A DNA stretch of 64,000 nt, from NCBI GenBank assembly GCA_016207515.1, contig JACQPN010000015.1, positions 1-64,000 of the forward strand, given 5' to 3'. The stretch comes from Euryarchaeota archaeon. GTDB lineage: Archaea; Thermoplasmatota; SW-10-69-26; JACQPN01. A program made the translations under genes and the position numbers. Positions 1 through 64,000 of the stretch are shown piece by piece. Under the pieces are notes generated by a model, which worked only from the letters and a program-made list of their open reading frames with translations, was not told where the DNA came from and ran no database searches. How positions within the stretch are numbered: position 1 is the stretch's first letter; each line of letters starts with the position of its first letter.

Positions 1-165
1 GGCGCACGGTCCCATCCCCCCTTGCGGGTAAGTGCAATTTCCGCTAGGGGGCGGGGCCCCTTTCACGTCACCGAACCGAATCCGGGGGTTCTAAAAGCGA
101 ACCTCGGGGAATTTCCCTAAGTTGACAGTCTCCGTTCATGGGTCCAGAATCAGGGCCCGGAGGCC
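1..165. other. Gene-free left edge
   Basis: No coding frame here has archaeal family features. The stretch is GC-rich, with a GGGGCCCC palindrome near position 54, and it lies downstream of the minus-strand regulator. No tRNA fold or terminator could be supported. Confidence 0.4.
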
Positions 166-645
166 CTAGCGGTCACAACTTGACCTCTTCGCCGGTACGC
201 CCTCGGCGAGGGTCGACAAGGCGCACCGAGCGTGTTCCGGCGGTACGCGAAGGTCCGACAGACCCCCCTCGACAATGCCGCGCCGCGCCAAGAGCCGTTG
301 GACCGCGCGTTGTGAACGGCCAAGTTTCGCACCGGAGGCGCCGCTCGGAGCGGCGGCAAGCGCTACCCGGAGGGTGCGCGTCACGAGGGGATCCGCCAAC
401 AGCGGAATCGCCGCGCGGGCCCATGGGCAAGTGACTGAGCCCGCAGGAAAATGAAAAGTCCCCCACGGCCTCCGCTCTAGCGTCGTGAGCCCCGCGTCAG
501 CCAGTCGGCGCGCATGGTATTGGGCGGTCGAAAAGTGGATCCCCAGGCTCGAAGCGAGCCCCGTAGTTGATATCCCCGGGTGTCTGCGTATGGTCTCGTA
601 GACGGCCAAGCCGCCGCCGATACGGCCCCTCGTCGTTTCCATCAT
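166..645 (-). CDS. Winged helix-turn-helix transcriptional regulator
   Basis: Predicted DNA-binding regulator of about 159 residues. The N-terminal half (about residues 8-70) reads as an ArsR/MarR-like winged helix: a helix, then HPGISTTGLASSLGIHFSTA as the helix-turn-helix, then a basic wing ending in GTFHFPAG. The C-terminal half resembles a second, more degenerate wHTH (KLGRSQRAVQRLLARRGIV), a two-wHTH arrangement common in Euryarchaeota. The start is placed at the first of two adjacent ATG codons at 645; the frame stays open upstream, but that extension is Arg-rich and not domain-like. The regulated genes cannot be read from the sequence. It is divergent from the next gene, so autoregulation or regulation of that neighbour is possible. 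Confidence 0.7.
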   Translation of the reverse strand: MMETTRGRIGGGLAVYETIRRHPGISTTGLASSLGIHFSTAQYHARRLADAGLTTLERRPWGTFHFPAGSVTCPWARAAIPLLADPLVTRTLRVALAAAPSGASGAKLGRSQRAVQRLLARRGIVEGGLSDLRVPPEHARCALSTLAEGVPAKRSSCDR

Positions 646-746
646 GGATGACAGAGGTCGATAGGTGGAGCGTCCCCTTTTTCCCGGAAGGCTCGAACGG
701 CCTAAGGAAGCTTCAAAAAGGGACAGGGGTATCATCGCGGGAAAAG

Positions 747-1175
747 ATGTCCGTGAAATCCATCGAACTCGTCTCCATCGAGGCGAAGCGCTTCTCGCGC
801 ACGACCGAGCGCTTGGCGCAAGTCAGGATCGATCACAACAGCACCGTGACGCTCGTCAAGGAGGTCTCGAAGAGCGAGGCGAACATCGAGTTCCGCTACA
901 CCGCGTCCTACGGTTCCGTCGGCGTCATAAAGCTCGAAGGCTCTCTCGCTTACGAAGGTGATGCGAAGGCGCTCCACGCGAAATGGACCGAGTCGGCGCA
1001 GATGCCTGCCGAGATCGCCTCCGAGATCCACACGGCCGTGATGCGCATATGCGTCCCCGAGGCGGTCGGCATCGCCAAGAACCTGAACCTCCCCCCACCG
1101 ATACCGCTTCCTCAGGTGAAGTTCCAGAACGAGGAGAAGCCGAAACCGGCCGCTGGCGGGCCGGAAGTCGCCTGA
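747..1175 (+). CDS. Small conserved archaeal protein, possibly SecB-like fold
   Basis: About 142 residues, start ATG at 747. The predicted content is mostly beta strands (residues 5-75: alternating hydrophobic pattern with TVTLVKEV and EFRYTASYGSVGVIKLEG), then a helix around AEIASEIHTAVMRICVPEAV and a Pro-rich tail (LPPPIPLPQV). That order of strands, a helix and a Pro-rich strand resembles the archaeal SecB-like/MJ0357 group of small proteins, but I recognise no diagnostic motif, so this is only a suggestion. There is no signal peptide, so it is cytoplasmic. The preceding frame extends back to 567 but is Arg-rich and unlikely to be translated. It lies just upstream of the methyltransferase in the same direction. 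Confidence 0.6.
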   Translation: MSVKSIELVSIEAKRFSRTTERLAQVRIDHNSTVTLVKEVSKSEANIEFRYTASYGSVGVIKLEGSLAYEGDAKALHAKWTESAQMPAEIASEIHTAVMRICVPEAVGIAKNLNLPPPIPLPQVKFQNEEKPKPAAGGPEVA

Positions 1176-1209
1176 CCTTCGACGGCCGAACATTCGTTTG
1201 GAGGGCCCC

Positions 1210-1815
1210 TTGAAGAAACGCGAGCTCGAGATCGTCCTCTCCCGCGTCCCGCCGCACCCGAAGCCGAATCCAAGGTTGGAACAGTACCAGACGCCCTCTC
1301 CCGTTGCCGCGGCGCTTCTTTACAACGCGCTTGCCTTGGGAGACCTCGCTGGAAAGCGGGTCATCGACCTGGGATGCGGGACGGGGATACTCGCTATCGG
1401 GGCCAGTCTCTGCGGCGCGGCGACCGTGCGAGGCATCGACGCGGACGAGGGCTCGATCGAGGTCGCGAGGGAATGCGCGAAACGACTCTCCGCCGACGTC
1501 GTCTTCGACGTCTCGAAGGTGGGGGACGTGACGGGAAGTTACGACACAGTCATCCAGAACCCCCCGTTCGGCGCACAAAACCGCCATGCGGACAGGCCCT
1601 TCCTTGAAAAGGCCATCGCCATCGCGCCCGTGGTCTACTCCTTCCACCTCAAGACGACCGAGGCGTTCGTGGAATCCTACGCGGCGGACCTTGCTGCCGA
1701 TTTCACGCATAAGTGGGACTACGATTTCGCCTTGAGGCATCAGTTCGTTTTCCACGAGAAAGCGGTCGAACACGTCAAGGTCGTCCTGTTCAGGTTCCAA
1801 AGGCGCGATGATTGA
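1210..1815 (+). CDS. METTL5-like class I SAM-dependent nucleic-acid methyltransferase
   Basis: A 201-residue Rossmann methyltransferase. Motif I is VIDLGCGTG (about residues 51-59), the acidic end of strand 2 is GIDAD, and motif IV is NPPFG (about 117-121), the signature of N6-adenine methyltransferases. The QYQTPSPVAA segment upstream of motif I and the FGAQ after NPPF match archaeal homologues of METTL5, which methylates rRNA adenine. rRNA adenine as substrate is therefore inference by family. I chose the TTG at 1210 because a GGAGG lies 7 bases upstream; another TTG is at 1198. It sits just before the csl4-rpoL-truD information-processing cluster. Confidence 0.8.
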   Translation: MKKRELEIVLSRVPPHPKPNPRLEQYQTPSPVAAALLYNALALGDLAGKRVIDLGCGTGILAIGASLCGAATVRGIDADEGSIEVARECAKRLSADVVFDVSKVGDVTGSYDTVIQNPPFGAQNRHADRPFLEKAIAIAPVVYSFHLKTTEAFVESYAADLAADFTHKWDYDFALRHQFVFHEKAVEHVKVVLFRFQRRDD

Positions 1816-1894
1816 GGCCCCCACCTCGCTCCTCGCTCGAAAGCGCGCGAGCGCGGTCGCCACGTGAAACCGCGACTCTTCGCGACGGCAAAAC

Positions 1895-1904
1895 GCTTAT
1901 AAAG
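1895..1904 (+). promoter_or_regulatory. TATA box of the csl4-rpoL-truD operon
   Basis: GCTTATAAAG, preceded by an A-rich BRE-like stretch, centred about 33 bases before the csl4 ATG at 1933. The spacing implies a very short 5' leader. It is the only TATA element seen before the three closely packed genes. Confidence 0.7.
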
Positions 1905-1932
1905 GGGTCGCCGCATTGTCGCCGTCCAGCGC

Positions 1933-2499
1933 ATGAATTCCCCTACATTGGTCTTCCCTGGTGACGAGATCGCTATCGCAGAGGAGTTCGTGCCCGGCCC
2001 AGGGGCTTTCGAGGAGAACGGCAAGGTCTACGCGGCCCGCATAGGCATCGTCCGCTACGACCCGGAGGCGTTCACCGTGACGGTCAACGCCAGCACCCGC
2101 GTGCCGGTGGAACTCAACGTGGACGACTCCGTCATCTGCAGCGTCCGGATGCTGAAAAGCAGTATGGCCATCGTCGACGTGGGCGCCCGTGTCGACGTCC
2201 CCGACAGTGCGATCGCCGGCGACACGGACGGCACCATACACATATCGAAGGTCTCCGACGATTACGTGGAGTCCATCAACGACGCCTTCCGCCTCGGCGA
2301 CATCCTCCGAGCGAAGGTCGTGTCGACGCAACCCTCTCTGCAACTCACGACCCTCGGGGACGAGCTAGGCGTCGTCAAGGCCTATTGCCCTCGCTGCCGC
2401 ACGGCGATGAATGCGGTCGAAAAGGCCGTCGTCTGCCCCGAATGCGATTGGAAGGACGCGAAGAAACTATCATCCCTTTACGGGACCGGGAGACTCTGA
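1933..2499 (+). CDS. csl4: Exosome complex RNA-binding cap protein Csl4
   Basis: The 188-residue cap subunit of the archaeal RNA exosome, which recruits RNA and DnaG to the Rrp41-Rrp42 core in the cytoplasm. Domains in order: an N-terminal L27-like beta domain (VFPGDEIAIAEEFVPGPGAF, residues 7-26), a central S1 domain (about 60-150, with GTIHISKVSDDYVESINDAFRLGDILRAKV) and a C-terminal zinc ribbon with two CxxC pairs (CPRC and CPEC, about 154-178). Length and domain order are standard. The start follows a TATA box by about 33 bases and lacks a clear ribosome-binding site. It heads an operon with rpoL and truD, 9 bases before the next start. Confidence 0.95.
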   Translation: MNSPTLVFPGDEIAIAEEFVPGPGAFEENGKVYAARIGIVRYDPEAFTVTVNASTRVPVELNVDDSVICSVRMLKSSMAIVDVGARVDVPDSAIAGDTDGTIHISKVSDDYVESINDAFRLGDILRAKVVSTQPSLQLTTLGDELGVVKAYCPRCRTAMNAVEKAVVCPECDWKDAKKLSSLYGTGRL

Positions 2500-2508
2500 G
2501 GTGAACAC

Positions 2509-2784
2509 GTGGAACTGAAAGTCATCGAACGGACGGACAAGGCGATAGAATTCGAGCTTCCCGGGGAAAACGAGACCCTGTTGAACCTGCTCAAGCAGAA
2601 ACTCCTCGAGAACGACAAGATCGTGACGGCCACCTACATAATCGGCCATCCGCTCCTTGACAAACCGCGTCTTTTCGTCGAAGCGCGTTCCGGGAAGGCG
2701 GAGACGCACGTGAAGGCCGCGGTGAAGGCGCTTCGCGAGGACCTCGACTCGCTGGAAGACGCCGTCCTCAAGTTCAAGAAATGA
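2509..2784 (+). CDS. rpoL: DNA-directed RNA polymerase subunit L (Rpo11)
   Basis: A 91-residue homologue of eukaryotic Rpb11/AC19 and of the bacterial alpha N-terminal domain. It dimerises with Rpo3 (RpoD) to nucleate RNA polymerase assembly. The diagnostic segment runs from GENETLLNLLKQKLL through TYIIGHPLLDKPRLFVEARSG (about residues 22-66), followed by the long dimerisation helix. The start is a GTG preceded by a GAGGTG site. The stop overlaps the truD start (ATGA), so the two genes are probably translationally coupled. Downstream of csl4 by 9 bases in the same transcription unit. Confidence 0.95.
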   Translation: MELKVIERTDKAIEFELPGENETLLNLLKQKLLENDKIVTATYIIGHPLLDKPRLFVEARSGKAETHVKAAVKALREDLDSLEDAVLKFKK

Positions 2785-4094
2785 GACGATCCGGTGTTCT
2801 TGAGGAGTCCATAGGCCTCTCTTTCTACGCGACGGACACCGCCGGGATCGGGGGCCGCATCCGTGATTCTCCCGAGGACTTCAGGGTCGAAGAGATCCCT
2901 CACGTCCCTGCCACCGCGCGCTCCGACGGCAAGTACACGATCGTCCAGCTCACGGCGCGAAACTGGGAGACGAACCGCCTGGTCGTCGAGGTCGCCAATC
3001 GGCTTGGGATCAAGCGTTCAGATGTGCATTTCGCCGGGACGAAGGACAAGCGGGCGGTCACCACTCAGCAGATGGCCATCAAAGCGCCCATCGAAAAGGT
3101 CCAGGCCCTTGGAATCCCCGACGTCGAAGTGAAGGCCGCTTTCCGGGCGGACTTCGCGCCAAAGATCGGCGACCTCGCTGGAAACCGCTTCGCGATACGG
3201 ATCCGCGGTTTCGACGGGGGCTTGCCGGAAGCGCTTCTACAAGTGCAAGAAACGTGGAATTCAATCGAAGCACTTGGTGGATTTCCGAACTACTTCGGGC
3301 CGCAACGGTTCGGGTCGCTGCGCCCTGTCACGCACGTCGTCGGCGAACGGATGCTCCGGGGCGACTTCGAAGGCGCCGTGATGGCCTACGTCGCGAACCC
3401 GCTCCCTGCAGAATCACCCGCCTGCTATGAGGCACGCACACGCCTTGCGGCTGATCGCGACTTCGCTGCGGCCCTTCGCTACTTTCCCCCCGATCTCTCG
3501 TTCGAGCTTGACATGATCAATTACCTGTCTCGAAACAATGGTGACTGGATCGGGGCCTTGCGGGTGCTTCCAAGAAACCTGCGGACAATGTTCATTTACG
3601 CGTATCAATCTATGCTTTTCAATCATATTGTCTCGAAGCGCATGGAAAGGGGGCTCACGTTCGGTTCGCCACTCGTCGGGGACCTACTGGCTCCCGCCGA
3701 TCGCGGCGGAAGATCCGATGTCGATAGTCTCGTTCCCGTGGTCGAAGAGAACCTCGATCGATGCGAGCGAAGCGTTGCCGCGGGTGAGGGGTTCGTGACG
3801 GGCCTGCTTTACGGTTATGATGCCCCCTTCGCCTCCGGCGAGATGGGCGCGATCGAGCGCGCTGTCGCGGCGTCTTCGGGCGTCTCTAAAGATGATTTCC
3901 GGGTGCCCGCGATGCCCGAGGTCCGCAGTTTCGGCGTCCGGAGGACGCTCCTAGCCCCCGTGGTGGATTTCGAGGCCGAGGCGGGGCGCGATGGAGCGGG
4001 GGAGTACGTCGAGGTGAGATTCGCGTTGGCGAAGGGCTCGTATGCGACGTGCTTGTTGAGGGAATTCATGAAGAACGATGCCAGCGCGAACTAG
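2781..4094 (+). CDS. truD: tRNA pseudouridine(13) synthase TruD
   Basis: A 437-residue TruD/Pus7-family pseudouridine synthase that isomerises uridine 13 of tRNAs. The N-terminal segment IRDSPEDFRVEEI and the catalytic motif HFAGTKDKRAVTTQ (about residues 82-95, catalytic Asp in the KDKRA segment) are intact, as are FPNYFGPQRFG (about 168-178) and the C-terminal GRDGAGEYVEVRFALAKGSY region. Length is normal for archaeal TruD, including the inserted TRUD domain. The ATG overlaps the rpoL stop by four bases. It is the last gene before a 1.5 kb gene-poor stretch. Confidence 0.96.
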   Translation: MRRSGVLEESIGLSFYATDTAGIGGRIRDSPEDFRVEEIPHVPATARSDGKYTIVQLTARNWETNRLVVEVANRLGIKRSDVHFAGTKDKRAVTTQQMAIKAPIEKVQALGIPDVEVKAAFRADFAPKIGDLAGNRFAIRIRGFDGGLPEALLQVQETWNSIEALGGFPNYFGPQRFGSLRPVTHVVGERMLRGDFEGAVMAYVANPLPAESPACYEARTRLAADRDFAAALRYFPPDLSFELDMINYLSRNNGDWIGALRVLPRNLRTMFIYAYQSMLFNHIVSKRMERGLTFGSPLVGDLLAPADRGGRSDVDSLVPVVEENLDRCERSVAAGEGFVTGLLYGYDAPFASGEMGAIERAVAASSGVSKDDFRVPAMPEVRSFGVRRTLLAPVVDFEAEAGRDGAGEYVEVRFALAKGSYATCLLREFMKNDASAN

Positions 4095-4188
4095 ACTCTT
4101 GAAGTTCGGTGTATTCGATACAGAGATAACGCTAAAGCGCTATTGCCTTAACATCATAAAGGTTTTCGACTACTCGCTATAAATCATA

Positions 4189-4208
4189 ATTTCGTGAAAT
4201 TACGAAAT
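4189..4208. repeat. Inverted repeat ATTTCGT/ACGAAAT
   Basis: A perfect 7-base inverted repeat around a 6-base centre. The words ATTTCGTGRAAT and GAAATTACG recur at 5503-5534, near the other edge of the gene-poor region, although there they are separated. It could be a protein-binding palindrome or an element edge. Confidence 0.5.
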
Positions 4209-5544
4209 CATTTTTTGCTCAGAAACAATCAATTCGCGAATGACCACGTTTCTATGATTTTAATGCCACGCCGTGTGCGCGTTGAACGCGGGCCACGAAA
4301 GATCGCCGATGCGCATGCTCGATGCAAAAATAGCGCCGCGAACGTGTTCGGCGCAAAACCCTGACGCAATGTCGGAAAATCTCGATGGTGAAGATTTGCG
4401 CTTGAGTTTCGTGTAAGATCAAGAAAATTGCACGGTCCTGAGATGACGCGCGAAATGGCGGCGGAGCAGGGATCTCGCGATTCATAAGATGGATGGCGTA
4501 ACTTCTCCGCGCGCGAATCCCTTTGCGCGAGGGAGAACTGCTCGGTCCGCGTGTGCTGTGGTCGGATCCGTTGCCCGGCGCCGTGGGAACGCCTGATTCG
4601 GTCAAAGTGCGGCGAATGGGCCGGGATTTGCGAGGAAGGGCATTCGTGGCCTTGAAAACCCCCGGTTGACGGCACGCGTACGCCGTTCCTCGCGCATTTT
4701 CATTTAAATACTTAGATATATTATAATTCTCAACGCCGCTGTGTAAATGTGGACCCGTATTCTCGCGGGGGTTCTTAAGCAGGGTCCCTGGCTTTGCCTC
4801 TGCTGCACGAAAAGGGCTGATTCTTGGGATCCCGGGTTCGCACGCGCCACGACCACGACGAACGGCTCCTCATTTACAAACATCGTATAGAACGATACTG
4901 GATTGTCACAGTAATGCGTATGCCGACGTACAGAGACCGGAAAAGGGCTCGAGGGTTGTTAAGGTGAACGGCTACGGCGCCGTTGCGGACTTCTTGCTGC
5001 TACATGTCAACGGCTTGATGGCTCCAGGGTCATCGACGCCTCTGCTCGAGACCGCAGCGGCGACTCCAGGGTCACCGGTGACCTCCCTGCGGCGTTGGCT
5101 TCCCAAATCCAAAGTGAAAGGGCGAGGCGCCGATGTGCTCGAGCGATTGTTGGTTTTCAGTAATCGGCCGGCGCGTCTTCGTTATCGCCCTCGTGGGAAT
5201 CGTGATTAGATGTCATGTTTCTCCTGAGAACCTCTTTTCTAGCTCGTATCTGGCGTTTTTGGCGTGTCTCTTGCCCTGAAACGTTTCCTCGTGCCGCGGA
5301 TGTTCACGCCGCCGCTCCTTCCCTCGTTTTTTCGTTTTTCTCTTGCACGCGCCGTTCGTGCAGCCCCCCTCCGATCTTTTTCCAGGTGTCTCGCCATTTG
5401 GGCGTTTTCACCTGATTCCCCGTCGCGCAGTGTCGATGATCCGGCGCGCGCGGCGGGGCCGCGGCTATTGTGCGACGCGATCTTCATTTCGAAGTAAGAA
5501 TTATTTCGTGGAATCGTGAAACTATGAAATTACGCTTAGTCGAC

Positions 5545-5560
5545 ATGACGTTTACGTCAT
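5545..5560. promoter_or_regulatory. Palindrome ATGACGT-TT-ACGTCAT upstream of hutU
   Basis: A perfect 7-base inverted repeat with a 2-base centre, flanked on both sides by copies of AGTCGA (5538-5543 and 5563-5568). It lies 109 bases before the hutU start in an otherwise AT-rich patch, so an operator for the histidine-degradation gene is a reasonable reading. No TATA box could be assigned with confidence. Confidence 0.45.
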
Positions 5561-5668
5561 TAAGTCGATAAACGTCTAAACGTGATTTCATCATGGATTC
5601 AATGGATTTGTCGTCCGGCTGGCTTTGGTCGGCGAAACCCTATCCATCTCCCCCGCATTCCCGCCCCG

Positions 5669-7312
5669 ATGAGTAGCATCCGTGCCCCCCGAGGACGACG
5701 TCTCACCGCACGCGGTTGGCGGCAGGAGGGCATCCTCCGCATGCTCATGAACAACCTTGAGAACGCCGAACGCCCGGACGACCTCATAATATACGGGGGC
5801 ACCGGCCGCGCGGCCCGCTCCTGGAAGGACTACCGACGGATCGTCTCCGCGCTCGAAACGCTAGGCGCGAACGAGACGCTCATCGTCCAATCGGGACGAG
5901 CACAGGCGGTGTTTCGCACCCACTCTCACGCCCCACGCGTGCTCATCGCGAACAGCAACCTCGTCCCGCGTTGGAGCACGTGGGACCATTTCAACGCGCT
6001 CGAACGCAAGGGCTTGATGATGTACGGTCAGATGACCGCGGGCTCGTGGTGCTACATCGGCAGCCAGGGCATCATCCAGGGCACCTACGAGACCTTGGCC
6101 GCGGTGGCTAGACGCCATTTCCGTGGTACGCTCAACGGTCGGATCGTGCTCACAGGGGGGCTAGGCGGGATGGGCGGCGCCCAGCCGCCGGCCGTGAAAA
6201 TGAACGGTGGCGTCTCGATAACCGTCGAAGTCGACGAGCGGCGCATCAAACGCAGGATGGACAATGGTTTCTGCGACGTGATGGCCACCGAGCCGAAGGA
6301 GGCCCTCGCGCTCGCCAAAGCGGCGGCAAGCGAGAAGCGGGCCCTCTCGATAGCGCTTCTTGGAAACTGCGCCGAGACGCACGGTGCACTCCACGGCCTC
6401 GGGTTCCGCCCGGACATCGTGACCGACCAGACAAGCGCCCACGATCCGTTGAACGGCTACGTGCCCGCGGGATCGTCCGTTCGGGAGGCGGAGGAGCTGC
6501 GCCGGGAAGACCCGCGCAAGTACGTGGAGCGTTCCATGACCTCGATGCGCGATCACTGCAAGGCGATCGTCGCATTCATGGGCGCCGGTTCGGTGGCTTT
6601 TGATTACGGAAACAACCTCAGGGCGCAAGCGAAGGAGGCTGGGTTCGCGGACGCGTTCGCTTACCCGGGTTTCGTCTCGGAGTACATCCGGCCCCTGTTT
6701 TGCGAGGGCCGGGGGCCATTCCGCTGGATAGCCCTAACGGGCGAGGGGGAGGACATCCACGAGACGGGGCGGATGGTCAAGAAGCTTTTTCCGAAGGACA
6801 AGGGCCTACGACGCTGGATCGACCTCGCCGACGCGAACCTCCCTTGGGAAGGTCTTCCGGCCCGCGTCTGTTGGCTGGGCTTTGGCGAGAGGCACAGGTT
6901 CGCCTTGAAGGTGAACCAGGCGGTGGCAAGCGGTCGCCTCGGGCCCGTGGCGATGACGCGCGATCACCTCGACAGCGGCAGTGTTGCAAGCCCGTACCGG
7001 GAGACGGAGTCCATGCTCGACGGCAGCGACGCCGTCGCGGATTGGCCCATCCTGAATGCGCTTCTCAACACGGCGGCAGGCGCCGACCTCGTGGCCGTCC
7101 ACAACGGAGGCGGCGTGGGGATCGGCCTCTCGACGCACGCCGGGATGATCGTCGTCGCCGATGGGACGAAGGAGACATCGGAGCGCATCCGGTCGGTGTA
7201 CGTCGCCGACCCCGGGATGGGCATCGTTCGCCATGCGGATGCCGGGTACAAGACCGCGAAGCGTATCCTGAAGCGGGCCGGGCCGCGCTTAGGGCTACGC
7301 TCGCCCAAGTGA
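5669..7312 (+). CDS. hutU: Urocanate hydratase (urocanase)
   Basis: A 547-residue urocanase, which uses NAD+ as an electrophile to hydrate urocanate to imidazolonepropionate, the second step of histidine degradation. Visible signatures are the N-terminal GWRQEGILRMLMNNLENAER, the GGTGRAARSW segment, the NAD-binding GGLGGMGGAQ, and YIRPLFCEGRGPFRW with the conserved cysteine at about residue 345. The start is set at the ATG at 5669 because family homology begins at IRAPRGRRLTARGW; the frame is open back to 5582. It is followed after 67 bases by hutH. Confidence 0.96.
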   Translation: MSSIRAPRGRRLTARGWRQEGILRMLMNNLENAERPDDLIIYGGTGRAARSWKDYRRIVSALETLGANETLIVQSGRAQAVFRTHSHAPRVLIANSNLVPRWSTWDHFNALERKGLMMYGQMTAGSWCYIGSQGIIQGTYETLAAVARRHFRGTLNGRIVLTGGLGGMGGAQPPAVKMNGGVSITVEVDERRIKRRMDNGFCDVMATEPKEALALAKAAASEKRALSIALLGNCAETHGALHGLGFRPDIVTDQTSAHDPLNGYVPAGSSVREAEELRREDPRKYVERSMTSMRDHCKAIVAFMGAGSVAFDYGNNLRAQAKEAGFADAFAYPGFVSEYIRPLFCEGRGPFRWIALTGEGEDIHETGRMVKKLFPKDKGLRRWIDLADANLPWEGLPARVCWLGFGERHRFALKVNQAVASGRLGPVAMTRDHLDSGSVASPYRETESMLDGSDAVADWPILNALLNTAAGADLVAVHNGGGVGIGLSTHAGMIVVADGTKETSERIRSVYVADPGMGIVRHADAGYKTAKRILKRAGPRLGLRSPK

Positions 7313-7345
7313 CGAAAGCGTCGCCGCCTCCCGCGGGCAGTAGGC

Positions 7346-7370
7346 AGTATTAAGCGTGTTTCTCGCTTAA
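7346..7370 (+). promoter_or_regulatory. hutH promoter with overlapping TTAAGCG/CGCTTAA palindrome
   Basis: A TATA-like GTATTAAG lies about 30 bases before the hutH ATG. Overlapping it is a perfect inverted repeat, TTAAGCG (7350-7356) and CGCTTAA (7364-7370), 7 bases apart. It covers the TATA box and the expected transcription start, which would suit a repressor operator. The leader is very short or absent. Confidence 0.55.
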
Positions 7371-7379
7371 CGCCCCCCG

Positions 7380-8918
7380 ATGCTGCGTCTTGACGGCGAG
7401 AGCCTCACCATCGAGTCCGCGATGAAGGCCGTTCGTGGCGGAGAGAAGGTCGGCCTTGAGCGTTCGGCCCTTGCACGCATGAAGGCGTCACGGTCCACCG
7501 TCGATTCGCTCGTCGCAGCGGTCCGTAACGGCAAGTCGACACGCGCAATATACGGCATCAACACCGGGTTCGGGGAGCTTGCGACCACCATCGTGCCGTC
7601 CGCCGATCTCGACGACGTCCAAGAGAACCTGGTCCGAAGCCACGCGTGCGGCGTCGGGGCGCCTTTCGACGCTGAAGCCGTGCGCGCGATAATGCTTCTA
7701 CGCGCAAATGCGCTTGCGAAAGGGTACAGCGGCGTGAGGCCCGAAGTCGTCCGCCTCATCGTCGACATGTTGAACGAACGCGTCCACCCGATGATCCCGG
7801 AGAAAGGAAGTGTGGGTGCTTCTGGAGACCTCGTGCCGTTAGCGCATCTTGCGCTCACGATGATAGGCGAGGGCGAGGCCACGCGCAAGGGGCGTCAAAC
7901 GAGCGGCCGCAGGGCCCTCCTCGGCGGCGGCCTTCGACCAGTACGACTCAAGGCCAAGGAAGGGCTCGCGCTCGTCAACGGGACGCAGGCGACGACGGGT
8001 GTCGCGCTCATCGCGGTGCACGATGCGTTGAACCTCATCGTCGACGCCCAGATCGCGGCCGGGATGAGCCTCGAAAGCTTGATGGGAAGCGAAATCCCGC
8101 TCTCGCAACGTTTCGCCACAGTGCGCCCGCATCCTGGCCATGCGGTCGTCGCCTCGAACCTGCGCAACCTGATCGCGACCTCGGAGATCGTCGAGAGCCA
8201 CCGTCATTGCGGCCGCGTCCAGGACGCCTATAGCATCCGTTGCATCCCCCAAGTCCTTGGCGCGAGCCTCGACGCATTGACCCACGCGCGTCCCGTTATC
8301 GAGCGTGAGATGAACTCGGCCAACGACAACCCGTTGATAATGGAGGGTGACGCGTTCTCGGGCGGCAATTTCCACGCGCAACCGGTGGCGCTGGTGCTCG
8401 CGTACGTCGGAGCGGCGGTCGCCGAGATCGCGTCCTTCTCCGAACGACGTACCGCTCGCCTCGTGGACGAGCACCTTTCCGAGCTTCCGGCTTTTCTCGC
8501 CGAGCACCCGGGCCTCAACAACGGCCTCATGATCCCCCAGTACGTGGCCGCGAGCCTAGTCTCCGAGAACAAGGGGCTCGCGTGGCCCGCGGTCGTGGAT
8601 TCCATCCCGACGTCCGCAAACCAGGAGGACCACGTCTCGATGGGGGCGACGGCGGCGCGCAATGCCCTGCAGATAGTGAGGAACACGGAAGCGGTGGTCG
8701 CGATCGAGTACATGAGCGCGGCGCAGGCGCTCGACTTCAAGGCACCGTTACGCGCCGGCCGCGGAAGCCGCCTCGCGCACGAGGAGATCCGGCGGCGAGT
8801 GTCCCACCTGAAGCGCGACCGTTACCTCAAACCCGACTTGGATAGGCTCATCCTGGCGGTCCGCGCCGGCGAGATACGAGAGGTGGTCACCAGGAAGATC
8901 CCGTTGGCGCCCGGTTGA
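7380..8918 (+). CDS. hutH: Histidine ammonia-lyase (histidase)
   Basis: A 512-residue MIO-dependent lyase that removes ammonia from L-histidine to give urocanate, the first step of histidine degradation. The MIO-forming triad Ala-Ser-Gly lies at about residues 147-149 in GSVGASGDLVPL. YGINTGFGELATT near residue 58, NSANDNPL and FHAQPVAL also match the family, and the SANQEDHVSMG block is complete. Length is normal. The ATG is preceded by its own promoter, so it may be transcribed separately from hutU. Its 3' end faces hutI, with a hairpin between them. Confidence 0.97.
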   Translation: MLRLDGESLTIESAMKAVRGGEKVGLERSALARMKASRSTVDSLVAAVRNGKSTRAIYGINTGFGELATTIVPSADLDDVQENLVRSHACGVGAPFDAEAVRAIMLLRANALAKGYSGVRPEVVRLIVDMLNERVHPMIPEKGSVGASGDLVPLAHLALTMIGEGEATRKGRQTSGRRALLGGGLRPVRLKAKEGLALVNGTQATTGVALIAVHDALNLIVDAQIAAGMSLESLMGSEIPLSQRFATVRPHPGHAVVASNLRNLIATSEIVESHRHCGRVQDAYSIRCIPQVLGASLDALTHARPVIEREMNSANDNPLIMEGDAFSGGNFHAQPVALVLAYVGAAVAEIASFSERRTARLVDEHLSELPAFLAEHPGLNNGLMIPQYVAASLVSENKGLAWPAVVDSIPTSANQEDHVSMGATAARNALQIVRNTEAVVAIEYMSAAQALDFKAPLRAGRGSRLAHEEIRRRVSHLKRDRYLKPDLDRLILAVRAGEIREVVTRKIPLAPG

Positions 8919-8933
8919 GTCCCTGCAGGGGCC

Positions 8934-8954
8934 GAGGCCTTTGGGCAAGGCCTC
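8934..8954. terminator. Hairpin between convergent hutH and hutI
   Basis: GAGGCCTT (8934-8941) pairs perfectly with AAGGCCTC (8947-8954) across a 5-base loop. It lies between the stop codons of hutH and hutI and could limit transcription in both directions. There is no long U tract, so activity as a terminator is inference. Confidence 0.45.
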
Positions 8955-8976
8955 ACCCATCACCATGGCGTCGCGG

Positions 8977-10230
8977 TCAGCCGTCTGTCCCGACGACCAC
9001 TTTCCCATCCTTCACGACCGTCTCCACCTGGTTCGTTCCGTACCGGTAGCCCAGCCACTCGTGGGAAGGCGCATCGATGACGAGGACGTCGGCGCGTTTG
9101 CCCGGTTCGAGGCTTCCCACGTCATCGGCAACACCGCAGGCGTGGGCGGCGTTGATTGTGCTCGCGACGACCGCTTCCGCCGGCGTCATGCGCATCTGGT
9201 AGACGGCCAGCGAGATGACGGCCTGCATGCTCTCCGTCCAGGCGTTCGGGGACATGTCGCTTCCCAAGGCCAACGGCACGCCTTTGCCGACCATGTCCAA
9301 GGCGTTCGCGTAGGAGCGCATGAAGGAGCAGAAAGGGGTCCCCGGCAAGAGCACGCCGATGACGCCCTCTCGCGCCAAGGCGCGCATGCCGCGGTCGCTC
9401 GTCTTGAGCAGGTGATCCGCGCTGACGCAGCTTAGTTCTGCGGCAAGCTCCGCGCCGCCGAACGTGTTTATCTCGTCCGCGTGGATCTTGGCCTGGAGCC
9501 CGTGTTCCTTCCCGGCCTTGAGCACGGAGCGCGCGTGGTGGGGAGTGAATATGCCTTTTTCGAGGAAGATGTCGCAGAACTTCGGGACACTCGTTTTGGC
9601 CGCGGCGGGTATGGTCTCTTCCACCACCATCGAGACGAACTTGTCCGTGTCCCCTTTGTATTCGGGCGGAACGGCGTGGGCCGCCATCAGTGTCGGGACG
9701 ATGGTCACGTCATGGGTCGCTTGGAGTCTCGAGATCGCCTCAAGGAGCTTCAGCTCTCCTTTCGTGTCAAGGCAATAACCGGTCTTCACCTCAGCCGTGG
9801 TCGTGCCGTTACGTAGCATCCTGTCGAGCCGGGCCTTGGTCTCCTCCACGATCCGCGCCGTCGAGGCTTTGCGTGTGGCCTCCACGGTCGAATGGATCCC
9901 GCCGCCCACCGCCAGGATGTCCTCGTACTTCCAGCCCTCGAGCTTCATCTCCAACTCTCGCTCGCGAGAACCCGCAAAGACGGCGTGCGTGTGCGAATCG
10001 ACGAACCCCGGCATTACGACCTTGCCCGTAGCCCGAATCGTCCGCGTGGCCTTCCACTTGGAGAGTTCGCTCGATTTGCCTACGGCCGCGATGCGGCCGC
10101 CCCGAATCGCGACGGCACCTTTCGGGATGCGACCGAGTTCCGAGAGCGCGGGCCCGAAGCGTGGGCCTTTCCGCCCTTTGAGCGTCAGGACCTCGGCGGC
10201 GTCGAGTACGAGAAGGTCGGCCTTTTCCAT
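8977..10230 (-). CDS. hutI: Imidazolonepropionase
   Basis: A 417-residue amidohydrolase that opens imidazolonepropionate to N-formimino-L-glutamate, the third step of histidine degradation. The metal-binding HTH pair is at about residues 80-82 in FVDSHTHAVFAGSRERE. Other family landmarks are KTGYCLDTKGELKLL, AKIHADEINTFGGAELA, SADHLL and LALGSDMSPNAWTESMQ, which supply the remaining metal ligands. Length is typical. The start is separated from the divergent formimidoyltransferase gene by only 42 bases, which must hold both promoters. Confidence 0.97.
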   Translation of the reverse strand: MEKADLLVLDAAEVLTLKGRKGPRFGPALSELGRIPKGAVAIRGGRIAAVGKSSELSKWKATRTIRATGKVVMPGFVDSHTHAVFAGSRERELEMKLEGWKYEDILAVGGGIHSTVEATRKASTARIVEETKARLDRMLRNGTTTAEVKTGYCLDTKGELKLLEAISRLQATHDVTIVPTLMAAHAVPPEYKGDTDKFVSMVVEETIPAAAKTSVPKFCDIFLEKGIFTPHHARSVLKAGKEHGLQAKIHADEINTFGGAELAAELSCVSADHLLKTSDRGMRALAREGVIGVLLPGTPFCSFMRSYANALDMVGKGVPLALGSDMSPNAWTESMQAVISLAVYQMRMTPAEAVVASTINAAHACGVADDVGSLEPGKRADVLVIDAPSHEWLGYRYGTNQVETVVKDGKVVVGTDG

Positions 10231-10237
10231 TGGGGTA

Positions 10238-10263
10238 GGGTTAATACGGGAGCGCTAATTAAC
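10238..10263. promoter_or_regulatory. Compact divergent promoter of hutI and ftcD
   Basis: The 42 bases between the divergent starts carry two TATA-like TTAAT elements that form an inverted repeat, GTTAAT (10240-10245) and ATTAAC (10258-10263). Each is roughly 28-33 bases upstream of one gene (the left element serving ftcD, the right one hutI). The two promoters overlap, so one bound regulator could control both genes. Confidence 0.55.
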
Positions 10264-10272
10264 TCCTCGCCA

Positions 10273-11193
10273 ATGCCGACGACGGACGCGAAGGGAAGCG
10301 AGTTGATCGAGTGCGTGCCCAACTTTTCCGAAGGGCGCCGCCGAGACGTCGTGGACGAGATCCGCCGCGCGATCGCTTCGGTCGCGGGTGTCCGTGTCCT
10401 CGATGTCGAGTTGGACGCGGACCACAACCGGTCCGTCGTCACCATCGTCGGCCCCGGCGAGGCGGTGAAAGAGGCGGCGTTCCTCGGTGCCGAGAAGGCG
10501 GTGGGACTCATAGACCTTCGAAGCCATGTGGGCGCCCACCCACGGATCGGCGCCGTCGACGTGATACCGTTCATCCCGATCCGAGGCGCGACCCCGGAGC
10601 GTTGCGTCGAACTCGCCCGATCGCTCGCGAAGGACATCTGGACGCGACTCCGGGTCCCCGTCTACTATTATGAGGACGCGGCCGTCCGTGCGGACCGTCG
10701 CAACCTCGAAGTGATCCGGAAGGGACAATTCGAAGGCCTGCGGGACGCTATCCTCACGGATGGCTCGCGCGCCCCCGACGTCGGCGAACCGCGGCTACAC
10801 GAATCCGCCGGGGCCGTCGTTATCGGGGCTAGGATGCCACTCATCGCCTACAACGTGAACCTGGACTCGACCGACCTCGAACTCGCAAAGAGGATCGCCA
10901 AGACCATCCGGGAGAGTAGCGGCGGCATCCCGAAGCTCAAAGCGATGGGTGTCGACCTCAAGGCGCGTGGGCTAGTCCAGGTCTCGATGAACCTGACGGA
11001 TTACCGAGTGACTCCGCCGAGCCGTGCCTTCGACGCAGTCCATGATGAAGCGCTGAAGGCGGGGGTCAAGGTCGTCGCCTCGGAGATCGTGGGGCTAGTG
11101 CCGGAGGCGTCGCTTCCTCCTAATGCCGTCGAACGGTTGAAGCTTGAGGATTTCACGGCGCACCAGATCCTTGAACGGAGGCTCGAAGAGTGA
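10273..11193 (+). CDS. ftcD: Glutamate formimidoyltransferase
   Basis: A 306-residue formiminotransferase, equivalent to the N-terminal part of mammalian FTCD. It transfers the formimino group of N-formiminoglutamate to tetrahydrofolate, releasing glutamate. Family features include the N-terminal IECVPNFSEGRR, the LDVELDADHNRSVVTIVG strand, HVGAHPRIGAVDVIPFIPI and the VPVYYYEDAA segment. A long open frame runs back to 9892, but homology and the promoter position place the start at the ATG at 10273. The stop overlaps the cyclodeaminase start (GTGA). It implies folate rather than only methanopterin chemistry in this organism. Confidence 0.95.
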   Translation: MPTTDAKGSELIECVPNFSEGRRRDVVDEIRRAIASVAGVRVLDVELDADHNRSVVTIVGPGEAVKEAAFLGAEKAVGLIDLRSHVGAHPRIGAVDVIPFIPIRGATPERCVELARSLAKDIWTRLRVPVYYYEDAAVRADRRNLEVIRKGQFEGLRDAILTDGSRAPDVGEPRLHESAGAVVIGARMPLIAYNVNLDSTDLELAKRIAKTIRESSGGIPKLKAMGVDLKARGLVQVSMNLTDYRVTPPSRAFDAVHDEALKAGVKVVASEIVGLVPEASLPPNAVERLKLEDFTAHQILERRLEE

Positions 11194-11822
11194 CGAAGAC
11201 CGCGTTCGAAAGCGAACCGTACAGCACGACACCGGTGGAGGCGTTCCTGGAGGCGCTCGCGTCGCCTTCCCCGACACCCGGCGGAGGAAGCGCTGCGGCG
11301 CTTGCCGGTGCCATGGGTTGCTCTCTTGGGGAGATGGCCGCGACGATCGGTTTGGGCAAGGAGTCGTTGAAAGCGTCTTGGCCGGTCCTCGAAGCCGCCC
11401 GCATCGCCCTCAACAAGGCCCGTTTCGCTCTCGTCCGGTTGGTCGAGGAGGACTCGCTCGCGTACGAGCGCGTGACCGCCGCTTACAAGTTGCCGAAGTC
11501 GAGCCCCGCCGAGGAAGCGACGCGCCGGGCGGCGATACACAAAGCGCTCGAGGGGGCAGCAGAGCCGCCGCTCGCGGTCATCGGCTCTTGCCGGGAAGGC
11601 CTTGAGCACCTCGCGACGTGTCTTACAGCAGGCCCACGCTCGACGCGGACGGATGTCCAGACCGGGGTGGCGCTTCTACGCGCTGCGCTCGACGGGGCGC
11701 GTTTGAACGCGGAGACGAACATCGTCTCGCTTCCGGAGGGCGCGGCGCAGTCGCGGCTCCGGGAGTCTCTGAACGCCTTGCTTGGGGAGACCACGACCGC
11801 GCTTCACCGCTTCGAGTCGTGA
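11190..11822 (+). CDS. fchA: Formimidoyltetrahydrofolate cyclodeaminase
   Basis: A 210-residue helical protein of the cyclodeaminase/FchA family, which converts 5-formimino-THF to 5,10-methenyl-THF and ammonia. The signature SPTPGGGSAAALAGAMGCSL lies at about residues 26-45. The rest is predicted all-helical, as in the octameric mammalian domain. The GTG start overlaps the stop of the formimidoyltransferase gene by four bases, so the two halves of the mammalian bifunctional FTCD are encoded as separate, coupled genes. With PurH elsewhere in the window, it links histidine breakdown to the folate one-carbon pool. Confidence 0.93.
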   Translation: MTKTAFESEPYSTTPVEAFLEALASPSPTPGGGSAAALAGAMGCSLGEMAATIGLGKESLKASWPVLEAARIALNKARFALVRLVEEDSLAYERVTAAYKLPKSSPAEEATRRAAIHKALEGAAEPPLAVIGSCREGLEHLATCLTAGPRSTRTDVQTGVALLRAALDGARLNAETNIVSLPEGAAQSRLRESLNALLGETTTALHRFES

Positions 11823-11923
11823 ACGCGCCGCCCATTTCGCCTACGGGCTTTTTCCTCTGCGTCGCTTCATAGTCCGGGGCCATCCTCCATCATTCTTGCG
11901 TGGAAGTCGTCGGGTCCACAGAC

Positions 11924-13408
11924 TCACGGGTTGAGCTTCGCGTAGTAGACGTCGGAGCGGCCGTTTCTCCCATCAGCCCATCCAGCGTGGGCGTAACCTC
12001 CGGAGTCGAAGTCCAGCCCCACGTAGTCGCCGATGAAGACGAAGCCCTGTTGATGGTACATGGGCGCCGGGCTGAAGGCACTCGACACCGTGAGCGCCGG
12101 CGTCCAGCCCGCGCCCCCGTTGAACGAATCGATGAACCGCGCCGTCACAAGGCCCGGGGCCGCGGTCGTCCCTGCGTCGTTGTAGTAAAGGATGCCCACC
12201 GTGCCGTTCGTCGGTGACGTGGCGACGCGCGGCATAACCTGGTGCTGGTTTGCGATCTTGCCCGGTTGCGTCATGGTCCATGTGGCGCCCTGGTCATTCG
12301 AGCGGGCCTCCGTCACGTGCCACCGGTTCGTCGCCGTCTCCCAACTGTGCCAAGCGACATGCACGGTGCCCCTGTTCGTTCCGAAGGAATGGTCCACCGC
12401 GATCGTGGGGATCGTCGGGGCCCGGTAATTGTACGAGGTCCCGCACGAACCGCACATCTGTGCGACGGGAACCGCGATGTCCTGGGGGACGAACGTGACG
12501 CCCTTGTCCGTGCTCACCCAGACCGTGATCATCCAATCGTTGAGAATGTGGTTCAAGTAGATCGTTCCGGGCGGGTATTTGGCGGGTTCGCTCGGCTGCG
12601 AGAACGCGCTCACGTACAGGGTGCCGTCTGGTCCGACCGCGGGTTGGGTCAAAGCGCCCCACGCGGCCGGGGGCATTATCGGGTTCGTGACCCACGTCAG
12701 GCCTCCGTCGATGGAGCGTGAGATCACTGGAGAGATGACCGCCGAGTTGATGAGGTCCCACGAGACGTAGATGGTGCCGTCCGTCGGATCCACCGCCATC
12801 ATCTGCTTGTCCTCCCACGCGAGGTCGTCCAATCCCTCGAAGGCCATCGTCGTCAAGGGCCACGTCGCGCCGCCGTCGTAGGATGCCCCAAAGACCATCC
12901 CCGCCATCGGCGTCCCGTCCGGTCCAGGTTTTCCGTAGAGGAGTCCGGTGAAGTACAGGTCGCCGCCTGGCTCGAAGAGGAGCACCGGGTCGCTCATACA
13001 CGGGTAGCCGCTCGCAGCACTCGGGACCGGGTCGGTCGGGTAGCCCGGGAAAAGGGTGTTCGCCCACGTGGCACCGCCATCGACCGTCCGGTAGACGCCG
13101 CCCCAGACCGTGTGCGCACCGCAGTAACCGCCGGGCCCGATGACCGATTCGAGGGAGTAGTCCTTCGCCGTGAGGACGATGTTCAGGGCGTTCGTCGGGT
13201 TGACCGCGAGGTCCACCTCGTTGGCGGGACCAAGCGTGACCGTCGCAAGTCGGTTGACCCCGGAAACCGATGAGGCGGGGACTGAAGGGCCACTTTCCGC
13301 GGCATCCGCCTGCACAACGAGCCCAGGAGACGAACCGGCCCCCGTGAACGCGTAGGCGGGAACGATTGCGATCAAGGCGATTGCGAACGGGACGGCTATC
13401 TTCTGCAC
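11924..13408 (-). CDS. Secreted BNR/sialidase-like beta-propeller protein
   Basis: About 494 residues with a Sec signal peptide (VPFAIALIAIVPAYAFTGAG) and no lipobox Cys, so it is exported. The mature protein is a repeated beta-propeller with Asp-box-like turns (VDGGATW, YDGGATW, SIDGGLTW, NDQGATW). The closing segment HQQGFVFIGDYVGLDFDSGG is nearly shared with the lipoprotein at 37974-39509, so the two are paralogues. The GTG at 13408 is the better start because GGAGGT lies 7 bases upstream. Enzymatic sialidase activity is not shown: no Arg triad was identified. It may bind or degrade extracellular polymers. Confidence 0.8.
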   Translation of the reverse strand: MQKIAVPFAIALIAIVPAYAFTGAGSSPGLVVQADAAESGPSVPASSVSGVNRLATVTLGPANEVDLAVNPTNALNIVLTAKDYSLESVIGPGGYCGAHTVWGGVYRTVDGGATWANTLFPGYPTDPVPSAASGYPCMSDPVLLFEPGGDLYFTGLLYGKPGPDGTPMAGMVFGASYDGGATWPLTTMAFEGLDDLAWEDKQMMAVDPTDGTIYVSWDLINSAVISPVISRSIDGGLTWVTNPIMPPAAWGALTQPAVGPDGTLYVSAFSQPSEPAKYPPGTIYLNHILNDWMITVWVSTDKGVTFVPQDIAVPVAQMCGSCGTSYNYRAPTIPTIAVDHSFGTNRGTVHVAWHSWETATNRWHVTEARSNDQGATWTMTQPGKIANQHQVMPRVATSPTNGTVGILYYNDAGTTAAPGLVTARFIDSFNGGAGWTPALTVSSAFSPAPMYHQQGFVFIGDYVGLDFDSGGYAHAGWADGRNGRSDVYYAKLNP

Positions 13409-13548
13409 GATATTGACCTCCCAAGGTCGGTTTCCTGGAGGCACTGCGGGGATGATAGCTTTTCCGGGAAAACGGACGCCCGGAGTGCCGGGCAGGCCCC
13501 ACGTGGCCGCGTTTCCACCGTCTCTTCACGCCCACGACGCTGGACAAT

Positions 13549-13989
13549 TCACGGAATCTCGTCATCATGAGGGCGACGGGAGCGTTTGGCCTCGCCCGTC
13601 CGGCGTGGAATGATCGCCTCCGGGACGCCCGCAAAGTCCTCGTCGAGAGTGAGGACCTCGCCATCCTCTCGGCGCGCGAGGGCCAGAACGTAGGAATCCA
13701 TCATGCTCCATTTCCGGTTGCCCTCCTGTCTCATCCCATGCCGGATCTCGGCCGCGAATCGGGACAATGGACCAGTCACCGGCTCCACGTGGGCGTAGTC
13801 GCCGATCACCGTCACCGCCGAATCGATGTCTGCGCCCATCTTCAACGCGTAGGCCGCCACCTCCGCAACCGCTGTGGCCGGTGTCCAGACGGATTCGGCC
13901 GCCTCAAGATGTGCCGTTATTTCGCGAAAAATCGGCGTGTCTCGTCCGTATTCTATCCAGATCGAACTATCGACCACCAGGATCGGCAT
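13549..13989 (-). CDS. vapC: PIN-domain ribonuclease toxin, VapC family
   Basis: A 146-residue PIN-domain protein. The expected acidic residues are present: Asp7 (VVDSSIW), Glu43 (VAEVAAYA), Asp98 (MMDSYVLALA) and Asp116/Asp118 (TLDEDF). VapC toxins cleave RNA, often initiator tRNA or the sarcin-ricin loop; the target here is unknown. Its ATG shares one base with the stop of the AbrB-like gene (TAATG), the usual antitoxin-toxin arrangement. The last 15 residues are basic and beyond the fold. Confidence 0.88.
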   Translation of the reverse strand: MPILVVDSSIWIEYGRDTPIFREITAHLEAAESVWTPATAVAEVAAYALKMGADIDSAVTVIGDYAHVEPVTGPLSRFAAEIRHGMRQEGNRKWSMMDSYVLALARREDGEVLTLDEDFAGVPEAIIPRRTGEAKRSRRPHDDEIP

Positions 13990-14213
13990 TAGTAGCGGTC
14001 CACTCGGTCTTCCTTCTCCCTCACGAAGGGCGGGCCTCCCTTGAACAGCCCGCGGAGTTCACTCAGGTCGCGCCGTTTGATCACGACCCGAATCTCGTCG
14101 CCCTCATGGATGTTTCGGGCATCAAGCTCGGCCTTGGGGAGGATCACGCCGAGGCTCGATCCGATGCGGCGGACCTTGACAGGGAGCGCTTTCTCAACGA
14201 GGGAGACGGCCAT
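13989..14213 (-). CDS. vapB: AbrB/MazE-type antitoxin, VapB family
   Basis: About 74 residues. A swapped-hairpin AbrB domain is clear at residues 10-45 (VKVRRIGSSLGVILPKAEL, then IHEGDEIRVVI), followed by a flexible tail that would wrap the PIN toxin (LFKGGPPFVREKED). The ATG at 14213 is chosen because a TATA element (TATTATAAC on the minus strand, near 14231-14239) sits about 22 bases upstream, giving a leaderless transcript. The frame remains open further upstream but that part is not domain-like. It is expected to bind its own promoter and repress the vapBC operon. Confidence 0.87.
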   Translation of the reverse strand: MAVSLVEKALPVKVRRIGSSLGVILPKAELDARNIHEGDEIRVVIKRRDLSELRGLFKGGPPFVREKEDRVDRY

Positions 14214-14230
14214 GAATGTTAGAATGGCAG

Positions 14231-14239
14231 TTATAATAC
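14231..14239 (-). promoter_or_regulatory. TATA box of vapBC
   Basis: TATTATAAC on the minus strand, 18-26 bases before the vapB ATG. The close spacing argues for a leaderless mRNA and means that AbrB-like autorepression could act by blocking TBP. Confidence 0.55.
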
Positions 14240-14430
14240 AAGGAACTTTCGGTGTTTCCCTTGTGCGCGAGCGCGATTTGGGCTCATTTCTTCTACTTCG
14301 CCAGCGAATTCCGCCAATCGGTTTGTTCCACGCGACGTCAAGCATCTGACCAACCCTCGTTCAAGAAGGGTTTTATATTGCCAACTCAACGAAAGGCAGC
14401 CGTTTGCTGGGCACCAAAGTGACCAAAATC

Positions 14431-14438
14431 CTTATAAG
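14431..14438 (+). promoter_or_regulatory. TATA box of the surface-protein operon
   Basis: CTTATAAG, a perfect palindrome preceded by an A-rich BRE-like stretch, 69-76 bases before the ATG at 14507. It predicts a leader of about 50 bases carrying the GGAGG ribosome-binding site at 14492. Confidence 0.6.
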
Positions 14439-14506
14439 GGATTTTTGACACTCCAAGCGTGCTGGCCTCTTGGAAACAGGAGGCGGTAAGCGGAGGTAGG
14501 AGTAAG

Positions 14507-16009
14507 ATGCAAGTCCGGTCCCTCGTCGCACTGATGGCTGTTGTGATCCTGGTCGTTTCCCCCATGCTGCCCGCTGCAAGCGCGCAGGTGGAAGAGGAGG
14601 ATCAGGCGAAGTACCAGACGAAGCAGATCACGTTCTATGCCCACGCCATGCTCTTTGGTTCGGGGAACCCAAACCCCGGGAACACAATGTACCCCTGGGG
14701 CGAGGATGATACGAGTATCGGGAGCGGGGGTGGCGACTGCGCACCTGCCGCCTTGGGCCCGGCTGGCGGGCAATCCGTCGGTTTGCTGGTAGCTCAGGTT
14801 TCGACGCAACCCTGCGACCAATCCGCGAGCAACCTGATGTACGTCTATTCAACGGCTGGTCCTGTCCAGAGTGAAAAAATCAACGAGGGCATCAGTACTC
14901 AAAACCCTGATTACACGGCATTCCACAACGAGCGTGGTCAAACGAAAGACATTCTCTTCGACACTTCAAAAGACATCACGGCAAGGTTCTACATGTCCGG
15001 CGATGGCCACAGTTGGGCCGGTACTGTGGCGTCACCTACGCCAGGGGTGCCGGCGCCTACGCCGCGCTGGAACTGGGATCCCGGGTATGAACCGGGTTGG
15101 CAGATTGAAGCCACTCTCATGGCGATGAGTCTCGGTGAATATCAAGGACAGGCGAGCGAAGCCCCCACTATTCACCCGAAGGTCGTGGCCAAGGAATACG
15201 TGGAAGTGGCCAAAGGGATCACGCAACCCATGGACATGGTCTCCCTCGATGAATCCCTCGGGGGCACCTACAAGACGGTCTATGAATTCAACATCAACCT
15301 TGGAAAACCAAAGGTGGACCGCATCAAGAAGACGGACGACTGGGTCATGCGGTTCCGGTGGTGGAGCAACACCGGCGGGAATACTTACATTGCGAACGGC
15401 ATCAATCCGAACATCAACAACGGCGAGTTCTATCCCGCCGGGTTCACCATCCCCGTGAAGGATGCCTTCGACGTCGAACTCGTCTATCCCCGCTTCGTCT
15501 ACGACAAGCTCGTCGTGTTGGGTCTCATGAACACGCCTTGGGGAAGCTACGACATGGACGGCGATTCCGTGGACATTTCGTTCACGAACCTGAAAGACAA
15601 CATGCCGGCCGATGTCCAGACGCTCTCGAAGACCGCCGATTTCTCCGTCGCGCATGGCGGGCACTTCAAGCCGATCAACGTCACATGGGTCTGGGACTAC
15701 CAGGCCGACAAGGCACGGGCCGGCGACTACAAGGTCACGGTCTCCGCGTGCAACTACCAGCACTCCGCGTGCAGCAGCACGTCCGCGAAATTCACGATCC
15801 TCGAAGGCGGCCTCCCTGGCTCGACCGAAGTGGGTCGTAGCGGCCAGGCGAGTTTCACCGAAGCACAGATCGACCAGTCGACCGGGGCGGCGGGCGGCGA
15901 CAAGTCATCGGAATCGGACTCCAACGCCGGGCCCGGCGAGTTAGTGCAGCCGGGTCTCTGGCTTTCGATGATGGGCCTCGCTTTCGTCGGACGGAGGCGG
16001 GCGCTTTGA
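14507..16009 (+). CDS. Secreted surface protein with C-terminal anchor-like segment
   Basis: A 500-residue exported protein: signal peptide at residues 1-26 (SLVALMAVVILVVSPMLPAA), then a beta-rich ectodomain containing four cysteines in its first third, and a C-terminal hydrophobic helix LWLSMMGLAFVG ending in RRRAL. The tail resembles an archaeosortase-type CTERM (short polar linker, helix, basic end), though the canonical PGF tripeptide is absent and reads QPG. The start ATG at 14507 follows a GGAGGTAGG site. The next gene starts inside the stop codon. GC content is visibly lower than in neighbouring housekeeping genes. No enzyme domain was recognised. Confidence 0.75.
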   Translation: MQVRSLVALMAVVILVVSPMLPAASAQVEEEDQAKYQTKQITFYAHAMLFGSGNPNPGNTMYPWGEDDTSIGSGGGDCAPAALGPAGGQSVGLLVAQVSTQPCDQSASNLMYVYSTAGPVQSEKINEGISTQNPDYTAFHNERGQTKDILFDTSKDITARFYMSGDGHSWAGTVASPTPGVPAPTPRWNWDPGYEPGWQIEATLMAMSLGEYQGQASEAPTIHPKVVAKEYVEVAKGITQPMDMVSLDESLGGTYKTVYEFNINLGKPKVDRIKKTDDWVMRFRWWSNTGGNTYIANGINPNINNGEFYPAGFTIPVKDAFDVELVYPRFVYDKLVVLGLMNTPWGSYDMDGDSVDISFTNLKDNMPADVQTLSKTADFSVAHGGHFKPINVTWVWDYQADKARAGDYKVTVSACNYQHSACSSTSAKFTILEGGLPGSTEVGRSGQASFTEAQIDQSTGAAGGDKSSESDSNAGPGELVQPGLWLSMMGLAFVGRRRAL

Positions 16010-17376
16010 AGTCGCGCCGCGCAGTCGTCGTCGGGGTGCTCGCGGTCTTCCTCGTAGGAACGCTATCCGGATGCCTTGGCGGGCCACCGAGCCAGGAAGT
16101 CCAGAAACAGGCCGACATCCCAAAGGAACTGAACCAGCGTGAAGTCCAGAAGAAATTCGAAGAACTCGCCGCGAAGATCCCGAGCAATTTCTCCTTCCCG
16201 CTCCAGAAGCTCAACACGCACAAACGCACTTACATCAACGGGACGATTGACACGTCCGCGATGTCGGCGGTCGCCGGCACGGAAAGCAGTGGCACGGACG
16301 TGAACCGTCTATACATTTGGAAAGACATCAAGGACCTGATCCCCGACGGTCAACCCGTGGAGATAACCGCGGGCCTTGCATGGCAAGGCGACCCCGGGAA
16401 GTCCGCCACACTGCATCTTGCGATAGAGGTCCCTGGGACCAAAGTCGACCGCGACTACAACAAGTCGAACCCTGGAGACTGGGATTGGAACCTCGTCGTG
16501 AAGAAGCTCGTCGTCGACACCGTCGGGGCCGCGGGCCAGAACCACAGGATCGGCGTCAAGGTTGAGAACGCGAAGATTCTTCCCGGTCAGACGTTGCAGT
16601 ACTCGATACGCCTGGAAATGAAGTACCAACCGAACGTCCTCACGCCGTACTACCTCTACGCACTGGATGTGCCCCAAGGCGCTTCGTCGCTTCTCTTCCA
16701 CTCGGTCAAAGCCGGTGGTCCCGAGCACATCAAGGCCGAATTCGTCGTCCTGGATCCGGAAGACAACCTGGTGTATTACACGAAGTACGACGACATCAAC
16801 ATCCCGACGGAAACAGTGCTCGTGCCTATCAAAAAGCCTGGCGAGTACCTGTTCTACGCCTATTACATGCAAGGCGGTTTCCTTGAGGTAAAGGCCGACG
16901 TGCCGGTCCCGAACAACATCGCTCGCGCGATCGTCCCGAAGTGGGAGAAGACGATGGTGTTCGACGGTTCGCCCAAGCCCGGAATGGCGCCGCACAAGTT
17001 CGGCGCAGACGGCGGAACCATCGACAACCCCGTCGTCCAAGAAGGCGACAAGCGCGTCTTCTCGCTCAAGTCATTCCCGCTCGACGTCGTGGGTTACGCC
17101 AGCAAGGAAGGCACGTTCGCCGGGGACGTCTACATCAAGATGTCCACGTCGAAGGGCCTCGTCTACGAGTACTACCGCACGCTTCGCTACGACGCGTCGG
17201 AGGAAACGAGCATCGGCTTCTCCGAGGACTACTACGACCCCACCGGGCCCTACTGCGATGCCTGCTTCATCCACATGGTGAAGGAGAACATCATCAAGGG
17301 TGACTACACGATGTCGGTCGTCGTCGACGGTTTCAACGGCGAGATCGGCTACATGGCGTTGAACTACAAGCGGTGA
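16006..17376 (+). CDS. Large lipoprotein of the surface operon
   Basis: A 456-residue lipoprotein with a TTG start overlapping the preceding stop. The signal peptide ends in the lipobox LSGC (Cys at about residue 23), so the mature protein should be lipid-anchored outside the membrane. The mature part is beta-rich, with repeated sandwich-like strands and a CDAC pair near the C terminus (about residue 419) that could form a disulfide or bind metal. I know no family for it. Its tight coupling to the CTERM-like protein before it and the PKD lipoprotein after it suggests that the three act together at the surface. Confidence 0.75.
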   Translation: MKSRRAVVVGVLAVFLVGTLSGCLGGPPSQEVQKQADIPKELNQREVQKKFEELAAKIPSNFSFPLQKLNTHKRTYINGTIDTSAMSAVAGTESSGTDVNRLYIWKDIKDLIPDGQPVEITAGLAWQGDPGKSATLHLAIEVPGTKVDRDYNKSNPGDWDWNLVVKKLVVDTVGAAGQNHRIGVKVENAKILPGQTLQYSIRLEMKYQPNVLTPYYLYALDVPQGASSLLFHSVKAGGPEHIKAEFVVLDPEDNLVYYTKYDDINIPTETVLVPIKKPGEYLFYAYYMQGGFLEVKADVPVPNNIARAIVPKWEKTMVFDGSPKPGMAPHKFGADGGTIDNPVVQEGDKRVFSLKSFPLDVVGYASKEGTFAGDVYIKMSTSKGLVYEYYRTLRYDASEETSIGFSEDYYDPTGPYCDACFIHMVKENIIKGDYTMSVVVDGFNGEIGYMALNYKR

Positions 17377-17430
17377 CCGATGGGACGACTCCAGTTCCCG
17401 GCGAGAATCGCGGTGAAGTGATAGCGTGAG

Positions 17431-18465
17431 GTGGTAGTCCTGAAGGGAAGCCCCCGTTTCCCGTTTTTCGTCCTTTCCCTCTTCCTTGCCATGGCGCTCT
17501 CCGGTTGCGTCGGGCCCCCGGACCTGGCAGACGTCGTGTTCAAGACGCGGGACGATACGGCCGGTGGCGATGGGAGCGATGGAAACGCCACCGGGGACAA
17601 CGATACGCGCGAGCCAAAGGCACCGGTGGCGCGCATGAGGATCGCCGACGAGAAGAACCAGGTCATCTTCGAGAGCAAGTTCGACGCCGGCGACGACGTC
17701 GTGAAAGGCGACAAGGGGACGGTGCGCGCGGGAACGAACGTCACGTTCAACGCGGGCGATTCGGACGGCCGTTCGAGCGACATCATATCCTACTTCTGGG
17801 ACTTCGGCGACGGAAGCCGCGGCAACGGCAAGCAGGTCGTCAGGTTCTTCGAGGTCGCAGGCGGCGTCTTCAAAGTGAAGCTCAAGGTCACGAACCTCGA
17901 CGGCCTCTCCGACGACCAGATCGTGAGGCTGCCAGTCATTCCGTACAAGTTCCCCGAAGATAATGAGACCGTGATGGGGAGCATCAGGGTGGCCGGACCC
18001 CAGACCTTCAACGGACAAAACTACAAGTCAGACCAAGGAAACGGCGTGTACTTCCACGTGATCGACGTCGACATCAAACCGGACGACATCGACGGCGAGC
18101 TTCGCCTCCAATGGCTGAACATAACGCTACGGGCCGTCTCTGATCTCGACAGCAACGAAACGTCGGCCGGCCAGCAGCCCGGAAGGTTAAACGATTTCGA
18201 CATCTACCTGTATAACGACACCGGGGTCGAGGTGAGCGGGCACCAAAACCAGCAAGTGGAGCTTCCCAAAGAAAACAATGCGAACTTCACGCCCGAGGAA
18301 AAAATCGTCATGCAACTCGGGCCGACCAATCCTCTGCCGCCGGGGAAGTACGCGCTCGTGGTCCACCTCGTGCATGGCGCCGAAGCCAAGTACGAATGCT
18401 GGATCTACCGCAAGTACAAACTAGTGAACCCGCAGGTCAACGCGATATTGGGCATCAACGAGTGA
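17431..18465 (+). CDS. PKD-domain lipoprotein
   Basis: A 344-residue lipoprotein (GTG start; lipobox ALSGC, Cys near residue 26). An Asp/Gly-rich linker follows, then a PKD/Ig-like domain at about 60-170 with the classic SYFWDFGDGS core. The C-terminal half is a beta-sandwich that ends in a CWIYRKYKL segment and carries possible N-glycosylation sequons. PKD domains usually mediate protein or carbohydrate binding on archaeal surfaces. It is the third gene of the surface operon, 54 bases downstream of the previous gene, and is followed by a symmetrical hairpin. Confidence 0.78.
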   Translation: MVVLKGSPRFPFFVLSLFLAMALSGCVGPPDLADVVFKTRDDTAGGDGSDGNATGDNDTREPKAPVARMRIADEKNQVIFESKFDAGDDVVKGDKGTVRAGTNVTFNAGDSDGRSSDIISYFWDFGDGSRGNGKQVVRFFEVAGGVFKVKLKVTNLDGLSDDQIVRLPVIPYKFPEDNETVMGSIRVAGPQTFNGQNYKSDQGNGVYFHVIDVDIKPDDIDGELRLQWLNITLRAVSDLDSNETSAGQQPGRLNDFDIYLYNDTGVEVSGHQNQQVELPKENNANFTPEEKIVMQLGPTNPLPPGKYALVVHLVHGAEAKYECWIYRKYKLVNPQVNAILGINE

Positions 18466-18527
18466 TCGTCCGGTTCAATCCGGGGCCGCGGTCATTTCGC
18501 CACGGATCGGGGTTCTTTCCGGGCGCG

Positions 18528-18551
18528 CTTTTTTCGCGTCAGCGAAAAAAG
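18528..18551. terminator. Bidirectional hairpin between the surface operon and dys
   Basis: CTTTTTTCGC (18528-18537) and GCGAAAAAAG (18542-18551) form a perfect 10-base stem with a 4-base loop. It presents a T6 run on each strand, between convergent genes, so it can terminate transcripts from both sides. Confidence 0.6.
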
Positions 18552-18580
18552 GGTGCCGCGGCCACGCTCGCGGTCCGGGC

Positions 18581-19567
18581 CTACCTTTTCTTCGTGCCGC
18601 CTTTCGCCTTCTCGAGTTTCGCGAGGGTGCTTGCGTAAAGCAACGGGAAGATCACCGTGGCGTCCCCGTCGATCGTCACGTGCCTCGCTTTCTCGCGCAG
18701 TTTCCCCCATGAGATCGCCTCCTTGAGGCGCGCTCCCGAGAGCGACCCGTCATGCTCCACGGCGGTCGTCACGTAAACGGCGTATTCGAGCCCGCCCACG
18801 AACTGGGCCCACCAGATCGTGTGGTGCTTGCTGATGCCACCCCCGAGCATGACCGCACCCAGGCGTTTCTTCTCGTGGACGAGAGCGTCGAGCGCGTCCT
18901 CGTCGGCGAGAATGTCGACCCTGAACGAGCGGTTCATCTGCCGGTGGAGCCACAGTTGGCTGCCGAAGGCACCGTCCGTGATCCCCGGCACGAATACGGG
19001 GATGCCGTTTCTTGCGGCCCAATAGAGAAGCGACTCCTTGGCGCGCTTCTCCGAAGCGATCTCGGTGCCGACGCGACGGATGAGCTCGACTCCAGACCAT
19101 TCGTTCTTCTCGGCGTGGAGCGTCTTGAGAAGAGGCCGGAGTCTTTCTTCGAGGACTATGCCATAGCTTTCGTTCGGCACGAGCACGCTTCCGAGCCGGT
19201 TGATGCCTTGCCTGTGAAGCGTCGCGTCATCGAGGGCGAAATCGCCTTGGTAGTAGTGTGAAAAGAGCCGGGCGAGATCGTGGTCTAGCGTCCCGCAGGT
19301 CGTGATGACACCGTCGACGAGCTTCCGACGGACGATGTCCGTGAGGACGCCCCGGACGCCCGTCGCCATGAGGGCGGCTGGAAACGATAGGAGGACGCCC
19401 GCGTCATCATCCTTCACCATCCGAGCGAAGATATCGGCGCCGACCGCGATCTCCTTTGCAGAGAAGCCTCCGCCTTCGAACATGAGGTCGACGAGCGCGG
19501 AAGCGGACGTGTCGGCGTCCACGGCCATGTCCTTGACGGACGGGGGGAGTCTTCCTCTTCGCGGCAA
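18581..19567 (-). CDS. dys: Deoxyhypusine synthase
   Basis: A 328-residue NAD-dependent enzyme that transfers the aminobutyl group of spermidine to a lysine of archaeal initiation factor 5A. The active site is plain: GGGISKHH with the catalytic lysine at about residue 247, then EYAVYVTTA, DGSLSGARLKEAISWGK and DATVIFPLL. The NAD-binding TTCGTLDHDLAR lies at about 89-100. Length is normal for archaeal enzymes. It lies 10 bases after aspC in the same direction, suggesting co-transcription, although the two activities are not metabolically linked in an obvious way. Confidence 0.95.
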   Translation of the reverse strand: MPRRGRLPPSVKDMAVDADTSASALVDLMFEGGGFSAKEIAVGADIFARMVKDDDAGVLLSFPAALMATGVRGVLTDIVRRKLVDGVITTCGTLDHDLARLFSHYYQGDFALDDATLHRQGINRLGSVLVPNESYGIVLEERLRPLLKTLHAEKNEWSGVELIRRVGTEIASEKRAKESLLYWAARNGIPVFVPGITDGAFGSQLWLHRQMNRSFRVDILADEDALDALVHEKKRLGAVMLGGGISKHHTIWWAQFVGGLEYAVYVTTAVEHDGSLSGARLKEAISWGKLREKARHVTIDGDATVIFPLLYASTLAKLEKAKGGTKKR

Positions 19568-19577
19568 TCTGGACCCT

Positions 19578-20777
19578 CTATTCCTTGAGCTTTCCGAGGG
19601 CCTCGCGCATCCTGTCGAGGCCTTTCCGTAGGTTTTCCTGGCTGTTCGCGTAACTGATGCGGAGGTGGTGTTCGCCGTTCGGCCCGAACGCAGACCCCGG
19701 CGTCACCGCGACACCCGCCTCGGAGAGGATGTAGGTCGATAGTTCCTCGCTCGACATCTCGTAGTCGAAGCGCGGGAAGACGTAGAAGGCGCCCTTCGGT
19801 TTGACGCAGTGCATCCCCGGTATCGCGTTCAATCCCTCGACCACCAGGTCGCGGCGCGTCTTGAACTCGGCCGCCATGTCCGCGACACTTCGCTGGCTGG
19901 CGGTGAGCGCCGTCACCGCGGCCTTCTGCGCGAAGCTCGTCACGTGCGTGATCGAGTGCTGCTGGATCTTCGAGATGTGCGTGAGGATGTCGAGGGGGGC
20001 GACTAGCCAGCCGATACGCCACCCGGTCATGGCGTAGGACTTCGAAAGGCCGTTCACCGTGATCGTCCGCTCCATCATCCCGTGCTCCGCGGCGATCGAG
20101 TGGTGTTTTCCCTCGTAGATGATCTTCTCGTATATCTCGTCCGAAAGGACAAGGAGGTCGTGGCTTTTCGCGATCTCCGCCACCCCCTTCACGTCGCTTT
20201 CCGTCGCGACCGAGCCGGTGGGGTTCGACGGGGAGTTGACTATGATCATCTTCGTCTTCGGCGTCACGGCCCTTCCAATGTCGTCCGGCATCTGGCGGAA
20301 GTCCTTGTGGGCCTCGACTTTGACGTGCACGGGGACACCCCCGGCCAGTTTGATGATCGGTTCGTAGGAGACCCAACCCGGGTCTGGGATGATCACTTCA
20401 TCGCCCGGATCCACCGTGGCGAAGATCGCCTCGAATATCGCCTGCTTGGCCGGTGTCACGAGGACGTGCTTGGCTTCGCAGGGGATGCCGTTGTCGGAGA
20501 CGCTCTTCTTGGCGATCGCCTCACGCAGTTCGGGGATTCCGTACGAGGAAGTGTAGTGGGTGAACCCCGCGTCAAGCGCCCGCGTCGCCGCGTCGCGGAT
20601 GTGCTTTGGCGTGATGAAATCGGGTTCTCCTATGGAGAAGGACACGATCTCCTTCCCCTCGGCCTTGAGGCGGTTCACGATGTCCGTGGTCTTCACGGTG
20701 CCCGAGGCCTCGACGTCGTCCATGCGTTTCGCGTGGAGCCGTCGCCTTTCCGGCGCGGCGCCCTCGATGGTGCTCAT
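19578..20777 (-). CDS. aspC: Class I aspartate aminotransferase family protein
   Basis: A 399-residue PLP enzyme of the archaeal/Thermus AspC-like subgroup (Igamma). The Schiff-base lysine is at about residue 246 in NGLSKSYAMTGWRIGW. NSPSNPTGS (about 181-189), SDEIYEKI (Asp213, Tyr216) and the substrate-binding Arg near the C terminus (LRISYANS) are present. SIGEPDF near residue 48 is typical of the family. It transfers the amino group between aspartate and 2-oxoglutarate; related members accept aromatic amino acids or alanine, so specificity is inference. First gene of a unit with dys. Confidence 0.92.
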   Translation of the reverse strand: MSTIEGAAPERRRLHAKRMDDVEASGTVKTTDIVNRLKAEGKEIVSFSIGEPDFITPKHIRDAATRALDAGFTHYTSSYGIPELREAIAKKSVSDNGIPCEAKHVLVTPAKQAIFEAIFATVDPGDEVIIPDPGWVSYEPIIKLAGGVPVHVKVEAHKDFRQMPDDIGRAVTPKTKMIIVNSPSNPTGSVATESDVKGVAEIAKSHDLLVLSDEIYEKIIYEGKHHSIAAEHGMMERTITVNGLSKSYAMTGWRIGWLVAPLDILTHISKIQQHSITHVTSFAQKAAVTALTASQRSVADMAAEFKTRRDLVVEGLNAIPGMHCVKPKGAFYVFPRFDYEMSSEELSTYILSEAGVAVTPGSAFGPNGEHHLRISYANSQENLRKGLDRMREALGKLKE

Positions 20778-20993
20778 GCAGACGACCCCGACGATCTCCG
20801 ACCGGCCTGGTCTTCGCGTACCAAGACGCCGTCGCTCTCCGGTCCCGCCGCGCTCATCATCCGGGGGTAAAGAGAACGATGTTTTATGTGTTGTGTTACC
20901 GCGCCAAGATACACCCGGACAAAAGCCCCATCCGTCTCCTTAGGTTTCAAGAACGCTTATGAACCTCCGGGGCATTATCACGCGGTAAGAATC

Positions 20994-22538
20994 GTGGGCA
21001 CACGAGACGCGCTTCTTTCGGTTTCTGACAAGACGGGCATCGTCGAGCTTGCGCGAGGCCTCGTGGGTCACGGCATGCGCGTCGTCTCTACCGGCGGCAC
21101 CGCCAAGACGCTTCGAGAAGCCGGCGTAGGCGTTACGGAGGTCGCCGAAGTCACTGGTTTTCCCGAGATGCTCGACGGACGCGTCAAGACGACGCACCCG
21201 CGCATCCACGCAGGGATACTCGCGGTGAGGTCGCGCCCTGATCATCTCGCCGCCCTTGAAAAGAACGGGATCCGGACCGTCGACCTCGTGGCCGTGAACC
21301 TGTACCCTTTCGAGGAGACCGTCGGAAAAGGCGCAAAGCATGAGGAGGTGCTCGAACAGATCGACATCGGCGGGCCCTCCATCATCCGCGCCGCCGCCAA
21401 GAACTACCGGGACGTCGCCGTCCTGACGTCGCCTTCGCAGTACCGCCCGGTGTTGGAGGAATTGGAAAAGACCGGCGGCCTCACGGCGGAGACGCGGCAG
21501 CGCCTCGCCGCCGAGGCGTTCGCGCACACCGCCCGTTATGACACGATAATAGACCAGTATTTCAGGCGCCAAGTCTTGAAGGATGACTTCCCGCAGCACC
21601 TCAACCTCTCTTTCGAACGTATACAGAACCTTCGCTACGGCGAGAACAGTCACCAGCGCGCGGCGTTCTTCGCGGGAAAACCTACTAAGGAACCGTGCGT
21701 CGTCAACGCCAAGCAGATCCACGGTAAGGAACTCTCGTTCAACAACATCCTCGACGTGGACACGGCGATCGAGTGCGCAAAGGAGTTCTCCCGCCCGAGT
21801 GTCGTCATCGTGAAGCATGCGACCCCGTGCGGAATCGCGAGCTCAGATTCCATATCGCAAGCGTTCAAGCTGGCATATCAGTTCGACACTTATTCGCCGT
21901 ACGGCGGCGTCGTGGGGCTCAACCGCGAGGTCGACGAGGAGACCGCTCGCCAACTCGCGGACATCTTCCTTGAGGTCGTCGTCGCTCCCGGTTTCGTTCC
22001 TCACGCCTTGGCGCTTCTTGAGAAGAAAAAGAACGTGCGGCTTCTCGAAGTGAAGGGTTTCGAGCATCACGGGCACTTCGCGGGACTCCAATTCCGCGGC
22101 GTCGTTGGTGGCCTTTTGGTGCAGGACCGCGACATCCGTGAACCCGATGTTTCCACATGGAAAGTCGTCACGAAGGTCCACCCTAGCCCCAAGGACATGC
22201 GTTCGATGCTCTTCGCCTTCAAGGCTGTGCGCCACGTGAGGAGCAACTCCGTCATCTTCGTGAAGGAAGAGCACACGATCGCAATCGGCGGCGGGCAGAC
22301 GTCCAGGGTCGACGCGACGTTCATCGCGACGAAGAAAGGTGGCGAGAACATCCGTGGCTCGATAATGGCGAGCGAGGCGTTCTTCCCCTTCCGGGACTCG
22401 ATCGACCAGGCCGCGAAGGCAGGGGTCGTTGGTATCGTGCAGCCCGGTGGTTCGATCAGGGACGAGGAGTGCATCGCAGCGGCGGACGAGGCCGGAATCG
22501 CGATGGTGTTCACAGGACAAAGGGCGTTTCGGCACTAG
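20994..22538 (+). CDS. purH: Bifunctional AICAR transformylase/IMP cyclohydrolase
   Basis: A 514-residue PurH catalysing the last two steps of IMP synthesis, with 10-formyl-THF as the donor. The N-terminal IMPCH domain (1-200) shows LLSVSDKTGIVELA, STGGTAKTLREAG and GRVKTTHPRIHAGIL. The transformylase domain follows with LRYGENSHQRAAF, KQIHGKELSFNNILD, IVKHATPCGIA (catalytic Lys-His), SYSPYGG-like DTYSPYGGVVG and GGGQTSRVDA. The GTG at 20994 is taken because homology starts at GTRDALLSVSDKTG. Many archaea use PurP/PurO instead, so this complete bacterial-type enzyme is notable and supports folate use. Confidence 0.95.
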   Translation: MGTRDALLSVSDKTGIVELARGLVGHGMRVVSTGGTAKTLREAGVGVTEVAEVTGFPEMLDGRVKTTHPRIHAGILAVRSRPDHLAALEKNGIRTVDLVAVNLYPFEETVGKGAKHEEVLEQIDIGGPSIIRAAAKNYRDVAVLTSPSQYRPVLEELEKTGGLTAETRQRLAAEAFAHTARYDTIIDQYFRRQVLKDDFPQHLNLSFERIQNLRYGENSHQRAAFFAGKPTKEPCVVNAKQIHGKELSFNNILDVDTAIECAKEFSRPSVVIVKHATPCGIASSDSISQAFKLAYQFDTYSPYGGVVGLNREVDEETARQLADIFLEVVVAPGFVPHALALLEKKKNVRLLEVKGFEHHGHFAGLQFRGVVGGLLVQDRDIREPDVSTWKVVTKVHPSPKDMRSMLFAFKAVRHVRSNSVIFVKEEHTIAIGGGQTSRVDATFIATKKGGENIRGSIMASEAFFPFRDSIDQAAKAGVVGIVQPGGSIRDEECIAAADEAGIAMVFTGQRAFRH

Positions 22539-22605
22539 ACCGGCCACCCCCGTGGGGCTCTAATCCTCGAAACCCAAATAAGAAGAAAGGGCCGTGTGTA
22601 GTCGA

Positions 22606-24897
22606 ATGACGCGGCCATCAGGCCCAAAGATGACAATGGCGCGTGCTCGTCTGTTGGTGGCAGCCCGTGGCTACAAGTTGCTATCGACCGAGATTCAGAA
22701 CACTGAAACGCCGTTGCTCATCTATTGCCCCAGGCACGGCCCGTTCACGAGAACCATTCACGCAATTCAGAAGGGGCGAAAGTGCCAGAAATGCGGTCGC
22801 CCTCGGAGATCCTTGGAGGTTTCGCGCCGTATAGTTACGGAACGCGGTTATCAACTGCTCTCTATACGTTACCGAAACGTCAACGAGAAGATGCAGATCA
22901 TGTGCCCAAAGCACGGCGAATTTCAGAAATCGATGCACGACGTGAAGAAGGGTGCCGGGTGCCCAGGGTGTGCCCGACGCCCGCGGCTTGACATCGACCA
23001 GGTTCGCACGCTCGTTAAAGAAAAAGGCTACGACCTCATTGCCACCGAGTACGAGAACGTTTATTCTCCGATTGCGCTTCGGTGTTCCCTACACGGAGAA
23101 TTTAGGCAACGGCTCGCGGCAATCAAGCGAGGCCACGGGTGTCAGCAGTGTGGTCGCGCCAGAATTGGAAAGCACAATCCGCGAGAAACCCCGCGTGAGG
23201 TTCAAGACCAGATCGTGACGTTGTATTCGGAGGGCAAGCCTGCAACGGCAATTTCGCGAAAGCTTGGACTGTCCCTTACGCGCGTTTATTGGACGTTGAA
23301 GCGACGAGGAATCGCCCGCCGGACCCTTGGTCAGTATCAAACTCAGCGGATCGGTGCCCTCTCCAGGAAACTAGAACTCAGGGTACTACCCGGTGGCGCC
23401 ATCGGCAAGGCAGGCGATGCCCTCTTCGCTCAGTGCCCGTGCGCTCGCTGTGGGACCAAGCGATGGGTACGAATAGAAGGAGAGAAGCCAAGGTCCACTC
23501 GCTGCATGAATTGCAACGAGCCGCGACCAAAAGTTTCCATTGAAAAGATCGCTCGTGTTGCAATGGGGCGCAATTACCCACTTCTCAGTGCCGCGTACGC
23601 AGGCAACAAGGCGCCCCTCTCATTTGGGTGTGACACGCACGGACCGTTTTCAATGACCTGGAACTCATTCTCGAGGGGACAAGGGTGCCCCAAATGCGGG
23701 ATCGAACGTCGAAGCGCCAAGCGCCGACTCAACGTGAAGAAAGTCGACGAATACTGCCTCGCCCTCGGTTACGAGCGCCTCAGCTCGTACGACAAGAATT
23801 CGACGAAGCTGACGTTACGATGCGTGCGCGACGGTTCCACGTTCCAAATGAGATTCAACGACCTTCAGTTTGGCCACGGCTGCCCGACTTGTAATGCCTC
23901 AATCGGCAGTTACCCCGAGCGACTCTGCCGTTACTACTTTGAATTCTTCACCGGCAAACCGTTCGTTCGCCAGCGGCCCGCCTGGCTTGACGGCCTGGAG
24001 GTGGATGGTTACAACGACGAGCTCCGTCTTGGTTTCGAGTACAACGGGCGTCTGCATCGCTTGGAGCTAGAACACTTCTATCGCGAAAAGGATGGTCCAA
24101 GGTCCTTCTCGCGGCGGCTCGAGAATGACCGGCGAAAGCAGGCGATGTTTTCGGCCGCGGGTCGTCGGTTGGTCGTCATCGGCGACGAGATTCATGCGAG
24201 AGACCTTGGTCGCCACATACATCAAGAACTTTCCCGACTGGGGGTACGGGCTCGTCAAGAAACCATACCAAAGCCAAGGGAAATGCCGCTCCTAGTTCCT
24301 CGAAAGTGGGAGGGGAAGCTGGAGTACTACCAGTCCTATAGTCGAGACCCAATAATAGGCCCGTACCGAGGAAGTCAACATGCCTTAACCCGTAGCTGCC
24401 TCGATTGCAATCGAACGTACGAGACGATCCCGTACGATGTGAAGAAGGGAAGGGCTTGCCCCTTTTGCGGTGGGAGCCGGCTTGCAGTCGACGCGTTGGA
24501 AAAGTTGATTGGGGCGCGAAGTCAAGGCCGCGGAGGGCTGGTTGGAGGTTACAAGCCCGGTACGAAACTACGCATTACCGATTGTGGCCATGGCCATGAA
24601 TTCAAAGCCAGTGCCTATTCTCTTCGGCGCTGCTCATGGTGTCCACAATGCACGAACGCGGCGAGAAAATCCCTTCTCGATTATCAGGTCGTCGGTCTCC
24701 AGTCCGGACTCTGGTCGTTGGCGTTGGCCTTCCAAAGGACCAACACCACGGCACCATGGCAATGCGCCGAATGCGGACATTTCGTTCTCCTGCGGTACGC
24801 CAGCGTCGCCGCAGGACAGGCGTGCAAGTACTGTTGGTTCGAAGGCCGTCGCCGAAGTCGGACCGGTAAACTTATCACTCAACTGCGAAAAACCTAG
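22606..24897 (+). CDS. Multi-zinc-module protein with PD-(D/E)XK-like nuclease core
   Basis: A 763-residue protein built from at least eight zinc-binding modules around a nuclease-like core. Modules 1-3 (about 15-185) each read GY-x-L-x(n)-CPxHGxF-x(n)-G-x-x-CxxC. A helix-turn-helix follows (about 197-238, with KPATAISRKLGLSLTRVYW), then another four-Cys ribbon (277-303), modules 4-5 (310-430), the nuclease-like domain (about 435-540) and three more modules (about 590-755). The core has Glu in YPERL (438), Asp in EVDGYN (467), Glu in GFEYNG (478) followed by His, and NDRRKQ (508-511). The modules resemble the DUF723 type found in homing-type and phage nucleases. The start ATG lies 23-34 bases after CCAAATAAGAAG. 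GC is lower than its neighbours. Its stop overlaps the mrp stop by 2 bases. Confidence 0.72.
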   Translation: MTRPSGPKMTMARARLLVAARGYKLLSTEIQNTETPLLIYCPRHGPFTRTIHAIQKGRKCQKCGRPRRSLEVSRRIVTERGYQLLSIRYRNVNEKMQIMCPKHGEFQKSMHDVKKGAGCPGCARRPRLDIDQVRTLVKEKGYDLIATEYENVYSPIALRCSLHGEFRQRLAAIKRGHGCQQCGRARIGKHNPRETPREVQDQIVTLYSEGKPATAISRKLGLSLTRVYWTLKRRGIARRTLGQYQTQRIGALSRKLELRVLPGGAIGKAGDALFAQCPCARCGTKRWVRIEGEKPRSTRCMNCNEPRPKVSIEKIARVAMGRNYPLLSAAYAGNKAPLSFGCDTHGPFSMTWNSFSRGQGCPKCGIERRSAKRRLNVKKVDEYCLALGYERLSSYDKNSTKLTLRCVRDGSTFQMRFNDLQFGHGCPTCNASIGSYPERLCRYYFEFFTGKPFVRQRPAWLDGLEVDGYNDELRLGFEYNGRLHRLELEHFYREKDGPRSFSRRLENDRRKQAMFSAAGRRLVVIGDEIHARDLGRHIHQELSRLGVRARQETIPKPREMPLLVPRKWEGKLEYYQSYSRDPIIGPYRGSQHALTRSCLDCNRTYETIPYDVKKGRACPFCGGSRLAVDALEKLIGARSQGRGGLVGGYKPGTKLRITDCGHGHEFKASAYSLRRCSWCPQCTNAARKSLLDYQVVGLQSGLWSLALAFQRTNTTAPWQCAECGHFVLLRYASVAAGQACKYCWFEGRRRSRTGKLITQLRKT

Positions 24898-25781
24898 TTT
24901 GGCCGCGGGTGTTCAAGAGCGGCCTGGACCTTCTTCGCGATGGCCAAGAGCCCCTTCGCCGCCTCCGACTCCGGAGCCGCAAGGACGTAAGGCCTGCCTT
25001 TGTCCCCGTTGAGCGCGACCGCCGGGTCGATGGGTATCCGTCCGAGGAAGGGCACGCCCATCTTGCGCGCCGTCTCCTCGCCTCCTCCGGACTTGAAGAT
25101 CTCGTGCCGCTTCTTGCAGTTCGGGCAGGTGAAGCCACTCATGTTCTCCACTATCCCGATCACGGGGATCTGCACCATCTTGCAGAAGTTCACGGCCTTC
25201 CTGATGTCCATGAGGGAGACGTCTTGGGGTGTCGTGACGATGACCGCCCCGTCGCCTTGGGTCTGGGGGATCTCCTGGCTAACCGAAAGCGGCTCATCGC
25301 TTGTTCCGGGGGGAAGGTCCATCACGAGGTAATCGAGGTCTCCCCACGAAACGTCGCCGAGGAACTGCTTCATGACCCCGATCTTCCAGGGACCGCGGCC
25401 GATGAACGGCGTGTCGGCGGCAAGTTGCACGAGGCCGGTGGAGACGATCTTCACGCCGTCGGCCTCGACCGGATAGACCGTGTTCTCGTCCCCCGTAAGT
25501 CTCTGGTCGAAGACGCCCGCCATCCGCGGCACGTTGGGGTTCGTGATGTCGAGGTCGAGAAGCCCCACTCGCGCCCCCAATCGCCGCAGCGAATACGCGA
25601 GGTTCACGGCAACCGTGGATTTCCCAACGCCGCCCTTGCCGCTCATGACGGCGACCTTGTGGGCCATGCGGGAAAGGTTGCGCATCCGTTTTTCGGCTTC
25701 CTTCAACCTTTCGAGGGCGGCCTCGTCGACCATCGGCAAGGCGTCGCCGGGCGGGGGAGGTCGCGAGGACGTGTGGGCCAC
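24894..25781 (-). CDS. mrp: Mrp/NBP35-family iron-sulfur carrier P-loop ATPase
   Basis: About 295 residues. The deviant Walker A GKGGVGKSTVAVNLA (near residue 50), DLDITNPNVPRMAG and MDLPPGTSDEPLS define the MinD/Mrp family, and CPNC in ENMSGFTCPNCKKRHEIF is the cluster-bridging pair of the dimer. It assembles and transfers Fe-S clusters in the cytoplasm. The GTG at 25781 is favoured because a TATA-like AATTAAGG lies about 27 bases upstream; an ATG at 25733 is the alternative. It converges on the zinc-array nuclease and is divergent from the helicase gene. Confidence 0.93.
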   Translation of the reverse strand: MAHTSSRPPPPGDALPMVDEAALERLKEAEKRMRNLSRMAHKVAVMSGKGGVGKSTVAVNLAYSLRRLGARVGLLDLDITNPNVPRMAGVFDQRLTGDENTVYPVEADGVKIVSTGLVQLAADTPFIGRGPWKIGVMKQFLGDVSWGDLDYLVMDLPPGTSDEPLSVSQEIPQTQGDGAVIVTTPQDVSLMDIRKAVNFCKMVQIPVIGIVENMSGFTCPNCKKRHEIFKSGGGEETARKMGVPFLGRIPIDPAVALNGDKGRPYVLAAPESEAAKGLLAIAKKVQAALEHPRPN

Positions 25782-25953
25782 GCTCGGCTGAAAGCGCGGC
25801 GCCCTTAATTCTTTTTGGCCCGCGATTAGACTCATCGAGCGCGCGTATTCACGTCGTCGGCGGGGCCCGTGGCGGGAAGCGCCGTTCTTGGCGGTTACGG
25901 GCTTTGCTTCGACCAATGTTGAAATAGGGGCCCTCTTATACGAAAGGCGAAAC

Positions 25954-27405
25954 ATGGTGGAAGAAGAAACTGACGTCGACGGTCCTTTCGCACCAGCCGT
26001 CGCATACTCCGAGATGGATCTTTCCTGGGAGATGAAGAAGGCGCTCCAGACGATGGGCTACGAGCACCCGACGGAGATCCAGGCGAAGGTCATCCCCGTT
26101 ATCCTGTCCGGCCGCGACGTGATGGCACAGGCGCAGACCGGAACGGGAAAGACCGCCGCCTTCGGCATCCCGCTCGTCGAAAGACTGCCGCCGCATTCCA
26201 AGGACGTGTGCGCGTTGGCCCTCGTCCCCACGCGGGAACTCGCCGAGCAGGTGGCAGAAGAGATAACCGAGCTCGGCCACGTGAAAGGCGTGAGGACGCT
26301 TGCGGTCTACGGCGGGGCGTCGATGAACCGGCAGGTGCAGGAGCTGTCGAAGGGCGTCGAAGTGGTGGTCGGGACGCCCGGCCGCATCATGGACCACATG
26401 CGCAGGCAAACGCTGCATTTTCGCAAGCTCCAGTTCCTCGTCCTCGACGAAGCGGACCGTATGCTCGACATGGGGTTCATCGACGACATCAATTGGATCA
26501 TGCGCCATATCCCGAAGGGCATCCAGACGCTCCTCTTCTCGGCCACCATCCCAGGCCCGATAGAGGCGATCGCCCGGCGCTACATGAAGGACCCCGAGAC
26601 CGTCCGGGTCGCCGCGAAGAAACTCACGCTGGACACGACGGAGCAGATATACTTCGAGGTCGGTTACAAGAACAAGGTGTGGGCGCTCTACCGGGTGCTC
26701 GAGGCCGAGAAGCCCGAACTCGCCATGGTCTTCTGCAGGACCAAGCGCGAGGTGGACAAGGTGGTGAAGCTCCTGAGAAGCCACGGGTACGACTGCGAAC
26801 CGTTGCACGGGGACATGCCGCAAGGGGCACGCACGCGCGTCATGGAGAGTGTCCGGACCGGGAAAGTGAAGGTGCTCATCACGACCAACGTCGCCGCGCG
26901 GGGTATCGACGTCCTCCACACGAGCCACGTCATCAACTACGACATGCCCGAGGACCCCGAATGGTACGTCCACCGGATCGGCCGCACGGGAAGGGCGGGG
27001 CGGACAGGAAAGGCCATCACCTTCGTCACCAACGACGAACGGGGCCTCCTCTCGCAGATTGAGTCGGCGAGCGGGTCCAAGGTGAAGCTCCGCAAGGTCC
27101 CCGAGTCGGCGGGGGGAAGGGATCGCATCCGGCGCATCGACGACTTCAACGAATTCGCAAGCCCCATCGGTGTCGTTCGCTTCCGGCTCGACGTGGGCAA
27201 ACGAGACGGTGTCGTCATGATGGGCCTTTTGCGGGAGCTTGCAAGCCGGGCGCGTGTTCGCGACAGCGATTTCGGCCTCATCCAGGTGCACGAGGCGTTT
27301 TCGGAGCTAGAACTCCCCCAGCGGGTCGCAGGTGAGGTCTACCGCGCGGTGAACGGCAAGCAACTCTACGGCAAGGTCGTGGAGATGCGGCCCATCAGGG
27401 AATGA
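25954..27405 (+). CDS. deaD: DEAD-box ATP-dependent RNA helicase with DbpA-like RNA-binding domain
   Basis: A 483-residue DeaD/CsdA-type helicase. Motifs in order: AQTGTGKTAA (I), PTRELAEQ (Ia), GTPGR (Ib), LDEADRMLDMGF (II), SATIPG (III), ARGIDV (V) and HRIGRTGRAGRTG (VI). The last 75 residues (VRFRLDVGKRDGVVMMGLLR onward, ending GKVVEMRPI) match the DbpA-type RRM-like domain, which in bacteria recognises structured RNA. It would unwind RNA during ribosome assembly or RNA decay. The ATG follows a TATA element (CTTATAC near 25935) by about 18 bases. No zinc or coiled-coil extras were seen. Confidence 0.94.
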   Translation: MVEEETDVDGPFAPAVAYSEMDLSWEMKKALQTMGYEHPTEIQAKVIPVILSGRDVMAQAQTGTGKTAAFGIPLVERLPPHSKDVCALALVPTRELAEQVAEEITELGHVKGVRTLAVYGGASMNRQVQELSKGVEVVVGTPGRIMDHMRRQTLHFRKLQFLVLDEADRMLDMGFIDDINWIMRHIPKGIQTLLFSATIPGPIEAIARRYMKDPETVRVAAKKLTLDTTEQIYFEVGYKNKVWALYRVLEAEKPELAMVFCRTKREVDKVVKLLRSHGYDCEPLHGDMPQGARTRVMESVRTGKVKVLITTNVAARGIDVLHTSHVINYDMPEDPEWYVHRIGRTGRAGRTGKAITFVTNDERGLLSQIESASGSKVKLRKVPESAGGRDRIRRIDDFNEFASPIGVVRFRLDVGKRDGVVMMGLLRELASRARVRDSDFGLIQVHEAFSELELPQRVAGEVYRAVNGKQLYGKVVEMRPIRE

Positions 27406-27497
27406 GAGGCCGCCCGCATCCCTTTGCATTGTCATGACCATGGTCGGCATTGACATGTAGAGGAAAAGTTATTATTCGGGGCAGCTTCGCCTCCACG

Positions 27498-28205
27498 ATG
27501 GACCCCCTTGTCCCGGCGGCGGCCGGCATGATAGGACTCGCCTTTGCAATCTTTGTGGCCTCTAAGTTCCGCGAGAAGCGGCGAACGAGCGACGCCCTTT
27601 GGACGGTGGGGCTCCTCCTTTATGCGATCGTCTCGTTCATCGAGGCCTGGGTGATGATCGGCGGCTGGACGATCCCCCTGTACAGGATATATTTCGTGAT
27701 GGCGCCATCCCTCGTCGGGCTATTGGGCGCCGGCACCATCAGGTTCGTGGCCGACGCCAAGAAGGCGCGGTTCTTCACCGTCTTCATCGCGGTCCTCATC
27801 GCCGTCGCAGCGGTGGGGCAGTTGGCGATCGTTTTGCACCTCGACACCCCAGTGACCTCGGAGGGGACGACGATGGCGCTCAACGACTGGGGAAGTGAGC
27901 TCGGCGGGAAAGCCATTCCCTTCCCGCAGCCCGCGCGCGTCGCGTTCCTCCTCCTCAACATCGTAGGCGGATTAGCCCTCATCCTGGGGGCGCTATGGAG
28001 TTGGCGGGCGACCAAGCGCATCGGGGTCCTCCTCATAGCCTTTGGCGCCATGCTCCCCTTCGCGGCCGGGAGCCTCAGCACCCTCGGCCTCGTGGAAGCA
28101 AGGATCATCGCCCAGTTCCTCGGGATCACCCTGATGTTCGCGGGTTTCATCAAGTCGCAAGATGCTGTCGGCGCAACGAAGCAGCAGGCGGCAAACCCTC
28201 AATGA
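27498..28205 (+). CDS. Seven-helix integral membrane protein of unknown function
   Basis: 235 residues with about seven predicted transmembrane helices (near 3-20, 32-50, 57-75, 88-110, 145-162, 172-190, 197-215). A short conserved-looking VSFIEAW and IYFVMAPSLVGLLGAGT occur in helices 2-3. The start is set at ATG 27498, 25-30 bases after a TATTATTC element. No catalytic motif was recognised. The stop overlaps the start of the next membrane protein (ATGA), so the two probably work together or are co-translated. Confidence 0.7.
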   Translation: MDPLVPAAAGMIGLAFAIFVASKFREKRRTSDALWTVGLLLYAIVSFIEAWVMIGGWTIPLYRIYFVMAPSLVGLLGAGTIRFVADAKKARFFTVFIAVLIAVAAVGQLAIVLHLDTPVTSEGTTMALNDWGSELGGKAIPFPQPARVAFLLLNIVGGLALILGALWSWRATKRIGVLLIAFGAMLPFAAGSLSTLGLVEARIIAQFLGITLMFAGFIKSQDAVGATKQQAANPQ

Positions 28206-28735
28206 GCCCGGACCCACTCGTCCTCTTCGTCGACGCGATCCTGTTCTTCCTAGCCCCGGGGAGCTCGCTCCTTCTCGCCCTTTTTCCTGGGCGTAGACTC
28301 GCATCAAGGCACGGCTGGGCGTACTTCACCTTCATCGCGGTCGTTTCGAGCGCCGCGATGACGATACTCGTGGGCGCCGCGTTGGGGTTTGCCCCCGCGG
28401 AGGGCGGCCTCTTCAAGGGTGGCGCGACCGGCCTCCCGATCCTTGAGACAACGATCGGCGTAGCGACGCTCGCGCTCCTTTGGACGGCGAGACGCAGGGG
28501 TGCCTTCGCCACCGGCTTGCTTCCATCGAAGGACGCGCCCGCGGTGATCGAAGTGCCATCGCCCGACTTGAAGGCGGGACGGTTGGAGGACCTCCAGATC
28601 GAACGGCATCGCCTGCGTAACCCCAAGAGGCGCCCCTCGACAGGCCCCCATCCACGCGACGACGTCGAGGGACGCGCCGAAAGGCTACGCGCCGTCGAGG
28701 GGGCGATATCGTCGCTCGAATCGGAACCGCGGTGA
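28202..28735 (+). CDS. Three-helix membrane protein with cytoplasmic tail
   Basis: 177 residues. Helices near 8-28, 40-60 and 78-95, followed by a charged, helical cytoplasmic tail of about 75 residues. FLAPGSSLLLALFPGR at the N terminus is reminiscent of the start of DUF1616 archaeal membrane proteins, but the match is short. The ATG overlaps the preceding stop. The 3' end is 12 bases from the convergent PINA gene. No function can be assigned. Confidence 0.65.
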   Translation: MSPDPLVLFVDAILFFLAPGSSLLLALFPGRRLASRHGWAYFTFIAVVSSAAMTILVGAALGFAPAEGGLFKGGATGLPILETTIGVATLALLWTARRRGAFATGLLPSKDAPAVIEVPSPDLKAGRLEDLQIERHRLRNPKRRPSTGPHPRDDVEGRAERLRAVEGAISSLESEPR

Positions 28736-28746
28736 TCGGGCGCGCC

Positions 28747-30630
28747 CTAGATGCGGCAAGTGACCCGGCGGCGCAGTTGCAGCGCCGTCAGGACCTCTTC
28801 CCCGATATCGCTTTTCCTTGAGATCTTGATCTCGCCCTTGCGCCCGATGGTGGCCGTGAAGAAGGATTCGCCGTCGATGCATACGTCCACGGGCCGACCC
28901 GAGTACTCGGGCTCCAGGATGAGCACGATGTTCTGCTTCGATTTCCGGATCTCGGGCGTCAACTCCGCCCACTGCTTTGCCTCTTCCCGCCGGCCCTTCT
29001 TCACACGGTCCTTCAACGGTTCGACGTCGATCTTGATCCCGACGTCGCCCTCGACCTCCTGGATGTTCTTGCCGCCCTTCCCGATGAGGCGTGGGATCTC
29101 CCATTCCTCGACGAACACCTTCGCCGAATTCTCCCCCGTGATCTCGACTTGCACGTCCCCCTCGACGTGCTTGCGGATGAGGCGGAGAAGTGTGGATTCC
29201 GCCATGCGGTCGCGAGCCGAGAGGTTCCCGTCCTTCCCGCCCTTCACCGGCATGACCACCACTTGCTCGCCGTAGGTGTAGATCTCGAACTCCGCCTTCT
29301 TCGTGACGAAATCGCGCACCTCGATGACGGGGCGGGCAAGATCGGCCTCCTGCATGCCGTGCGGCACTTTCACAGTGAAGGAAAGCTCGAGGATCGTGTC
29401 GATGCGCCCCTTGGCGATGTGGATCACGGTGTCGACCACCTGCGGGATCATCCCGAGCTCGACGCGGCCGATGAGACGCTGGACTGCGTCGATGGCCCGG
29501 TTCGCGTGCGTCACGCCCACGAGTCCCACGCCGGCGAGGCGCATGTCCGCGAAGATCTTGAAATCGTCGGTCTTGCGGACCTCGTCGTAGACCACGAAAT
29601 CGGGGCGCACAAGAAGCAGGATGTCGCTCGTGAGGGCCATGTCGCGCTCCAGCGGCCCGTACTGGGTGATCTCGTCGCCGACCTGCAGATCGCGCGGCGA
29701 CTCCATGGTCTTCACGATGGCGCCCTGGCGCGACAGGTGCTCGGCGATGGCCTGCGCGAATGTCGACTTTCCGCTTCCCGGAGGTCCGCTCACGAAGACG
29801 CCGCGCGAATAGTCCTGTAGACGTGCGAGCAGTTCTGGCGCGAGGCCGTAGTCGCTTATGCCGAGTTTCACGACGGGCCGGACGGCCGTTATCTCGACGC
29901 CGTCCGCAAACGGTGGGCGGGCGATGGCGATCCGCATGTTCCCGAGCTGTACCACGGTCGCGCCGTGGCGTTCGATCTCGACGAACGAATTCTCGTCGCG
30001 TTTGGCGGCCTCGATTATGTCGCGCGCCATGCGAGAGAGGCGTTTCTCGTCCAAGACTTCCTCTGACAGCCGCACGAGTTCGATCTTCGCCGGCTCCCCG
30101 CGCTTGGCAAGCGGTGCACAGTTCTGTTTGAGGTGGACGCTCATCGTCTCCGCATCGAAGTACTTCATGAGTTCGAGTTCGGAGACCGCCTTCGTCTCCT
30201 CCTCACGCCTCTCGGGCCGCAAGTAAGTGACTCGGATGCCCTTCGATCTCGCCACATGCGACTGCACCGAATCGCTCGTCAGGAGTGTCCCCCCGCGCTC
30301 CTGCGCGACGCGCCGGATCATGGCGTCTATCTCCCCGCTCTGGGCGAGTTCTATGTCGTCGAGGCTCGGCCGCTCGCCGAGGAACTCTATGCGGACCCCG
30401 GCTGCGTCCTTCAACTGCTGGATCTTGATGAGTTCGTCGAGCCCATTGAAGCCGGTCTCCCTCCCTTGGTTGGCCTGGTACTCCAACTCGGCGATGACCG
30501 CTTCGTGGATGAGCACGTCGGCGTTCTTGATGTCTCCTCGTTGGAGCATGAGGGTGATCCTGCCGTCGACGATCACCGAGGTGTCGGGGACGAGGATCGT
30601 TCTAGCGGGTCTCTCTTCGAATGGCGTCAT
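28747..30630 (-). CDS. PINA-type ATPase: PIN, PilT-like ATPase and KH domains
   Basis: A 627-residue multidomain protein. The PIN domain (about 10-150) has Asp16 (VPDTSVIVDGRI), Glu49 and Asp residues in GEIDAMI and LTSDS. The PilT/VirB11-like ATPase (about 220-480) has Walker A VSGPPGSGKSTFAQAIAEHL and Walker B VVYDEVRKT. A KH domain (about 500-560) carries IPRLIGKGGKNIQEVE. Homologues in Sulfolobus form hexamers and promote Holliday-junction branch migration, so a DNA-repair or RNA role is plausible. A short TATA-like TTACTTTAAC lies about 40 bases upstream. Length and order are typical of the archaeal family. Confidence 0.93.
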   Translation of the reverse strand: MTPFEERPARTILVPDTSVIVDGRITLMLQRGDIKNADVLIHEAVIAELEYQANQGRETGFNGLDELIKIQQLKDAAGVRIEFLGERPSLDDIELAQSGEIDAMIRRVAQERGGTLLTSDSVQSHVARSKGIRVTYLRPERREEETKAVSELELMKYFDAETMSVHLKQNCAPLAKRGEPAKIELVRLSEEVLDEKRLSRMARDIIEAAKRDENSFVEIERHGATVVQLGNMRIAIARPPFADGVEITAVRPVVKLGISDYGLAPELLARLQDYSRGVFVSGPPGSGKSTFAQAIAEHLSRQGAIVKTMESPRDLQVGDEITQYGPLERDMALTSDILLLVRPDFVVYDEVRKTDDFKIFADMRLAGVGLVGVTHANRAIDAVQRLIGRVELGMIPQVVDTVIHIAKGRIDTILELSFTVKVPHGMQEADLARPVIEVRDFVTKKAEFEIYTYGEQVVVMPVKGGKDGNLSARDRMAESTLLRLIRKHVEGDVQVEITGENSAKVFVEEWEIPRLIGKGGKNIQEVEGDVGIKIDVEPLKDRVKKGRREEAKQWAELTPEIRKSKQNIVLILEPEYSGRPVDVCIDGESFFTATIGRKGEIKISRKSDIGEEVLTALQLRRRVTCRI

Positions 30631-30777
30631 CGAGGCTCACCGCTCAATCGTTACGAGTGGTGTTAAAGTAATCGGTGGGCGGCTCCGGTGGAAACGGGCC
30701 GCCGCTCCCCACCGGCGTGAAAGTCGATCTGGCACGCCGGAAGGGCAAGCGGACAACGCCCACGGCGACCCAGGCGA

Positions 30778-30957
30778 TCAGGCCGGTTTCAGCGGGTCGA
30801 AGTACTTGAGGGCCATGACCACGATGGCCATGAGAAAGGCGCCGATCAGGACGAAATATGGGTTGATCTTCAGCGCGGTCTCTTCTTCCGCGTCGAAGTA
30901 ACGGATGAGGCCCGCCGCTTGTTGGAAACCGGGGTTGCGCGAGTCCTTCTTGGCCAT
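30778..30957 (-). CDS. secG: Preprotein translocase subunit Sec61-beta (SecG)
   Basis: A 59-residue single-span protein, the third subunit of the archaeal SecYEG translocon. The typical GLIRYFDAEEETALKINPYFV precedes the single helix VLIGAFLMAIVVMAL and a short tail. The ATG at 30957 is preferred over a TTG at 30969 because the TATA box CTTAAATAGG lies 24-33 bases upstream of it. It is monocistronic and divergent from the zinc-ribbon gene. Confidence 0.92.
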   Translation of the reverse strand: MAKKDSRNPGFQQAAGLIRYFDAEEETALKINPYFVLIGAFLMAIVVMALKYFDPLKPA

Positions 30958-30980
30958 TGTTTTCGACAAGAGTGGATGCC

Positions 30981-30990
30981 CTATTTAAGC
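30981..30990 (-). promoter_or_regulatory. TATA box of sec61-beta
   Basis: CTTAAATAGG on the minus strand, centred 28 bases before the ATG at 30957. The spacing predicts a leaderless transcript and decides the start choice. Confidence 0.6.
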
Positions 30991-31126
30991 GTTCTCGGGC
31001 GTGTCCGGCGCCTCCCGACCGTGCGAATGTTCCCCAATGCGGCCGGGGGCCACGGTGGTGAGGACCCGCGCCGGCGCCCCGCGTCCACCACGGGCGTTTT
31101 ATTATCTGATGCGGCCTTGCTGACGC

Positions 31127-31576
31127 GTGGCGCGTAAGGTCCCGCCGGAAGACCTCGTGGTCGCGGCGATCACGAAGGTCCTCGCGGAAAACGGTGTCGT
31201 GACCAGCCAAGGCCGTCTACGCTCCCTTGTGGCCGAGGAACTCGCCGCGTTCGACGGGGACTACACGGTCTCCGCGGACCGCGCGCGTCAACTTGCCGTC
31301 CGAAAAGGCGTCGCCCGCATCGAGATCCATGCCCGGCGCGGCGAACATAGAACCCTCGAATCGTGCCCTGTCTGTTCGTCCCGGCTTTCAAAGGTCAAGA
31401 ACCGGACGCTCGACGGCAGCGAAGTGCATGTGGGCGTGAAGTGCAAGAGGTGCGGCTTCTGGGTCGGACAGAAAGGCCGCGTGCCGTCGAGGTACGTCTT
31501 CTACGACAGGCGTCGCAAAGTCGGTCGAAAGGCCGTGAGGGGCCGCCGCGGGGTCGGGCAGTTGGGCGGCCGATAA
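31127..31576 (+). CDS. Archaeal HTH plus zinc-ribbon protein
   Basis: 149 residues. The N-terminal half is helical and reads as a winged helix (AITKVLAENGVVTSQGRLRSLVAEELA, then DRARQLAVRKGVARIEIHAR). The C-terminal half holds a four-cysteine ribbon, CPVC (about 84-87) and CKRC (about 105-108), and a very basic tail. It probably binds DNA or RNA; similar conserved archaeal proteins have no assigned role. The GTG start is about 28 bases after the TATA-like TTTTATTATC. It faces the methyltransferase gene, 16 bases away. Confidence 0.75.
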   Translation: MARKVPPEDLVVAAITKVLAENGVVTSQGRLRSLVAEELAAFDGDYTVSADRARQLAVRKGVARIEIHARRGEHRTLESCPVCSSRLSKVKNRTLDGSEVHVGVKCKRCGFWVGQKGRVPSRYVFYDRRRKVGRKAVRGRRGVGQLGGR

Positions 31577-31592
31577 CGTGCATCGGGCTTTG

Positions 31593-32450
31593 CTAACGCG
31601 AGGGTTTGCGTAGCGCGAGGTGGTACGAAGTCCATGAATAACCCTCGTGCTCCAGCACGATGTGCGGGTAGCGCGAATACCCGACCTGTTCGCCTCGGGC
31701 CATGCGTTCCCCATCGTCGATAGCCTCCTGGAACCTGACGGGGCGCTCTAGGGTGCGTGGCGATATCGTCTCCTGCAGGTCATCGACGGGCCGGCAGCCC
31801 GACGGGTCGATGATGAGCTTCTTGAGTTCGGCGAGGTCGAAGACGAGGAACCCCGGAAGTCCTATGCCGCCCGGCGGCCCCTTGATGCGGTACTCCGTCG
31901 ACAGCGTGAGGACGCCCCCCGGTTTGAGGACGCGTCCCATCTCGGAGGCGGCGCGCTCAACGTCCTTCCAATCGCCGAAATGCTCGATCGAGCTCGAAGA
32001 GAAGACGAAGTTGAAAGTCTCGTCCTCGTAGCGTAGCTCGCGACCGTCCATGTGCTGCGTCACGAGGCGCCGGTTGTTCGACTTTATGTAAGGGTAGACC
32101 GTCTCGGGGGATTGGAGCATCTGGGGCGCCGCATCCGCCGCCCAAGCACCCGGGGCAAGGTAAAGGTCGGTGGCGAAGACCCATCGGAAGAGGTGCGTCA
32201 GGTTGAATATCGTGGGCTCGCGACCCGCGCCGACGCCCAACGCGAAGCCGCGCTCGCCTCGCGAAAGGAGTTTCTCGGCGGCGAGGATCGCCATGCCGAT
32301 CTCCCAAGGTTTCCTGTATTCGAAGCCTGCGGGCCATCCCGGTTGGTACGGCCTCATGTAATGCGCCTGTGTGCGCTCCAAGACGCCAAGGAGGTCGGGG
32401 TGCGAGAAGTCCTCCAGTTCGCAGGGTTTGTTGAACCTGAAAGCGCTCAT
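31593..32450 (-). CDS. Class I SAM-dependent methyltransferase
   Basis: 285 residues. A diverged motif I (ALGVGAGREP, near residue 71), acidic strand-2 end (FATDLY), NFVFSSSSIEHFGD as motif IV and MGRVLKPGGVLTLSTEYR as motifs V-VI place it in the type 11/UbiE-like superfamily. A long N-terminal extension (about 65 residues) precedes the fold. The substrate is unknown; sugar, lipid or glycan-linked substrates are common in this group. A TATA-like GAATAAATC lies about 28 bases before the ATG. It ends 16 bases from the convergent zinc-ribbon gene. Confidence 0.8.
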   Translation of the reverse strand: MSAFRFNKPCELEDFSHPDLLGVLERTQAHYMRPYQPGWPAGFEYRKPWEIGMAILAAEKLLSRGERGFALGVGAGREPTIFNLTHLFRWVFATDLYLAPGAWAADAAPQMLQSPETVYPYIKSNNRRLVTQHMDGRELRYEDETFNFVFSSSSIEHFGDWKDVERAASEMGRVLKPGGVLTLSTEYRIKGPPGGIGLPGFLVFDLAELKKLIIDPSGCRPVDDLQETISPRTLERPVRFQEAIDDGERMARGEQVGYSRYPHIVLEHEGYSWTSYHLALRKPSR

Positions 32451-32556
32451 CCGTCGACCCTGACGCCGCGGCTTGATTTATTCCCTTCGGACGACGGTGT
32501 CGTCGACGGGGCCCTCGTTGCGGCCCGCAACCGGGGGGCCGGGCACCGACGGGCCC

Positions 32557-34773
32557 TTAGGTGCGGCGGCGGCGCGCGAGGAGCGCTATGGCGATGGCGC
32601 CCGCGAGCATCGCTCCGGTCTCGAACCCGGGCGTGTTGTTCGCCTCCTCTTCGGCGGCGATCGCTTGGGCCGTGATGTTCTCCCGGTCGAAGAACACCTC
32701 TTCGGGCACTTTGACGCCGGTGGTCACGATGGTCGTCGTGAGGAGACTCGCTTTGAACGCCTTGTCCGAGCCGCTCGTCGCATTCACCCGTATCTTGCCG
32801 ATCTCGCCGTCCTTCGCATCGGAGGGCGGCGTCACGGAGAGCGCGAAGTTGGCGCTTTCGCCGGGCCCGAGGTTGAAGTCTGCAGCCGGGACCACTTTCC
32901 CAAGCCACGCTGCCGTCTCGGGGAACGCTTCGATGTGGACAGTGTCGTTACGCTCGCCCTCGTTCACCACGGTGAGGTAGTAAAGAGTGGAGTTTCCGGG
33001 GTTCGCGTACTTCTCGAGCCCGACGTTCTTGTCATAGTCGAGCGTTATCAACGCCGACGTGAGTTGCGGGATGACGACCTCGCCGCGTAGCACTGGAAGC
33101 TTGATCGCGCTCGAGCGCGGGACGAAGCTTGCGAACTGCTCGCCGGAGGTGCCTCCGATTATCCCGTTGGTCGCCGAGGCGCCTTCCAATTGGACTCGCG
33201 CGAGGACGCTCATGTACTTCGACCCTGCGGCGGGGAGCTTCTTGGTCGAGGAGGGTTTGAACTTGAAGACGAACTTCGTCTCGCCGCCGCCTACCGCCTG
33301 CGAATCGGTTCCCTGGCCTATGAGGAGGTTTCCGTAGTATAGCGCGAAGTCGACTCTCATCGTGCCCGGCACGGCCGTCGTGTAGGCGAGCGTCGCCTCC
33401 GCCTCCTTCTCGGGATCGAGAAGGAACGGGCCAGGTAGGGGCGCGTCCGAATACCGGCGGGTCGAGGATCCGCAGGGGCCTCCGAAGCAGATGCCCGCAT
33501 TGAAGGCGCTGGAGACGGGTTCGTCGGGGCTTCCATCGGACTTGAGCGGGTTCAGGTAGACCTCCGTGCCCGCCAGTCCAGTGGCTATGATCACGGGATC
33601 GAGGACCCCGCCCTGCGCCTCGTAGGGTCTGCTGTGGAAGTATAGCGTGTTCTCCTCGGGAGAGAGGGGCTTCACCGCGTAGAGTGCGATCTTGACGCGC
33701 CCGACCATGTCCTCGTCACCGACGACGGTGCCCGTGACGACGACACTTGCGGTGTCAAGGTGCTTGGTGCTCTTCGGCGGCTCGACAATGAGGGTGATGT
33801 TCCGGGAGCTTTGTGCCGGCATCACGACGCTGTCGACCGCGCGCACGTTCCAGTCCTTCTGGCTCGATTGCACGGTGATTGCCACGATCTTCTTCGCCGG
33901 CGCTTTGTTGACCACGGTGATCGGGATTGCGGTCGGTTCGCCGATGCGGACGGCTTGCGGTTGCGACCCGTCGTCCTCGAAACTCACTTGGCCGAAGGGT
34001 CCGAACTGGCTAGAGGAGGACGAGCGTCCGCTACCGGTCGTGAGGACGAGCATCGCGTTGGTCGTCGGGACGCCGAAGACGAAGCTCGCGTCGAACTTCC
34101 CGGTGTCGGGGGCCGCGTCGTTCGCGGGGATCGGCATCAGTTGGTTCGAGGTCGCCCGGAAATTGGCGATGGATTCCCCGCGCTTCGGCGTGGATTTCTG
34201 GCCGGAGGTCCCGATGAGCAGTTCTTTCGGCACCTTCACCGAGAGGGTGCTGGTCGCGAGTTCGACGCGAGCCGGCAGGTTCGCCTTGAAGTCGAAGCCG
34301 TCGTCGAAGTCGTCGGTGTCGTTACCTTGGAGCTTCGCCTCGTAGAGGCTGGCGAACGCGTCGGGTTCGGGAGTCGTCGATTGACAGCACTGGAAGGGCT
34401 GGTAGTTGAGGCCCACCCGGTACGTGTGGTCGCCGCTCGGGCCGTCGAAGTAGAGGGAGTAACTCGAAGAGATGAAGACACTATGGGTGGCGGTATCCAC
34501 CACAGCGTCGAGCTTGTTCAACGCCAGCGAGATGTCGAAAGCCCGGTCGGTCTCGTTGTGGATCTTGAAGCCGACGATGTCCACGTTGTCCGTAAGCGCG
34601 CTTTGCGGCAGCGCCGTCCCGTCGTTCCCGCCGAAAGACGTCGTGTCGCCCGGCCGATCCGTGAAGTTGAGAACTCCGTCCTCGCCGGGCTTCGCGGCGG
34701 CAAAGTGCACCGCCGATAGAATGAGCGATCCTGCCATCAGAGCCGTGATCAACGTCCTAGCCTGTCCGTTCAT
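32557..34773 (-). CDS. Large PGF-CTERM-anchored surface protein
   Basis: A 738-residue exported protein. Signal peptide at 1-27 (LITALMAGSLILSAVHFAAA). The ectodomain is a series of beta-sandwich repeats, with acidic low-complexity stretches and NxT/S sequons. The C terminus reads NNTPGFETGAMLAGAIAIALLARRRRT: PGF, one helix and an Arg cluster, the archaeosortase (PGF-CTERM) signal that directs cleavage and lipid attachment. An NPG/CARDB-like segment with LGPGESANFALSVTPP precedes the tail. The ATG overlaps the end of the upstream lipoprotein gene (ATGA). It probably forms part of the cell surface with that lipoprotein. Confidence 0.85.
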   Translation of the reverse strand: MNGQARTLITALMAGSLILSAVHFAAAKPGEDGVLNFTDRPGDTTSFGGNDGTALPQSALTDNVDIVGFKIHNETDRAFDISLALNKLDAVVDTATHSVFISSSYSLYFDGPSGDHTYRVGLNYQPFQCCQSTTPEPDAFASLYEAKLQGNDTDDFDDGFDFKANLPARVELATSTLSVKVPKELLIGTSGQKSTPKRGESIANFRATSNQLMPIPANDAAPDTGKFDASFVFGVPTTNAMLVLTTGSGRSSSSSQFGPFGQVSFEDDGSQPQAVRIGEPTAIPITVVNKAPAKKIVAITVQSSQKDWNVRAVDSVVMPAQSSRNITLIVEPPKSTKHLDTASVVVTGTVVGDEDMVGRVKIALYAVKPLSPEENTLYFHSRPYEAQGGVLDPVIIATGLAGTEVYLNPLKSDGSPDEPVSSAFNAGICFGGPCGSSTRRYSDAPLPGPFLLDPEKEAEATLAYTTAVPGTMRVDFALYYGNLLIGQGTDSQAVGGGETKFVFKFKPSSTKKLPAAGSKYMSVLARVQLEGASATNGIIGGTSGEQFASFVPRSSAIKLPVLRGEVVIPQLTSALITLDYDKNVGLEKYANPGNSTLYYLTVVNEGERNDTVHIEAFPETAAWLGKVVPAADFNLGPGESANFALSVTPPSDAKDGEIGKIRVNATSGSDKAFKASLLTTTIVTTGVKVPEEVFFDRENITAQAIAAEEEANNTPGFETGAMLAGAIAIALLARRRRT

Positions 34774-35885
34774 CCTTTCACAACCGTCGTCTCAATCGAA
34801 TAACTGCCCTTGAATTGTCCAAGATCGAGCACTTCCCCGGTCTGGGGCGTGACGCGGAAGCCCCATGCCGTGTGCTCGGCGTATGGCGAGTCGGCCATCC
34901 GCTCGTTCGCGGGGATGTTGTAAGTGCGCGTGTTGCCGCTCGTCGTCCCTCCGACGCCGGGCTGCCAGACGGTGGAGTCCGCTCCGTGAAACTGGAGGCC
35001 GAGCCCCACGGGTCCGGCGCCTTCCGCCTCCCACGTGAGTTTCACGACGACCATCTTAGTCTCTATGGGGACGATCGCATCGCGCGGCACCTTCACCTCT
35101 TTCGGTGCGGATAGGGCCGGCGTCGCCGCGCCGTCGAAGACACCGCTGTCCGTGAAGAGCTTGAAGGAGGTGCGGCCCACCCAGAAATCCGGGTGCGGGG
35201 GGCCGATGTACAGTTCGCCGCCGTTATGGGCCTTGACGGTGACGCGGATGCTTCCGTTCGCAAGCCCCACTTGTTCGGTGTATTGGGGGTCACCCAAGGC
35301 ATCGACCCGGAAGGCCCACTTCGACACGGCGTAATGCGGCAGGTCGGCCTGCGTCTCGGTGATCTTGATGGACCTTATGCCACCGTTTCTCACGGGGCCA
35401 AGGTCGTTGTAGACGGGAGAATCTGCCGCGTGGAAGGCGAGTCGAAGGCCCGTGATGGTGTTCGAGGCCCATGAGATGGTTATGTTCACCAGATCAGCGC
35501 CCGTGGGGACGATCTGGCCGTCCGGAAGGGAGAATTCGGCGTGGCCGAGGCTCACCTGTTGGCCCTGTACGCCTTCGAGAAGCGGCAAAAGCGTGAGGGG
35601 TACGTCGGCCGCCATTATCTCCATCTCGGAACGGCCGCCCCAGTAGTCGTGGTAGTGCGCCTTGTGCGTCTCGAAGTAGGCCGCGGCGGATTCGTTGATC
35701 TGTTGTTCGCGCTCTTCGACCTTCGTGAGTTCCTTCGGCTCGCCAGATTGCGATTGGAGGTTTCCCGTGCCAGGTTCGGTTCCGGGCGTGGGCGGCGCGC
35801 TCGTTTGGTCGCCGATGCAACCGGCTGCCATGACACCGAAAAGTAGCAATGCCACGATTGCCACGGCCTTCCTTCCCTCGCTCAT
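34770..35885 (-). CDS. Lipoprotein with internally duplicated beta domain
   Basis: 371 residues with lipobox MAAGC (Cys near residue 23) and a Pro/Thr-rich linker. The mature part contains two diverged copies of one domain: VNITISWASNTITGLRLAFH...SKWAFRV and VVKLTWEAEGAGPVGLGLQF...TAWGFRV, about 190 residues apart, each ending in strands with an IRVTVKAHNG or SYSIETTVVK pattern. No catalytic motif was recognised. The promoter is a TATA box (GATATATATAG near 35911) with a GGAGGT site 10-15 bases before the ATG. It leads a two-gene surface operon. Confidence 0.78.
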   Translation of the reverse strand: MSEGRKAVAIVALLLFGVMAAGCIGDQTSAPPTPGTEPGTGNLQSQSGEPKELTKVEEREQQINESAAAYFETHKAHYHDYWGGRSEMEIMAADVPLTLLPLLEGVQGQQVSLGHAEFSLPDGQIVPTGADLVNITISWASNTITGLRLAFHAADSPVYNDLGPVRNGGIRSIKITETQADLPHYAVSKWAFRVDALGDPQYTEQVGLANGSIRVTVKAHNGGELYIGPPHPDFWVGRTSFKLFTDSGVFDGAATPALSAPKEVKVPRDAIVPIETKMVVVKLTWEAEGAGPVGLGLQFHGADSTVWQPGVGGTTSGNTRTYNIPANERMADSPYAEHTAWGFRVTPQTGEVLDLGQFKGSYSIETTVVKG

Positions 35886-36165
35886 TGTCCGAACTACCTC
35901 CTTCGAGACTATATATATCGACTGGACTGGTCATTGAAATATTTTGAGGTCGCCGTGTTGACCAACTTTTGGTGAATGGCGCCTTGCCGCCTACGGAGTC
36001 CCTAGCTGTAATCGGTCGGTTTTCGATACGAAAAGGCATTCTTGGACAATTGTCGCTTTTTGGTGGCCTCGGCGTAACAAATCCGGTCTGAAACCTTGCC
36101 AACGCAACATGTCAACGCACGCCTCGCCGCGAGGGCCGCGCGTCGCGTTCGTCGGCGGACTTCAT
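35886..36165. other. Intergenic region with surface-operon promoter
   Basis: 280 bases. On the minus strand it carries a GGAGGT site and the TATA box near 35911-35921 for the lipoprotein gene. The remainder is comparatively AT-rich, with no coding frame, tRNA or strong hairpin that I can support. Confidence 0.5.
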
Positions 36166-36765
36166 TCACTCATCGCTACGCTTGCCGCCCGAGCGGAGGT
36201 AATCGACGAGCCCTGGCGTGATTATCACCTTCCCGTCCACGACGGGATACCCATATGGCAGGAACGTTGACGTCACCCCATCGTGGTCGATCTCGAGTTC
36301 GGTCGTGAACTCCAGGTCGGCGAGCCTTCCGCCCAACCGGATGTATTTCGCGGTGAAGACCGCCATGTCGATCGGAAGCTGGATCGGGCCGAGGTGACGC
36401 AAAGTGGCGTCCAATTTGCTTGTGACGAGGCGTCCGGTGCGGCCATCGAACGTCTCTGTGCCGAGGATGCCACCGACGACTACTGCGTCGTGCGTTTCGA
36501 AGTCTTCCGCCGACAATTCCTGCGCCGCCGTCGGGTCAAGCACCACGGCTTTCCTTCCCCTAAGGTGGACGCCGGCGTCTTCGGGGCGCACATTCGCGAG
36601 GCGCCGGAGACGGGAAGTCATCGCATCGCCATGGACACTCGTGAACGTCACGCGTCCAAGTCTTCCTTCGGACCAAAGGTCGACCGCGTGCACGTACTCG
36701 AGCTCAAGCCAGTGCGATAGCCGCAGCTCGCAATTCTCGATCACGAGCTCGATGGGGGCGTCCAT
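36166..36765 (-). CDS. SPOUT-fold methyltransferase of the DUF431/Sfm1 family
   Basis: 199 residues. The N terminus (VIENCELRLSHWLELEYVHA) and the core LDPTAAQELSAEDFETHDAVVVGGILG followed by GRTGRLVTSK and LGPIQLPIDMAVFTAKYI match the DUF431/Sfm1 pattern. The GGILG glycine turn would form part of the SPOUT trefoil knot that binds SAM. Yeast Sfm1 methylates an arginine of ribosomal protein uS3; archaeal members were once predicted RNA methyltransferases, so the substrate here is open. The ATG is about 26 bases after the TATA-like CTTAATAAC. Its stop region faces the surface operon. Confidence 0.8.
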   Translation of the reverse strand: MDAPIELVIENCELRLSHWLELEYVHAVDLWSEGRLGRVTFTSVHGDAMTSRLRRLANVRPEDAGVHLRGRKAVVLDPTAAQELSAEDFETHDAVVVGGILGTETFDGRTGRLVTSKLDATLRHLGPIQLPIDMAVFTAKYIRLGGRLADLEFTTELEIDHDGVTSTFLPYGYPVVDGKVIITPGLVDYLRSGGKRSDE

Positions 36766-36907
36766 CCCCGCTGAATTGGACGCGGGTTATTAAGGCGTGC
36801 CCGTCCGGTCGTTCGCCCCGGGCCGATGGCCGAGCGGGCCCCGGCACGGATCGGGGCCGCGGCAGCGAACGGTCTTCTTGCCGCGTCTGTCCGGCATTTC
36901 GCACCCG

Positions 36908-36968
36908 CTCGCCAGGATATCGCATCTTGGACTCTCGTGCGGACTCGCCGGGATATCGCATCCTGGAC
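36908..36968. repeat. Two 25-base direct repeats upstream of the UbiA gene
   Basis: CTCGCCRGGATATCGCATCY plus TGGAC occurs at 36908-36932 and 36944-36968, 36 bases apart, with two differences. The second copy ends 66 bases before the UbiA start. A repeated operator is possible. In one forward frame the copies would encode a 12-residue repeat, but that frame has no other protein-like features. Confidence 0.6.
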
Positions 36969-37033
36969 GGTACAACGGCTCTCCGCACTTTACGATACAA
37001 CAGTTTCTTAGGCCGCTCGTCCGATAAGGGCCC

Positions 37034-37909
37034 ATGGGAAAGACCGCGGCCGCGCGCTCCGGCGACTCGAAAGGATTGGCCTACCTCTACGAGATACGCC
37101 CGGTCCCGATGCTCGCAACACTTCTTGCCGCACTCCTTGGCGCACTTTATGCCGCAACCCCGGGCTCGTTGGACCTTACGCGTCTTCCCGTTTACCTCCT
37201 CGCCGTTGCCGCGGCCCTCTACTGCGGACACGCGTTGGACAGTCTGGTCGATTACCATCGCCGCGGCGAGACGAAATTCGTCTACATGGGATTCTTCGAA
37301 GACAGCGGAGGACTCCTCTCGGAGCGCGAATTGGCGGCCGCGGCGTTCGTCGCGTCGGCCATCTGGTTGATCGCGTCCCTCTCGCTTGCTCCCCCGGGGA
37401 GCGCCCTTTTCGCCGTCTCGTTCGCGGGGTTCGTGATCGCCGCGCTTTACAGCTTCGCGCTTGATCGTCACCCCGTGACCGTGAGCCTCGCCTATCCGGC
37501 CGGGACCGCGCTTGCGATGGTGGGCGGGTTCCTCCTGGCGGGCGGCACGGACGCGTTCGCAATCTTGGCCATCGCAGTACCAATATTCGTGTACCTCGTG
37601 GGCGGCAAGATCGTTTCCGACCAGATAGATTTCGAGGCCGATTCGGCGATCGCCAAACGGACGGTCGTCGTTGTCCTCGGCAGGGAGCGCGCCAAATGGT
37701 TCGGTTACTCCCTCTGTGTGGCGGCCCTGATCGTCGCGCTCGCATCCGCGGGCCTTGGGTACCTCCCGATGATATCCACGGCGGGTATCGCGGGCGCGTC
37801 GATCCTGCTCTTCACCAGTTTCCGGATGGAGGCGGCGAAGGGTGTGCTCGCCCTCGTTGCCGGGGGCTACGTGTTCCTCATTTCGACGATTGCGCCCCTC
37901 ATCTACTGA
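37034..37909 (+). CDS. UbiA-family prenyltransferase
   Basis: A 291-residue membrane enzyme with about eight or nine helices. The two Asp-rich loops that bind Mg-prenyl diphosphate are visible: HALDSLVDYHRRGE (about 70-83) and KIVSDQIDFEADSAIAKRT (about 194-212). UbiA members prenylate quinone precursors, or in archaea attach geranylgeranyl to glycerol phosphate (DGGGPS); the substrate cannot be decided from the sequence. The ATG lies at 37034. A long basic frame precedes it but is not protein-like. Upstream are two 25-base direct repeats. Confidence 0.87.
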   Translation: MGKTAAARSGDSKGLAYLYEIRPVPMLATLLAALLGALYAATPGSLDLTRLPVYLLAVAAALYCGHALDSLVDYHRRGETKFVYMGFFEDSGGLLSERELAAAAFVASAIWLIASLSLAPPGSALFAVSFAGFVIAALYSFALDRHPVTVSLAYPAGTALAMVGGFLLAGGTDAFAILAIAVPIFVYLVGGKIVSDQIDFEADSAIAKRTVVVVLGRERAKWFGYSLCVAALIVALASAGLGYLPMISTAGIAGASILLFTSFRMEAAKGVLALVAGGYVFLISTIAPLIY

Positions 37910-37973
37910 AGGGCTATCAATCGGGCGCCGCCCTCCAATAACATTTAAGTCGCAAGAGAGCCGCTATGAACCG

Positions 37974-39509
37974 ATGACGAGGGCAGGGAGCCCGTTTTTG
38001 TTCGTGGTCATGGTGGCAGGGCTCATGACGGCAGGGTGTGTGGCAAACCAGGAGCGCGAGACGCCGCTCATCGAGGACCTTCTCCCCGTCGCGGCCCCTT
38101 CGAGCGCCTTCACACCCGTGGCCGCGGATGGCATCGTCAAGCTCCGTTGCTTCCCCATAGGCGACAAGACGGGTTGCAATTTCGAAACGACCGTCTCGCC
38201 CGAGACGCGCCAAGGTAACGAGGTCACGGTCGCCGTGAACCCCAAAGACGCCGGGAACATCGTCGCGGGGGCGAAGGACTACACGCCCGACACGGCAGGC
38301 GAATGCGTCTGGGACGGCGTCTACTCGACGCACGACGCCGGAAAGACGTGGTCGAGCAAAAGCCTCCCCGGATCCCCATGGCTTCTTGTGAACGACGCCG
38401 GCAGCTTCGAACTCAACGAGATGAGCAACTACTGGTGCGCAACGGACCCCGTCGTCGCCTTCGGACCGGACGGCACCTTCTACTACGCCGTCATGGCGTA
38501 CCAGGGGGACCCCGTGACCGCCAGCAAGATCGGCAAGGACCAGACCGGCACGGGTGTGAACGACGTCGTCTTCAACCGCGTCGCCCAGGTGTGCGCGGTG
38601 TCGACGGACGGCGGCAAGACCTTCGATTCGTTCAACGTCATAGACGTCGGCTCCTTCCCCGTCAACTTTCACGACCGGCAGTGGATAACCGTCGACCAGT
38701 ACGATGGGTCTGTGCACGTCGCGTGGACCTCGGGCCTGGCGTTTGGCAACGTCGCCTACCGTTCGACCGACAAGTGCAAGACGTGGCAGGGACCCGTCCT
38801 CCTGGACGACCAGACGAACCCCCTTGGTCCCACCCCCGGGCAGCTCTTCATGTCCACGGGCCCCGCTAACGACGTGTGGATAAGCGGCCGCGCCGGAGAC
38901 GGCCCATACTTCTCAAAGAGCACCGACGGGGGCGCGACTTTCAGCCCCTGGAAGCGGGCGGTCGAGGCAGAGGACAAGGGCATGAACGCGACTTACAGGT
39001 CGGCGGGGCTCGGGTTCATCGCCGTCGATTCGTCCAAAGGCCCTCACTCGGGAAACGCCTACCTCGCGTTCGCGGACACTCGAAACGGCGACCGCGACAT
39101 GTTCTTGACGCGTTCCACCGACGGCGGGGCCTCGTGGAGCGAGCCGGTGAGGCTCAACGACGACGCCCTGGGGAACGGCGTGGACCAGTTCTTCCCCGCG
39201 ATAAGCGTGTCGCCCAAGGGAATCGTCGATGTCGCGTGGTACGACAGGCGAAACGGCGACAACTACCTTCTCGACCTCTACTACTCTTACAGCGACGACG
39301 GCGGCGCGACTTGGAGCCCGAACTTCCGCGTGACTGAGGTGAGTAGCGACCCCAAGTGGAGCATCCACCAGGCCGGGTTCGTGTTCATCGGCGACTACAT
39401 CGACATGGATTCATCGGTCGAAGGGGCCCACCCCGTATGGGTCGACACGAGGCACGAGAAGGCGGATGTCTTCGTGGCAAGCATCCTCCGGCCGATAGAC
39501 CCGAAATGA
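37974..39509 (+). CDS. BNR/sialidase-like beta-propeller lipoprotein
   Basis: 511 residues with lipobox MTAGC (Cys near residue 22). The mature protein carries repeated Asp-box-like turns (HDAGKTW, TDGGATF, TDGGASW, DDGGATW) that mark a beta-propeller. The segments VAVNPKDAGNIVAGAKDY and HQAGFVFIGDYIDMD recur in the secreted protein at 11924-13408, so these are paralogues. It is lipid-anchored outside the cell. Catalytic sialidase residues were not identified. The ATG is 30 bases after a TATA-like ACATTTAAG element. The frame runs back to 37842 but without a usable domain. Confidence 0.82.
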   Translation: MTRAGSPFLFVVMVAGLMTAGCVANQERETPLIEDLLPVAAPSSAFTPVAADGIVKLRCFPIGDKTGCNFETTVSPETRQGNEVTVAVNPKDAGNIVAGAKDYTPDTAGECVWDGVYSTHDAGKTWSSKSLPGSPWLLVNDAGSFELNEMSNYWCATDPVVAFGPDGTFYYAVMAYQGDPVTASKIGKDQTGTGVNDVVFNRVAQVCAVSTDGGKTFDSFNVIDVGSFPVNFHDRQWITVDQYDGSVHVAWTSGLAFGNVAYRSTDKCKTWQGPVLLDDQTNPLGPTPGQLFMSTGPANDVWISGRAGDGPYFSKSTDGGATFSPWKRAVEAEDKGMNATYRSAGLGFIAVDSSKGPHSGNAYLAFADTRNGDRDMFLTRSTDGGASWSEPVRLNDDALGNGVDQFFPAISVSPKGIVDVAWYDRRNGDNYLLDLYYSYSDDGGATWSPNFRVTEVSSDPKWSIHQAGFVFIGDYIDMDSSVEGAHPVWVDTRHEKADVFVASILRPIDPK

Positions 39510-39530
39510 GTCGGGACCCTGGCCGCGCCG

Positions 39531-40400
39531 TCAGACGGCGCGTTTCACGAGGACAGCGACGTCGGTCGGGAACCTCGCGACCTCGACGCCCGCCTTCTTG
39601 AAGGCGTCCATCTTGGATTGGGCCGTCCCCATTCCGCGGCTGACGATCGCGCCGGCGTGCCCCATCCGTTTTCCCTCCGGCGCGGTGCGGCCGGCGATAT
39701 AGGCGAAGACGGGCTTCTTCACGTGCTCCTCGACGAACCTCGCCGCTTCTTCCTCGGCCGTGCCGCCGATCTCGCCAACGAGTACAATGGCCTCCGTCTC
39801 CGGGTCGGCGTTGAACATGCGCAGAGCGTCGACGAAGGTGGTGCCGACCACGGGGTCGCCACCGAGGCCGATGCACGTGGATTGCCCGACGCCTGCCTCC
39901 GTCAGCGCGCTCACGATCTCGTAGGTCAACGTGCCGCTCCTTGACGCGATGCCGACGGAGCCCGGTTTGAAGATGTGGCCGGGAAGTATCCCGACTTTGG
40001 CCTTGTGGGCCGGGGACGCCGCGCCGGGACAGTTCGGCCCGATCACCGTCGCGCCCTTGTAGCGGGCGTAGTGGACGAACTCCATGCAATCGTGGACCGG
40101 GACGTGCTCGGTGATCACGATCACAGTCTTTAGCCCGGCATCGAGTGCTTCGAAGACCGCGTCCTTGGTGAACGCCGCCGGGACGAATACCAATGACGTG
40201 TTCGCTCCGGTCTTTGCGACCGCCTCGGCGCAGCTTTCAAAAACGGGCACCGAGTGGACGGATTGGCCCGACTTCCCCGGAGTCACTCCCGCGACGACCT
40301 TGGTGCCGAACTGAAGCATCGCGCCTATGTGGAAAGTGCCCTGATGGCCCGTGGCGCCTTGGACGAGGACCTTCGTGTTCCCGTCGAGGACGATTGCCAT
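39531..40400 (-). CDS. sucD: Succinyl-CoA synthetase alpha subunit
   Basis: A 289-residue alpha subunit. The CoA-binding fold starts at [13 protein letters not shown], and the phosphohistidine lies in [15 protein letters not shown] (about 246-260). [11 protein letters not shown] and [15 protein letters not shown] match the family. With SucC it converts succinyl-CoA to succinate with substrate-level ATP or GTP formation; archaeal relatives also include ADP-forming acetyl-CoA synthetases, but those are larger and fused. It overlaps the sucC stop. A GC-rich hairpin (39523-39541) covers its 3' end. Confidence 0.95.
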
Positions 40401-41551
40401 CAGATCGGCCTCCGCGCACTTTCCCGTGGATGGCTTCTCGTCCTTTCCGTGTCGACGGTGAGTTTCGCCGCCGCTTGGAGGGTGTCGGCAGAGAGGAGGC
40501 CTGCGTGTTGCAGTATCTCCTTTGCCTCCTTCTCGTTCGTGCCTTTGATGCGCGTCACTATCGGGAAGGCGATGGTCTCCGTGTCGAGCACCATCTTCAC
40601 ACCCTTGGCCACCGTGTCGGATTTGGTGATTCCGCCGAAGAGGTTGAGGAGCATCACACTCGGGTCGGCTTTGCGCATGAGGAGGAACGCTTCGCGCACT
40701 TTCTCGGGGTTGTCCGTGCCGCCGAGGTCGAGAAAGACCCCCGCTTTCCCGCCGAATTCGTTCAACGCGTCGAGAGTCGCCATCGTGAGGCCAGCCCCGT
40801 TCGCGATGACGCCGATCCTCCCGTCGAGCTGGATGAACGCGATCCCCTTCTCCCGGGCCTCCTCCTCCAAGGGCGTGAGTTCCTCGTCCGGTTGGTCGAA
40901 TTCCTGGTGGCGAAAGAGCGCGCCGTCATCCAAGATCACCTTGCTATCCGCCGCGACGACACGACCGTCCTTCGTGAGGGCCAGCGGGTTTATCTCGAGG
41001 AGCTCGGCGTCCATGGCCTTGAAAGCAGAATATAGCTTGGAGAATATGGCGCCCAGTTGCTTCTGCACGTCGGCGGGGAGTCCCGTTCCGGCAAGTAGCG
41101 TCCGCGTGTGGAACCCCGAGTATCCGGAAACGGGGTTGACGGTCACCTTCCGGATCTTGTCGTCGGGCACCGACTCTATCTCGACGCCGCCCTCGGTGGA
41201 GAACATGAAGAGCGTGGAACGCGTCGAACGGTCGACCAGCACGCCCGCATAGAACTCCCGTTCGAAAGCGAGCTTCTCGACGACGAAGACCTTCTTCACG
41301 ACGAGTCCCTTGATGGACATCCCGAGGACCGCTTTCACTGCCTCGAGGCCTTCTTCGAAGTTGGCCGCGAACCGTATCCCGCCCGCTTTCCCACGGCCGC
41401 CGACCAAGACCTGCGCCTTGATGACCAATGGGAACTTCAAGGACGGTCTCAACGCCTCGAACTCCTCGGGTCTCGATATGACGAATCCCGCGGGCGTCGG
41501 GATCGCATGCTTGGCGAACACCTCGCGGCCCTGATATTCGAATAGCTTCAT
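40400..41551 (-). CDS. sucC: Succinyl-CoA synthetase beta subunit
   Basis: A 383-residue ATP-grasp subunit. Homology starts at [20 protein letters not shown], so the ATG at 41551 is used. ATP-grasp signatures are [15 protein letters not shown] (nucleotide) and the ALDKRG-like region [21 protein letters not shown]. The C-terminal [16 protein letters not shown] is the usual alpha-subunit interface. It acts with SucD in the citric acid cycle. A TATA-like ACTTATATT lies about 33 bases upstream. The stop and sucD start overlap as TGATG, so translation is coupled. Confidence 0.96.
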
Positions 41552-41791
41552 CGGTCTCGTTCGCGCGAAAGCGGTGCCCCTCAATATAAGTTGTGCGCGC
41601 CCTGGGCGGCCCGCACCTTCGAGCGCAAAAACGCGGCTCGACCTCCAGGAAAGACCCGGTCATGGCCTCCAAGGGCACCCGCGCGGGCCCACGCACCCTC
41701 GCCAAAGGGAGGCGTCGCGCGTCACAGGTGCCCCCGTGGGGCCCCCTCTGGCACGCGCTCGCCTTATGGGACGGTACTGCCATGTCGCCGC

Positions 41792-42346
41792 GTGCCGCCA
41801 CCGGAGGGCGCCGACGCGACGATCGTCTCTTCCTATCCAGTGCGAGCACGGGTCAAGTGGTTTCTCGACGGGCCGTCCGTGGTCGCGGTGGTGCCGCGAG
41901 CTCCCGCGGGGTTTTTCTCGATCTTGCCGCGACTCCTTGGGTCTCCGCGGACCATCCAGGTCAGGCTCGACGGTTGGGGCCGGGACGTGTGGTTCGAAGC
42001 GTCAGGAGAACGGCCCGCACGCGACATCGCGATGGCTCTCGCCGCGCGCGAGGCGAGTCCCAAGCCTCCAAGCGGGGAAAACGTCAAAGACATGGAAAGA
42101 CGCCTGTCGATGTTCCTCGCGGGCCTTTCCAAGGCGGGGGCGGTCATCCTCTTGGCAGGCCCTTCGCATGCGGCGGACGAGGAAGTGCCGTTTGCGGATC
42201 TTTCGAGCGCCTCGTGTCGACGCTGCGGGCGCACGACGTTGGTCTACGAGCCGGCGCGGAACTTCGCTTGTCCGACTTGCGCGGCCCGGATCAGGGTGAA
42301 GGTGAGCGAGACAGGGGCGTCCACGCGGGGGACTGCGGGGCCATGA
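41792..42346 (+). CDS. Conserved archaeal protein with C-terminal zinc ribbon
   Basis: 184 residues. The N-terminal part contains beta strands (VKWFLDGPSVVAVVPRAPAGFF, then RTIQVRLDGWGRDVWF), a long amphipathic helix follows, and the C terminus has four cysteines (CRRC and CPTC, about 136-160) typical of a zinc ribbon. No enzyme motif was recognised. The GTG start at 41792 is supported by CCTTATGG about 28 bases upstream; the frame is open back to 41591 but becomes basic and non-domain-like. It overlaps the next small zinc-ribbon gene (ATGA). Confidence 0.65.
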   Translation: MPPPEGADATIVSSYPVRARVKWFLDGPSVVAVVPRAPAGFFSILPRLLGSPRTIQVRLDGWGRDVWFEASGERPARDIAMALAAREASPKPPSGENVKDMERRLSMFLAGLSKAGAVILLAGPSHAADEEVPFADLSSASCRRCGRTTLVYEPARNFACPTCAARIRVKVSETGASTRGTAGP

Positions 42347-42480
42347 CGCGGGCCGTGAAGTGTCCGGAGTGCGGGTCGCAAGACCTGTATTACGAGGCGG
42401 GCGCCATGATAGGGAAATACCATTGCAAACGATGCGATTATATCGGCGCCTTGGTGATCGAAGAGGACGTGGACGATTAG
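42343..42480 (+). CDS. Small archaeal zinc-ribbon protein
   Basis: A 45-residue protein with two CxxC pairs (CPEC near residues 7-10, CKRC near 28-31) separated by a beta hairpin, ending in an acidic IEEDVDD. It belongs to the small ribbon proteins that are common in archaea and often tied to transcription or translation; a specific role is unknown. The ATG overlaps the stop of the preceding gene by four bases. Confidence 0.72.
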   Translation: MTRAVKCPECGSQDLYYEAGAMIGKYHCKRCDYIGALVIEEDVDD

Positions 42481-42620
42481 CCGCGCGACGTCTTGGAAAA
42501 GGGTCGAGGCGCTTTGGGGGGTGGAGGAGTGGGCTCTTTGGCCCATTTGCACCCGGCGACCGGGCACCATCCCCGACCTCACTTAACCGGCGCCGACCTG
42601 ATGAGGCAATGGTGCCATGA

Positions 42621-42872
42621 TTGATCGGCGTCATTGCCAGAATGCTGAAGGACAAGGAGCGGGTCTTGGAGCTTAATCCCCGAGACGACGGCGGGTTCGA
42701 CGTGAGGACCGCATCGGGACGCGCCTCAGAGACGTTCGTCGTCGACGAGAACGAACCCGAGGCGTTCATTGAGCGGATGAAGTACGAGAGCGGCGACATC
42801 GTGGTCGCCCCGCTCGTCGATTCACTGCGCGAGTGGTTGAAGAAAGGCCACGGATCGAGGAAACGGGACTGA
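42621..42872 (+). CDS. Small uncharacterised protein
   Basis: 83 residues (TTG start), or 76 from the ATG at 42642. The content is two beta strands, a Gly/Asp turn and a helix (DNEPEAFIERMKYESGDIV), with a basic C-terminal helix. No known domain was recognised. A TATA-like CACTTAACC near 42581 is about 35-40 bases before the start. The gene is followed by an RHH gene in the opposite direction. Confidence 0.5.
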   Translation: MIGVIARMLKDKERVLELNPRDDGGFDVRTASGRASETFVVDENEPEAFIERMKYESGDIVVAPLVDSLREWLKKGHGSRKRD

Positions 42873-42927
42873 GAGCGCACCGCGTTGCGGCTCGCATGCC
42901 AAGCGCCCGTTCTCGTGCCCGCGGTCT

Positions 42928-43155
42928 TCAGGGGCGCGCCTCATCGGTCGACTTGAGGTCGACGCCAAGTGCAGGATCGGTGTGAGCGAGCGCAGGGTGT
43001 TGGCGGAGCTCCTCCTCAAGGGTGGAAAGGTACCGTTGGAGCGCCTCCTGGACCGCTTGGGCGATCGGCGTTCCCTTGACCAGCTTCAGTGTCGTGAGCC
43101 GCAAGTGGGTCTCGACTGGTATCCTGACCTTGATCTCCTTGTACCGATTGCTCAT
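42928..43155 (-). CDS. Orphan ribbon-helix-helix (CopG-like) protein
   Basis: 75 residues. The N-terminal strand and two helices (KEIKVRIPVETHLRLTTLKL, then AQAVQEALQRYL) match a CopG/MetJ-type ribbon-helix-helix DNA-binding dimer. The remaining residues form a flexible tail. The ATG at 43155 follows a GGAGGAATCGAGG stretch. No toxin gene is adjacent, so it is either an orphan antitoxin-like regulator or a metal- or ligand-responsive repressor. Confidence 0.75.
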   Translation of the reverse strand: MSNRYKEIKVRIPVETHLRLTTLKLVKGTPIAQAVQEALQRYLSTLEEELRQHPALAHTDPALGVDLKSTDEARP

Positions 43156-43467
43156 GTCCTCGATTCCTCCCTCATTCCCAAGCGCACGAAAAGCGCGGGT
43201 TTTCCTTGGGAACGACTTGTGGGTTACATGCGGCTGTCGGCAGGGGAAGAATGGAAAACATTGAAAGGCGAGCCAGCGGGCCGGCGTTTCGACATCGCTT
43301 TGGTCGCGAATGTTCAACGTGCGCATCGCGCAGGTGGCCCAGCCGGCTGACGCATTTCCACCTACCTCGAACTGGTCTCGATGTGATTGGTGGGGGCACT
43401 GGGATTTTCCCCAGAAAGGGTCTCCCCTTCCGGTTTTGAACCCAGATCGGCGGGTCTCTTCTACGGT

Positions 43468-43563
43468 GGGTCAGCGCTCCAGTTAGCCATCATCATTTGC
43501 GGACGGTCGCGACCGGCTGCAAACTCAGCTGACCCGTTTGTCATCATTCCCTGTAACTGGAGC
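43468..43563. repeat. Nested inverted repeats around CGGTCGCGACCG
   Basis: GGGTCAGC (43468-43475) pairs with GCTGACCC (43528-43535). GCTCCAGTTA (43476-43485) pairs with TAACTGGAGC (43554-43563). A 12-base perfect palindrome, CGGTCGCGACCG, sits at 43504-43515, flanked by TTTGC/GCAAA. The two outer pairings interleave, so they cannot both form as simple stems. Confidence 0.6.
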
Positions 43564-43890
43564 CCGCTATGTTGCCTGGTTGCACCATGCCCCCAGACGA
43601 CCCGTCGCGCTTTGCGGCGGGGAAATCTGGTTTGGACGCGGGCCGGCGAGGCAGACCTCGCTTCGCCGCGTGATAAGGCGGATCGGCGTGCGTCGACTCT
43701 ATACCTTGCTGCGTTTCGCGCGTCTCGCAGTCCTCATCCTTCGCCGCATGCGCTTCTTGCGCCACTTCCAGCGCATGTGACCGCGCTTCTTCCATACACG
43801 TGAGCTTCTCTTCATGGAAACGCCACTCTTTGATCCGCCGCTCGGTATCCTCGGAATCGAGACGGAACAATAAGCGGCGCTGATAATCGC

Positions 43891-43908
43891 TTATATGGTA
43901 TAAACCTG
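43891..43908 (+). promoter_or_regulatory. Promoter of the thiamine pyrophosphokinase gene
   Basis: TTATATGGTATAA serves as the TATA region, centred about 25-28 bases before the GTG start. The adjoining GGTATAAACCTG (43897-43908) resembles the sequence at the ThiB promoter. Confidence 0.55.
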
Positions 43909-43921
43909 ATGGTGGGCGCAA

Positions 43922-44605
43922 GTGGAGGTGGACGAGTCGAGCCGCACGTCTTTTGCCCGGATACTGGTCGTGCTTGGCGGTGAGTCGCCAAGACGGGCGG
44001 ACCTTCGCCGCGCCGCCGCATCGGCGTTCGTGATCGCGGCCGATTCCGGGGCCGAACACCTTGAGCGCGTTGGGCTTACGCCAGACCTCGTCGTTGGCGA
44101 CCTCGACAGCATCCGCCGGGAAACGATCGCGCGTCTTCGCTCAAAGGGTGTTCCATGCGTGCGGTTCCCCCGACGAAAAGGGGCGACGGATGGTGACCTC
44201 GCCATCGCCGAAGCCCTTAGGCGTGGCCCGCGTGAGCTCGTCGTCGCCGCGGCATGGGGGGACCGCCCCGACCATTCGCTCGCCAACGTGGCGCTCCTTG
44301 AACGGGCTTCGAGACGGGGCTTAGCCGTACGCGGGATCGAGGCGCGCGCAAGATTCCACCTCCTCTCGCCAAGAAGGACCGTCCGCATAGGCGAACCACG
44401 GGGGACGTTGGTGTCCGTAGTCCCGCTCTCGAGCCGTCTCATGGGGCTCACTCTTTCCGGATTCGAATGGGACCTTCGTCGCGCAAGCGTGAGGCGTGGC
44501 GAGACCCTGACGATGAGCAACATCGTGAGGTCGCGCCGAGCAACAGCGTCTCTCGAACGTGGGAGCGCGCTTCTGGTCGTGCCGCTTAGGGCGAAAGCTC
44601 GATGA
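43922..44605 (+). CDS. Thiamine pyrophosphokinase
   Basis: 227 residues. The kinase fold is marked by ADSGAEHLERVGLTPDLVVGDLDSI (about 41-65), the RRKGATDGDLAIAEAL block (about 84-99), and AAAWGDRPDHSLANVALL (about 109-126). These carry the Asp residues for Mg-ATP and thiamine binding. The enzyme makes thiamine diphosphate from thiamine and ATP. The C-terminal beta domain is diverged but present. The GTG start fits a leaderless transcript. Its 3' end overlaps the convergent ABC ATPase gene by 20 bases, forming a thiamine salvage locus. Confidence 0.88.
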   Translation: MEVDESSRTSFARILVVLGGESPRRADLRRAAASAFVIAADSGAEHLERVGLTPDLVVGDLDSIRRETIARLRSKGVPCVRFPRRKGATDGDLAIAEALRRGPRELVVAAAWGDRPDHSLANVALLERASRRGLAVRGIEARARFHLLSPRRTVRIGEPRGTLVSVVPLSSRLMGLTLSGFEWDLRRASVRRGETLTMSNIVRSRRATASLERGSALLVVPLRAKAR

Positions 44606-45542
44606 CGCGCGACGCGGGGACGCGGAATTCCACGATGTCCCCACGCCCTTTTCCAGGAAAGGATGCGGCGTGGAGGCGCACCATGGAACCGCCCGCGTCC
44701 ACTTCGAGGAACTTGGTGGAGGCCGTCCACGGGATCGCGCGCACCACCCCGGAGAACGCGGTCCCCTCCCCGGACGAGGAGGCCGCCTCGGGCGGGAAGG
44801 CGATCCACCCGTCCTTCGTCTCGAGGACGTTGTGGAGTCCGATGAACTGTGCTGCGAAGACGCTGCGGGGACGGCTCGCAAGGTCGGCCGGTGTTGCCTC
44901 CTCGACTATGCGCCCTCGATCCATCACGGCCACGCGGTCGCCGAGTAGGAGCGCTTCGTCACGGTCGTGCGTCACGTAGATGGTCGTGAGCCCGAGCCTC
45001 TCGTGGAGGTCACGCAGTTGCCGGCGCAAGACATCTCGTAAGCCTCTATCGAGCGCCGACAGGGGTTCGTCAAGGAGCAGGATCTCAGGGTCGGCGGCGA
45101 GCGCCCGGGCGAGGGCGACGCGTTGTCTTTCCCCGCCGGAAAGTTCATGGACGCGTCGAGCGGCAAGCGGTGAGAGGCCGACCATCTCGAGGAAGCGCTC
45201 GGCGGTCGCGAGGCGTTCGCACTTCCCTAGATTGCGAAGCGTAGGTCCGAAGGCGACGTTCCCGATGACGTCGAGGTGCGGGAAGAGCGCGTAGTCCTGG
45301 AACACGAAGCCGATGCGGCGCTTCTCTGGAGGGACGTTCTCCATGTCCTTGCCGCCGATGGCTATCCGGCCGCCATCCGCTTTCTCGAGGCCGGCGATGA
45401 GTCGAAGTGTGGTGGTCTTTCCGCAGCCCGACGGGCCCAGAAGGCAGGTGAATCGGCCTTGGTCGACTTCGAGGTCCAATCCTCGAAGCGTCTCGACGCC
45501 GTCGTGCGATTTCCTGACGCCAGACAGGGTGACGGCCTTCAT
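44586..45542 (-). CDS. thiQ: ABC transporter ATPase, thiamine/iron type
   Basis: A 318-residue ATPase. Walker A is GPSGCGKTTT (about 36-45), the signature LSGGE is at 134-138, and Walker B is ILLLDEPLSALD (about 154-165). The Q-loop (FQDYALFPHL) and H-loop (YVTHDRDE) are intact. A TOBE-like C-terminal domain follows at about 230-318. It powers the permease encoded upstream, and its substrate is inferred as thiamine from the ThiB-like binding protein and the adjacent kinase. Ferric iron or polyamine is the alternative. It overlaps the permease stop. Confidence 0.87.
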   Translation of the reverse strand: MKAVTLSGVRKSHDGVETLRGLDLEVDQGRFTCLLGPSGCGKTTTLRLIAGLEKADGGRIAIGGKDMENVPPEKRRIGFVFQDYALFPHLDVIGNVAFGPTLRNLGKCERLATAERFLEMVGLSPLAARRVHELSGGERQRVALARALAADPEILLLDEPLSALDRGLRDVLRRQLRDLHERLGLTTIYVTHDRDEALLLGDRVAVMDRGRIVEEATPADLASRPRSVFAAQFIGLHNVLETKDGWIAFPPEAASSSGEGTAFSGVVRAIPWTASTKFLEVDAGGSMVRLHAASFPGKGRGDIVEFRVPASRVIELSP

Positions 45543-47182
45543 GCGCGCCGCCCTCCCCGTCGGTAGAGGGCAGCCTCGAGGGCGATGAACGCCGCCATGG
45601 AGACGAGAAGGAGAATCGTTGCGAGCGCCCGCGCCTGCCCGAGGTTCGCTGATCCCGGCAGCGCCACGTACCTGAAGATCGCAACAGGCACCGTCGTCCA
45701 CTCGGGACGCACGAGCAAAAGCGCTGCCGCGAACTCGCCGAGCGAAATGGCCGCTGCGAAGACCGCGACGGCCACCAGGGAAGGCACCAATAACGGGAGT
45801 TCCACGCGTCGGAACGCTTCTACGCGTGAGGCCCCGAGGGTCCGCGCGGCCTCGTTGAGCGAGGGCGTGATGCTCGCCACGGCCGTACGCATCCCGGCGA
45901 ACACGAACGGGAAGGCGATGAGCGAGTGGGCTATCACGATCGATGCCATCGTTGTACGTAGCGCGAGTGGCGGTCGGCCAAAGACCAGTATGTATCCGAA
46001 GGCGAGCGTGATCGCGGGCGTGATGAGGGGCAGGGCGTAGAGGCCGAGGAGGGCCTTGGAAACGCGTCCCCCGTTCTTTGCGGACAAGGCCGCCAATACG
46101 CCGAGCGGCAAAGCGACGAGAGCGGTCGCGATGGCGAAGGTCACGGAGTTCCAGACGGCAACGGATGGCGTCACGTAGAAGAGGGAACCGCGTTCGTCCG
46201 AGCCAAGGGCCTCGAAGTTCGTAAACCCGATGCCGGTCGGCGTGGAGAGGGCGCCGACGACAAGGCCAAGAAGCGGGAGGGCGAAAAGAAACGCAAGCGC
46301 GTAGGCGGCGACTCGGGTGGCCCACCCGGCGGCCTTCCTCGTCGACCCACGCCCGGTCTCCACGAACATGCGGCGCGACCCGCCGAACCTTGCGTACGCG
46401 AAGAGCACGAGCCCCGTGAAAAAGACCTGGAGAAGGGCCAATCCTGCGGCAGAGTCGAGCCTGAAGTACTGTGCCGTCAGGAGATAGACCGCGACCTCTA
46501 TCGTGTAGTCCCCGGGGGCGCCCAAGAGAAGCACTGTTCCGAATGCGGTGAAGGAGAAGAAGAAGACGAGGAGGCTTGAGGACGCGATCGACGGCATGAG
46601 AAGTGGGAGCGTCACCCGTAGAAACGCCGAGGCGCGCGTGGCCCCGAGCGTCCTCGCTTGATCCATGTACGTGTCCCCGAGCGATTCCCACGCGGCGCCC
46701 ACGACGCGCGTGACGACCGCCGCGTTGTAGTAGGCGTGCGAGAGGACGATGAGGGCAAGGCCGTTGGGGATCGTGAGCAGCGGCGAGGAAAGCCCGAGCG
46801 TCGCCGTGAGGAACGCGTTCGGGCCGCTGTTTTGGGAAAGCACGCTCAAGAGCGCCATCGCGACGACGAGCGGAGGGAGGACGAACGGGAGCGTGATCAA
46901 CGCCCGGATCCACGTACGTCCCGCGACGTTCTGACGGTAAAGAAGCCACGCGCTCGGAAGGCCGACGGCGATCGACAAAAGCACCGAGAGCACCGCCTGT
47001 TCGAAGGTGAACAGGATCGCCCGGCGGTTGAACGGGTCCGAAGCGGCCGTCGAGATCGCGTCGAGCGCCTGCGCGGGCGAGTGGAGGCTTTGGGCGACGA
47101 TCGCAGAGAGCGGGTAAAGGAAGAACGTCGCGAGGAAGACGAGGGGCGGAAATGCGAGCAGGGCGGCGTGCCTTATCCTCAT
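45539..47182 (-). CDS. thiP: ABC transporter permease, ThiP-type double-length
   Basis: A 547-residue permease made of two fused MetI-like halves (about 12 helices). The EAA loops are visible as AWESLGDTYMDQARTLGA (about 194) and ASITPSLNEAARTLGASRVEAF (about 420-445). Fused two-half permeases are typical of thiamine (ThiP) and ferric-iron (FbpB) importers. The stop overlaps the ATPase start. It lies 27 bases after the binding-protein gene, so one operon is likely. Confidence 0.88.
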   Translation of the reverse strand: MRIRHAALLAFPPLVFLATFFLYPLSAIVAQSLHSPAQALDAISTAASDPFNRRAILFTFEQAVLSVLLSIAVGLPSAWLLYRQNVAGRTWIRALITLPFVLPPLVVAMALLSVLSQNSGPNAFLTATLGLSSPLLTIPNGLALIVLSHAYYNAAVVTRVVGAAWESLGDTYMDQARTLGATRASAFLRVTLPLLMPSIASSSLLVFFFSFTAFGTVLLLGAPGDYTIEVAVYLLTAQYFRLDSAAGLALLQVFFTGLVLFAYARFGGSRRMFVETGRGSTRKAAGWATRVAAYALAFLFALPLLGLVVGALSTPTGIGFTNFEALGSDERGSLFYVTPSVAVWNSVTFAIATALVALPLGVLAALSAKNGGRVSKALLGLYALPLITPAITLAFGYILVFGRPPLALRTTMASIVIAHSLIAFPFVFAGMRTAVASITPSLNEAARTLGASRVEAFRRVELPLLVPSLVAVAVFAAAISLGEFAAALLLVRPEWTTVPVAIFRYVALPGSANLGQARALATILLLVSMAAFIALEAALYRRGGRRA

Positions 47183-47209
47183 ATGCCTCGTCCATCCCCC
47201 GAGTCGGTC

Positions 47210-48292
47210 TCAGGCGAGCATGACGTCGCGCCACGCTTCGAGCCATCGGTCGCGGCCCTCATCTATCTCTTGGGAAGTCAGCGTCGCCGGGTCTTCGGGT
47301 TCGCTCGCCCATTGGAAGTAAGCGGGCAACTCCGTCCCATTGACGGCCGGGTACACGAAATTCTTCTGCGGCATGTCCTCCTGTACTGCGGGACTCAGCA
47401 TGAAGTCCACGAAGTTCCTCGCGAGCCCGGCCTTCGTCGTTCCCTTGAGGATGCCGATGCCCTCGATCTGAAGGAAGGCCGAGTCGGGGGCGTCGATGCT
47501 TCCCGTCGGCGGCCGCGAGCCGGGGGTACCTCCGAAGAACGCCTCGGCCGCCGGGCTCGTCGCGTAACTCACGACGACCTGACTTTCCCCGCCGTAATGG
47601 GAGAACCTCGTGTAGTACACGTCCTCCCAGCCGCTCGCGACCGTCACGTCGTTCTCCTTGAGGCCCCGCCAGAAGTCGACGTACGTGTAATCACCGGTCT
47701 CGCCAAAGCGCGCCACGGTCGACATGAGGAAGGCAAGGCCCGGGGAACTCACGGAAGGGTCGATGACGGCAAGCTTGCCTTTCCATGCTGGTAGCGTAAG
47801 GTCCTTCAGGTCCGCGGGGAGCGGCGTCCCGGACGCTTCTATCGCCGCCACATCGTAGTTCAGGTTCACGTAGCCATAGTCGACGGAGGTCGCGTGGAAC
47901 GTCGGATCCAGAGTGAGGCGGGCCGGGATCTTCGCCGAATCGGCCGGCTGGTAGGGTTCGAAGACGCCTTCTTGGAGCGCCCTGCCGATGAGGGTGTTGT
48001 CGACACCATAGAAGAGATCGCCAAGGGGTGCCCCTCCACGATGAGCGATGATGGCCTTGTTCAAGGCCTCGCCGGCGTCGCCCGCCTTCAGGATGACCAC
48101 GCGCGCGTTGTATGTGGCGTTGAAGGCCTCGACAAGCGACCCGTTCATCTCGAACGAGTCGTGGGCTATGACGACGAGCTCGACCGGGTCCTGTCGGCCG
48201 GACGGTTGTGTTTGGATGCATCCGGCAAGCGCGATCAACGCGGTCAATGCGAGCGCGAACACCCGGTGTCTTCCAAAAGCCCGTGGGACCAT
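47210..48292 (-). CDS. thiB: ThiB-type substrate-binding lipoprotein of the ABC importer
   Basis: A 360-residue lipoprotein. The lipobox ALAGC places Cys near residue 25. The mature fold is a periplasmic-binding-protein type II, with LVVIAHDSFEMNGSLVEAFN at the N terminus, followed by GDLFYGVDNTLIGRALQEG, YGYVNLNYDV and GWEDVYYTRF. These resemble the thiamine-binding proteins TbpA/ThiB (GVDNT and the aromatic cluster). Thiamine is the inferred ligand. The ATG at 48292 follows TATA elements near 48320-48329. It heads the thiBPQ operon. Confidence 0.87.
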   Translation of the reverse strand: MVPRAFGRHRVFALALTALIALAGCIQTQPSGRQDPVELVVIAHDSFEMNGSLVEAFNATYNARVVILKAGDAGEALNKAIIAHRGGAPLGDLFYGVDNTLIGRALQEGVFEPYQPADSAKIPARLTLDPTFHATSVDYGYVNLNYDVAAIEASGTPLPADLKDLTLPAWKGKLAVIDPSVSSPGLAFLMSTVARFGETGDYTYVDFWRGLKENDVTVASGWEDVYYTRFSHYGGESQVVVSYATSPAAEAFFGGTPGSRPPTGSIDAPDSAFLQIEGIGILKGTTKAGLARNFVDFMLSPAVQEDMPQKNFVYPAVNGTELPAYFQWASEPEDPATLTSQEIDEGRDRWLEAWRDVMLA

Positions 48293-48303
48293 GTTCTCAA
48301 AAC

Positions 48304-48329
48304 CAGGTAATATAACCGTCTTATATAAG
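48304..48329 (-). promoter_or_regulatory. Promoter and possible operator of the thiBPQ operon
   Basis: CTTATATAAG (48320-48329) is the TATA box for the thiB ATG at 48292. Immediately downstream on the same strand is GGTTATATTACCTG (48304-48317), which resembles GGTATAAACCTG at the kinase promoter. No THI-box (TPP riboswitch) core was found. Confidence 0.5.
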
Positions 48330-48433
48330 GGCCTTGTAAGTGTCGGCGCCTCAATGGCGCATCGCCTGGGACAAGACGCGGATGAAAGAGCGGGCACGAA
48401 CCTTGATAAGTGAGCGTCGTTTCTTGTGGAACG

Positions 48434-49072
48434 ATGCGGGTCATCTGCCTCATGTCGGGTGGGATAGACTCACCCGTCGCAGCCTACCTCATGATGAAGG
48501 CCGGCGCCGACGTGGTGGGGCTCCACTTCGACAACCGGCCCTTCACCGACGACCGTGAGACGGAAAAAGCGTTCAAGCTCATGGATAGGCTGGAGGAGAT
48601 CACGGGCAAGAAGATGCGAAGACTCGTCTTGCCCCACGGTTTCATCACCCAAGTCGCGATCGCCCGCTCGCTCTCCGCCGAGGGCGCTCGCGGCCTCCAA
48701 TGCGTACTGTGTCGGCGCATGATGTGGCGCGCAGCCTCGGAGGCGGGCAAGATGGAAGGCGCTCAGGCCCTCGTCACGGGCGAAAGCCTTGGACAGGTCG
48801 CTTCCCAGACTTTGCTCAACATCCACGCCGAGACCGATGCAGCGGAACTGCCCATCCTTCGACCACTCCTTGGACTCGACAAGACCGAGATAATGGATCT
48901 CGCCCGGCGCATCGGCACGTACGACATCTCCACCATGCCCGGGATATGCTGCACCATCGTGCCCGACCATCCCGAGACGCACGCAGACCTGAACGTCGTG
49001 ATCGAAAAGGAAGCAAAAGTCGGCGTCCCGGCCCTCATGTCGAAGGTCATGGCAGGGATGACGGAGAGGTGA
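48434..49072 (+). CDS. ThiI-like PP-loop ATPase without THUMP domain
   Basis: A 212-residue protein made only of a PP-loop ATPase domain. The PP-loop is LMSGGIDSPVA (SGGIDS at residues 8-13). The segment LPILRPLLGLDKTEIMDLARRIGTYDIST and the following MPGICCTIVPDHPETH match the C-terminal part of ThiI; a cysteine pair (ICC) lies where ThiI carries a conserved CC. CVLCRRMM holds a second CxxC. ThiI thiolates U8 of tRNA or supplies sulfur for thiazole. The THUMP/NFLD tRNA-binding part is absent. The start ATG follows CCTTGATAAG. It heads the sulfur-relay operon. Confidence 0.85.
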   Translation: MRVICLMSGGIDSPVAAYLMMKAGADVVGLHFDNRPFTDDRETEKAFKLMDRLEEITGKKMRRLVLPHGFITQVAIARSLSAEGARGLQCVLCRRMMWRAASEAGKMEGAQALVTGESLGQVASQTLLNIHAETDAAELPILRPLLGLDKTEIMDLARRIGTYDISTMPGICCTIVPDHPETHADLNVVIEKEAKVGVPALMSKVMAGMTER

Positions 49073-49166
49073 GCCGGTGCCGCGCCAAGTGGTACACATC
49101 CGGTCCTCTACGCGCAAGGGCGGCCTTCCGACGCGGTCGGCGTTTGCGGCGCCGAGGTGAGGTACA

Positions 49167-49439
49167 TTGGGTTTCTACATCCTTGAGCCGTGCAAGACCC
49201 GTGCTGGCTTCGAGGCCATCCCGGAAAACAAGCTCGCGTGGGACCTTGGAAAGGCAGAAGCCGCCCTCGCGGCCGCCGGCATCCCTACCATCGCGAACGC
49301 GGGCGTCATCCTCGTCGTCGACGCCGGGTGCGAAGTCTCGTTGTTCGAATCCGGAAAACTGCTCTTCAAGACGCCGAACAGGGCCCTCGCAGAGGAGTCG
49401 ATGAACGCGGTACTCGACGTCATGAAGGTGTCGCGATGA
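49167..49439 (+). CDS. Small conserved protein of the sulfur-relay operon
   Basis: 90 residues, TTG start preceded by GAGGTGAGG. Two strand-helix units are predicted, with RAGFEAIPENKLAWDLGKAE and GVILVVDAGCEVSLFESGKLLFKT; the latter half is reminiscent of a TBP-like strand pattern but is not diagnostic. One cysteine in EPCKTRAG and one in DAGCEV could be reactive. The stop overlaps the cysteine desulfurase start (ATGA). Its location between the PP-loop protein and the desulfurase suggests a sulfur-carrier or adaptor role; this is inference only. Confidence 0.6.
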   Translation: MGFYILEPCKTRAGFEAIPENKLAWDLGKAEAALAAAGIPTIANAGVILVVDAGCEVSLFESGKLLFKTPNRALAEESMNAVLDVMKVSR

Positions 49440-50671
49440 ACGTCGCGACGATCCGCAAGGAATTCCCGATTCTCATGCGGAGCCCGCCGCCAGCGTATCT
49501 TGATAACGCGTGCATGACGCTCAAACCACGCCAGGTCATCGCCGCCCTCACCCGCTACTACGAGGATTACCCGTTCTGCGCCGGCCGCGCCGTCTATGAA
49601 GGAGCGGCGACCGTGGAAAGAAAAGTGGAGGAGACGCGTGGCGCCGTGGCGCGACTCATCAACGCGGCCTCCAAGGACGAGATCGTCTTCACGCGAAACA
49701 CGACGGAGGCCATCAACCTCGTCTCACGCGCCTTCCCGTTCGAGAAGGGCCAGACGATCGTCACGTCGGACAAGGAGCACAATAGTAATCTTGTACCGTG
49801 GCAACTCGCTTCACGTCTTCGTGAGACGCGCCACGTCGTCGTCTCGAGCACTCCCGACGGCGGGTTCGACCTCAAACGGTTCGAAGCGACCCTCGGCCGC
49901 GAAAGACCCGCGATGGTCTCGATGGCGCATACCAGTAACCTCGATGGGACGACGATCCCGGCCGCAGAGGTCGTCGCCGCCGCCCACGAGACGGGCGCGC
50001 TCGTCATGCTCGACGCCGCCCAATCGGTCCCACATGGGCCCTTCGATGTCCGCTCGCTCGACGTAGATTTGGCGGCCTTCAGCCTGCACAAGATGCTCGG
50101 CCCCACGGGAGTCGGCGTCCTCTATGGGAAGGCAGACGTTTTGGCGCGACTCGATGAATTCAACGTGGGCGGCGAGACCGTCCACGACACGACCTACGCG
50201 ACGCACGAGATGAAGGACGCTCCGGCACGCTTCGAGGCGGGGCTCCAGGATTATGCGGGGCTCATCGCCGCCAAGGAGGCGGTTGATTACGTCGGGCGCG
50301 TCGGCCCCTCGAACATCGCCTTCCACGAGCGCGAACTCAACGCACAAATGGACGGGGCTCTCCGGGAGATCCCGGGCGTCTCGGTGCTCGGCCCCGTGGA
50401 TCCACGGGAACGCGGCGGGATAACTTCCTTCAACGTCGCAGGCCTCGACCCGCACGAGGTCGCGATCCTTCTCGAAGACCTCTCCGGTGTCATGGTGCGC
50501 TCGGGTGATCACTGTGTGCACTCGTGGTTCAACGCGAACAAGATACCCGGATCGGTCCGGTCGTCCGTTTACCTTTACAACGACAGCGGCGACGTGGAAA
50601 GGCTGACGGACGGTGCGGAGCTCATAGCAAGGAAGCGATCAGGGGCGTCATCGAAGCGCGGTCCTGGTTGA
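49436..50671 (+). CDS. sufS: Cysteine desulfurase, SufS/CsdA type
   Basis: A 411-residue class V aminotransferase-fold enzyme. The PLP lysine is at about residue 219 (FSLHKMLGPTGVGVLYG), the cofactor Asp in MLDAAQSVPH (Asp193), and the persulfide cysteine at about 360 in VRSGDHCVHSWFN. These define the type II (SufS) pattern. It draws sulfur from cysteine for Fe-S clusters or tRNA thiolation. The ATG overlaps the preceding stop. With the PP-loop protein and small gene upstream, it likely feeds a thiolation pathway. About 20 basic residues end the protein. Confidence 0.9.
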   Translation: MNVATIRKEFPILMRSPPPAYLDNACMTLKPRQVIAALTRYYEDYPFCAGRAVYEGAATVERKVEETRGAVARLINAASKDEIVFTRNTTEAINLVSRAFPFEKGQTIVTSDKEHNSNLVPWQLASRLRETRHVVVSSTPDGGFDLKRFEATLGRERPAMVSMAHTSNLDGTTIPAAEVVAAAHETGALVMLDAAQSVPHGPFDVRSLDVDLAAFSLHKMLGPTGVGVLYGKADVLARLDEFNVGGETVHDTTYATHEMKDAPARFEAGLQDYAGLIAAKEAVDYVGRVGPSNIAFHERELNAQMDGALREIPGVSVLGPVDPRERGGITSFNVAGLDPHEVAILLEDLSGVMVRSGDHCVHSWFNANKIPGSVRSSVYLYNDSGDVERLTDGAELIARKRSGASSKRGPG

Positions 50672-50696
50672 TGTGACACTCCGGGTGCGCCGGGGG

Positions 50697-50951
50697 TCAA
50701 CCGAAGCGTAACTTCAGAGCGACCATGGAAAGCCCTAGCACGAGGCTCACGCCGTTCGCCAGTATCAACGGCAGCGCCCCAAGGATCAACCCGTAGACGA
50801 GCCAAAGTGAGATTCCAGCGCAAAAGACCACGAACATGGGAAGCGACACGTCTCGCGCCGATCTTGTGCGCCAGGTCTGGAGGATCTGGGGAAGGAGTGC
50901 GCTCGTCGTCAAGGTCCCTGCAACAATTCCGAGTATTGTGACGTCGTCCAT
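50697..50951 (-). CDS. SemiSWEET-type PQ-loop transporter
   Basis: An 84-residue three-helix protein. TSALLPQILQTWRTRSARDVSL carries the PQ motif of the MtN3/SWEET family (about residues 16-37), and LWLVYGLILGALPLILANGVSLVLG is helix 3. SemiSWEETs dimerise to form a small-molecule (sugar) facilitator. The ligand is not known. Length is exactly in the usual range (about 85-95 residues). It faces the desulfurase gene and precedes a secreted membrane protein in the same direction. Confidence 0.9.
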   Translation of the reverse strand: MDDVTILGIVAGTLTTSALLPQILQTWRTRSARDVSLPMFVVFCAGISLWLVYGLILGALPLILANGVSLVLGLSMVALKLRFG

Positions 50952-50974
50952 CTCTCTTCGGCTCCCAACGCGAT

Positions 50975-51862
50975 TCAGGCGTTCCCTTCGCGACTTTCGG
51001 CCTTGGACTCCAATATCTTCAGCTCGACTTCCGCGAGCGCTTCCTCTTTCTTCTTCTTGAGGTTGTTGAAGACGAACTCGTTTATTTCGCCGCGTTCCAT
51101 CCGTCCCCGCGCGATCTCGATCTGGCCTCTAAGGTCGTCCCGCTTCGCCTCCAGGATCAATACTTCCTTGCGGGCCTTGGCCTCGGGGGACGTCTGCTGC
51201 GTGTCCCCGGCCGGCGCTTCCCGCGGGCGTTTCGGCTGCTCGTCCGTCTCGCGAAGTGCTTTCGAGCGGGGCGTGTAGGCGCGTCTACGCGGCCTTGTGA
51301 GGATGTATGCGGCTCCAACGAGCACCAGAAGGCCGCCGCCGATGACGAGCGGTGAGACGCCAAAGGGAGCGAAGGAATCGGGCGGTCCCGCGATAGGCGC
51401 GCCCTCGATCTCGAAAGTCGCGCCCAAGGCCGACGACCCGAGTTCTACGAGATCCGTCTGGTTCGTGGTCGCGTTTCTCGTCGCGTTGAACACGTTGACG
51501 CGCATCGAGACCGACGTTGGACCCGGCGACGCCCCCTTTCGGACCACGAAAGCGATCTCAACGGAGCCTGTGCCGTTCTCGGCGTCGAACGGTCCGGCCG
51601 CCTGGTCCGGTTCCGTCCATTCAACGTGTCCCGAGAACTGTGGCGTGATCTCCACAAGGCGAGAACCGTTGCCGTTGAAATTGTAAGTGAAAAGGACCGT
51701 GCCCGTGTCCCCCGGTCTTCCGGTCATGCTCTGCGAGGTCCACGAGGAAAACTCGAGGGAAGTGTCGACGTCGGCAGTTCGACCGGAGAAAGCCGAAGCG
51801 GTCGACACCGCTGCGAGTGAGAATAGGGCGGCAACGAGGATCTTGACCGAAGGCCGGTTCAT
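50975..51862 (-). CDS. Exported single-span membrane protein with coiled-coil cytoplasmic tail
   Basis: 295 residues. A signal peptide (SVKILVAALFSLAAVSTASA) precedes a beta-sandwich ectodomain of about 150 residues with NxT/S sequons, then a single transmembrane helix (VIGGGLLVLVGAAYILT near 185-200), a Pro/Arg linker and a charged coiled coil (EVLILEAKRDDLRGQIEIAR onward). ERGEINEFVFNNLKKKKEE is SHOCT-like. No enzyme motif. ATG at 51862 is the best start. It may sense or scaffold at the membrane, but the role is unknown. Confidence 0.7.
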   Translation of the reverse strand: MNRPSVKILVAALFSLAAVSTASAFSGRTADVDTSLEFSSWTSQSMTGRPGDTGTVLFTYNFNGNGSRLVEITPQFSGHVEWTEPDQAAGPFDAENGTGSVEIAFVVRKGASPGPTSVSMRVNVFNATRNATTNQTDLVELGSSALGATFEIEGAPIAGPPDSFAPFGVSPLVIGGGLLVLVGAAYILTRPRRRAYTPRSKALRETDEQPKRPREAPAGDTQQTSPEAKARKEVLILEAKRDDLRGQIEIARGRMERGEINEFVFNNLKKKKEEALAEVELKILESKAESREGNA

Positions 51863-51968
51863 CCGACTTCCATCGGGCGTCTCGCCAAAAGCCTGTCGTC
51901 GGCGGACGGTGCCCGGAGTTTCAGGCGCGACCAAAGGGCTTTAAGTAGCCCCTCTTCTTCCGACACCG

Positions 51969-52250
51969 GTGAACCGAATGGTGCCTACGCCTATCTTTCG
52001 GGTGAGCGGGAGTTTTCCGATGGGACACAAGACGTCGAACTTCAAGATCGAAGCCGTTGCAGCCGACGAGAAGGCCGCGCGCGAGTGGGTCTATTCAGTG
52101 CTGGGGAGCAAGCACGGGATCAACCGTCGCGTCGTGACCATCACCGATGTGAAGCAGATCAAGGTGGAGGATGCGACCGACCCCATCGCCGCTGCGAAGG
52201 AGCGCATGGCCTCCGGCGGCAAGATCTCGCCCCCTAAGAGGGCCCCCTGA
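51969..52250 (+). CDS. rpl18a: Ribosomal protein L18a/LX (eL20 family)
   Basis: A 93-residue (or 90 from ATG 51978) large-subunit ribosomal protein. FRVSGSFPMGHKTSNFKIEAVAADEKAAREWVYSVLGSKHGINRRVVTITDVKQIK matches the archaeal LX family over its whole length; the basic tail is Pro-rich. It binds rRNA near the stalk base. The GTG at 51969 is about 27 bases after the TATA-like CTTTAAGTAG. The stop overlaps the prefoldin alpha ATG (TGATG), so this operon couples ribosome and nascent-chain functions (L18a, prefoldin, FtsY). Confidence 0.9.
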   Translation: MNRMVPTPIFRVSGSFPMGHKTSNFKIEAVAADEKAAREWVYSVLGSKHGINRRVVTITDVKQIKVEDATDPIAAAKERMASGGKISPPKRAP

Positions 52251-52645
52251 TGGAAGACAACCAGCGGATGGAGGCGTTCGCCGTCCTCGAGGAGCTCAAG
52301 TCCCAGTTCCAAGCCCTCGAAGGACAGCACGATTACCTTCAACAGGTCGTCGCCGACCTCGCGCGCGCGAAACGCACCCTTGAGGCCGTCAAAAGCGATG
52401 CTGATATGGAGGACCTCTTGGTCCCTGTCGGCGGCGGCAACTTCGTACGAGCGAGTGTCACGAACAAGGACAAGGTCATCAGCGCCCTTGGGTCTGGCGT
52501 CTCCGTGGAAGAAGGCCTCGAAGGAAGCCTCGCTCGCGTAGACGAACGACTCCAGGCCGCCGAACGGGCGAGCGACAGGCTACGCATGGAGATGGAACGC
52601 GTCGCCCAACAGCTCGATCAACTCGGCGCGGCGCTCCAAGGGTAG
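52250..52645 (+). CDS. pfdA: Prefoldin alpha subunit
   Basis: A 131-residue subunit of the hexameric archaeal prefoldin, which holds unfolded proteins for the thermosome. Two long coiled-coil helices (about 1-45 and 90-130) flank the beta-hairpin region with LVPVGGGNFVRASV (about 61-75), the classic prefoldin alpha core. Its ATG overlaps the ribosomal-protein stop, and it is followed after 15 bases by ftsY. The conserved archaeal order L18a-pfdA-ftsY supports the call. Confidence 0.95.
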   Translation: MEDNQRMEAFAVLEELKSQFQALEGQHDYLQQVVADLARAKRTLEAVKSDADMEDLLVPVGGGNFVRASVTNKDKVISALGSGVSVEEGLEGSLARVDERLQAAERASDRLRMEMERVAQQLDQLGAALQG

Positions 52646-52660
52646 TTGATTCCCGTGGGC

Positions 52661-53791
52661 ATGTTCGATTTTCTCAAGAAGAAACTCAAGACGTTCGAAG
52701 AGGATGTCGCAAAGACCCCGTCTTTTGAAGTCGTCGAGAAGAAGACCTCCGGGTCGCCGCAACCTTCCGAGAAGGCGCCGGCGGGCGAGACCAGGCACGC
52801 TTCGACTAGATTGCCCGAGAACTTTGCGGCGCCTTCTCCAAGGTCGGTGCCGTCACCTCCGGGAGCCGGTTCTGCTGCAAGGACGCCTTCGGCGACGCCA
52901 AAGACGAACGCGCCGTCACCGGTCGAGCCGCCGCGCTCCGAAGGCGGGAAACTCATTCCACGCGACCGTTTGGATGAGCTGCTTTACGACCTTGAACTAA
53001 CACTCATGGAGTCGGACGTCGCGATGGAGGTCGCGGGCACGATTCGTGAGAACCTCAAGAAGTCGCTTTCGGGGCTCAGGGTGTCAAGCCCGCTTGACGC
53101 CCAAAAGAAGGTCGAGGCGGCGTTGCAAAGCGCCATCCTCGGCGTCCTTTCCGACAAGGTGTTCGACTTCGACCGGTTCATCCTCGAAGCGAAGAAGCCG
53201 GCGGTCATCATGTTCGTGGGCGTAAACGGAACGGGGAAGACCACGGTCGTCGCCCGCCTCGCACATCGGTTGCGCGAGAACGGGTACTCGTCCGTCGTCG
53301 CGGCAAGCGACACTTTCAGGGCCGGCGCGATAGAGCAATTGGAGAAACATGCGGACAACCTCGCGATAAAGATCGTGCGCCACGAAGCCGGTGGCGACCC
53401 CGCGGCCGTCGCATATGACGCGATCGAGCACGCGAAATCGCGTTCCAAGGACGTCGTCCTCATCGACACCGCCGGGCGCATGCAGACGAACACCAACCTC
53501 ATGGACGAGATGAAGAAGATCAAGAGAGTCTCGAAACCCGACCTCGTCGTCTTCGTCGGCGACGCACTGGCGGGTAACGACGCGGTGGAGCAGGCGAGGA
53601 AGTTCGACGCCGCCGTCGGCATAGGCTGCGTGATGCTTACCAAGGTGGACACCGACAGCAAAGGAGGCGCCGCGATAAGCATCGCGCACGCGGTGGGAAA
53701 ACCGGTCGCGTTCCTCGGCGTGGGACAGGATTACAAGGACCTCATCCCCTTCGACCCGCAGTGGTTGGTGGGGCGGATCTTCGAGAATTGA
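52661..53791 (+). CDS. ftsY: Signal-recognition-particle receptor FtsY
   Basis: A 376-residue SRP GTPase. A short N-terminal motif (FDFLKKKLKTFEEDV), an acidic Pro/Ser-rich linker, an N domain of four helices (about 100-175), and the G domain follow. GTPase motifs are GVNGTGKTTVVARLA (G1), DTFRAGAIEQLE (G2), DTAGRMQTNTNLMDEMKK (G3), TKVDTDSKGG (G4) and FLGVGQDYKDLIPFDP (G5 region). It docks SRP-ribosome complexes at the membrane. The ATG at 52661 is preferred (family start), with TTG 52646 as alternative. Confidence 0.95.
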   Translation: MFDFLKKKLKTFEEDVAKTPSFEVVEKKTSGSPQPSEKAPAGETRHASTRLPENFAAPSPRSVPSPPGAGSAARTPSATPKTNAPSPVEPPRSEGGKLIPRDRLDELLYDLELTLMESDVAMEVAGTIRENLKKSLSGLRVSSPLDAQKKVEAALQSAILGVLSDKVFDFDRFILEAKKPAVIMFVGVNGTGKTTVVARLAHRLRENGYSSVVAASDTFRAGAIEQLEKHADNLAIKIVRHEAGGDPAAVAYDAIEHAKSRSKDVVLIDTAGRMQTNTNLMDEMKKIKRVSKPDLVVFVGDALAGNDAVEQARKFDAAVGIGCVMLTKVDTDSKGGAAISIAHAVGKPVAFLGVGQDYKDLIPFDPQWLVGRIFEN

Positions 53792-54187
53792 GGCAGCCGC
53801 CGCGTTCCTAGCGCCGGGCGGGGTCGTTCGTGGCGCTAGCATGCCTCCGTCGGCTTCGTTGCGTCGTTCTTGTGACCGGGTCGGAGGATCGGCGTCCGAA
53901 AAACCCCGCGCCAGTTTGCACGTAGCGAGTCGTCACCTGGGCCCGGTCATCGATGCCGTACAGCCGTCCCCGCGTGACCGAAGGTCGCGCCGCGTATGCA
54001 TGGCGTCTCTCGTTTGAAGGTCTTGGTCCGTAGGACCCCGCCCAACGCGTACAGCAGTGAGTCGTCTTGCCCGGGCCGGGTTGGCGACGCTGTACGGTCG
54101 CCCCGCGCGACCGTAGGTCGCGCCGCGTGTGCACGGAGCGAGCCGTGCTGCGACACCCTTTTTAACCATCACTCCATAGCCGCGGAC
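53792..54187. other. Noncoding region before valS with structured direct repeats
   Basis: 396 bases between ftsY and valS. It contains two imperfect direct repeats at 53892-54005 and 54025-54140 and a TATA element (CTTTTTAACC near 54157) for valS. Frames across it are basic and not protein-like. It may encode small RNAs, or serve as a regulatory leader. Confidence 0.55.
53892..54140. repeat. Two imperfect ~115-base direct repeats with conserved hairpin
   Basis: The copies (53892-54005, 54025-54140) are about 132 bases apart and share GAGTCGTC, a CCCGG-rich middle and a GGTCGCGCCGCGT block. Each contains a hairpin of 8 pairs and a 3-base loop: GCGTGACC-GAA-GGTCGCGC (53972-53990) and GCGCGACC-GTA-GGTCGCGC (54105-54123). 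The difference in the stem (a T-G pair in copy 1, C-G in copy 2) keeps pairing, as in structured RNA. Confidence 0.6.
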
Positions 54188-56596
54188 GTGTCCGGGACGC
54201 CCGGGGAAACCCCCGCCTCTCCAACCACACGACCACAGCTTGAGCCAAAGCTCAAGGAGAAGGGCTGGTCCGTGGCCTTGGAAAAGGAGATTTTCGAGCG
54301 CCTTCGTGGGAAGACTTTCGAGCCCACTTGGAAAACGGCCGTCGACCATGAGAAGGTTTTTGCCATCGACACGCCGCCGCCCTACCCTTCCGGCAAATGG
54401 CACATCGGGGCCGTGGCCCACTACGCCCTCATCGATGTGATTGCAAGATCGCGGCGCATGCTCGGCGAGAAGGTGCTCTTTCCCTGGGGCCTCGATCGTA
54501 ACGGCATCAACATCGAACTTGTCGTCGAGAAGAAGTACGACAGGAAGATGCATACTTTCGACCGGCAGGAGTTCCTCGACCTTTGCCGGAAGGAGATCGA
54601 GCCTTTCAGCGCGGGGCTCATCCAGACGGCGCGACGCATCGGCATGAGTTGCGACTTCGAGAATGGGTACCAGACCGACAGTCCCGCCTACCGGGCGATG
54701 ACCCAAAAGACGTTCATCGAACTCTGGAACAAGGGGCTCGTGGTAGAAGACCTGCGGCCGAACAGCTATTGCCCGGATTGCAAGACGACGATAGCGGACG
54801 CCGAGGTCTATTATGACGAGCGGGAGACGATCCTCTACCACGTGAGGTGGGACCTGGAGCGGCCGGTCAAGGCCGGAGCGGCCGGCGGCACCGTGGACCA
54901 CTTCGTCATCGCGACGACACGGCCCGAATTGATCGCGGCCTGCCAGGTCACACTGGTCCATCCGGAAGACGAACGTTACCAGGGCCTCGCGGGCCATGGC
55001 CAAAAAGTGAAGGTGCCCACCTACGAACGGACGGTCGAGATCAGGGCGCACACGACGGTCGACAAGGAGTTCGGCACGGGCGCCATGATGATCTGCTCCT
55101 ACGGCGACTTCACGGATGTCGCCATGTTCCGGGAGCTATCGCTTCCCGCTATCAACGCCATCGGGATGGATGGACGGATGACGGCCGACGCGGGCCACTT
55201 GCATGGCCTTTCGGTGAAACAGGCGCGAGCGGCCATCGTGGAGAAGTTGAAGGCCGAAGGACGCATCGTCAAAGAGGAGAAGAAACAGCAGAAGGTCCCC
55301 ATCTGTGAGAGGTCGCGCACTCCTATCGAGATAATCTCGCTCAAGGAGTGGTACGTGAAACAGGTAGACGCACTCGACGCCCTCCGGGGGATCGCTGAAA
55401 AGATCGACTTCCACCCGGACAAGCACCGCGGCATCCTCCTCGATTGGGTGAACTCCATCACGATCGATTGGCCAGTGTCGCGCAGGCGCTACTTCCACAC
55501 CGAGATCCCCGTCTGGTACTGCAAGTCATGCGGCGAAGCACACGTGCCCAACCCAGGCCCATATTACCAGCCGTGGAAGCAAGCGGCCCCGTCGGAAATC
55601 TCGAAGTGCCGAAAATGCGGCCATGCGGAATTCGCCGGGGAGGAGAAGGTGTTCGACACGTGGATGGATTCGAGTGCCTCGAACCTCTACGTCCTCCATT
55701 ATCACGACGATCCCGCGTGGTTCAACCGCCAGTTCCCTTGCTCGTTGCGTCCACAGGGCCGTGACATCGTCCGCACATGGCTCCATTACACGCTGCTCAA
55801 AAGCCACTTGATACTGGGGAAGCCAGGCTTCGAGCACGTTTGGATAACAGGCCTTGGCATGGACGAGAAAGGCCGGAAGATGTCAAAGAGCCTCGGCAAC
55901 GTCATAGATCCGGACGAGGTCCTCAACGCCCAGGGAGCCGATGCCTTCCGCTTCTGGGCGGCGAGTGAATGCACCATCGGGGACGACTTCCGCATCTCGA
56001 AGGACCGCATCAGCGGTGCCGGGAAGTTCCTCACGAAACTCTTCAACGTGGCGCGGTTCATCAGTTCCTTCGACGCTCCACCGGAAAGACCGGCCGAACT
56101 CCATCCGGTCGACGAGTGGATCCTCGCCGAGGTGAACAAGTTGACGCGGGAGTGCCGGGACGGCTACGAGGGGTTCGACTTCTTCACGCCGGCGAACGCA
56201 CTCAGGAATTTCGTTTGGAACGTCTTCGCCCCGCATTACCTGGAAATGGTCAAGGGGCGCGCCTACGACAAGGACCCGAGCGCCCTCTGGACTCTTCACG
56301 AGGCGCTTCGCCGGGTCCTCTTGAACCTTGCACCTGTCTGTCCCTTCAGCACGACCCACGTCCACCACGCCCTTTACGACTCTGACGTCCACGACTCAAG
56401 GCTCCCGGACCCCATCGCCGGGGTAAAGGATTCGCTCGTCGAATTCACGGCCAAGGTCGAGGCGTTCAACTCCGAGGTCTGGAAGATCAAGAAGGACAAG
56501 TGCCTCCCCCTGAACGCGCCGCTATCTGGAGTACAGGTCCCGGCCGAACTCGCGGCGTTCAAGGACGCGTTCGTCGGCATGCACAGACTCCAATGA
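54188..56596 (+). CDS. valS: Valyl-tRNA synthetase
   Basis: An 802-residue class I synthetase. The N-terminal block IDTPPPYPSGKWHIGAVAHY carries the HIGH motif as HIGA, and LDRNGINIELVVEKKY follows, as in Thermoplasma-type ValRS. The editing domain (CP1) is present near residues 170-330 with TTRPELIAACQV. CP1/CP2 zinc cysteines occur as CPDC and CKSC/CRKC. RPQGRDIVRTWLHYTL and KGRKMSKSLGN (KMSKS) are intact. The GTG at 54188 fits a leaderless start, about 27 bases after the TATA-like CTTTTTAACC. The frame runs back to 53996 but that part lies in the repeat region. Confidence 0.94.
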   Translation: MSGTPGETPASPTTRPQLEPKLKEKGWSVALEKEIFERLRGKTFEPTWKTAVDHEKVFAIDTPPPYPSGKWHIGAVAHYALIDVIARSRRMLGEKVLFPWGLDRNGINIELVVEKKYDRKMHTFDRQEFLDLCRKEIEPFSAGLIQTARRIGMSCDFENGYQTDSPAYRAMTQKTFIELWNKGLVVEDLRPNSYCPDCKTTIADAEVYYDERETILYHVRWDLERPVKAGAAGGTVDHFVIATTRPELIAACQVTLVHPEDERYQGLAGHGQKVKVPTYERTVEIRAHTTVDKEFGTGAMMICSYGDFTDVAMFRELSLPAINAIGMDGRMTADAGHLHGLSVKQARAAIVEKLKAEGRIVKEEKKQQKVPICERSRTPIEIISLKEWYVKQVDALDALRGIAEKIDFHPDKHRGILLDWVNSITIDWPVSRRRYFHTEIPVWYCKSCGEAHVPNPGPYYQPWKQAAPSEISKCRKCGHAEFAGEEKVFDTWMDSSASNLYVLHYHDDPAWFNRQFPCSLRPQGRDIVRTWLHYTLLKSHLILGKPGFEHVWITGLGMDEKGRKMSKSLGNVIDPDEVLNAQGADAFRFWAASECTIGDDFRISKDRISGAGKFLTKLFNVARFISSFDAPPERPAELHPVDEWILAEVNKLTRECRDGYEGFDFFTPANALRNFVWNVFAPHYLEMVKGRAYDKDPSALWTLHEALRRVLLNLAPVCPFSTTHVHHALYDSDVHDSRLPDPIAGVKDSLVEFTAKVEAFNSEVWKIKKDKCLPLNAPLSGVQVPAELAAFKDAFVGMHRLQ

Positions 56597-56714
56597 TCCT
56601 TCGACTCCGCCCACCGAGGCCCGTCTCCCGCAGGTGCGTCGGCAATGCATGTCTTCCCCGCCTCCCATTGACGGTGGCCTTCAGCGGCGATACCCTGATC
56701 CCGGGGGCTTGCAC

Positions 56715-57008
56715 CTACTTCCTCGAATCCTTGAACGCGCCGAGCGCTTTGGAATGTTCGACGGGTGCCAGCGGACCGCAACCGAGTACAGCCGTGCCCT
56801 TCACGCCGCAGCGGGGGCAGGCAAAGCAAGCGACGAGGATCTCGTCCGCGGGATCCGACGAACCTTCGAGCCTTCCTGCGTCGAGTAGCGTGCAATCCCC
56901 GGCCCTCGAGGTCCCCTTGCAAGAAAGGCAAAGGATCCGCGCGCCAGCGAGCACGGTGAAGGACGCTTCGAACCCGAGCGCCCGCTTCGCGGCGATCACG
57001 TCCGCCAA
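56715..57008 (-). CDS. Small cysteine-rich conserved protein
   Basis: 97 residues, TTG start at 57008 with AAGGAG about 25 bases upstream, or a GTG at 57002. Four cysteines are arranged as two pairs (CLSC near residue 27, CPRC near 64) about 35 residues apart with beta strands around them, so a zinc ribbon is likely. A third Cys is present (LGCGPLAP). No family assignment. It converges on valS. Confidence 0.5.
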   Translation of the reverse strand: MADVIAAKRALGFEASFTVLAGARILCLSCKGTSRAGDCTLLDAGRLEGSSDPADEILVACFACPRCGVKGTAVLGCGPLAPVEHSKALGAFKDSRK

Positions 57009-57183
57009 CGTTTCGGGCGACGGCGCTCCTTGATGGATCGTGGATGCTTCATCGATGGCTTCGGTCGTGCACTTTCCTGCCGTGGTAAAGGGTCGTTTCG
57101 CGTACGTGGCGTCGAAGACGCTCGGTGCCCCGTCCCAAGCCGTGTCCCGTCATGGCCACCCCGCGAGCGCGTGTCGCGCCCCG

Positions 57184-57624
57184 TCAATGGGTCTTTCGTT
57201 TGGGCCGTCGCTTCACGTCCGCGCCGACGAAGTAGCCCCACAGGTGCTCAAGCGACGCTATGGCCACTCCGACCGTGCCGATGGCGATCGCGAGGAAGAA
57301 CGCTGGAGGGCTCGCACCCTGCAGTGGGAGGCTCGCGATGAGCGCGACGCTTCCGAACATCAGGAGCACGGCGATCTCGAGGCGCGTGTTGTCCTTCACG
57401 ACCGCGGGAAAGCCCGTCCCCTTCGGAAGCCGATGGTGGGCGTAGAGGTTCAACGCGACGGGGACCCCGACCGCCAATGCCACGAAGCCTAGGAAGAGCA
57501 GCGCGTTCCTCGATAGGTTCTCCGCCGCCACCGCCTCTGGTGTCGTGGCAAGGACGGTAAGGCCTACGAACGCGAACAGGCCTGCAAGGAGCAGCAGTAT
57601 CTGCCGCAGCATAGTACCATCCAT
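57184..57624 (-). CDS. Four-helix membrane protein of unknown function
   Basis: 146 residues (142 from ATG 57612). Four predicted helices: LLLLAGLFAFVGLTVLATT, ALLFLGFVALAVGVPVALNL, LEIAVLLMFGSVALIASLPL and AFFLAIAIGTVGVAIASLEH. The C terminus is short and basic (RRPKRKTH), so it is probably cytoplasmic. No transport or catalytic motif was recognised. It lies between the cysteine-rich protein gene and endA on the same strand. Confidence 0.6.
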   Translation of the reverse strand: MDGTMLRQILLLLAGLFAFVGLTVLATTPEAVAAENLSRNALLFLGFVALAVGVPVALNLYAHHRLPKGTGFPAVVKDNTRLEIAVLLMFGSVALIASLPLQGASPPAFFLAIAIGTVGVAIASLEHLWGYFVGADVKRRPKRKTH

Positions 57625-57737
57625 TGGTCGGGCACCCCCAGATATGCCTTGCGGTCCCGCATCTCTTCTTGTCGTATGTCCGTCTCATGAACGGCGCGGT
57701 GGCGGCGTCTCCACGTTCGCCTCGCCATGTCGCCAGG

Positions 57738-58775
57738 TCAAAGGCGCGTCCGGCGGAAGCGCAGGTACTTGCCGCCGCTGTGGAAAAGTATCTGTTTCTT
57801 GACGGAGTGCGCGACACGGATGATGCCGGAGACTTCCGGCCAGGGTCTCGAGAATCCCGCGGGGAGCGCATGGATCAGGTACGGCGCGTGGCCTTTTCTA
57901 GCGTCGGACCGGTAAACGCGGAAGTGGCTCCCGTACTTGTAACCTGTCTTGACGATGAGGCCGCGGCCGCGGAGATCCTTGTAAGTGGCGTAGCGCAGTT
58001 CGAAATCCGGTTGGATGGCGCGGGCGATCTCGAGAAAACGCGCTCTTGTGACCTTGTCTTCCGATGAATCGACGATCTCGAGTGCTAGCGTCTCGTGGAG
58101 GAAGAGGGCCTCCAACATTGAGATCTGCAGCCCCTTGCCGACGGTCTTTCCGAAGAACGGGTCGCCATGGAGCAGGACAGCGAGTCCTTCGTCCCAGAGC
58201 ATTGCGCGGTCCGCGAGGAGCCGTATCGTCCCGGCCCCGACCTTGGAGGGCGCCCCCACTTTCCCCTCCGGTTCCATCGTGTCCACGTCGTAGAAGGTCA
58301 CGTCACCCTCCTCGTCCACGATGGCGACCACCACGGTCTTCGCCCATTCGGCGCATTTGGTCGCGACTTCGACGAGGTACGCCGGCTCGAAGTTCCCACG
58401 TTCGGAGAAAGGCAGGACGACCGAATCGCTGGCGGTCTTCCCGGGAAATCCCCCGCGTGGGTAGAGATGGAAGGTCCCGTCCTCGGCCTCCTTCACGAGG
58501 AACCCGCGTTTTCGAAGGTCGCGGTAGACCATGTACCGGGCCTCGTAGTCGCGTTCGAGCTGGGAACCGACGGAAAAAAGCCTCGACTCGCCGATGTCGC
58601 CGTCGTTCTCCAGGATCTCGAGCCTTCCCGATTCGGTGAGGAACTGCGCCTCGAGCAGCGTCAACTCGAGTGAACCCCCTTTGAGAGGCGTTCCGAACCC
58701 GCCCTTGTTGTATAGGCTATTGGCCTCCGGTTCGGGCGAGACGATGATGCGGTCCTTTTCGAGTCGTCCAGGCAT
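57738..58775 (-). CDS. endA: tRNA-splicing endonuclease EndA, double-length form
   Basis: 345 residues made of two endonuclease-like halves (about 1-165 and 175-345). The C-terminal half has the full catalytic set: Tyr288 in SHFRVY, His296 in RKGHAPYLI, and Lys326 (or 327) in VAHSVKKQIL. The N-terminal half retains the fold (LRKRGFLVKEAEDGTFHLYPRG) but lacks those residues, so it is structural. This single-chain two-repeat form removes bulge-helix-bulge introns from tRNA as an alpha-2 dimer. The ATG follows a GTTTATAGA element by about 30 bases. Confidence 0.93.
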   Translation of the reverse strand: MPGRLEKDRIIVSPEPEANSLYNKGGFGTPLKGGSLELTLLEAQFLTESGRLEILENDGDIGESRLFSVGSQLERDYEARYMVYRDLRKRGFLVKEAEDGTFHLYPRGGFPGKTASDSVVLPFSERGNFEPAYLVEVATKCAEWAKTVVVAIVDEEGDVTFYDVDTMEPEGKVGAPSKVGAGTIRLLADRAMLWDEGLAVLLHGDPFFGKTVGKGLQISMLEALFLHETLALEIVDSSEDKVTRARFLEIARAIQPDFELRYATYKDLRGRGLIVKTGYKYGSHFRVYRSDARKGHAPYLIHALPAGFSRPWPEVSGIIRVAHSVKKQILFHSGGKYLRFRRTRL

Positions 58776-58825
58776 TGCCGGTAGCCGTCTAGCCGCTCTC
58801 GGTCTATAAACCTGGTTAGGCGGCT

Positions 58826-60127
58826 TCAGGCGCTTCTCACGAACATCAGGTGCCTCATGTCGCCGGCCTGCGATGCCTGGGCGTCCGTCGCCTTCGTGTT
58901 CCTCTGATATGCGATGTTCATCGCACCGTCCGGCGTCATTGCGACCTCGAAGAAGTCATGAAGGGCCTGCAAGTCTCTCCCCGCGTAGAGGACACCGGGC
59001 GTCGCTAGCGTGAAATCTACGGAGGACACGTCGGCACCAGGCCTTACCACGCCCGCGTAGAGGCGCCACTCGCTCTTGTCGCTCACGGGAAGGTCCTTCG
59101 TTCCATAGAAGGCGAGCCCCAATGAACCGTCAGGCCCGGCGCTTCCCGTGAAGTAGTCGAGGTAACCGGTGAAGGGTGAGACATCGGTCGTCGTCCATGT
59201 CGCCCCATGGTCGCTTGACTTCGACACCGAGACGCGCGTGCCTTTCTCCACCGAGTCGCCGTCGCCGACCTCGGCCATCACGTACGCGGCTCTGTCGCCT
59301 CCGACCGCGACTATGGGGTAGCGCAGCACGCTGTCATAGTGGGCGGCGGTCGAGGGTTTCCCCCACGTTGCGCCCTGGTCGGCGCTCACGAGCATGATGA
59401 CGTCGGTCGCGGCGCCAGCACCCGCCGTCGAGTATTGCGCCATGTACGCGTAATCGCCGTTCCGTTCCGCTTCGCCGTGCGCCCAACCGATGGAGGGAAG
59501 CCCCGTCCCGGGCGTCCACGTGAGTCCGCCGTCCGCTGAACGATAGTAGATGTAGCGTTCGCCCGGCACACTCGCACCGTTGTTCCCGAGATAATGGACG
59601 ATTCCGTTTCCTTGCGCGAAAAGCCACGGTCGGTCGTCCGCTTGGCTCGAACGGTGGGCCGGGAGGCTGTATTCCCATTTACGCCCGCCGTCGCTCCATA
59701 CGTGGAAGTGCCCGTCGGCAAGATACGTGTCTTCGAAGTAGATCCAATCCCGCCCGTCTATCGCGATGTCGCCCTCGTCGCCCACGTAGAGCGTGTGGGC
59801 CGCCCCCGGTGAATCGGGTTCCACCCAGGTCTTTCCCTGGTCGCGGCTCACGGCGAACCAGGAGCCCGGGTAGGGCCAACTATCGGGCCGTTCGAGGTCT
59901 TTGTGGGCGGTGTAGAAAAGGTTGCCCTTGGAATCGGCGGCGATCCCGGGTTCGTAACCGATGCCTTGGAGGTCGACGGGCGGAAGGAAGGACAATACGT
60001 CGCCGACATCGACGCGAGGCACATCCGGCGAGTCGCCGTCCGGTGCGCCTGGTCCTTGCGGCAGGGAGACGCACCCGGCGGAAAGGACTCCAAAGGCAAG
60101 AAGTGCGAGGAGTCCCGGTCTTGTCAT
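58826..60127 (-). CDS. BNR-type beta-propeller lipoprotein
   Basis: 433 residues with lipobox LSAGC (Cys near residue 19). The mature protein contains Asp-box-like turns (RDQGKTW, SDGGRKW, ADGGLTW, ADQGATW, SDHGATW), spaced as propeller blades. A WFAVSRDQGKTW segment recalls sialidases and ExoA-like proteins, but no catalytic triad was identified. It is the third BNR protein of this window. The start at ATG 60127 is favoured by CATTAATGG about 30 bases upstream; ATG 60139 is an alternative. Confidence 0.78.
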   Translation of the reverse strand: MTRPGLLALLAFGVLSAGCVSLPQGPGAPDGDSPDVPRVDVGDVLSFLPPVDLQGIGYEPGIAADSKGNLFYTAHKDLERPDSWPYPGSWFAVSRDQGKTWVEPDSPGAAHTLYVGDEGDIAIDGRDWIYFEDTYLADGHFHVWSDGGRKWEYSLPAHRSSQADDRPWLFAQGNGIVHYLGNNGASVPGERYIYYRSADGGLTWTPGTGLPSIGWAHGEAERNGDYAYMAQYSTAGAGAATDVIMLVSADQGATWGKPSTAAHYDSVLRYPIVAVGGDRAAYVMAEVGDGDSVEKGTRVSVSKSSDHGATWTTTDVSPFTGYLDYFTGSAGPDGSLGLAFYGTKDLPVSDKSEWRLYAGVVRPGADVSSVDFTLATPGVLYAGRDLQALHDFFEVAMTPDGAMNIAYQRNTKATDAQASQAGDMRHLMFVRSA

Positions 60128-60187
60128 CGTCTCGACCATGAAAGCTTGCGGCAAGGCCATTAATGTTCTTGTCGGGAAGGGTCGGCG

Positions 60188-61024
60188 TTAAAGGTTCTTT
60201 TCCGCGTAGCGGAGCACCGACTCGAACACGGCCTGCCCGTCGCCCGGGCCCTCTGCCTTCCCGGTCCTCGTCCAATTGGGGTCCATCCACTTGTAGAACG
60301 AGCGCTCCGGGTGCGGCATCATCCCGAAGACGTTGCCTTCGCGGTTAGAGAGGCCGGCGATGTTCATCGGCGCCCCGTTGGGATTCCACGGGTAGCCGGC
60401 ATACCTGCCGTCCTCATCGACGTAGCGAAAGACGATCTGGTCATGATCCGCCAGGGACCGCAGCAATCTCGCGGTTTTCTCGCGCGGCATGAGGAGCTTT
60501 CCCTCGCCATGCGCCGAGATGATCTTCAGGACCTTTCCCCGTTTGATGCCTCGCGTGAACGCGCACGTCCCGCGGGATTCATGCTTCAAAAGGACAGGCC
60601 TGCACTCGTAGTGCGCCGAATCGTTGATGTGGAGGACCGCCTCGGGAACGGGGGCGAAATGCGACTCGATGGCCGGCAGGAGGCCCAATTCGACGAGTAC
60701 CTGGAATCCGTTACAGACGCCACCGATGGGTTTGCCGTCGGCCACGAACCGCTCGATGTCGGCCCCCAGGGCGCTACGCATCCTTGCCGCGAAGATGGCT
60801 CCCGCGCGTATGTAGTCGCCGGCGGAAAAGCCGCCCGGGACGAACAATGCATGGTAGTCGGCGAGTCTTCGCATATCCTCGTCCCGAAGGCGCTTCGAGG
60901 TGAGTTGATTGAGATGCACGAACTCGGGGGAGGCGCCAAGGTCCTCGAACGCGGCGAAGGTCTCGTCCTCGCTGTTCGTCCCCTCCATTCGAAGGATCGC
61001 CACCTTGACGTCCTTTCGCCTCAC
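60188..61024 (-). CDS. purQ: Phosphoribosylformylglycinamidine synthase, glutaminase subunit PurQ
   Basis: A 278-residue glutamine amidotransferase of class I. The nucleophile Cys is at about residue 104 (GGVCNGFQVL), with His238 and Glu240 in MMPHPERSFYKW. FVPGGFSAGDYIRAGAI and HINDSAHYECRPV fit PurQ. It delivers ammonia to PurL in purine synthesis step 4. The GTG at 61024 overlaps the purL stop. It is the last gene of purS-purL-purQ. Confidence 0.95.
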   Translation of the reverse strand: MRRKDVKVAILRMEGTNSEDETFAAFEDLGASPEFVHLNQLTSKRLRDEDMRRLADYHALFVPGGFSAGDYIRAGAIFAARMRSALGADIERFVADGKPIGGVCNGFQVLVELGLLPAIESHFAPVPEAVLHINDSAHYECRPVLLKHESRGTCAFTRGIKRGKVLKIISAHGEGKLLMPREKTARLLRSLADHDQIVFRYVDEDGRYAGYPWNPNGAPMNIAGLSNREGNVFGMMPHPERSFYKWMDPNWTRTGKAEGPGDGQAVFESVLRYAEKNL

Positions 61025-63342
61025 CAGCCCACCGCCTTCACAAGACCCTTCTCCCACTTCGAGCGGGCGTCGGCAAGGCTTACACTCGCCCGCTTCTTTC
61101 CGGCGACCTTGAACTGGAGGGTCTTTCCCCCGGTCGCCCCGATCCGGGAGACGGGGACCTTCGCTTTCTTGAAGTGCGTCTCAAGGTCCTTTAGGGATCG
61201 GGCCTCAAGGACCCAACGCGTGTTGGATTCCGAAAAGAGCGCCACGTCGGGCGAAAGATCGCCGTCGAGTGCGACCTTCGCTCCGAGGTCGCCGCCGAAG
61301 CCCATCTCGGCAAGCGTCACGGCGATGCCGCCGAGGCTCACATCGTGCGCTGCCCTGACGAGGCGCTTCTCGATGGCGGTGACCACGGCCTCGCTCGCCC
61401 TCCTTGACAGGTCGAAGTCGACTCGGGGCGCGGTGCTCGACGCGCCCCCGGCGAGGCGGTGGTACTCCGACCCGCCCATCTCGTTCTTGGTGACCCCCAC
61501 GAGAAACAGCGGCGAACCGCTCTTCTTCAAGTCGCTCGTCACGCACTTTCGGATGTCGCGGACGATCCCTGCGCCGAGCATCGAAGGCGTCGGCGGGATA
61601 GGGCCCAGGGGGCCCTCGTTGTAAAGCGAGACGTTCCCGGACGCAAGCGGCACGCCGAAGCTTCTCGCGAAGTCGCCAAGGCCCTTCGCGGATTCGTTGA
61701 TCTCCCACATCCGCTCGGGCAGCTCGGGGTTCCCGAAGTTGAGGCAATCGATGAGGCTGTCGAGGCGCGCTCCGACGCTCGCAAGGTTCCGCGCGACCTC
61801 GTCGCAGGCACCGGCGGCGCCCCAATAGGGGTCGACCTTGCACACGGCCGGGTTCACGTCGGTCGTGAGCGCGAGTCCCCTCCAAGACTTCCGAAGGGGC
61901 TTCAGCACCGTCGCATCCCCATGCGTGTAGCTTCCCATCTTCCCCTGGAGCGGCTTGATCGTGGTCGCGGCGCGGACCTCGTGGTCGTACATCCGGACCA
62001 CTGCCTCGCGCGATGCGATGTTCGGGGCAGCGAGGAGCTTGAGCAAGACGGAAGAGTAGTCGGGCCTCGCTTTTGGAGGGCTTTCGATCTCCGGGCGCGC
62101 CGGGGCCCGTATCGGGCGTTCATACACCGGCCCTTCGTAAAGGAACTCTGAGTCCATGTCGAAGATCTTCGCTCCGCGCCATGTGACGCGCACCCGTTTT
62201 TCCGGGATCACCTTGCCGACGACCGACGCCTCCACGTCCCACTTCTCGCATATCGCCAAGACCTCAGGGAGGTCGCGGTCGGTGACGACAAGCATCATCC
62301 GCTCTTGGCTTTCGGAGACCCACACTTCCCAAGGACGCATGTCCGCCTCCTTGAGGAGCACCTTGTCGAGTTCGATGGCTGCGCCGAGGCCGGCATCGCG
62401 CGCCATCTCCCCGGCGACACAGGAAAGGCCTCCGCCGCCGAGGTCCTTCATGCCTTGGAGGAGGCCGCGTTCCGTCGCCTCGAGGCACACGTGGATGACC
62501 GGTTCCTTCGTTATTGGGTCTCCTAGCTGTACGGCGCCGCGCGATTCCGATTCGGATTCCTCGTGGAGGTCGGCGCTTGCGAAGGTGACGCCGTGTATCC
62601 CGTCGCGGCCCGTGCGCCCCCCGATGAGGACGTAGTTGTCCCCCACGGCCTTGACCCATGAGTGGACCAACTTCTTGCGTCGAAGGATGCCGATGCAGCC
62701 GGCGTTCACAAGGCAGTTGGTGAGGTAGCCTTCGTGGAAATAAACGGACCCCGCGACGGTCGGTATACCGACACGGTTCCCGTAGTCACGGATCCCGCCG
62801 ACGACCCCGCCGAAGAGGTAGCGCGGGTGTTTCACGCCCTTCGGAAGCTTCTCGAAGGCGATGTCCGGCGGTCCGAAGAACAGGGGGTCGACCAGTGCTA
62901 TGGGTTGCGCCCCCATGCAGGTTATGTCGCGAAGGATCCCCCCGACGCCGGTCGAGGCACCACCGTACGGCTCGATCGCCGACGGGTGGTTGTGGCTTTC
63001 CATCTTGACGGCGTAGGCCCAATCCTTGTCGAACGGGAGGACGCCGGCGTCCTCACGCGCTATTATCTTCTCCTCGTGTATCCCGTAGACGTGGCGCTTC
63101 AGGACAGACCTCGAACTCTTGTAGCAGCAGTGCTCCGACCACGCCTGCCCGAGCGCTTCGAGCTCGATGTCTGTCGGTTCGCGCCCCGCGGCCTTGAAGT
63201 GCCTTTGGACTTGCAACATCTCGTCCTTTGAGAGGCCGATGAAAGTCTTCTTGGAGATGTCGGCCAACTCCGCGTCCGTTGCGTCCCGGATCGCTATCTC
63301 GTAGACGGCGGGCTCGGCGATTATGGCCCGCGGAGCGGGCAT
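61021..63342 (-). CDS. purL: Phosphoribosylformylglycinamidine synthase subunit PurL
   Basis: A 773-residue small-type PurL, an ATP-dependent amidotransferase synthetase converting FGAR to FGAM. The catalytic His lies in LGQAWSEHCCYKSSR. KMESHNHPSAIEPYGGASTGVGGILRD (ATP/Mg loop), IGGRTGRDGIHGVTFASADL, GGGLSCVAGEMARDAGLGA and the C-terminal AIM-synthase-like half with AHDVSLGGIAVTLAEMGFGGDLG are complete. The start ATG at 63342 overlaps the purS stop (TGATG). Confidence 0.95.
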   Translation of the reverse strand: MPAPRAIIAEPAVYEIAIRDATDAELADISKKTFIGLSKDEMLQVQRHFKAAGREPTDIELEALGQAWSEHCCYKSSRSVLKRHVYGIHEEKIIAREDAGVLPFDKDWAYAVKMESHNHPSAIEPYGGASTGVGGILRDITCMGAQPIALVDPLFFGPPDIAFEKLPKGVKHPRYLFGGVVGGIRDYGNRVGIPTVAGSVYFHEGYLTNCLVNAGCIGILRRKKLVHSWVKAVGDNYVLIGGRTGRDGIHGVTFASADLHEESESESRGAVQLGDPITKEPVIHVCLEATERGLLQGMKDLGGGGLSCVAGEMARDAGLGAAIELDKVLLKEADMRPWEVWVSESQERMMLVVTDRDLPEVLAICEKWDVEASVVGKVIPEKRVRVTWRGAKIFDMDSEFLYEGPVYERPIRAPARPEIESPPKARPDYSSVLLKLLAAPNIASREAVVRMYDHEVRAATTIKPLQGKMGSYTHGDATVLKPLRKSWRGLALTTDVNPAVCKVDPYWGAAGACDEVARNLASVGARLDSLIDCLNFGNPELPERMWEINESAKGLGDFARSFGVPLASGNVSLYNEGPLGPIPPTPSMLGAGIVRDIRKCVTSDLKKSGSPLFLVGVTKNEMGGSEYHRLAGGASSTAPRVDFDLSRRASEAVVTAIEKRLVRAAHDVSLGGIAVTLAEMGFGGDLGAKVALDGDLSPDVALFSESNTRWVLEARSLKDLETHFKKAKVPVSRIGATGGKTLQFKVAGKKRASVSLADARSKWEKGLVKAVGW

Positions 63343-63593
63343 CACGGCACCCGCTCGATGGTGATCGTGTAATTGTGGATGACGGGGTTTGTGAGCAGTT
63401 TGCGGCACATCTCGTCCGCGGACTGCTTCGCAGCCGCCTCGTCGGGCGCGTCCAACTCGATCGCGTAGAGTTTCTCCGCCCTCACCGCCTTGAGTCCCGG
63501 AAACCCGAGCAGTTCCAGCGCTTTCTTGGTGTTCTTGCCCTCGGGATCAGTCACGCCTTTCTTCAGTCCAACGCGCACTACGGCTCTGTACAT
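63342..63593 (-). CDS. purS: Phosphoribosylformylglycinamidine synthase subunit PurS
   Basis: 83 residues of a ferredoxin-like fold (VRVGLKKGVTDPEGKNTKKALELLGF, then KLYAIELDAPDEAAAKQSADEMCRKLLTNPVIHNYTI). PurS links PurL and PurQ in the archaeal and Bacillus type enzyme. The ATG is about 36 bases after a CTTAATACGG TATA element. Its stop overlaps the purL start, so the three genes form one coupled operon. Confidence 0.95.
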   Translation of the reverse strand: MYRAVVRVGLKKGVTDPEGKNTKKALELLGFPGLKAVRAEKLYAIELDAPDEAAAKQSADEMCRKLLTNPVIHNYTITIERVP

Positions 63594-63626
63594 GACCCCA
63601 CGATTCGCGATAAAGCCGTGCCCGTA

Positions 63627-64000
63627 TTAAGCGTATCGTCGTGGTTTTCTCCTTGAGACGACCGCAAGTAGCGCAACCGCGACAAGCACTGTCAAGCCCG
63701 ATGGACCTGGCACGGGGGCGGGGGCGCTCTTGGCCTTTTGAGCGCCATTTTCATCGTTTGCGGGGGATAGATTGCTCTGGTCGTAAAGAGGCGTCCGGAA
63801 TGAATACCCGTCCTTGAAGCTGACGCGGGCCTCGACGACGTCGTGGGGTCCTAGCGCCGGAATCGTGATCGTTCCGCCAGGAGGGCGTAAGGGCCACGTC
63901 CTCTCCCCTGCCATCACCGTGTAACTCGCGCCCGCCACGGGCGCCGCCCCGAAGGTCAACGCGATGCGGCCATCACCGAGCGGGCGAGCGGTGGTGACCC
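63627..64000 (-). CDS. C-terminal part of an exported CTERM-type protein (truncated at window edge)
   Basis: The last 123 codons are visible; the frame stays open to the window end, so the gene extends beyond 64000. It shows a beta-rich segment (VVEARVSFKDGYSFRTPLYD), a Lys/Pro linker and a C-terminal helix SGLTVLVAVALLAVVS ending in RRKPRRY, preceded by PVPGP. This is a sorting-signal-like tail resembling PGF-CTERM. It should be a secreted protein cleaved and anchored by an archaeosortase. The stop lies near the TATA element of purS. Confidence 0.65.
   Translation of the reverse strand, partial: VTTARPLGDGRIALTFGAAPVAGASYTVMAGERTWPLRPPGGTITIPALGPHDVVEARVSFKDGYSFRTPLYDQSNLSPANDENGAQKAKSAPAPVPGPSGLTVLVAVALLAVVSRRKPRRYA

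Follow-up and report, generated by a model that had tools for sequence, protein, structure and literature searches.

The tRNA-thiolation enzyme of this uncultivated archaeon appears to be a split ThiI, in which the catalytic and the THUMP parts are predicted to reside in separate proteins, and the comparison of genomes supports this view well. The catalytic part is encoded together with a small protein and a cysteine desulfurase at positions 48434-50671 of the window (the whole stretch of 64,000 nucleotides that was analysed). With about even confidence, we read these three genes as the part of a split ThiI/TtuI that provides sulfur and catalysis for making 4-thiouridine (s4U) at position 8 and/or 9 of tRNA. 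All three open reading frames are on the + strand at the place given by the first-pass annotation. Gene 1 (48434..49072, ATG start, 212 aa) is a ThiI/TtuI-type stand-alone PP-loop subunit with no NFLD or THUMP, gene 2 (49167..49439, TTG start, 90 aa) encodes a half-TBP small protein, the proposed sulfur relay, and gene 3 (49436..50671, ATG start, 411 aa) encodes a SufS-type cysteine desulfurase. Genes 1 and 2 are separated by 94 nt, and genes 2 and 3 overlap by 4 nt (ATGA). The TTG start of gene 2 agrees with the aligned start MCFYILELC of a relative, and a Shine-Dalgarno-like GAGGTGAGG can be read ahead of it (49154..49162, + strand). Since all three genes have conserved relatives, and the PP-loop/small and small/desulfurase pairs recur elsewhere, the group is more than a chance arrangement, and the coupling of the three genes noted at first sight holds.

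Gene 1 matches the ThiI domain of Pfam (PF02568) at 9.9e-59, and no THUMP was found in it at E≤1 in the Pfam search. Its match to NCBIfam PRK08349 (7.9e-63) stays under the cut-off of that model, and its score against the full-length ThiI model TIGR00342 is 190.7 bits against a cut-off of 264.5. By its PF02568 domain and its PP-loop motif SGGIDS (residues 8-13, within SGGIDSP; 48455..48472, + strand), gene 1 belongs with catalytic ThiI/TtuI. It also carries the cysteines of archaeal Fe-S-type ThiI, namely a CxxC motif (CVLC, residues 90-93; 48701..48712, + strand) and a third conserved cysteine, Cys173 in GICC (48950..48952, + strand). The cluster itself is predicted, and CVLC is presumed to provide Fe-S ligands by analogy with ThiI of M. 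maripaludis, as described in the accessible text of PMC5372739. The first-pass annotation had described a PP-loop protein without THUMP but with a ThiI-like cysteine region, and this description is borne out. Among the stand-alone PP-loop proteins of the best-scoring 30 loci (fused ones removed), the motif, in the form SGG/SSG/SDG-I-DSP, and all three cysteines are present in 24/24.

NFLD and THUMP, which do not share a chain with the PP-loop in gene 1, are both found on a separate protein. A single THUMP match at E≤0.001 exists in the whole genome, and it belongs to a protein on another contig (C2, ~289 kb). This protein consists of ThiI_fer and THUMP and is ThiI-like, with a degenerate PP-loop in which IIDDVES replaces SGGIDS; CxxC is absent from its aligned region, and its N-terminal part is basic (pI 9.5). 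The closest PDB entry is 1vbk (PH1313), which likewise has no PP-loop motif in that alignment. Stand-alone THUMP proteins from the best-scoring 30 loci (fused ones removed) have a PP-loop motif or CxxC in 0/23. The genome of the window is represented by both G000 rows and by L040/L063, and is counted once in the 24 and once in the 23. A CxxC was flagged in the L063 frame, upstream of the aligned region.

The tRNA-binding part is likely this C2 protein and not the 90-aa protein. The first-pass annotation had proposed a minimal thiolation module that works without THUMP, and this reading was rejected in view of the ThiI_fer and THUMP protein on C2. It had also called for a search for a separate THUMP protein, and had named a THUMP-ThiI elsewhere in the genome as evidence against its idea. 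The search did find one THUMP protein but no THUMP-ThiI with a catalytic motif, so that the protein on C2 is not the enzyme which the annotation had in mind.

The two parts tend to occur together. Among 52 genomes without a detected fused ThiI, 33 have both parts, 3 only the PP-loop, 5 only the THUMP part, and 11 neither (Fisher p 1.8e-5, uncorrected for relatedness). An artefact of genome fragmentation was considered and rejected, as the PP-loop gene is flanked by other genes in the middle of the window, its THUMP counterpart is at ~289 kb of C2, and the parts are separate in as many as 33/52 genomes. In the PP-loop tree, one fused sequence (f23, with CxxC) falls inside the split group; thus, split status is not strictly confined to one clade. 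The genomes of f18 are probably not from Thermoplasma, and the scan of named genomes covered three loci only. The presence of s4U9 in tRNA of Thermoplasma acidophilum (PMC4307237, accessible text) was considered as possible proof for the split type, and this argument was dropped.

The sulfur for such an enzyme may come from gene 3, which matches PF00266 at 1.8e-105. Against TIGR01979 (sufS) it scores 383.6 bits (1e-114), under the cut-off of 475.1 for this subfamily model. Motifs read from the sequence are FSLHK, with Lys219 (50090..50092, + strand), and RSGDHC, with Cys360 (50513..50515, + strand), which we take to be the PLP lysine and the catalytic cysteine of the SufS family, respectively. 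With the aminotransferase-V domain and both of these residues present, the gene can be regarded as a full SufS-type desulfurase, as was first noted. Its loop reads RSGDHCVHSW, while another desulfurase of the same genome has RSGHHCAQP. In a desulfurase tree, built without two short pieces (L097 and the second L098), gene 3 groups with 6 other half-TBP-adjacent desulfurases with support of 100/99, while two other desulfurase-like proteins that this genome encodes fall elsewhere. Gene 3 probably encodes a dedicated desulfurase.

The 90-aa protein of gene 2 has no Pfam domain at E≤1, rhodanese (PF00581) included. When the family profile (A1) was compared with PDB, the top matches were TBP (best E 0.0021). 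An AF2 model of the protein aligned with archaeal TBP 1ais at Z 10.8 over 83 residues (rmsd 2.6); TBP occupied ranks 1-32 of this structure comparison, and the first non-TBP row had 8.4. One of the five AF2 models was good (pLDDT 80.4), and the other four had 47.9-52.0. At this moderate model confidence, the small protein is predicted to have the TBP half-repeat topology. Two residues are invariant in the family, one glycine and one cysteine. The latter is Cys9 (49191..49193, + strand), which is C in 43/43 aligned family rows and, by reading, is also kept in 10 further copies. L102-L104, duplicates of L084-L086, were left out of this alignment, of the counts of C-terminal GG and co-occurrence, and of the desulfurase tree. 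We infer that the half-TBP protein serves as a sulfur relay through Cys9, and the chemistry that we propose is a persulfide on this residue. The first guess for the small protein, either an adaptor or the missing tRNA-binding part, is thus sharpened in its first half to a half-TBP protein with an invariant cysteine, and gives way in its second half to the C2 THUMP protein as the likelier candidate.

The half-TBP protein could instead act as an RNA-binding adaptor, keeping the tRNA in place for the catalytic PP-loop protein. TBP and the N-domain of RNase HIII, which is also a fold relative of the small protein, bind nucleic acid, and the operon-linked relatives have a median pI of 8.9 and a median charge of +2, so that RNA binding is possible. 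However, the window protein has a pI of 5.0, the net charge of those relatives ranges from -14 to +6, the invariant residues are just the cysteine and the glycine, and the genome already encodes a protein with THUMP and NFLD whose N-terminal part is basic. The gene neighbourhoods speak on both sides. For close copies outside f17/f25, a same-strand PP-loop gene is found no more than 3 kb from the small gene in 25/31 genomes, which would suit an adaptor as well as a relay; a PP-loop or desulfurase neighbour is present in 30/31, and this supports the relay. All three genes occur together in G000, G042 and G075, but in five genomes (G002, G004, G005, G006 and G043) the small gene adjoins the desulfurase with no same-strand PP-loop beside it, which argues against the adaptor. 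In f17/f25, the small gene lies upstream of Sua5- and Map-like genes in 9/10 fetched loci, as it does in L091, L093 and L099. The Sua5-like family has a role in tRNA modification, and this again favours RNA binding. The copies in this Sua5/Map context keep the cysteine, with no match to a PP-loop or desulfurase near them and no match to PF02568 in the f17 genomes G027, G048 and G056. Distant copies are found downstream of a P-loop kinase gene. These other contexts count against the relay. Taken together, we regard the RNA adaptor as unlikely, and favour the sulfur relay. By single-sequence search, the small protein is present in 17/33 split-ThiI genomes and in 0/8 fused-ThiI genomes (p 0.013); since it is missing from the other 16/33, it may not be obligatory.

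The best reading of the gene set is a route from the desulfurase via the half-TBP cysteine to the PP-loop subunit, which would work with the THUMP subunit to form s4U; the relay is the more conjectural part of this route. The desulfurase would draw sulfur from cysteine and hold it as a persulfide on Cys360, from which it would move to Cys9 of the half-TBP protein. This protein would then dock on the PP-loop subunit and deliver the sulfur to its CxxC...C (Fe-S) site, and from there the sulfur would reach the adenylated U8. The C2 THUMP protein would bind the acceptor/CCA end of the tRNA and present U8 to the PP-loop active site in trans. This placement is modelled on the two subunits of bacterial ThiI, which works across its dimer (PMC4041423, accessible text). 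In such a route, the half-TBP domain would fill the role of the C-terminal rhodanese in E. coli-type ThiI and Uba4-type E1 enzymes. The Fe-S-type ThiI of M. maripaludis can use sulfide according to the accessible text of PMC5372739, so the relay may be unneeded. In another reading, Cys9 would act at the Fe-S cluster, where it would supply or deliver a ligand, or sulfide, for the three cysteines of the PP-loop subunit and carry no persulfide from the desulfurase. The three cysteines in 24/24 PP-loop subunits, as in Fe-S-type ThiI, and the single invariant Cys9 would fit this role, but the adjacency to the desulfurase even with the PP-loop elsewhere, and the retention of the cysteine in relatives distant from any PP-loop, make it quite improbable.

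We also weighed whether the module might provide the thiazole sulfur of thiamine or serve some other small molecule. A thiamine salvage cluster, with genes for thiamine diphosphokinase and a ThiB/ThiP-like transporter, is next door (43922-48397), ThiI of E. coli also has a part in thiamine metabolism, and ThiC was found in six genomes with both the PP-loop and the small gene (G005, G006, G011, G022, G029 and G030). On the other hand, 8 of the 14 genomes with both genes in the ThiC search gave no ThiC match (G000, G001, G002, G004, G008, G009, G015 and G019). The genome of the window, 98.37% complete, has no ThiC match and only short Thi4 matches, with no full Thi4, and this counts against the thiamine reading, which we consider very unlikely.

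Compared with known systems, the split ThiI shares with the archaeal Fe-S-type ThiI/TtuI of M. maripaludis the PP-loop domain, the CxxC and third cysteine, and the lack of rhodanese, with NFLD and THUMP placed on the partner here. It differs in that the catalytic and tRNA-binding parts are separate, the THUMP part has no PP-loop motif, and a desulfurase and a half-TBP protein are linked. PH1313 of Pyrococcus horikoshii (PDB 1vbk), a ThiI-like protein of unproven activity to which the C2 protein is closest in PDB, is reviewed as missing conserved ThiI residues, with no partner or function assigned in the accessible text (PMC9957541). Here, in contrast, the PH1313-like protein co-occurs with a stand-alone PP-loop protein, active-looking from its motifs, in 33 genomes. 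Thermococcales also have genes of both the PH1313-like and the stand-alone PP-loop type. In B. subtilis NifZ-ThiI, the desulfurase gene is also next to a rhodanese-less ThiI, but the accessible text of PMC5372739 does not describe this ThiI as split and does not mention a third protein. The IscS/ThiI-rhodanese of E. coli and the Uba4-rhodanese relays do the job proposed for the half-TBP protein, whose fold differs and which is encoded by a separate gene here. In the accessible open-licence literature, no split or THUMP-less ThiI and no TBP-like sulfur relay was found, and a 2022 paper on archaeal U8-tRNA sulfurases may cover part of this; the accessible part of PMC6393311 holds no s4U data. 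Most archaeal ThiI homologues have no rhodanese, and their physiological sulfur donor is described as open (PMC5372739, accessible text). The three-gene set suggests how sulfur may reach RNA in archaea: it puts forward a specific donor and a specific carrier, in which a single cysteine is the candidate, and it would explain why the catalytic and tRNA-binding parts can be encoded by separate genes. If this is true, PH1313-like 'dead ThiI' proteins would become working subunits.

The half-TBP domain is also found at the end of E1 enzymes. By hhalign, the small protein matches the E1 C-terminal TBP-like domain with a probability of 97.8 (E 1.2e-12), sharing the C..P motif with the cysteine aligned; by this profile comparison the two are the same domain. 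The tail was already published in 2010 for archaeal and bacterial E1-like ThiF/MoeB, with no tested role given in the accessible text (Makarova and Koonin, 2010; PMC2948915). The same authors proposed that TBP-like proteins ending in GG are ubiquitin-like carriers. The homology with the E1-fused domains would allow the small protein to be such a C-terminally activated carrier with a TBP fold. However, the residue that it conserves is a cysteine close to its N-terminal end, and a final GG is present in 0/42 ORFs of the family, two E1 fusions included, unlike in the arCOG06308 type; the window protein ends in KVSR. This makes a carrier the least probable of the readings considered here. The half-TBP protein, taken as a relay, further differs from the E1 tail in that it stands alone and is linked to a ThiI PP-loop protein and a desulfurase. 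Tentatively, and with somewhat less than even confidence, the half-TBP cysteine domain may be a further general sulfur-relay domain beside rhodanese and TusA/SirA, which as an E1 tail would feed ubiquitin-like carriers and in its free form would connect a split, heteromeric ThiI with a dead-paralogue THUMP subunit to a dedicated desulfurase. The relay reading, if true, would point to what the E1 tail does. Among 30 E1 loci, the tail is rhodanese in 17, half-TBP in 5 and none in 8, and rhodanese is present in 3/3 tested fused ThiI of f27; both counts speak for the relay. One of seven E1 half-TBP tails (L144) is without the cysteine, which speaks against it. A minor observation from the profile scan is a weak half-TBP match (4.5e-5) in a 339-aa frame of G101, probably a fused f5 genome.

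The three genes that the first-pass annotation joined into a sulfur relay are real open reading frames and were placed correctly in the window, which is contig C15 of a genome of 2.67 Mb (98.37% complete). The first gene (48434-49072) encodes a ThiI PP-loop domain (PF02568, 9.9e-59) with the motif SGGIDSP, a CxxC reading CVLC and a third cysteine in GICC, and the Pfam search found neither NFLD nor THUMP in it; its description as a THUMP-less ThiI-like protein with ThiI-like cysteines was therefore sound. The second (49167-49439), of 90 codons, begins with TTG preceded by GAGGTGAGG, and its product had no Pfam match at E≤1. The third (49436-50671) shares an ATGA overlap with the second and encodes, as had been proposed, a SufS-type desulfurase (PF00266, 1.8e-105; TIGR01979, 1e-114, under the cut-off of that model). 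Directly downstream, on the opposite strand, lies a gene for a small PQ-loop/SWEET-like membrane protein (50697-50951; PF04193, 2.9e-10).

Beside the three genes there is a thiamine salvage cluster (43922-48397), in which a thiamine diphosphokinase is on the forward strand (TIGR01378, 3e-44) and ThiB-like and ThiP-like ABC transporter genes are on the reverse strand. This adjacency, together with the presence of ThiC in six other genomes that hold both the PP-loop and the small gene, would suit a module that serves thiamine. However, a search of this genome gave no match for ThiC and only short hits instead of a full Thi4, so that the neighbouring thiamine genes fit uptake and not synthesis, and we regard a thiamine role of the module as unlikely.

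The genome search for a separate THUMP protein, which had been recommended, returned a single hit (E≤0.001), which lies on contig C2. The protein consists of ThiI_fer, THUMP and then a reduced PP-loop domain, in which the alignment reads IIDDVES where SGGIDS is expected and the aligned region has no CxxC. Its closest PDB relative is PH1313 (1vbk; 1.5e-34), which likewise has no PP-loop motif in this alignment and is described, in a passage of a review, as ThiI-like with unconfirmed activity and missing conserved residues (PMC9957541). As judged from domain searches, such splitting of ThiI is common in the phylum. When the PP-loop family was compared with the ThiI ferredoxin-like domain in 60 genomes (this one and 59 relatives), both were within one ORF in 8; in the remaining 52, the parts were apart in 33, the PP-loop was alone in 3, the ferredoxin-like/THUMP part was alone in 5 and neither was found in 11 (Fisher p 1.8e-5 for co-occurrence, relatedness ignored). 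In one of the three PP-loop-only genomes (G017), the frame is 396 aa long and might be a fusion that escaped detection. Among the best-scoring 30 matches of each part, a selection that favours intact PP-loops, the PP-loop motif, CxxC and third cysteine are kept in all 24 stand-alone PP-loops, and the 23 stand-alone THUMP proteins have neither the PP-loop motif nor CxxC in the region aligned. A tree of 32 PP-loops joins the 24 split ones and the fused ThiI of family f23, which has CxxC, in one group (96/91). The fused forms of f27 (n=3; PP-loop present, CxxC absent by pattern, rhodanese tail) and f5 (no CxxC at the aligned position) fall outside. In bacterial ThiI, the NFLD/THUMP of one subunit binds RNA and brings U8 close to the catalytic centre of its partner; the dimer is held together chiefly through the PP-loop domains (PMC4041423). 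Because the bacterial enzyme works across its dimer, a split enzyme that combines an active PP-loop subunit with a THUMP subunit whose own PP-loop domain is dead is mechanically plausible. By this analogy we infer that the two subunits pair, and the split ThiI reading as such is probable.

A single-sequence search found homologues of the small protein in 20 of the 60 genomes, and a profile search (E≤1e-4) across the phylum found them in 134 of 294. Three named records also hold the gene, two of them titled Thermoplasmata or Thermoplasmatales archaeon. The best PDB matches of a 17-row profile were TATA-binding proteins (best E 0.0021), and Pfam TBP was matched by 3 of the 17 members (best 0.0012). 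The best AlphaFold2 model, built from four sequences (pLDDT 80.4; 47.9 to 52.0 for the other four models), aligned with archaeal TBP over 83 residues (Z 10.8), and the highest-ranking entry other than TBP scored 8.4; Foldseek placed chiefly TBP and RNase H3 at the top, with no E-value below 0.024. From these profile, Pfam and model matches, the small protein is very probably a single half-repeat of TBP. An alignment of 43 rows has Cys9 and Gly63 in every row and Pro19 in 40; because the profile used to collect the rows itself includes the cysteine, the collection was biased towards rows with Cys9.

A related half-repeat is found in E1-like enzymes. The gene directly before the PP-loop in two genomes encodes a ThiF-family E1-like enzyme (PF00899), and the profile of the small protein matches the C-terminal part of this enzyme (5e-5 in G042, 3e-6 in G234). 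In a profile comparison, an alignment of seven such tails matched the small-protein alignment (probability 97.8, E 1.2e-12) with the cysteines in register, and the tail profile also found TBP in the PDB (0.0072); the cysteine is missing from one of the seven (L144), and Pfam found no named domain in six tails examined. The tails of 30 fetched E1 loci (L131-L160), called rhodanese by Pfam and half-TBP by profile and reading, were rhodanese in 17, half-TBP in 5 (L137, L144, L145, L153, L154) and none in 8. Further E1-like ThiF/MoeB genes are in L097 (1280-2446) and L120 (5147-6322), and the E1 of the present genome is ThiS-ThiF-rhodanese. A TBP-like tail of E1 was already reported in 2010, in a paper that also proposed small TBP-like proteins ending in GG to be ubiquitin-like (PMC2948915). 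Terminal GG occurs in none of 42 ORFs of the small-protein family.

Outside families f17 and f25, close copies of the small gene (E<1e-18) are present in 31 genomes, 30 of which have a PP-loop or desulfurase neighbour. A same-strand PP-loop lies within about 1.1 kb in 23 genomes (G001 included) and within 2.8 kb in 2 more, an adjacent PP-loop is divergent in G063, and the small gene adjoins a desulfurase in G002, G004, G005 and G043; in the 31st genome (G234), the E1-half-TBP gene adjoins the PP-loop. Since 14 of the 31 belong to one family, f7, they are not independent, and counted by family the same-strand link holds in 11 of 16. All three genes occur together here, in G042 and in G075, where a winged-helix gene intervenes. 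In a midpoint-rooted tree of nine desulfurases, the seven that adjoin the small gene form one group (100/99) reading R[SA]G[DLMA]HC..[SA]W, and two further desulfurase-like proteins from the present genome (RSGHHCAQP, RAGHHCALP) lie outside it.

The close copies of families f17 and f25 have another location, away from the PP-loop. The small gene precedes Sua5-like and methionine-aminopeptidase-like genes in three f17 loci (L091, L093, L099) and in 9 of 10 further f17/f25 loci (L169, L170, L172-L178), the tenth (L171) stopping at a contig end; the ten show no PP-loop or desulfurase match, and all keep the cysteine in the small protein. Distant copies with the same cysteine lie downstream of a P-loop kinase gene (L111-L117, L119; AAA_17 in L116), and tandem half-TBP pairs occur at L113 (4751-5334) and L114 (4621-5210). 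The half-TBP family is therefore not only a partner of ThiI.

In the proposed function, the desulfurase persulfide would pass to Cys9 of the half-TBP protein and from there to the site with three cysteines in the PP-loop subunit. With the THUMP subunit holding the tRNA, the PP-loop subunit would adenylate and thiolate U8. The complex and the two sulfur transfers are our inference. The three-cysteine site, read here from sequence, resembles that of Methanococcus maripaludis ThiI, each of whose three cysteines is essential according to one section of a paper (PMC5372739, section 3.1.2), and by analogy we take it as an Fe-S site. The same section states that this ThiI can work with sulfide, which makes a relay less necessary. 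Because of the second conserved context in f17/f25, we rate lower both the carrier role of the half-TBP protein, which is tentative and falls just short of an even call, and the whole route from desulfurase through Cys9 to the PP-loop subunit with the THUMP subunit holding tRNA, which is finely balanced.

Among the half-TBP-linked desulfurases, those of the window (49436-50671), L084, L097 and L098 have an extra cysteine in the N-terminal region (LD[NS][AG]C[MV][TS]L); the pattern is in none of the remaining ones of the tree set, and the two other desulfurases of this genome read LDSAAT at that position. The same small gene and desulfurase pair is found in L102 (JAJPHT010000020.1), a record titled 'Proteobacteria bacterium', a title that looks wrong.

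Follow-up and report, generated by a model that had tools for sequence, protein, structure and literature searches.

Tandem repeat and hairpins between ftsY and valS

In the window, by which we mean the whole 64,000-nucleotide stretch of DNA analysed, ftsY and valS lie in the same orientation and are separated by a gap of 396 bp (Table 1). The DNA comes from an uncultured archaeon, probably of the Thermoplasmatota, judging by the relatives identified. Gene calls here and near the related loci are mechanical, with Pfam support for the main neighbours. None of the relatives inspected shows ftsY next to valS. A TATA-like box is located 28–30 nt ahead of the probable GTG start of valS, downstream of both repeat copies, and such a box immediately ahead of valS is also found in relatives.

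Between the two genes, we observe a unit of about 110–130 bp in two imperfect copies that follow each other head to tail, with a core offset of 133 nt. Their local alignment score of 75, compared to a mean of 19 and a maximum of 33 in 1000 shuffles, bears out the tandem arrangement described in an earlier note on this DNA, and the repeat is the strongest close direct repeat within the window. A 36-nt core is 89% identical between the copies. In the 3′ part of the repeat (alignment columns 78–126), 8 of 49 columns differ, compared to 24 of 63 in the part preceding it. A protein-coding repeat was rejected, as the offset of 133 is not divisible by 3 and no convincing reading frame is present.

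Each copy contains an 8-pair hairpin, as the earlier note had stated, which we term HP2. The complete element consists of the HP2 of copy 2 and a further hairpin, HP1. The range 53892–54140 given before holds the repeat but cuts through HP1, the most conserved part, which lies partly beyond it. Here, a tandem duplication has taken in the element and some of its flanking sequence; the 3′ arm of HP1 is missing from copy 1. The inverted pair GTACAGC (54049–54055)/GCTGTAC (54089–54095), likewise pointed out before, is present in copy 2, but it is not kept in copy 1, where the arms read GCACGTAGC/GCCGTAC.

Table 1. Features of the ftsY–valS region, in window coordinates.
Feature	Position	Strand	Description
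ftsY	52646..53791	+	Pfam SRP54 GTPase domain, 3.8e-74; upstream of the element and co-directional with it; start provisional
Copy 1 of the tandem unit	53893..54003	+	HP2-type hairpin and 5′ arm of HP1 (GCATGG)
HP2 of copy 1	53972..53990	+	GCGTGACC-GAA-GGTCGCGC; 8 pairs, of which one is U-G in plus-strand reading; C(GAA)G triloop
Copy 2 of the tandem unit	54025..54136	+	tandem alignment
Longer hairpin closed by GTACAGC/GCTGTAC	54049..54095	+	predicted fold; copy 2 only
HP2 of the complete element (copy 2)	54105..54123	+	GCGCGACC-GTA-GGTCGCGC; 8 pairs, C(GTA)G triloop
25-mer AGCACGGCTCGCTCCGTGCACACGC	54125..54149	-	HP1 and linker in minus-strand reading; conserved; used for the pattern search of 390 genomes
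HP1	54131..54148	+	GCACGG-AGCGAG-CCGTGC; letters conserved at related loci
valS TATA-like box	54157..54166	+	includes a T5 run 10 nt past HP1; backed by boxes in relatives
valS	54188..56596	+	Pfam tRNA-synt_1; probable GTG start, short leader or leaderless

Perfect 8-bp hairpins are no more frequent in the window than expected by chance, with 26 observed and 27 in shuffles. The predicted fold of copy 2 on the plus strand beats 194 of 200 shuffles, while that of copy 1 is no different from its own shuffles. For the consensus fold of both copies, the whole unit performs no better than column shuffles (z −0.7); a sub-block picked afterwards reaches z −2.3 on the plus strand. The earlier note took the retained pairing as a change that preserves structure. 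This is not supported by the copies, since the sole change in the stem, U-G versus C-G, is one-sided and not compensatory, and the only double-sided pair change of the consensus fold lies outside the 8-pair hairpin. With the whole-unit z-score, we conclude that a comparison of just these two copies is no proof of a selected structure.

Two further stems were seen in the gap. A 9-bp stem TACGGTCGC/GCGACCGTA at 54093–54115 is found in copy 2 only; it overlaps HP2, and the two are mutually exclusive, which makes it a possible alternative fold. Right behind the ftsY stop, at 53808–53839, a perfect 8-bp hairpin CTAGCGCC...GGCGCTAG encloses a loop of 16 nt. Its short partial likeness to an isochorismate-synthase-like open reading frame in genome G003 is probably due to chance.

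Related loci and conservation of the two hairpins

The comparison set comprised 390 genomes of the phylum, which, apart from the source genome itself, are all from outside the source organism's own family. The two-copy model gave nothing convincing among class-level relatives and, over the 390 genomes, one outside match in G062, a distant Thermoplasmatota genome of another family, with an E-value of 0.006 per genome. Spread over 390 genomes, a match of this kind is expected by chance. The matched locus shares the 25-mer AGCACGGCTSGCTCCGTGCACACGC (window 54125–54149, minus strand), which extends past the two-copy model. Searched with up to 3 mismatches, the 25-mer has four matches only in the 390 genomes: the window and C15:101107 in the source genome (G000), and one each on contigs C9 and C24 of G062. 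The reversed 25-mer, used as a control, has none in the same set. Because it is partly palindromic, the 25-mer carries less information than its length suggests.

At all four strong loci, an 8-pair triloop HP2 stands beside HP1, with stem letters that differ between loci. Two of these loci, L123 and L122, were found by the 25-mer pattern alone, and both carry, in the same position, an 8-pair hairpin with this type of loop. The background for hairpins of comparable loop type is about 0.07% per comparable stretch, as determined on contig C15 of G000. In the alignment of the four HP2 sequences, 32 of 32 cells are paired and three of the eight pairs are changed on both sides. By this alignment, HP2 shows the double-sided changes with retained pairing that characterize a conserved structured RNA. 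Its covariation score is reached by 3 of 500 shuffles, and structures slid along the alignment are 29–57% paired across both helices. These counts are derived from the four strong loci; the A7 alignment, which is fitted to the model and contains weak matches, was set aside. A claim of covariation is beyond the reach of two paralogous copies, and the distant loci are decisive here. Selection for structure, as proposed earlier, thus finds support in the double-sided HP2 changes at four loci in two genomes, but not in the two copies from which it had been deduced.

In contrast to HP2, which is kept as structure, HP1 is kept as sequence. Its plus-strand consensus is GCACGG-AGCSAG-CCGTGC, with one pair broken in L123, and a short linker of the GCGTGT type joins it to HP2. 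The HP2 loop reads C(GNA)G on the plus strand at the four strong loci and in copy 1 (GTA, GAA, GCA, GCA, GAA). With its constant G and A around a variable letter, the loop has what a sheared G-A triloop requires, a form which it may adopt. We discarded a reading of HP2 as a minus-strand UNCG tetraloop, since only three bases stay in the loop when the stem is fully paired (UNC on the minus, GNA on the plus strand). Wobble pairs give conflicting evidence on the strand: copy 1 has its U-G pair on the plus strand, and at the C24 locus of G062 there is a pair that reads as G-U on the minus strand only.

We found no such element in the relatives searched at order and class level; it can therefore not be a general 3′-end signal. 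The large genome searches scored a limited number of candidates per genome, so weak members may escape. A weak fifth candidate comes from G151, a genome of the same family as G062, where it immediately follows the stop codon of rpl15e. Copy 1 scores weakly (23.6 bits, E 0.11) under model R2, a model built from the loci that score best under it. Weak model matches in G293 and G382 apparently fall within a carB-like reading frame, and HP1-like matches in G002 and G041 come without HP2; both sets were rejected. A borderline model match in the source genome (L141, G000:C5:27225, E 0.9) has a loosely similar layout of two hairpins and could be a distant member. With Rfam 15, no family exceeds the gathering threshold in window 53780–54260 or matches at the G062 locus. 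The best sub-threshold E-values in the window are 2.1 and 9.2, the latter a minus-strand hint of Guanidine-III that we attribute to chance.

Placement behind genes and candidate functions

On the plus-strand reading of the window, the element is found 3′ of a co-directional gene at four of four strong loci, and these genes are unrelated: ftsY in the window, a PadR regulator at L123, an HhH-GPD glycosylase at L119 and uppS at L122. At L122, the element lies between convergent genes, and the facing NMNAT-like gene also ends beside it. The explanation we prefer, as a tentative one that is quite possible but short of probable, is that the double stem-loop would belong to the 3′ untranslated region of the gene that precedes it, ftsY in the window, as a patchily distributed element of low copy number. 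On the coding strand, HP2 is followed by the short linker and HP1. Transcripts of the upstream gene would end with the element, which may set their 3′ end or protect it against 3′-to-5′ decay. The specificity of the 25-mer, the association of HP1 with HP2, the double-sided changes in HP2 and the co-directional upstream genes argue for this explanation. Against it stand the restriction to four strong loci in two genomes, with four of four orientations being a small sample, the conflicting wobble pairs, the U-tract seen in the window only, and the facing gene that ends beside the uppS element. That these loci represent a new family of 3′-UTR double stem-loops in Thermoplasmatota, copied across unrelated genes and lineages, appears unlikely; in such a family, HP1 would be bound by protein, HP2 would serve as a structural stop, and no U-tract would be needed to define or shield mRNA 3′ ends.

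Termination in Methanococcus maripaludis is directed by U-tracts to which aCPSF1 binds, and a hairpin is not strictly needed in archaeal terminators (PMC8716108). The element shares with these aCPSF1 (FttA) signals the position at gene 3′ ends and, in the window, the T5 run after HP1. The signals described are U-tracts, however, while the conserved part of the element is two hairpins. At the remaining three strong loci, HP1 is not immediately followed by a U4 run, so the element differs from a plain aCPSF1 U-tract signal. Similar to bacterial intrinsic terminators, it places a G+C-rich stem-loop behind a gene, but it has two hairpins with the sequence-conserved one last, its host is archaeal, and a U-run directly after the stem is found at none of the four strong loci. 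With archaeal H/ACA and C/D guide RNAs, it would share the character of a small structured noncoding RNA, but it has neither an Rfam match nor a recognisable K-turn, ACA pocket or C/D layout. Structured noncoding elements in uncultured Thermoplasmatota are poorly described. Archaeal mRNA 3′ ends are thought to form without any need for hairpins. Two hairpins that recur together at the ends of genes would offer a testable case of structure-assisted 3′-end formation. Alternatively, the pair may be a small mobile palindrome.

This alternative is the main rival because of the patchy and dispersed distribution, although we regard it as unlikely too. The element would then be a REP- or MITE-like DNA palindrome whose single-stranded hairpins are recognised by a transposase-like enzyme and which is tolerated behind genes, where an insertion causes little damage. 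The sites at unrelated genes, the patchiness in the phylum, the near-identity of HP1 across families and the partial tandem copy in the window are all consistent with this. C(GNA)G loops also form very stable DNA mini-hairpins, of a kind used in DNA aptamer work, which counts in the same direction. Bacterial REP/REPIN palindromes (PMC3116915) are likewise short, dispersed, intergenic and often located behind genes. REP families, however, usually have many dispersed copies per genome, whereas we find two strong copies each in G000 and G062, and neither a target-site duplication nor a REP foot motif was noticed in an unsystematic look. The phage set yielded no match, and in viral contigs HP1 is not matched exactly; plasmid matches span no more than 66% of the query, with 82–90% identity, and the three inspected lack the hairpin pair. 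We judge it distinctly unlikely that the region is neutral intergenic DNA that was duplicated locally in tandem, its resemblance to other loci being chance among G+C-rich hairpins. Two copies alone give no significant structure, noncoding DNA of G062 and G002 contains other hairpins whose loops are similar, and palindromy reduces the effective information of the HP1 match. The 25-mer result compared to its reversed control and the presence of HP2 at loci found through HP1 alone speak against chance.

HP1, an 18-bp palindrome just upstream of TATA-like boxes of valS and of the downstream gene at L123, could be an operator for a dimeric regulator, which we consider very unlikely. It ends 9 nt ahead of the valS box and lies about 25 nt ahead of the TATTTAA box at L123, and it is conserved in its letters and not in pairing alone. 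However, no promoter lies at the convergent genes of L122, no AT-rich box is visible downstream of the element at L119, and HP2 keeps its pairing without its letters, unlike a sequence-specific DNA site. A leader of valS, as suggested in the earlier note, is contradicted by the TATA-like box and probable GTG start that valS has downstream of both copies, and between the convergent genes of L122 a leader or promoter role is unfitting. The valS upstream regions of G001, G003 and G005 do not contain such an element. The other suggestion made there, tandem small RNAs, we consider very unlikely. It would agree with two structured units within one intergenic gap and with the fold of copy 2, but the fold of copy 1 resembles those of its shuffles, with half of HP1 missing, we noticed no AT-rich box of promoter type ahead of either copy on the plus strand, the related strong loci are single and directly behind genes, and Rfam gives no match.

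Other hairpins and a possible C/D-box RNA

An intergenic hairpin of 16 perfect base pairs, GGCGGGAGCATTTTGC-GGA-GCAAAATGCTCCCGCC, is located at G000:C15:160573 (L158) and likewise has a loop of the C(GNA)G type. At three loci of G062 (L161, L162 and L140) and one of G002 (L128), noncoding DNA contains several G+C-rich hairpins with loops of the C(TNC)G type, which are perhaps a general gene-end feature in these two genomes. Within the window, positions 43469–43551 on the minus strand match the Rfam family sR3, a C/D-box sRNA, with 41.1 bits compared to a gathering score of 41. This match lies between minus-strand open reading frames and contains two ATGATGA-like boxes on the minus strand.
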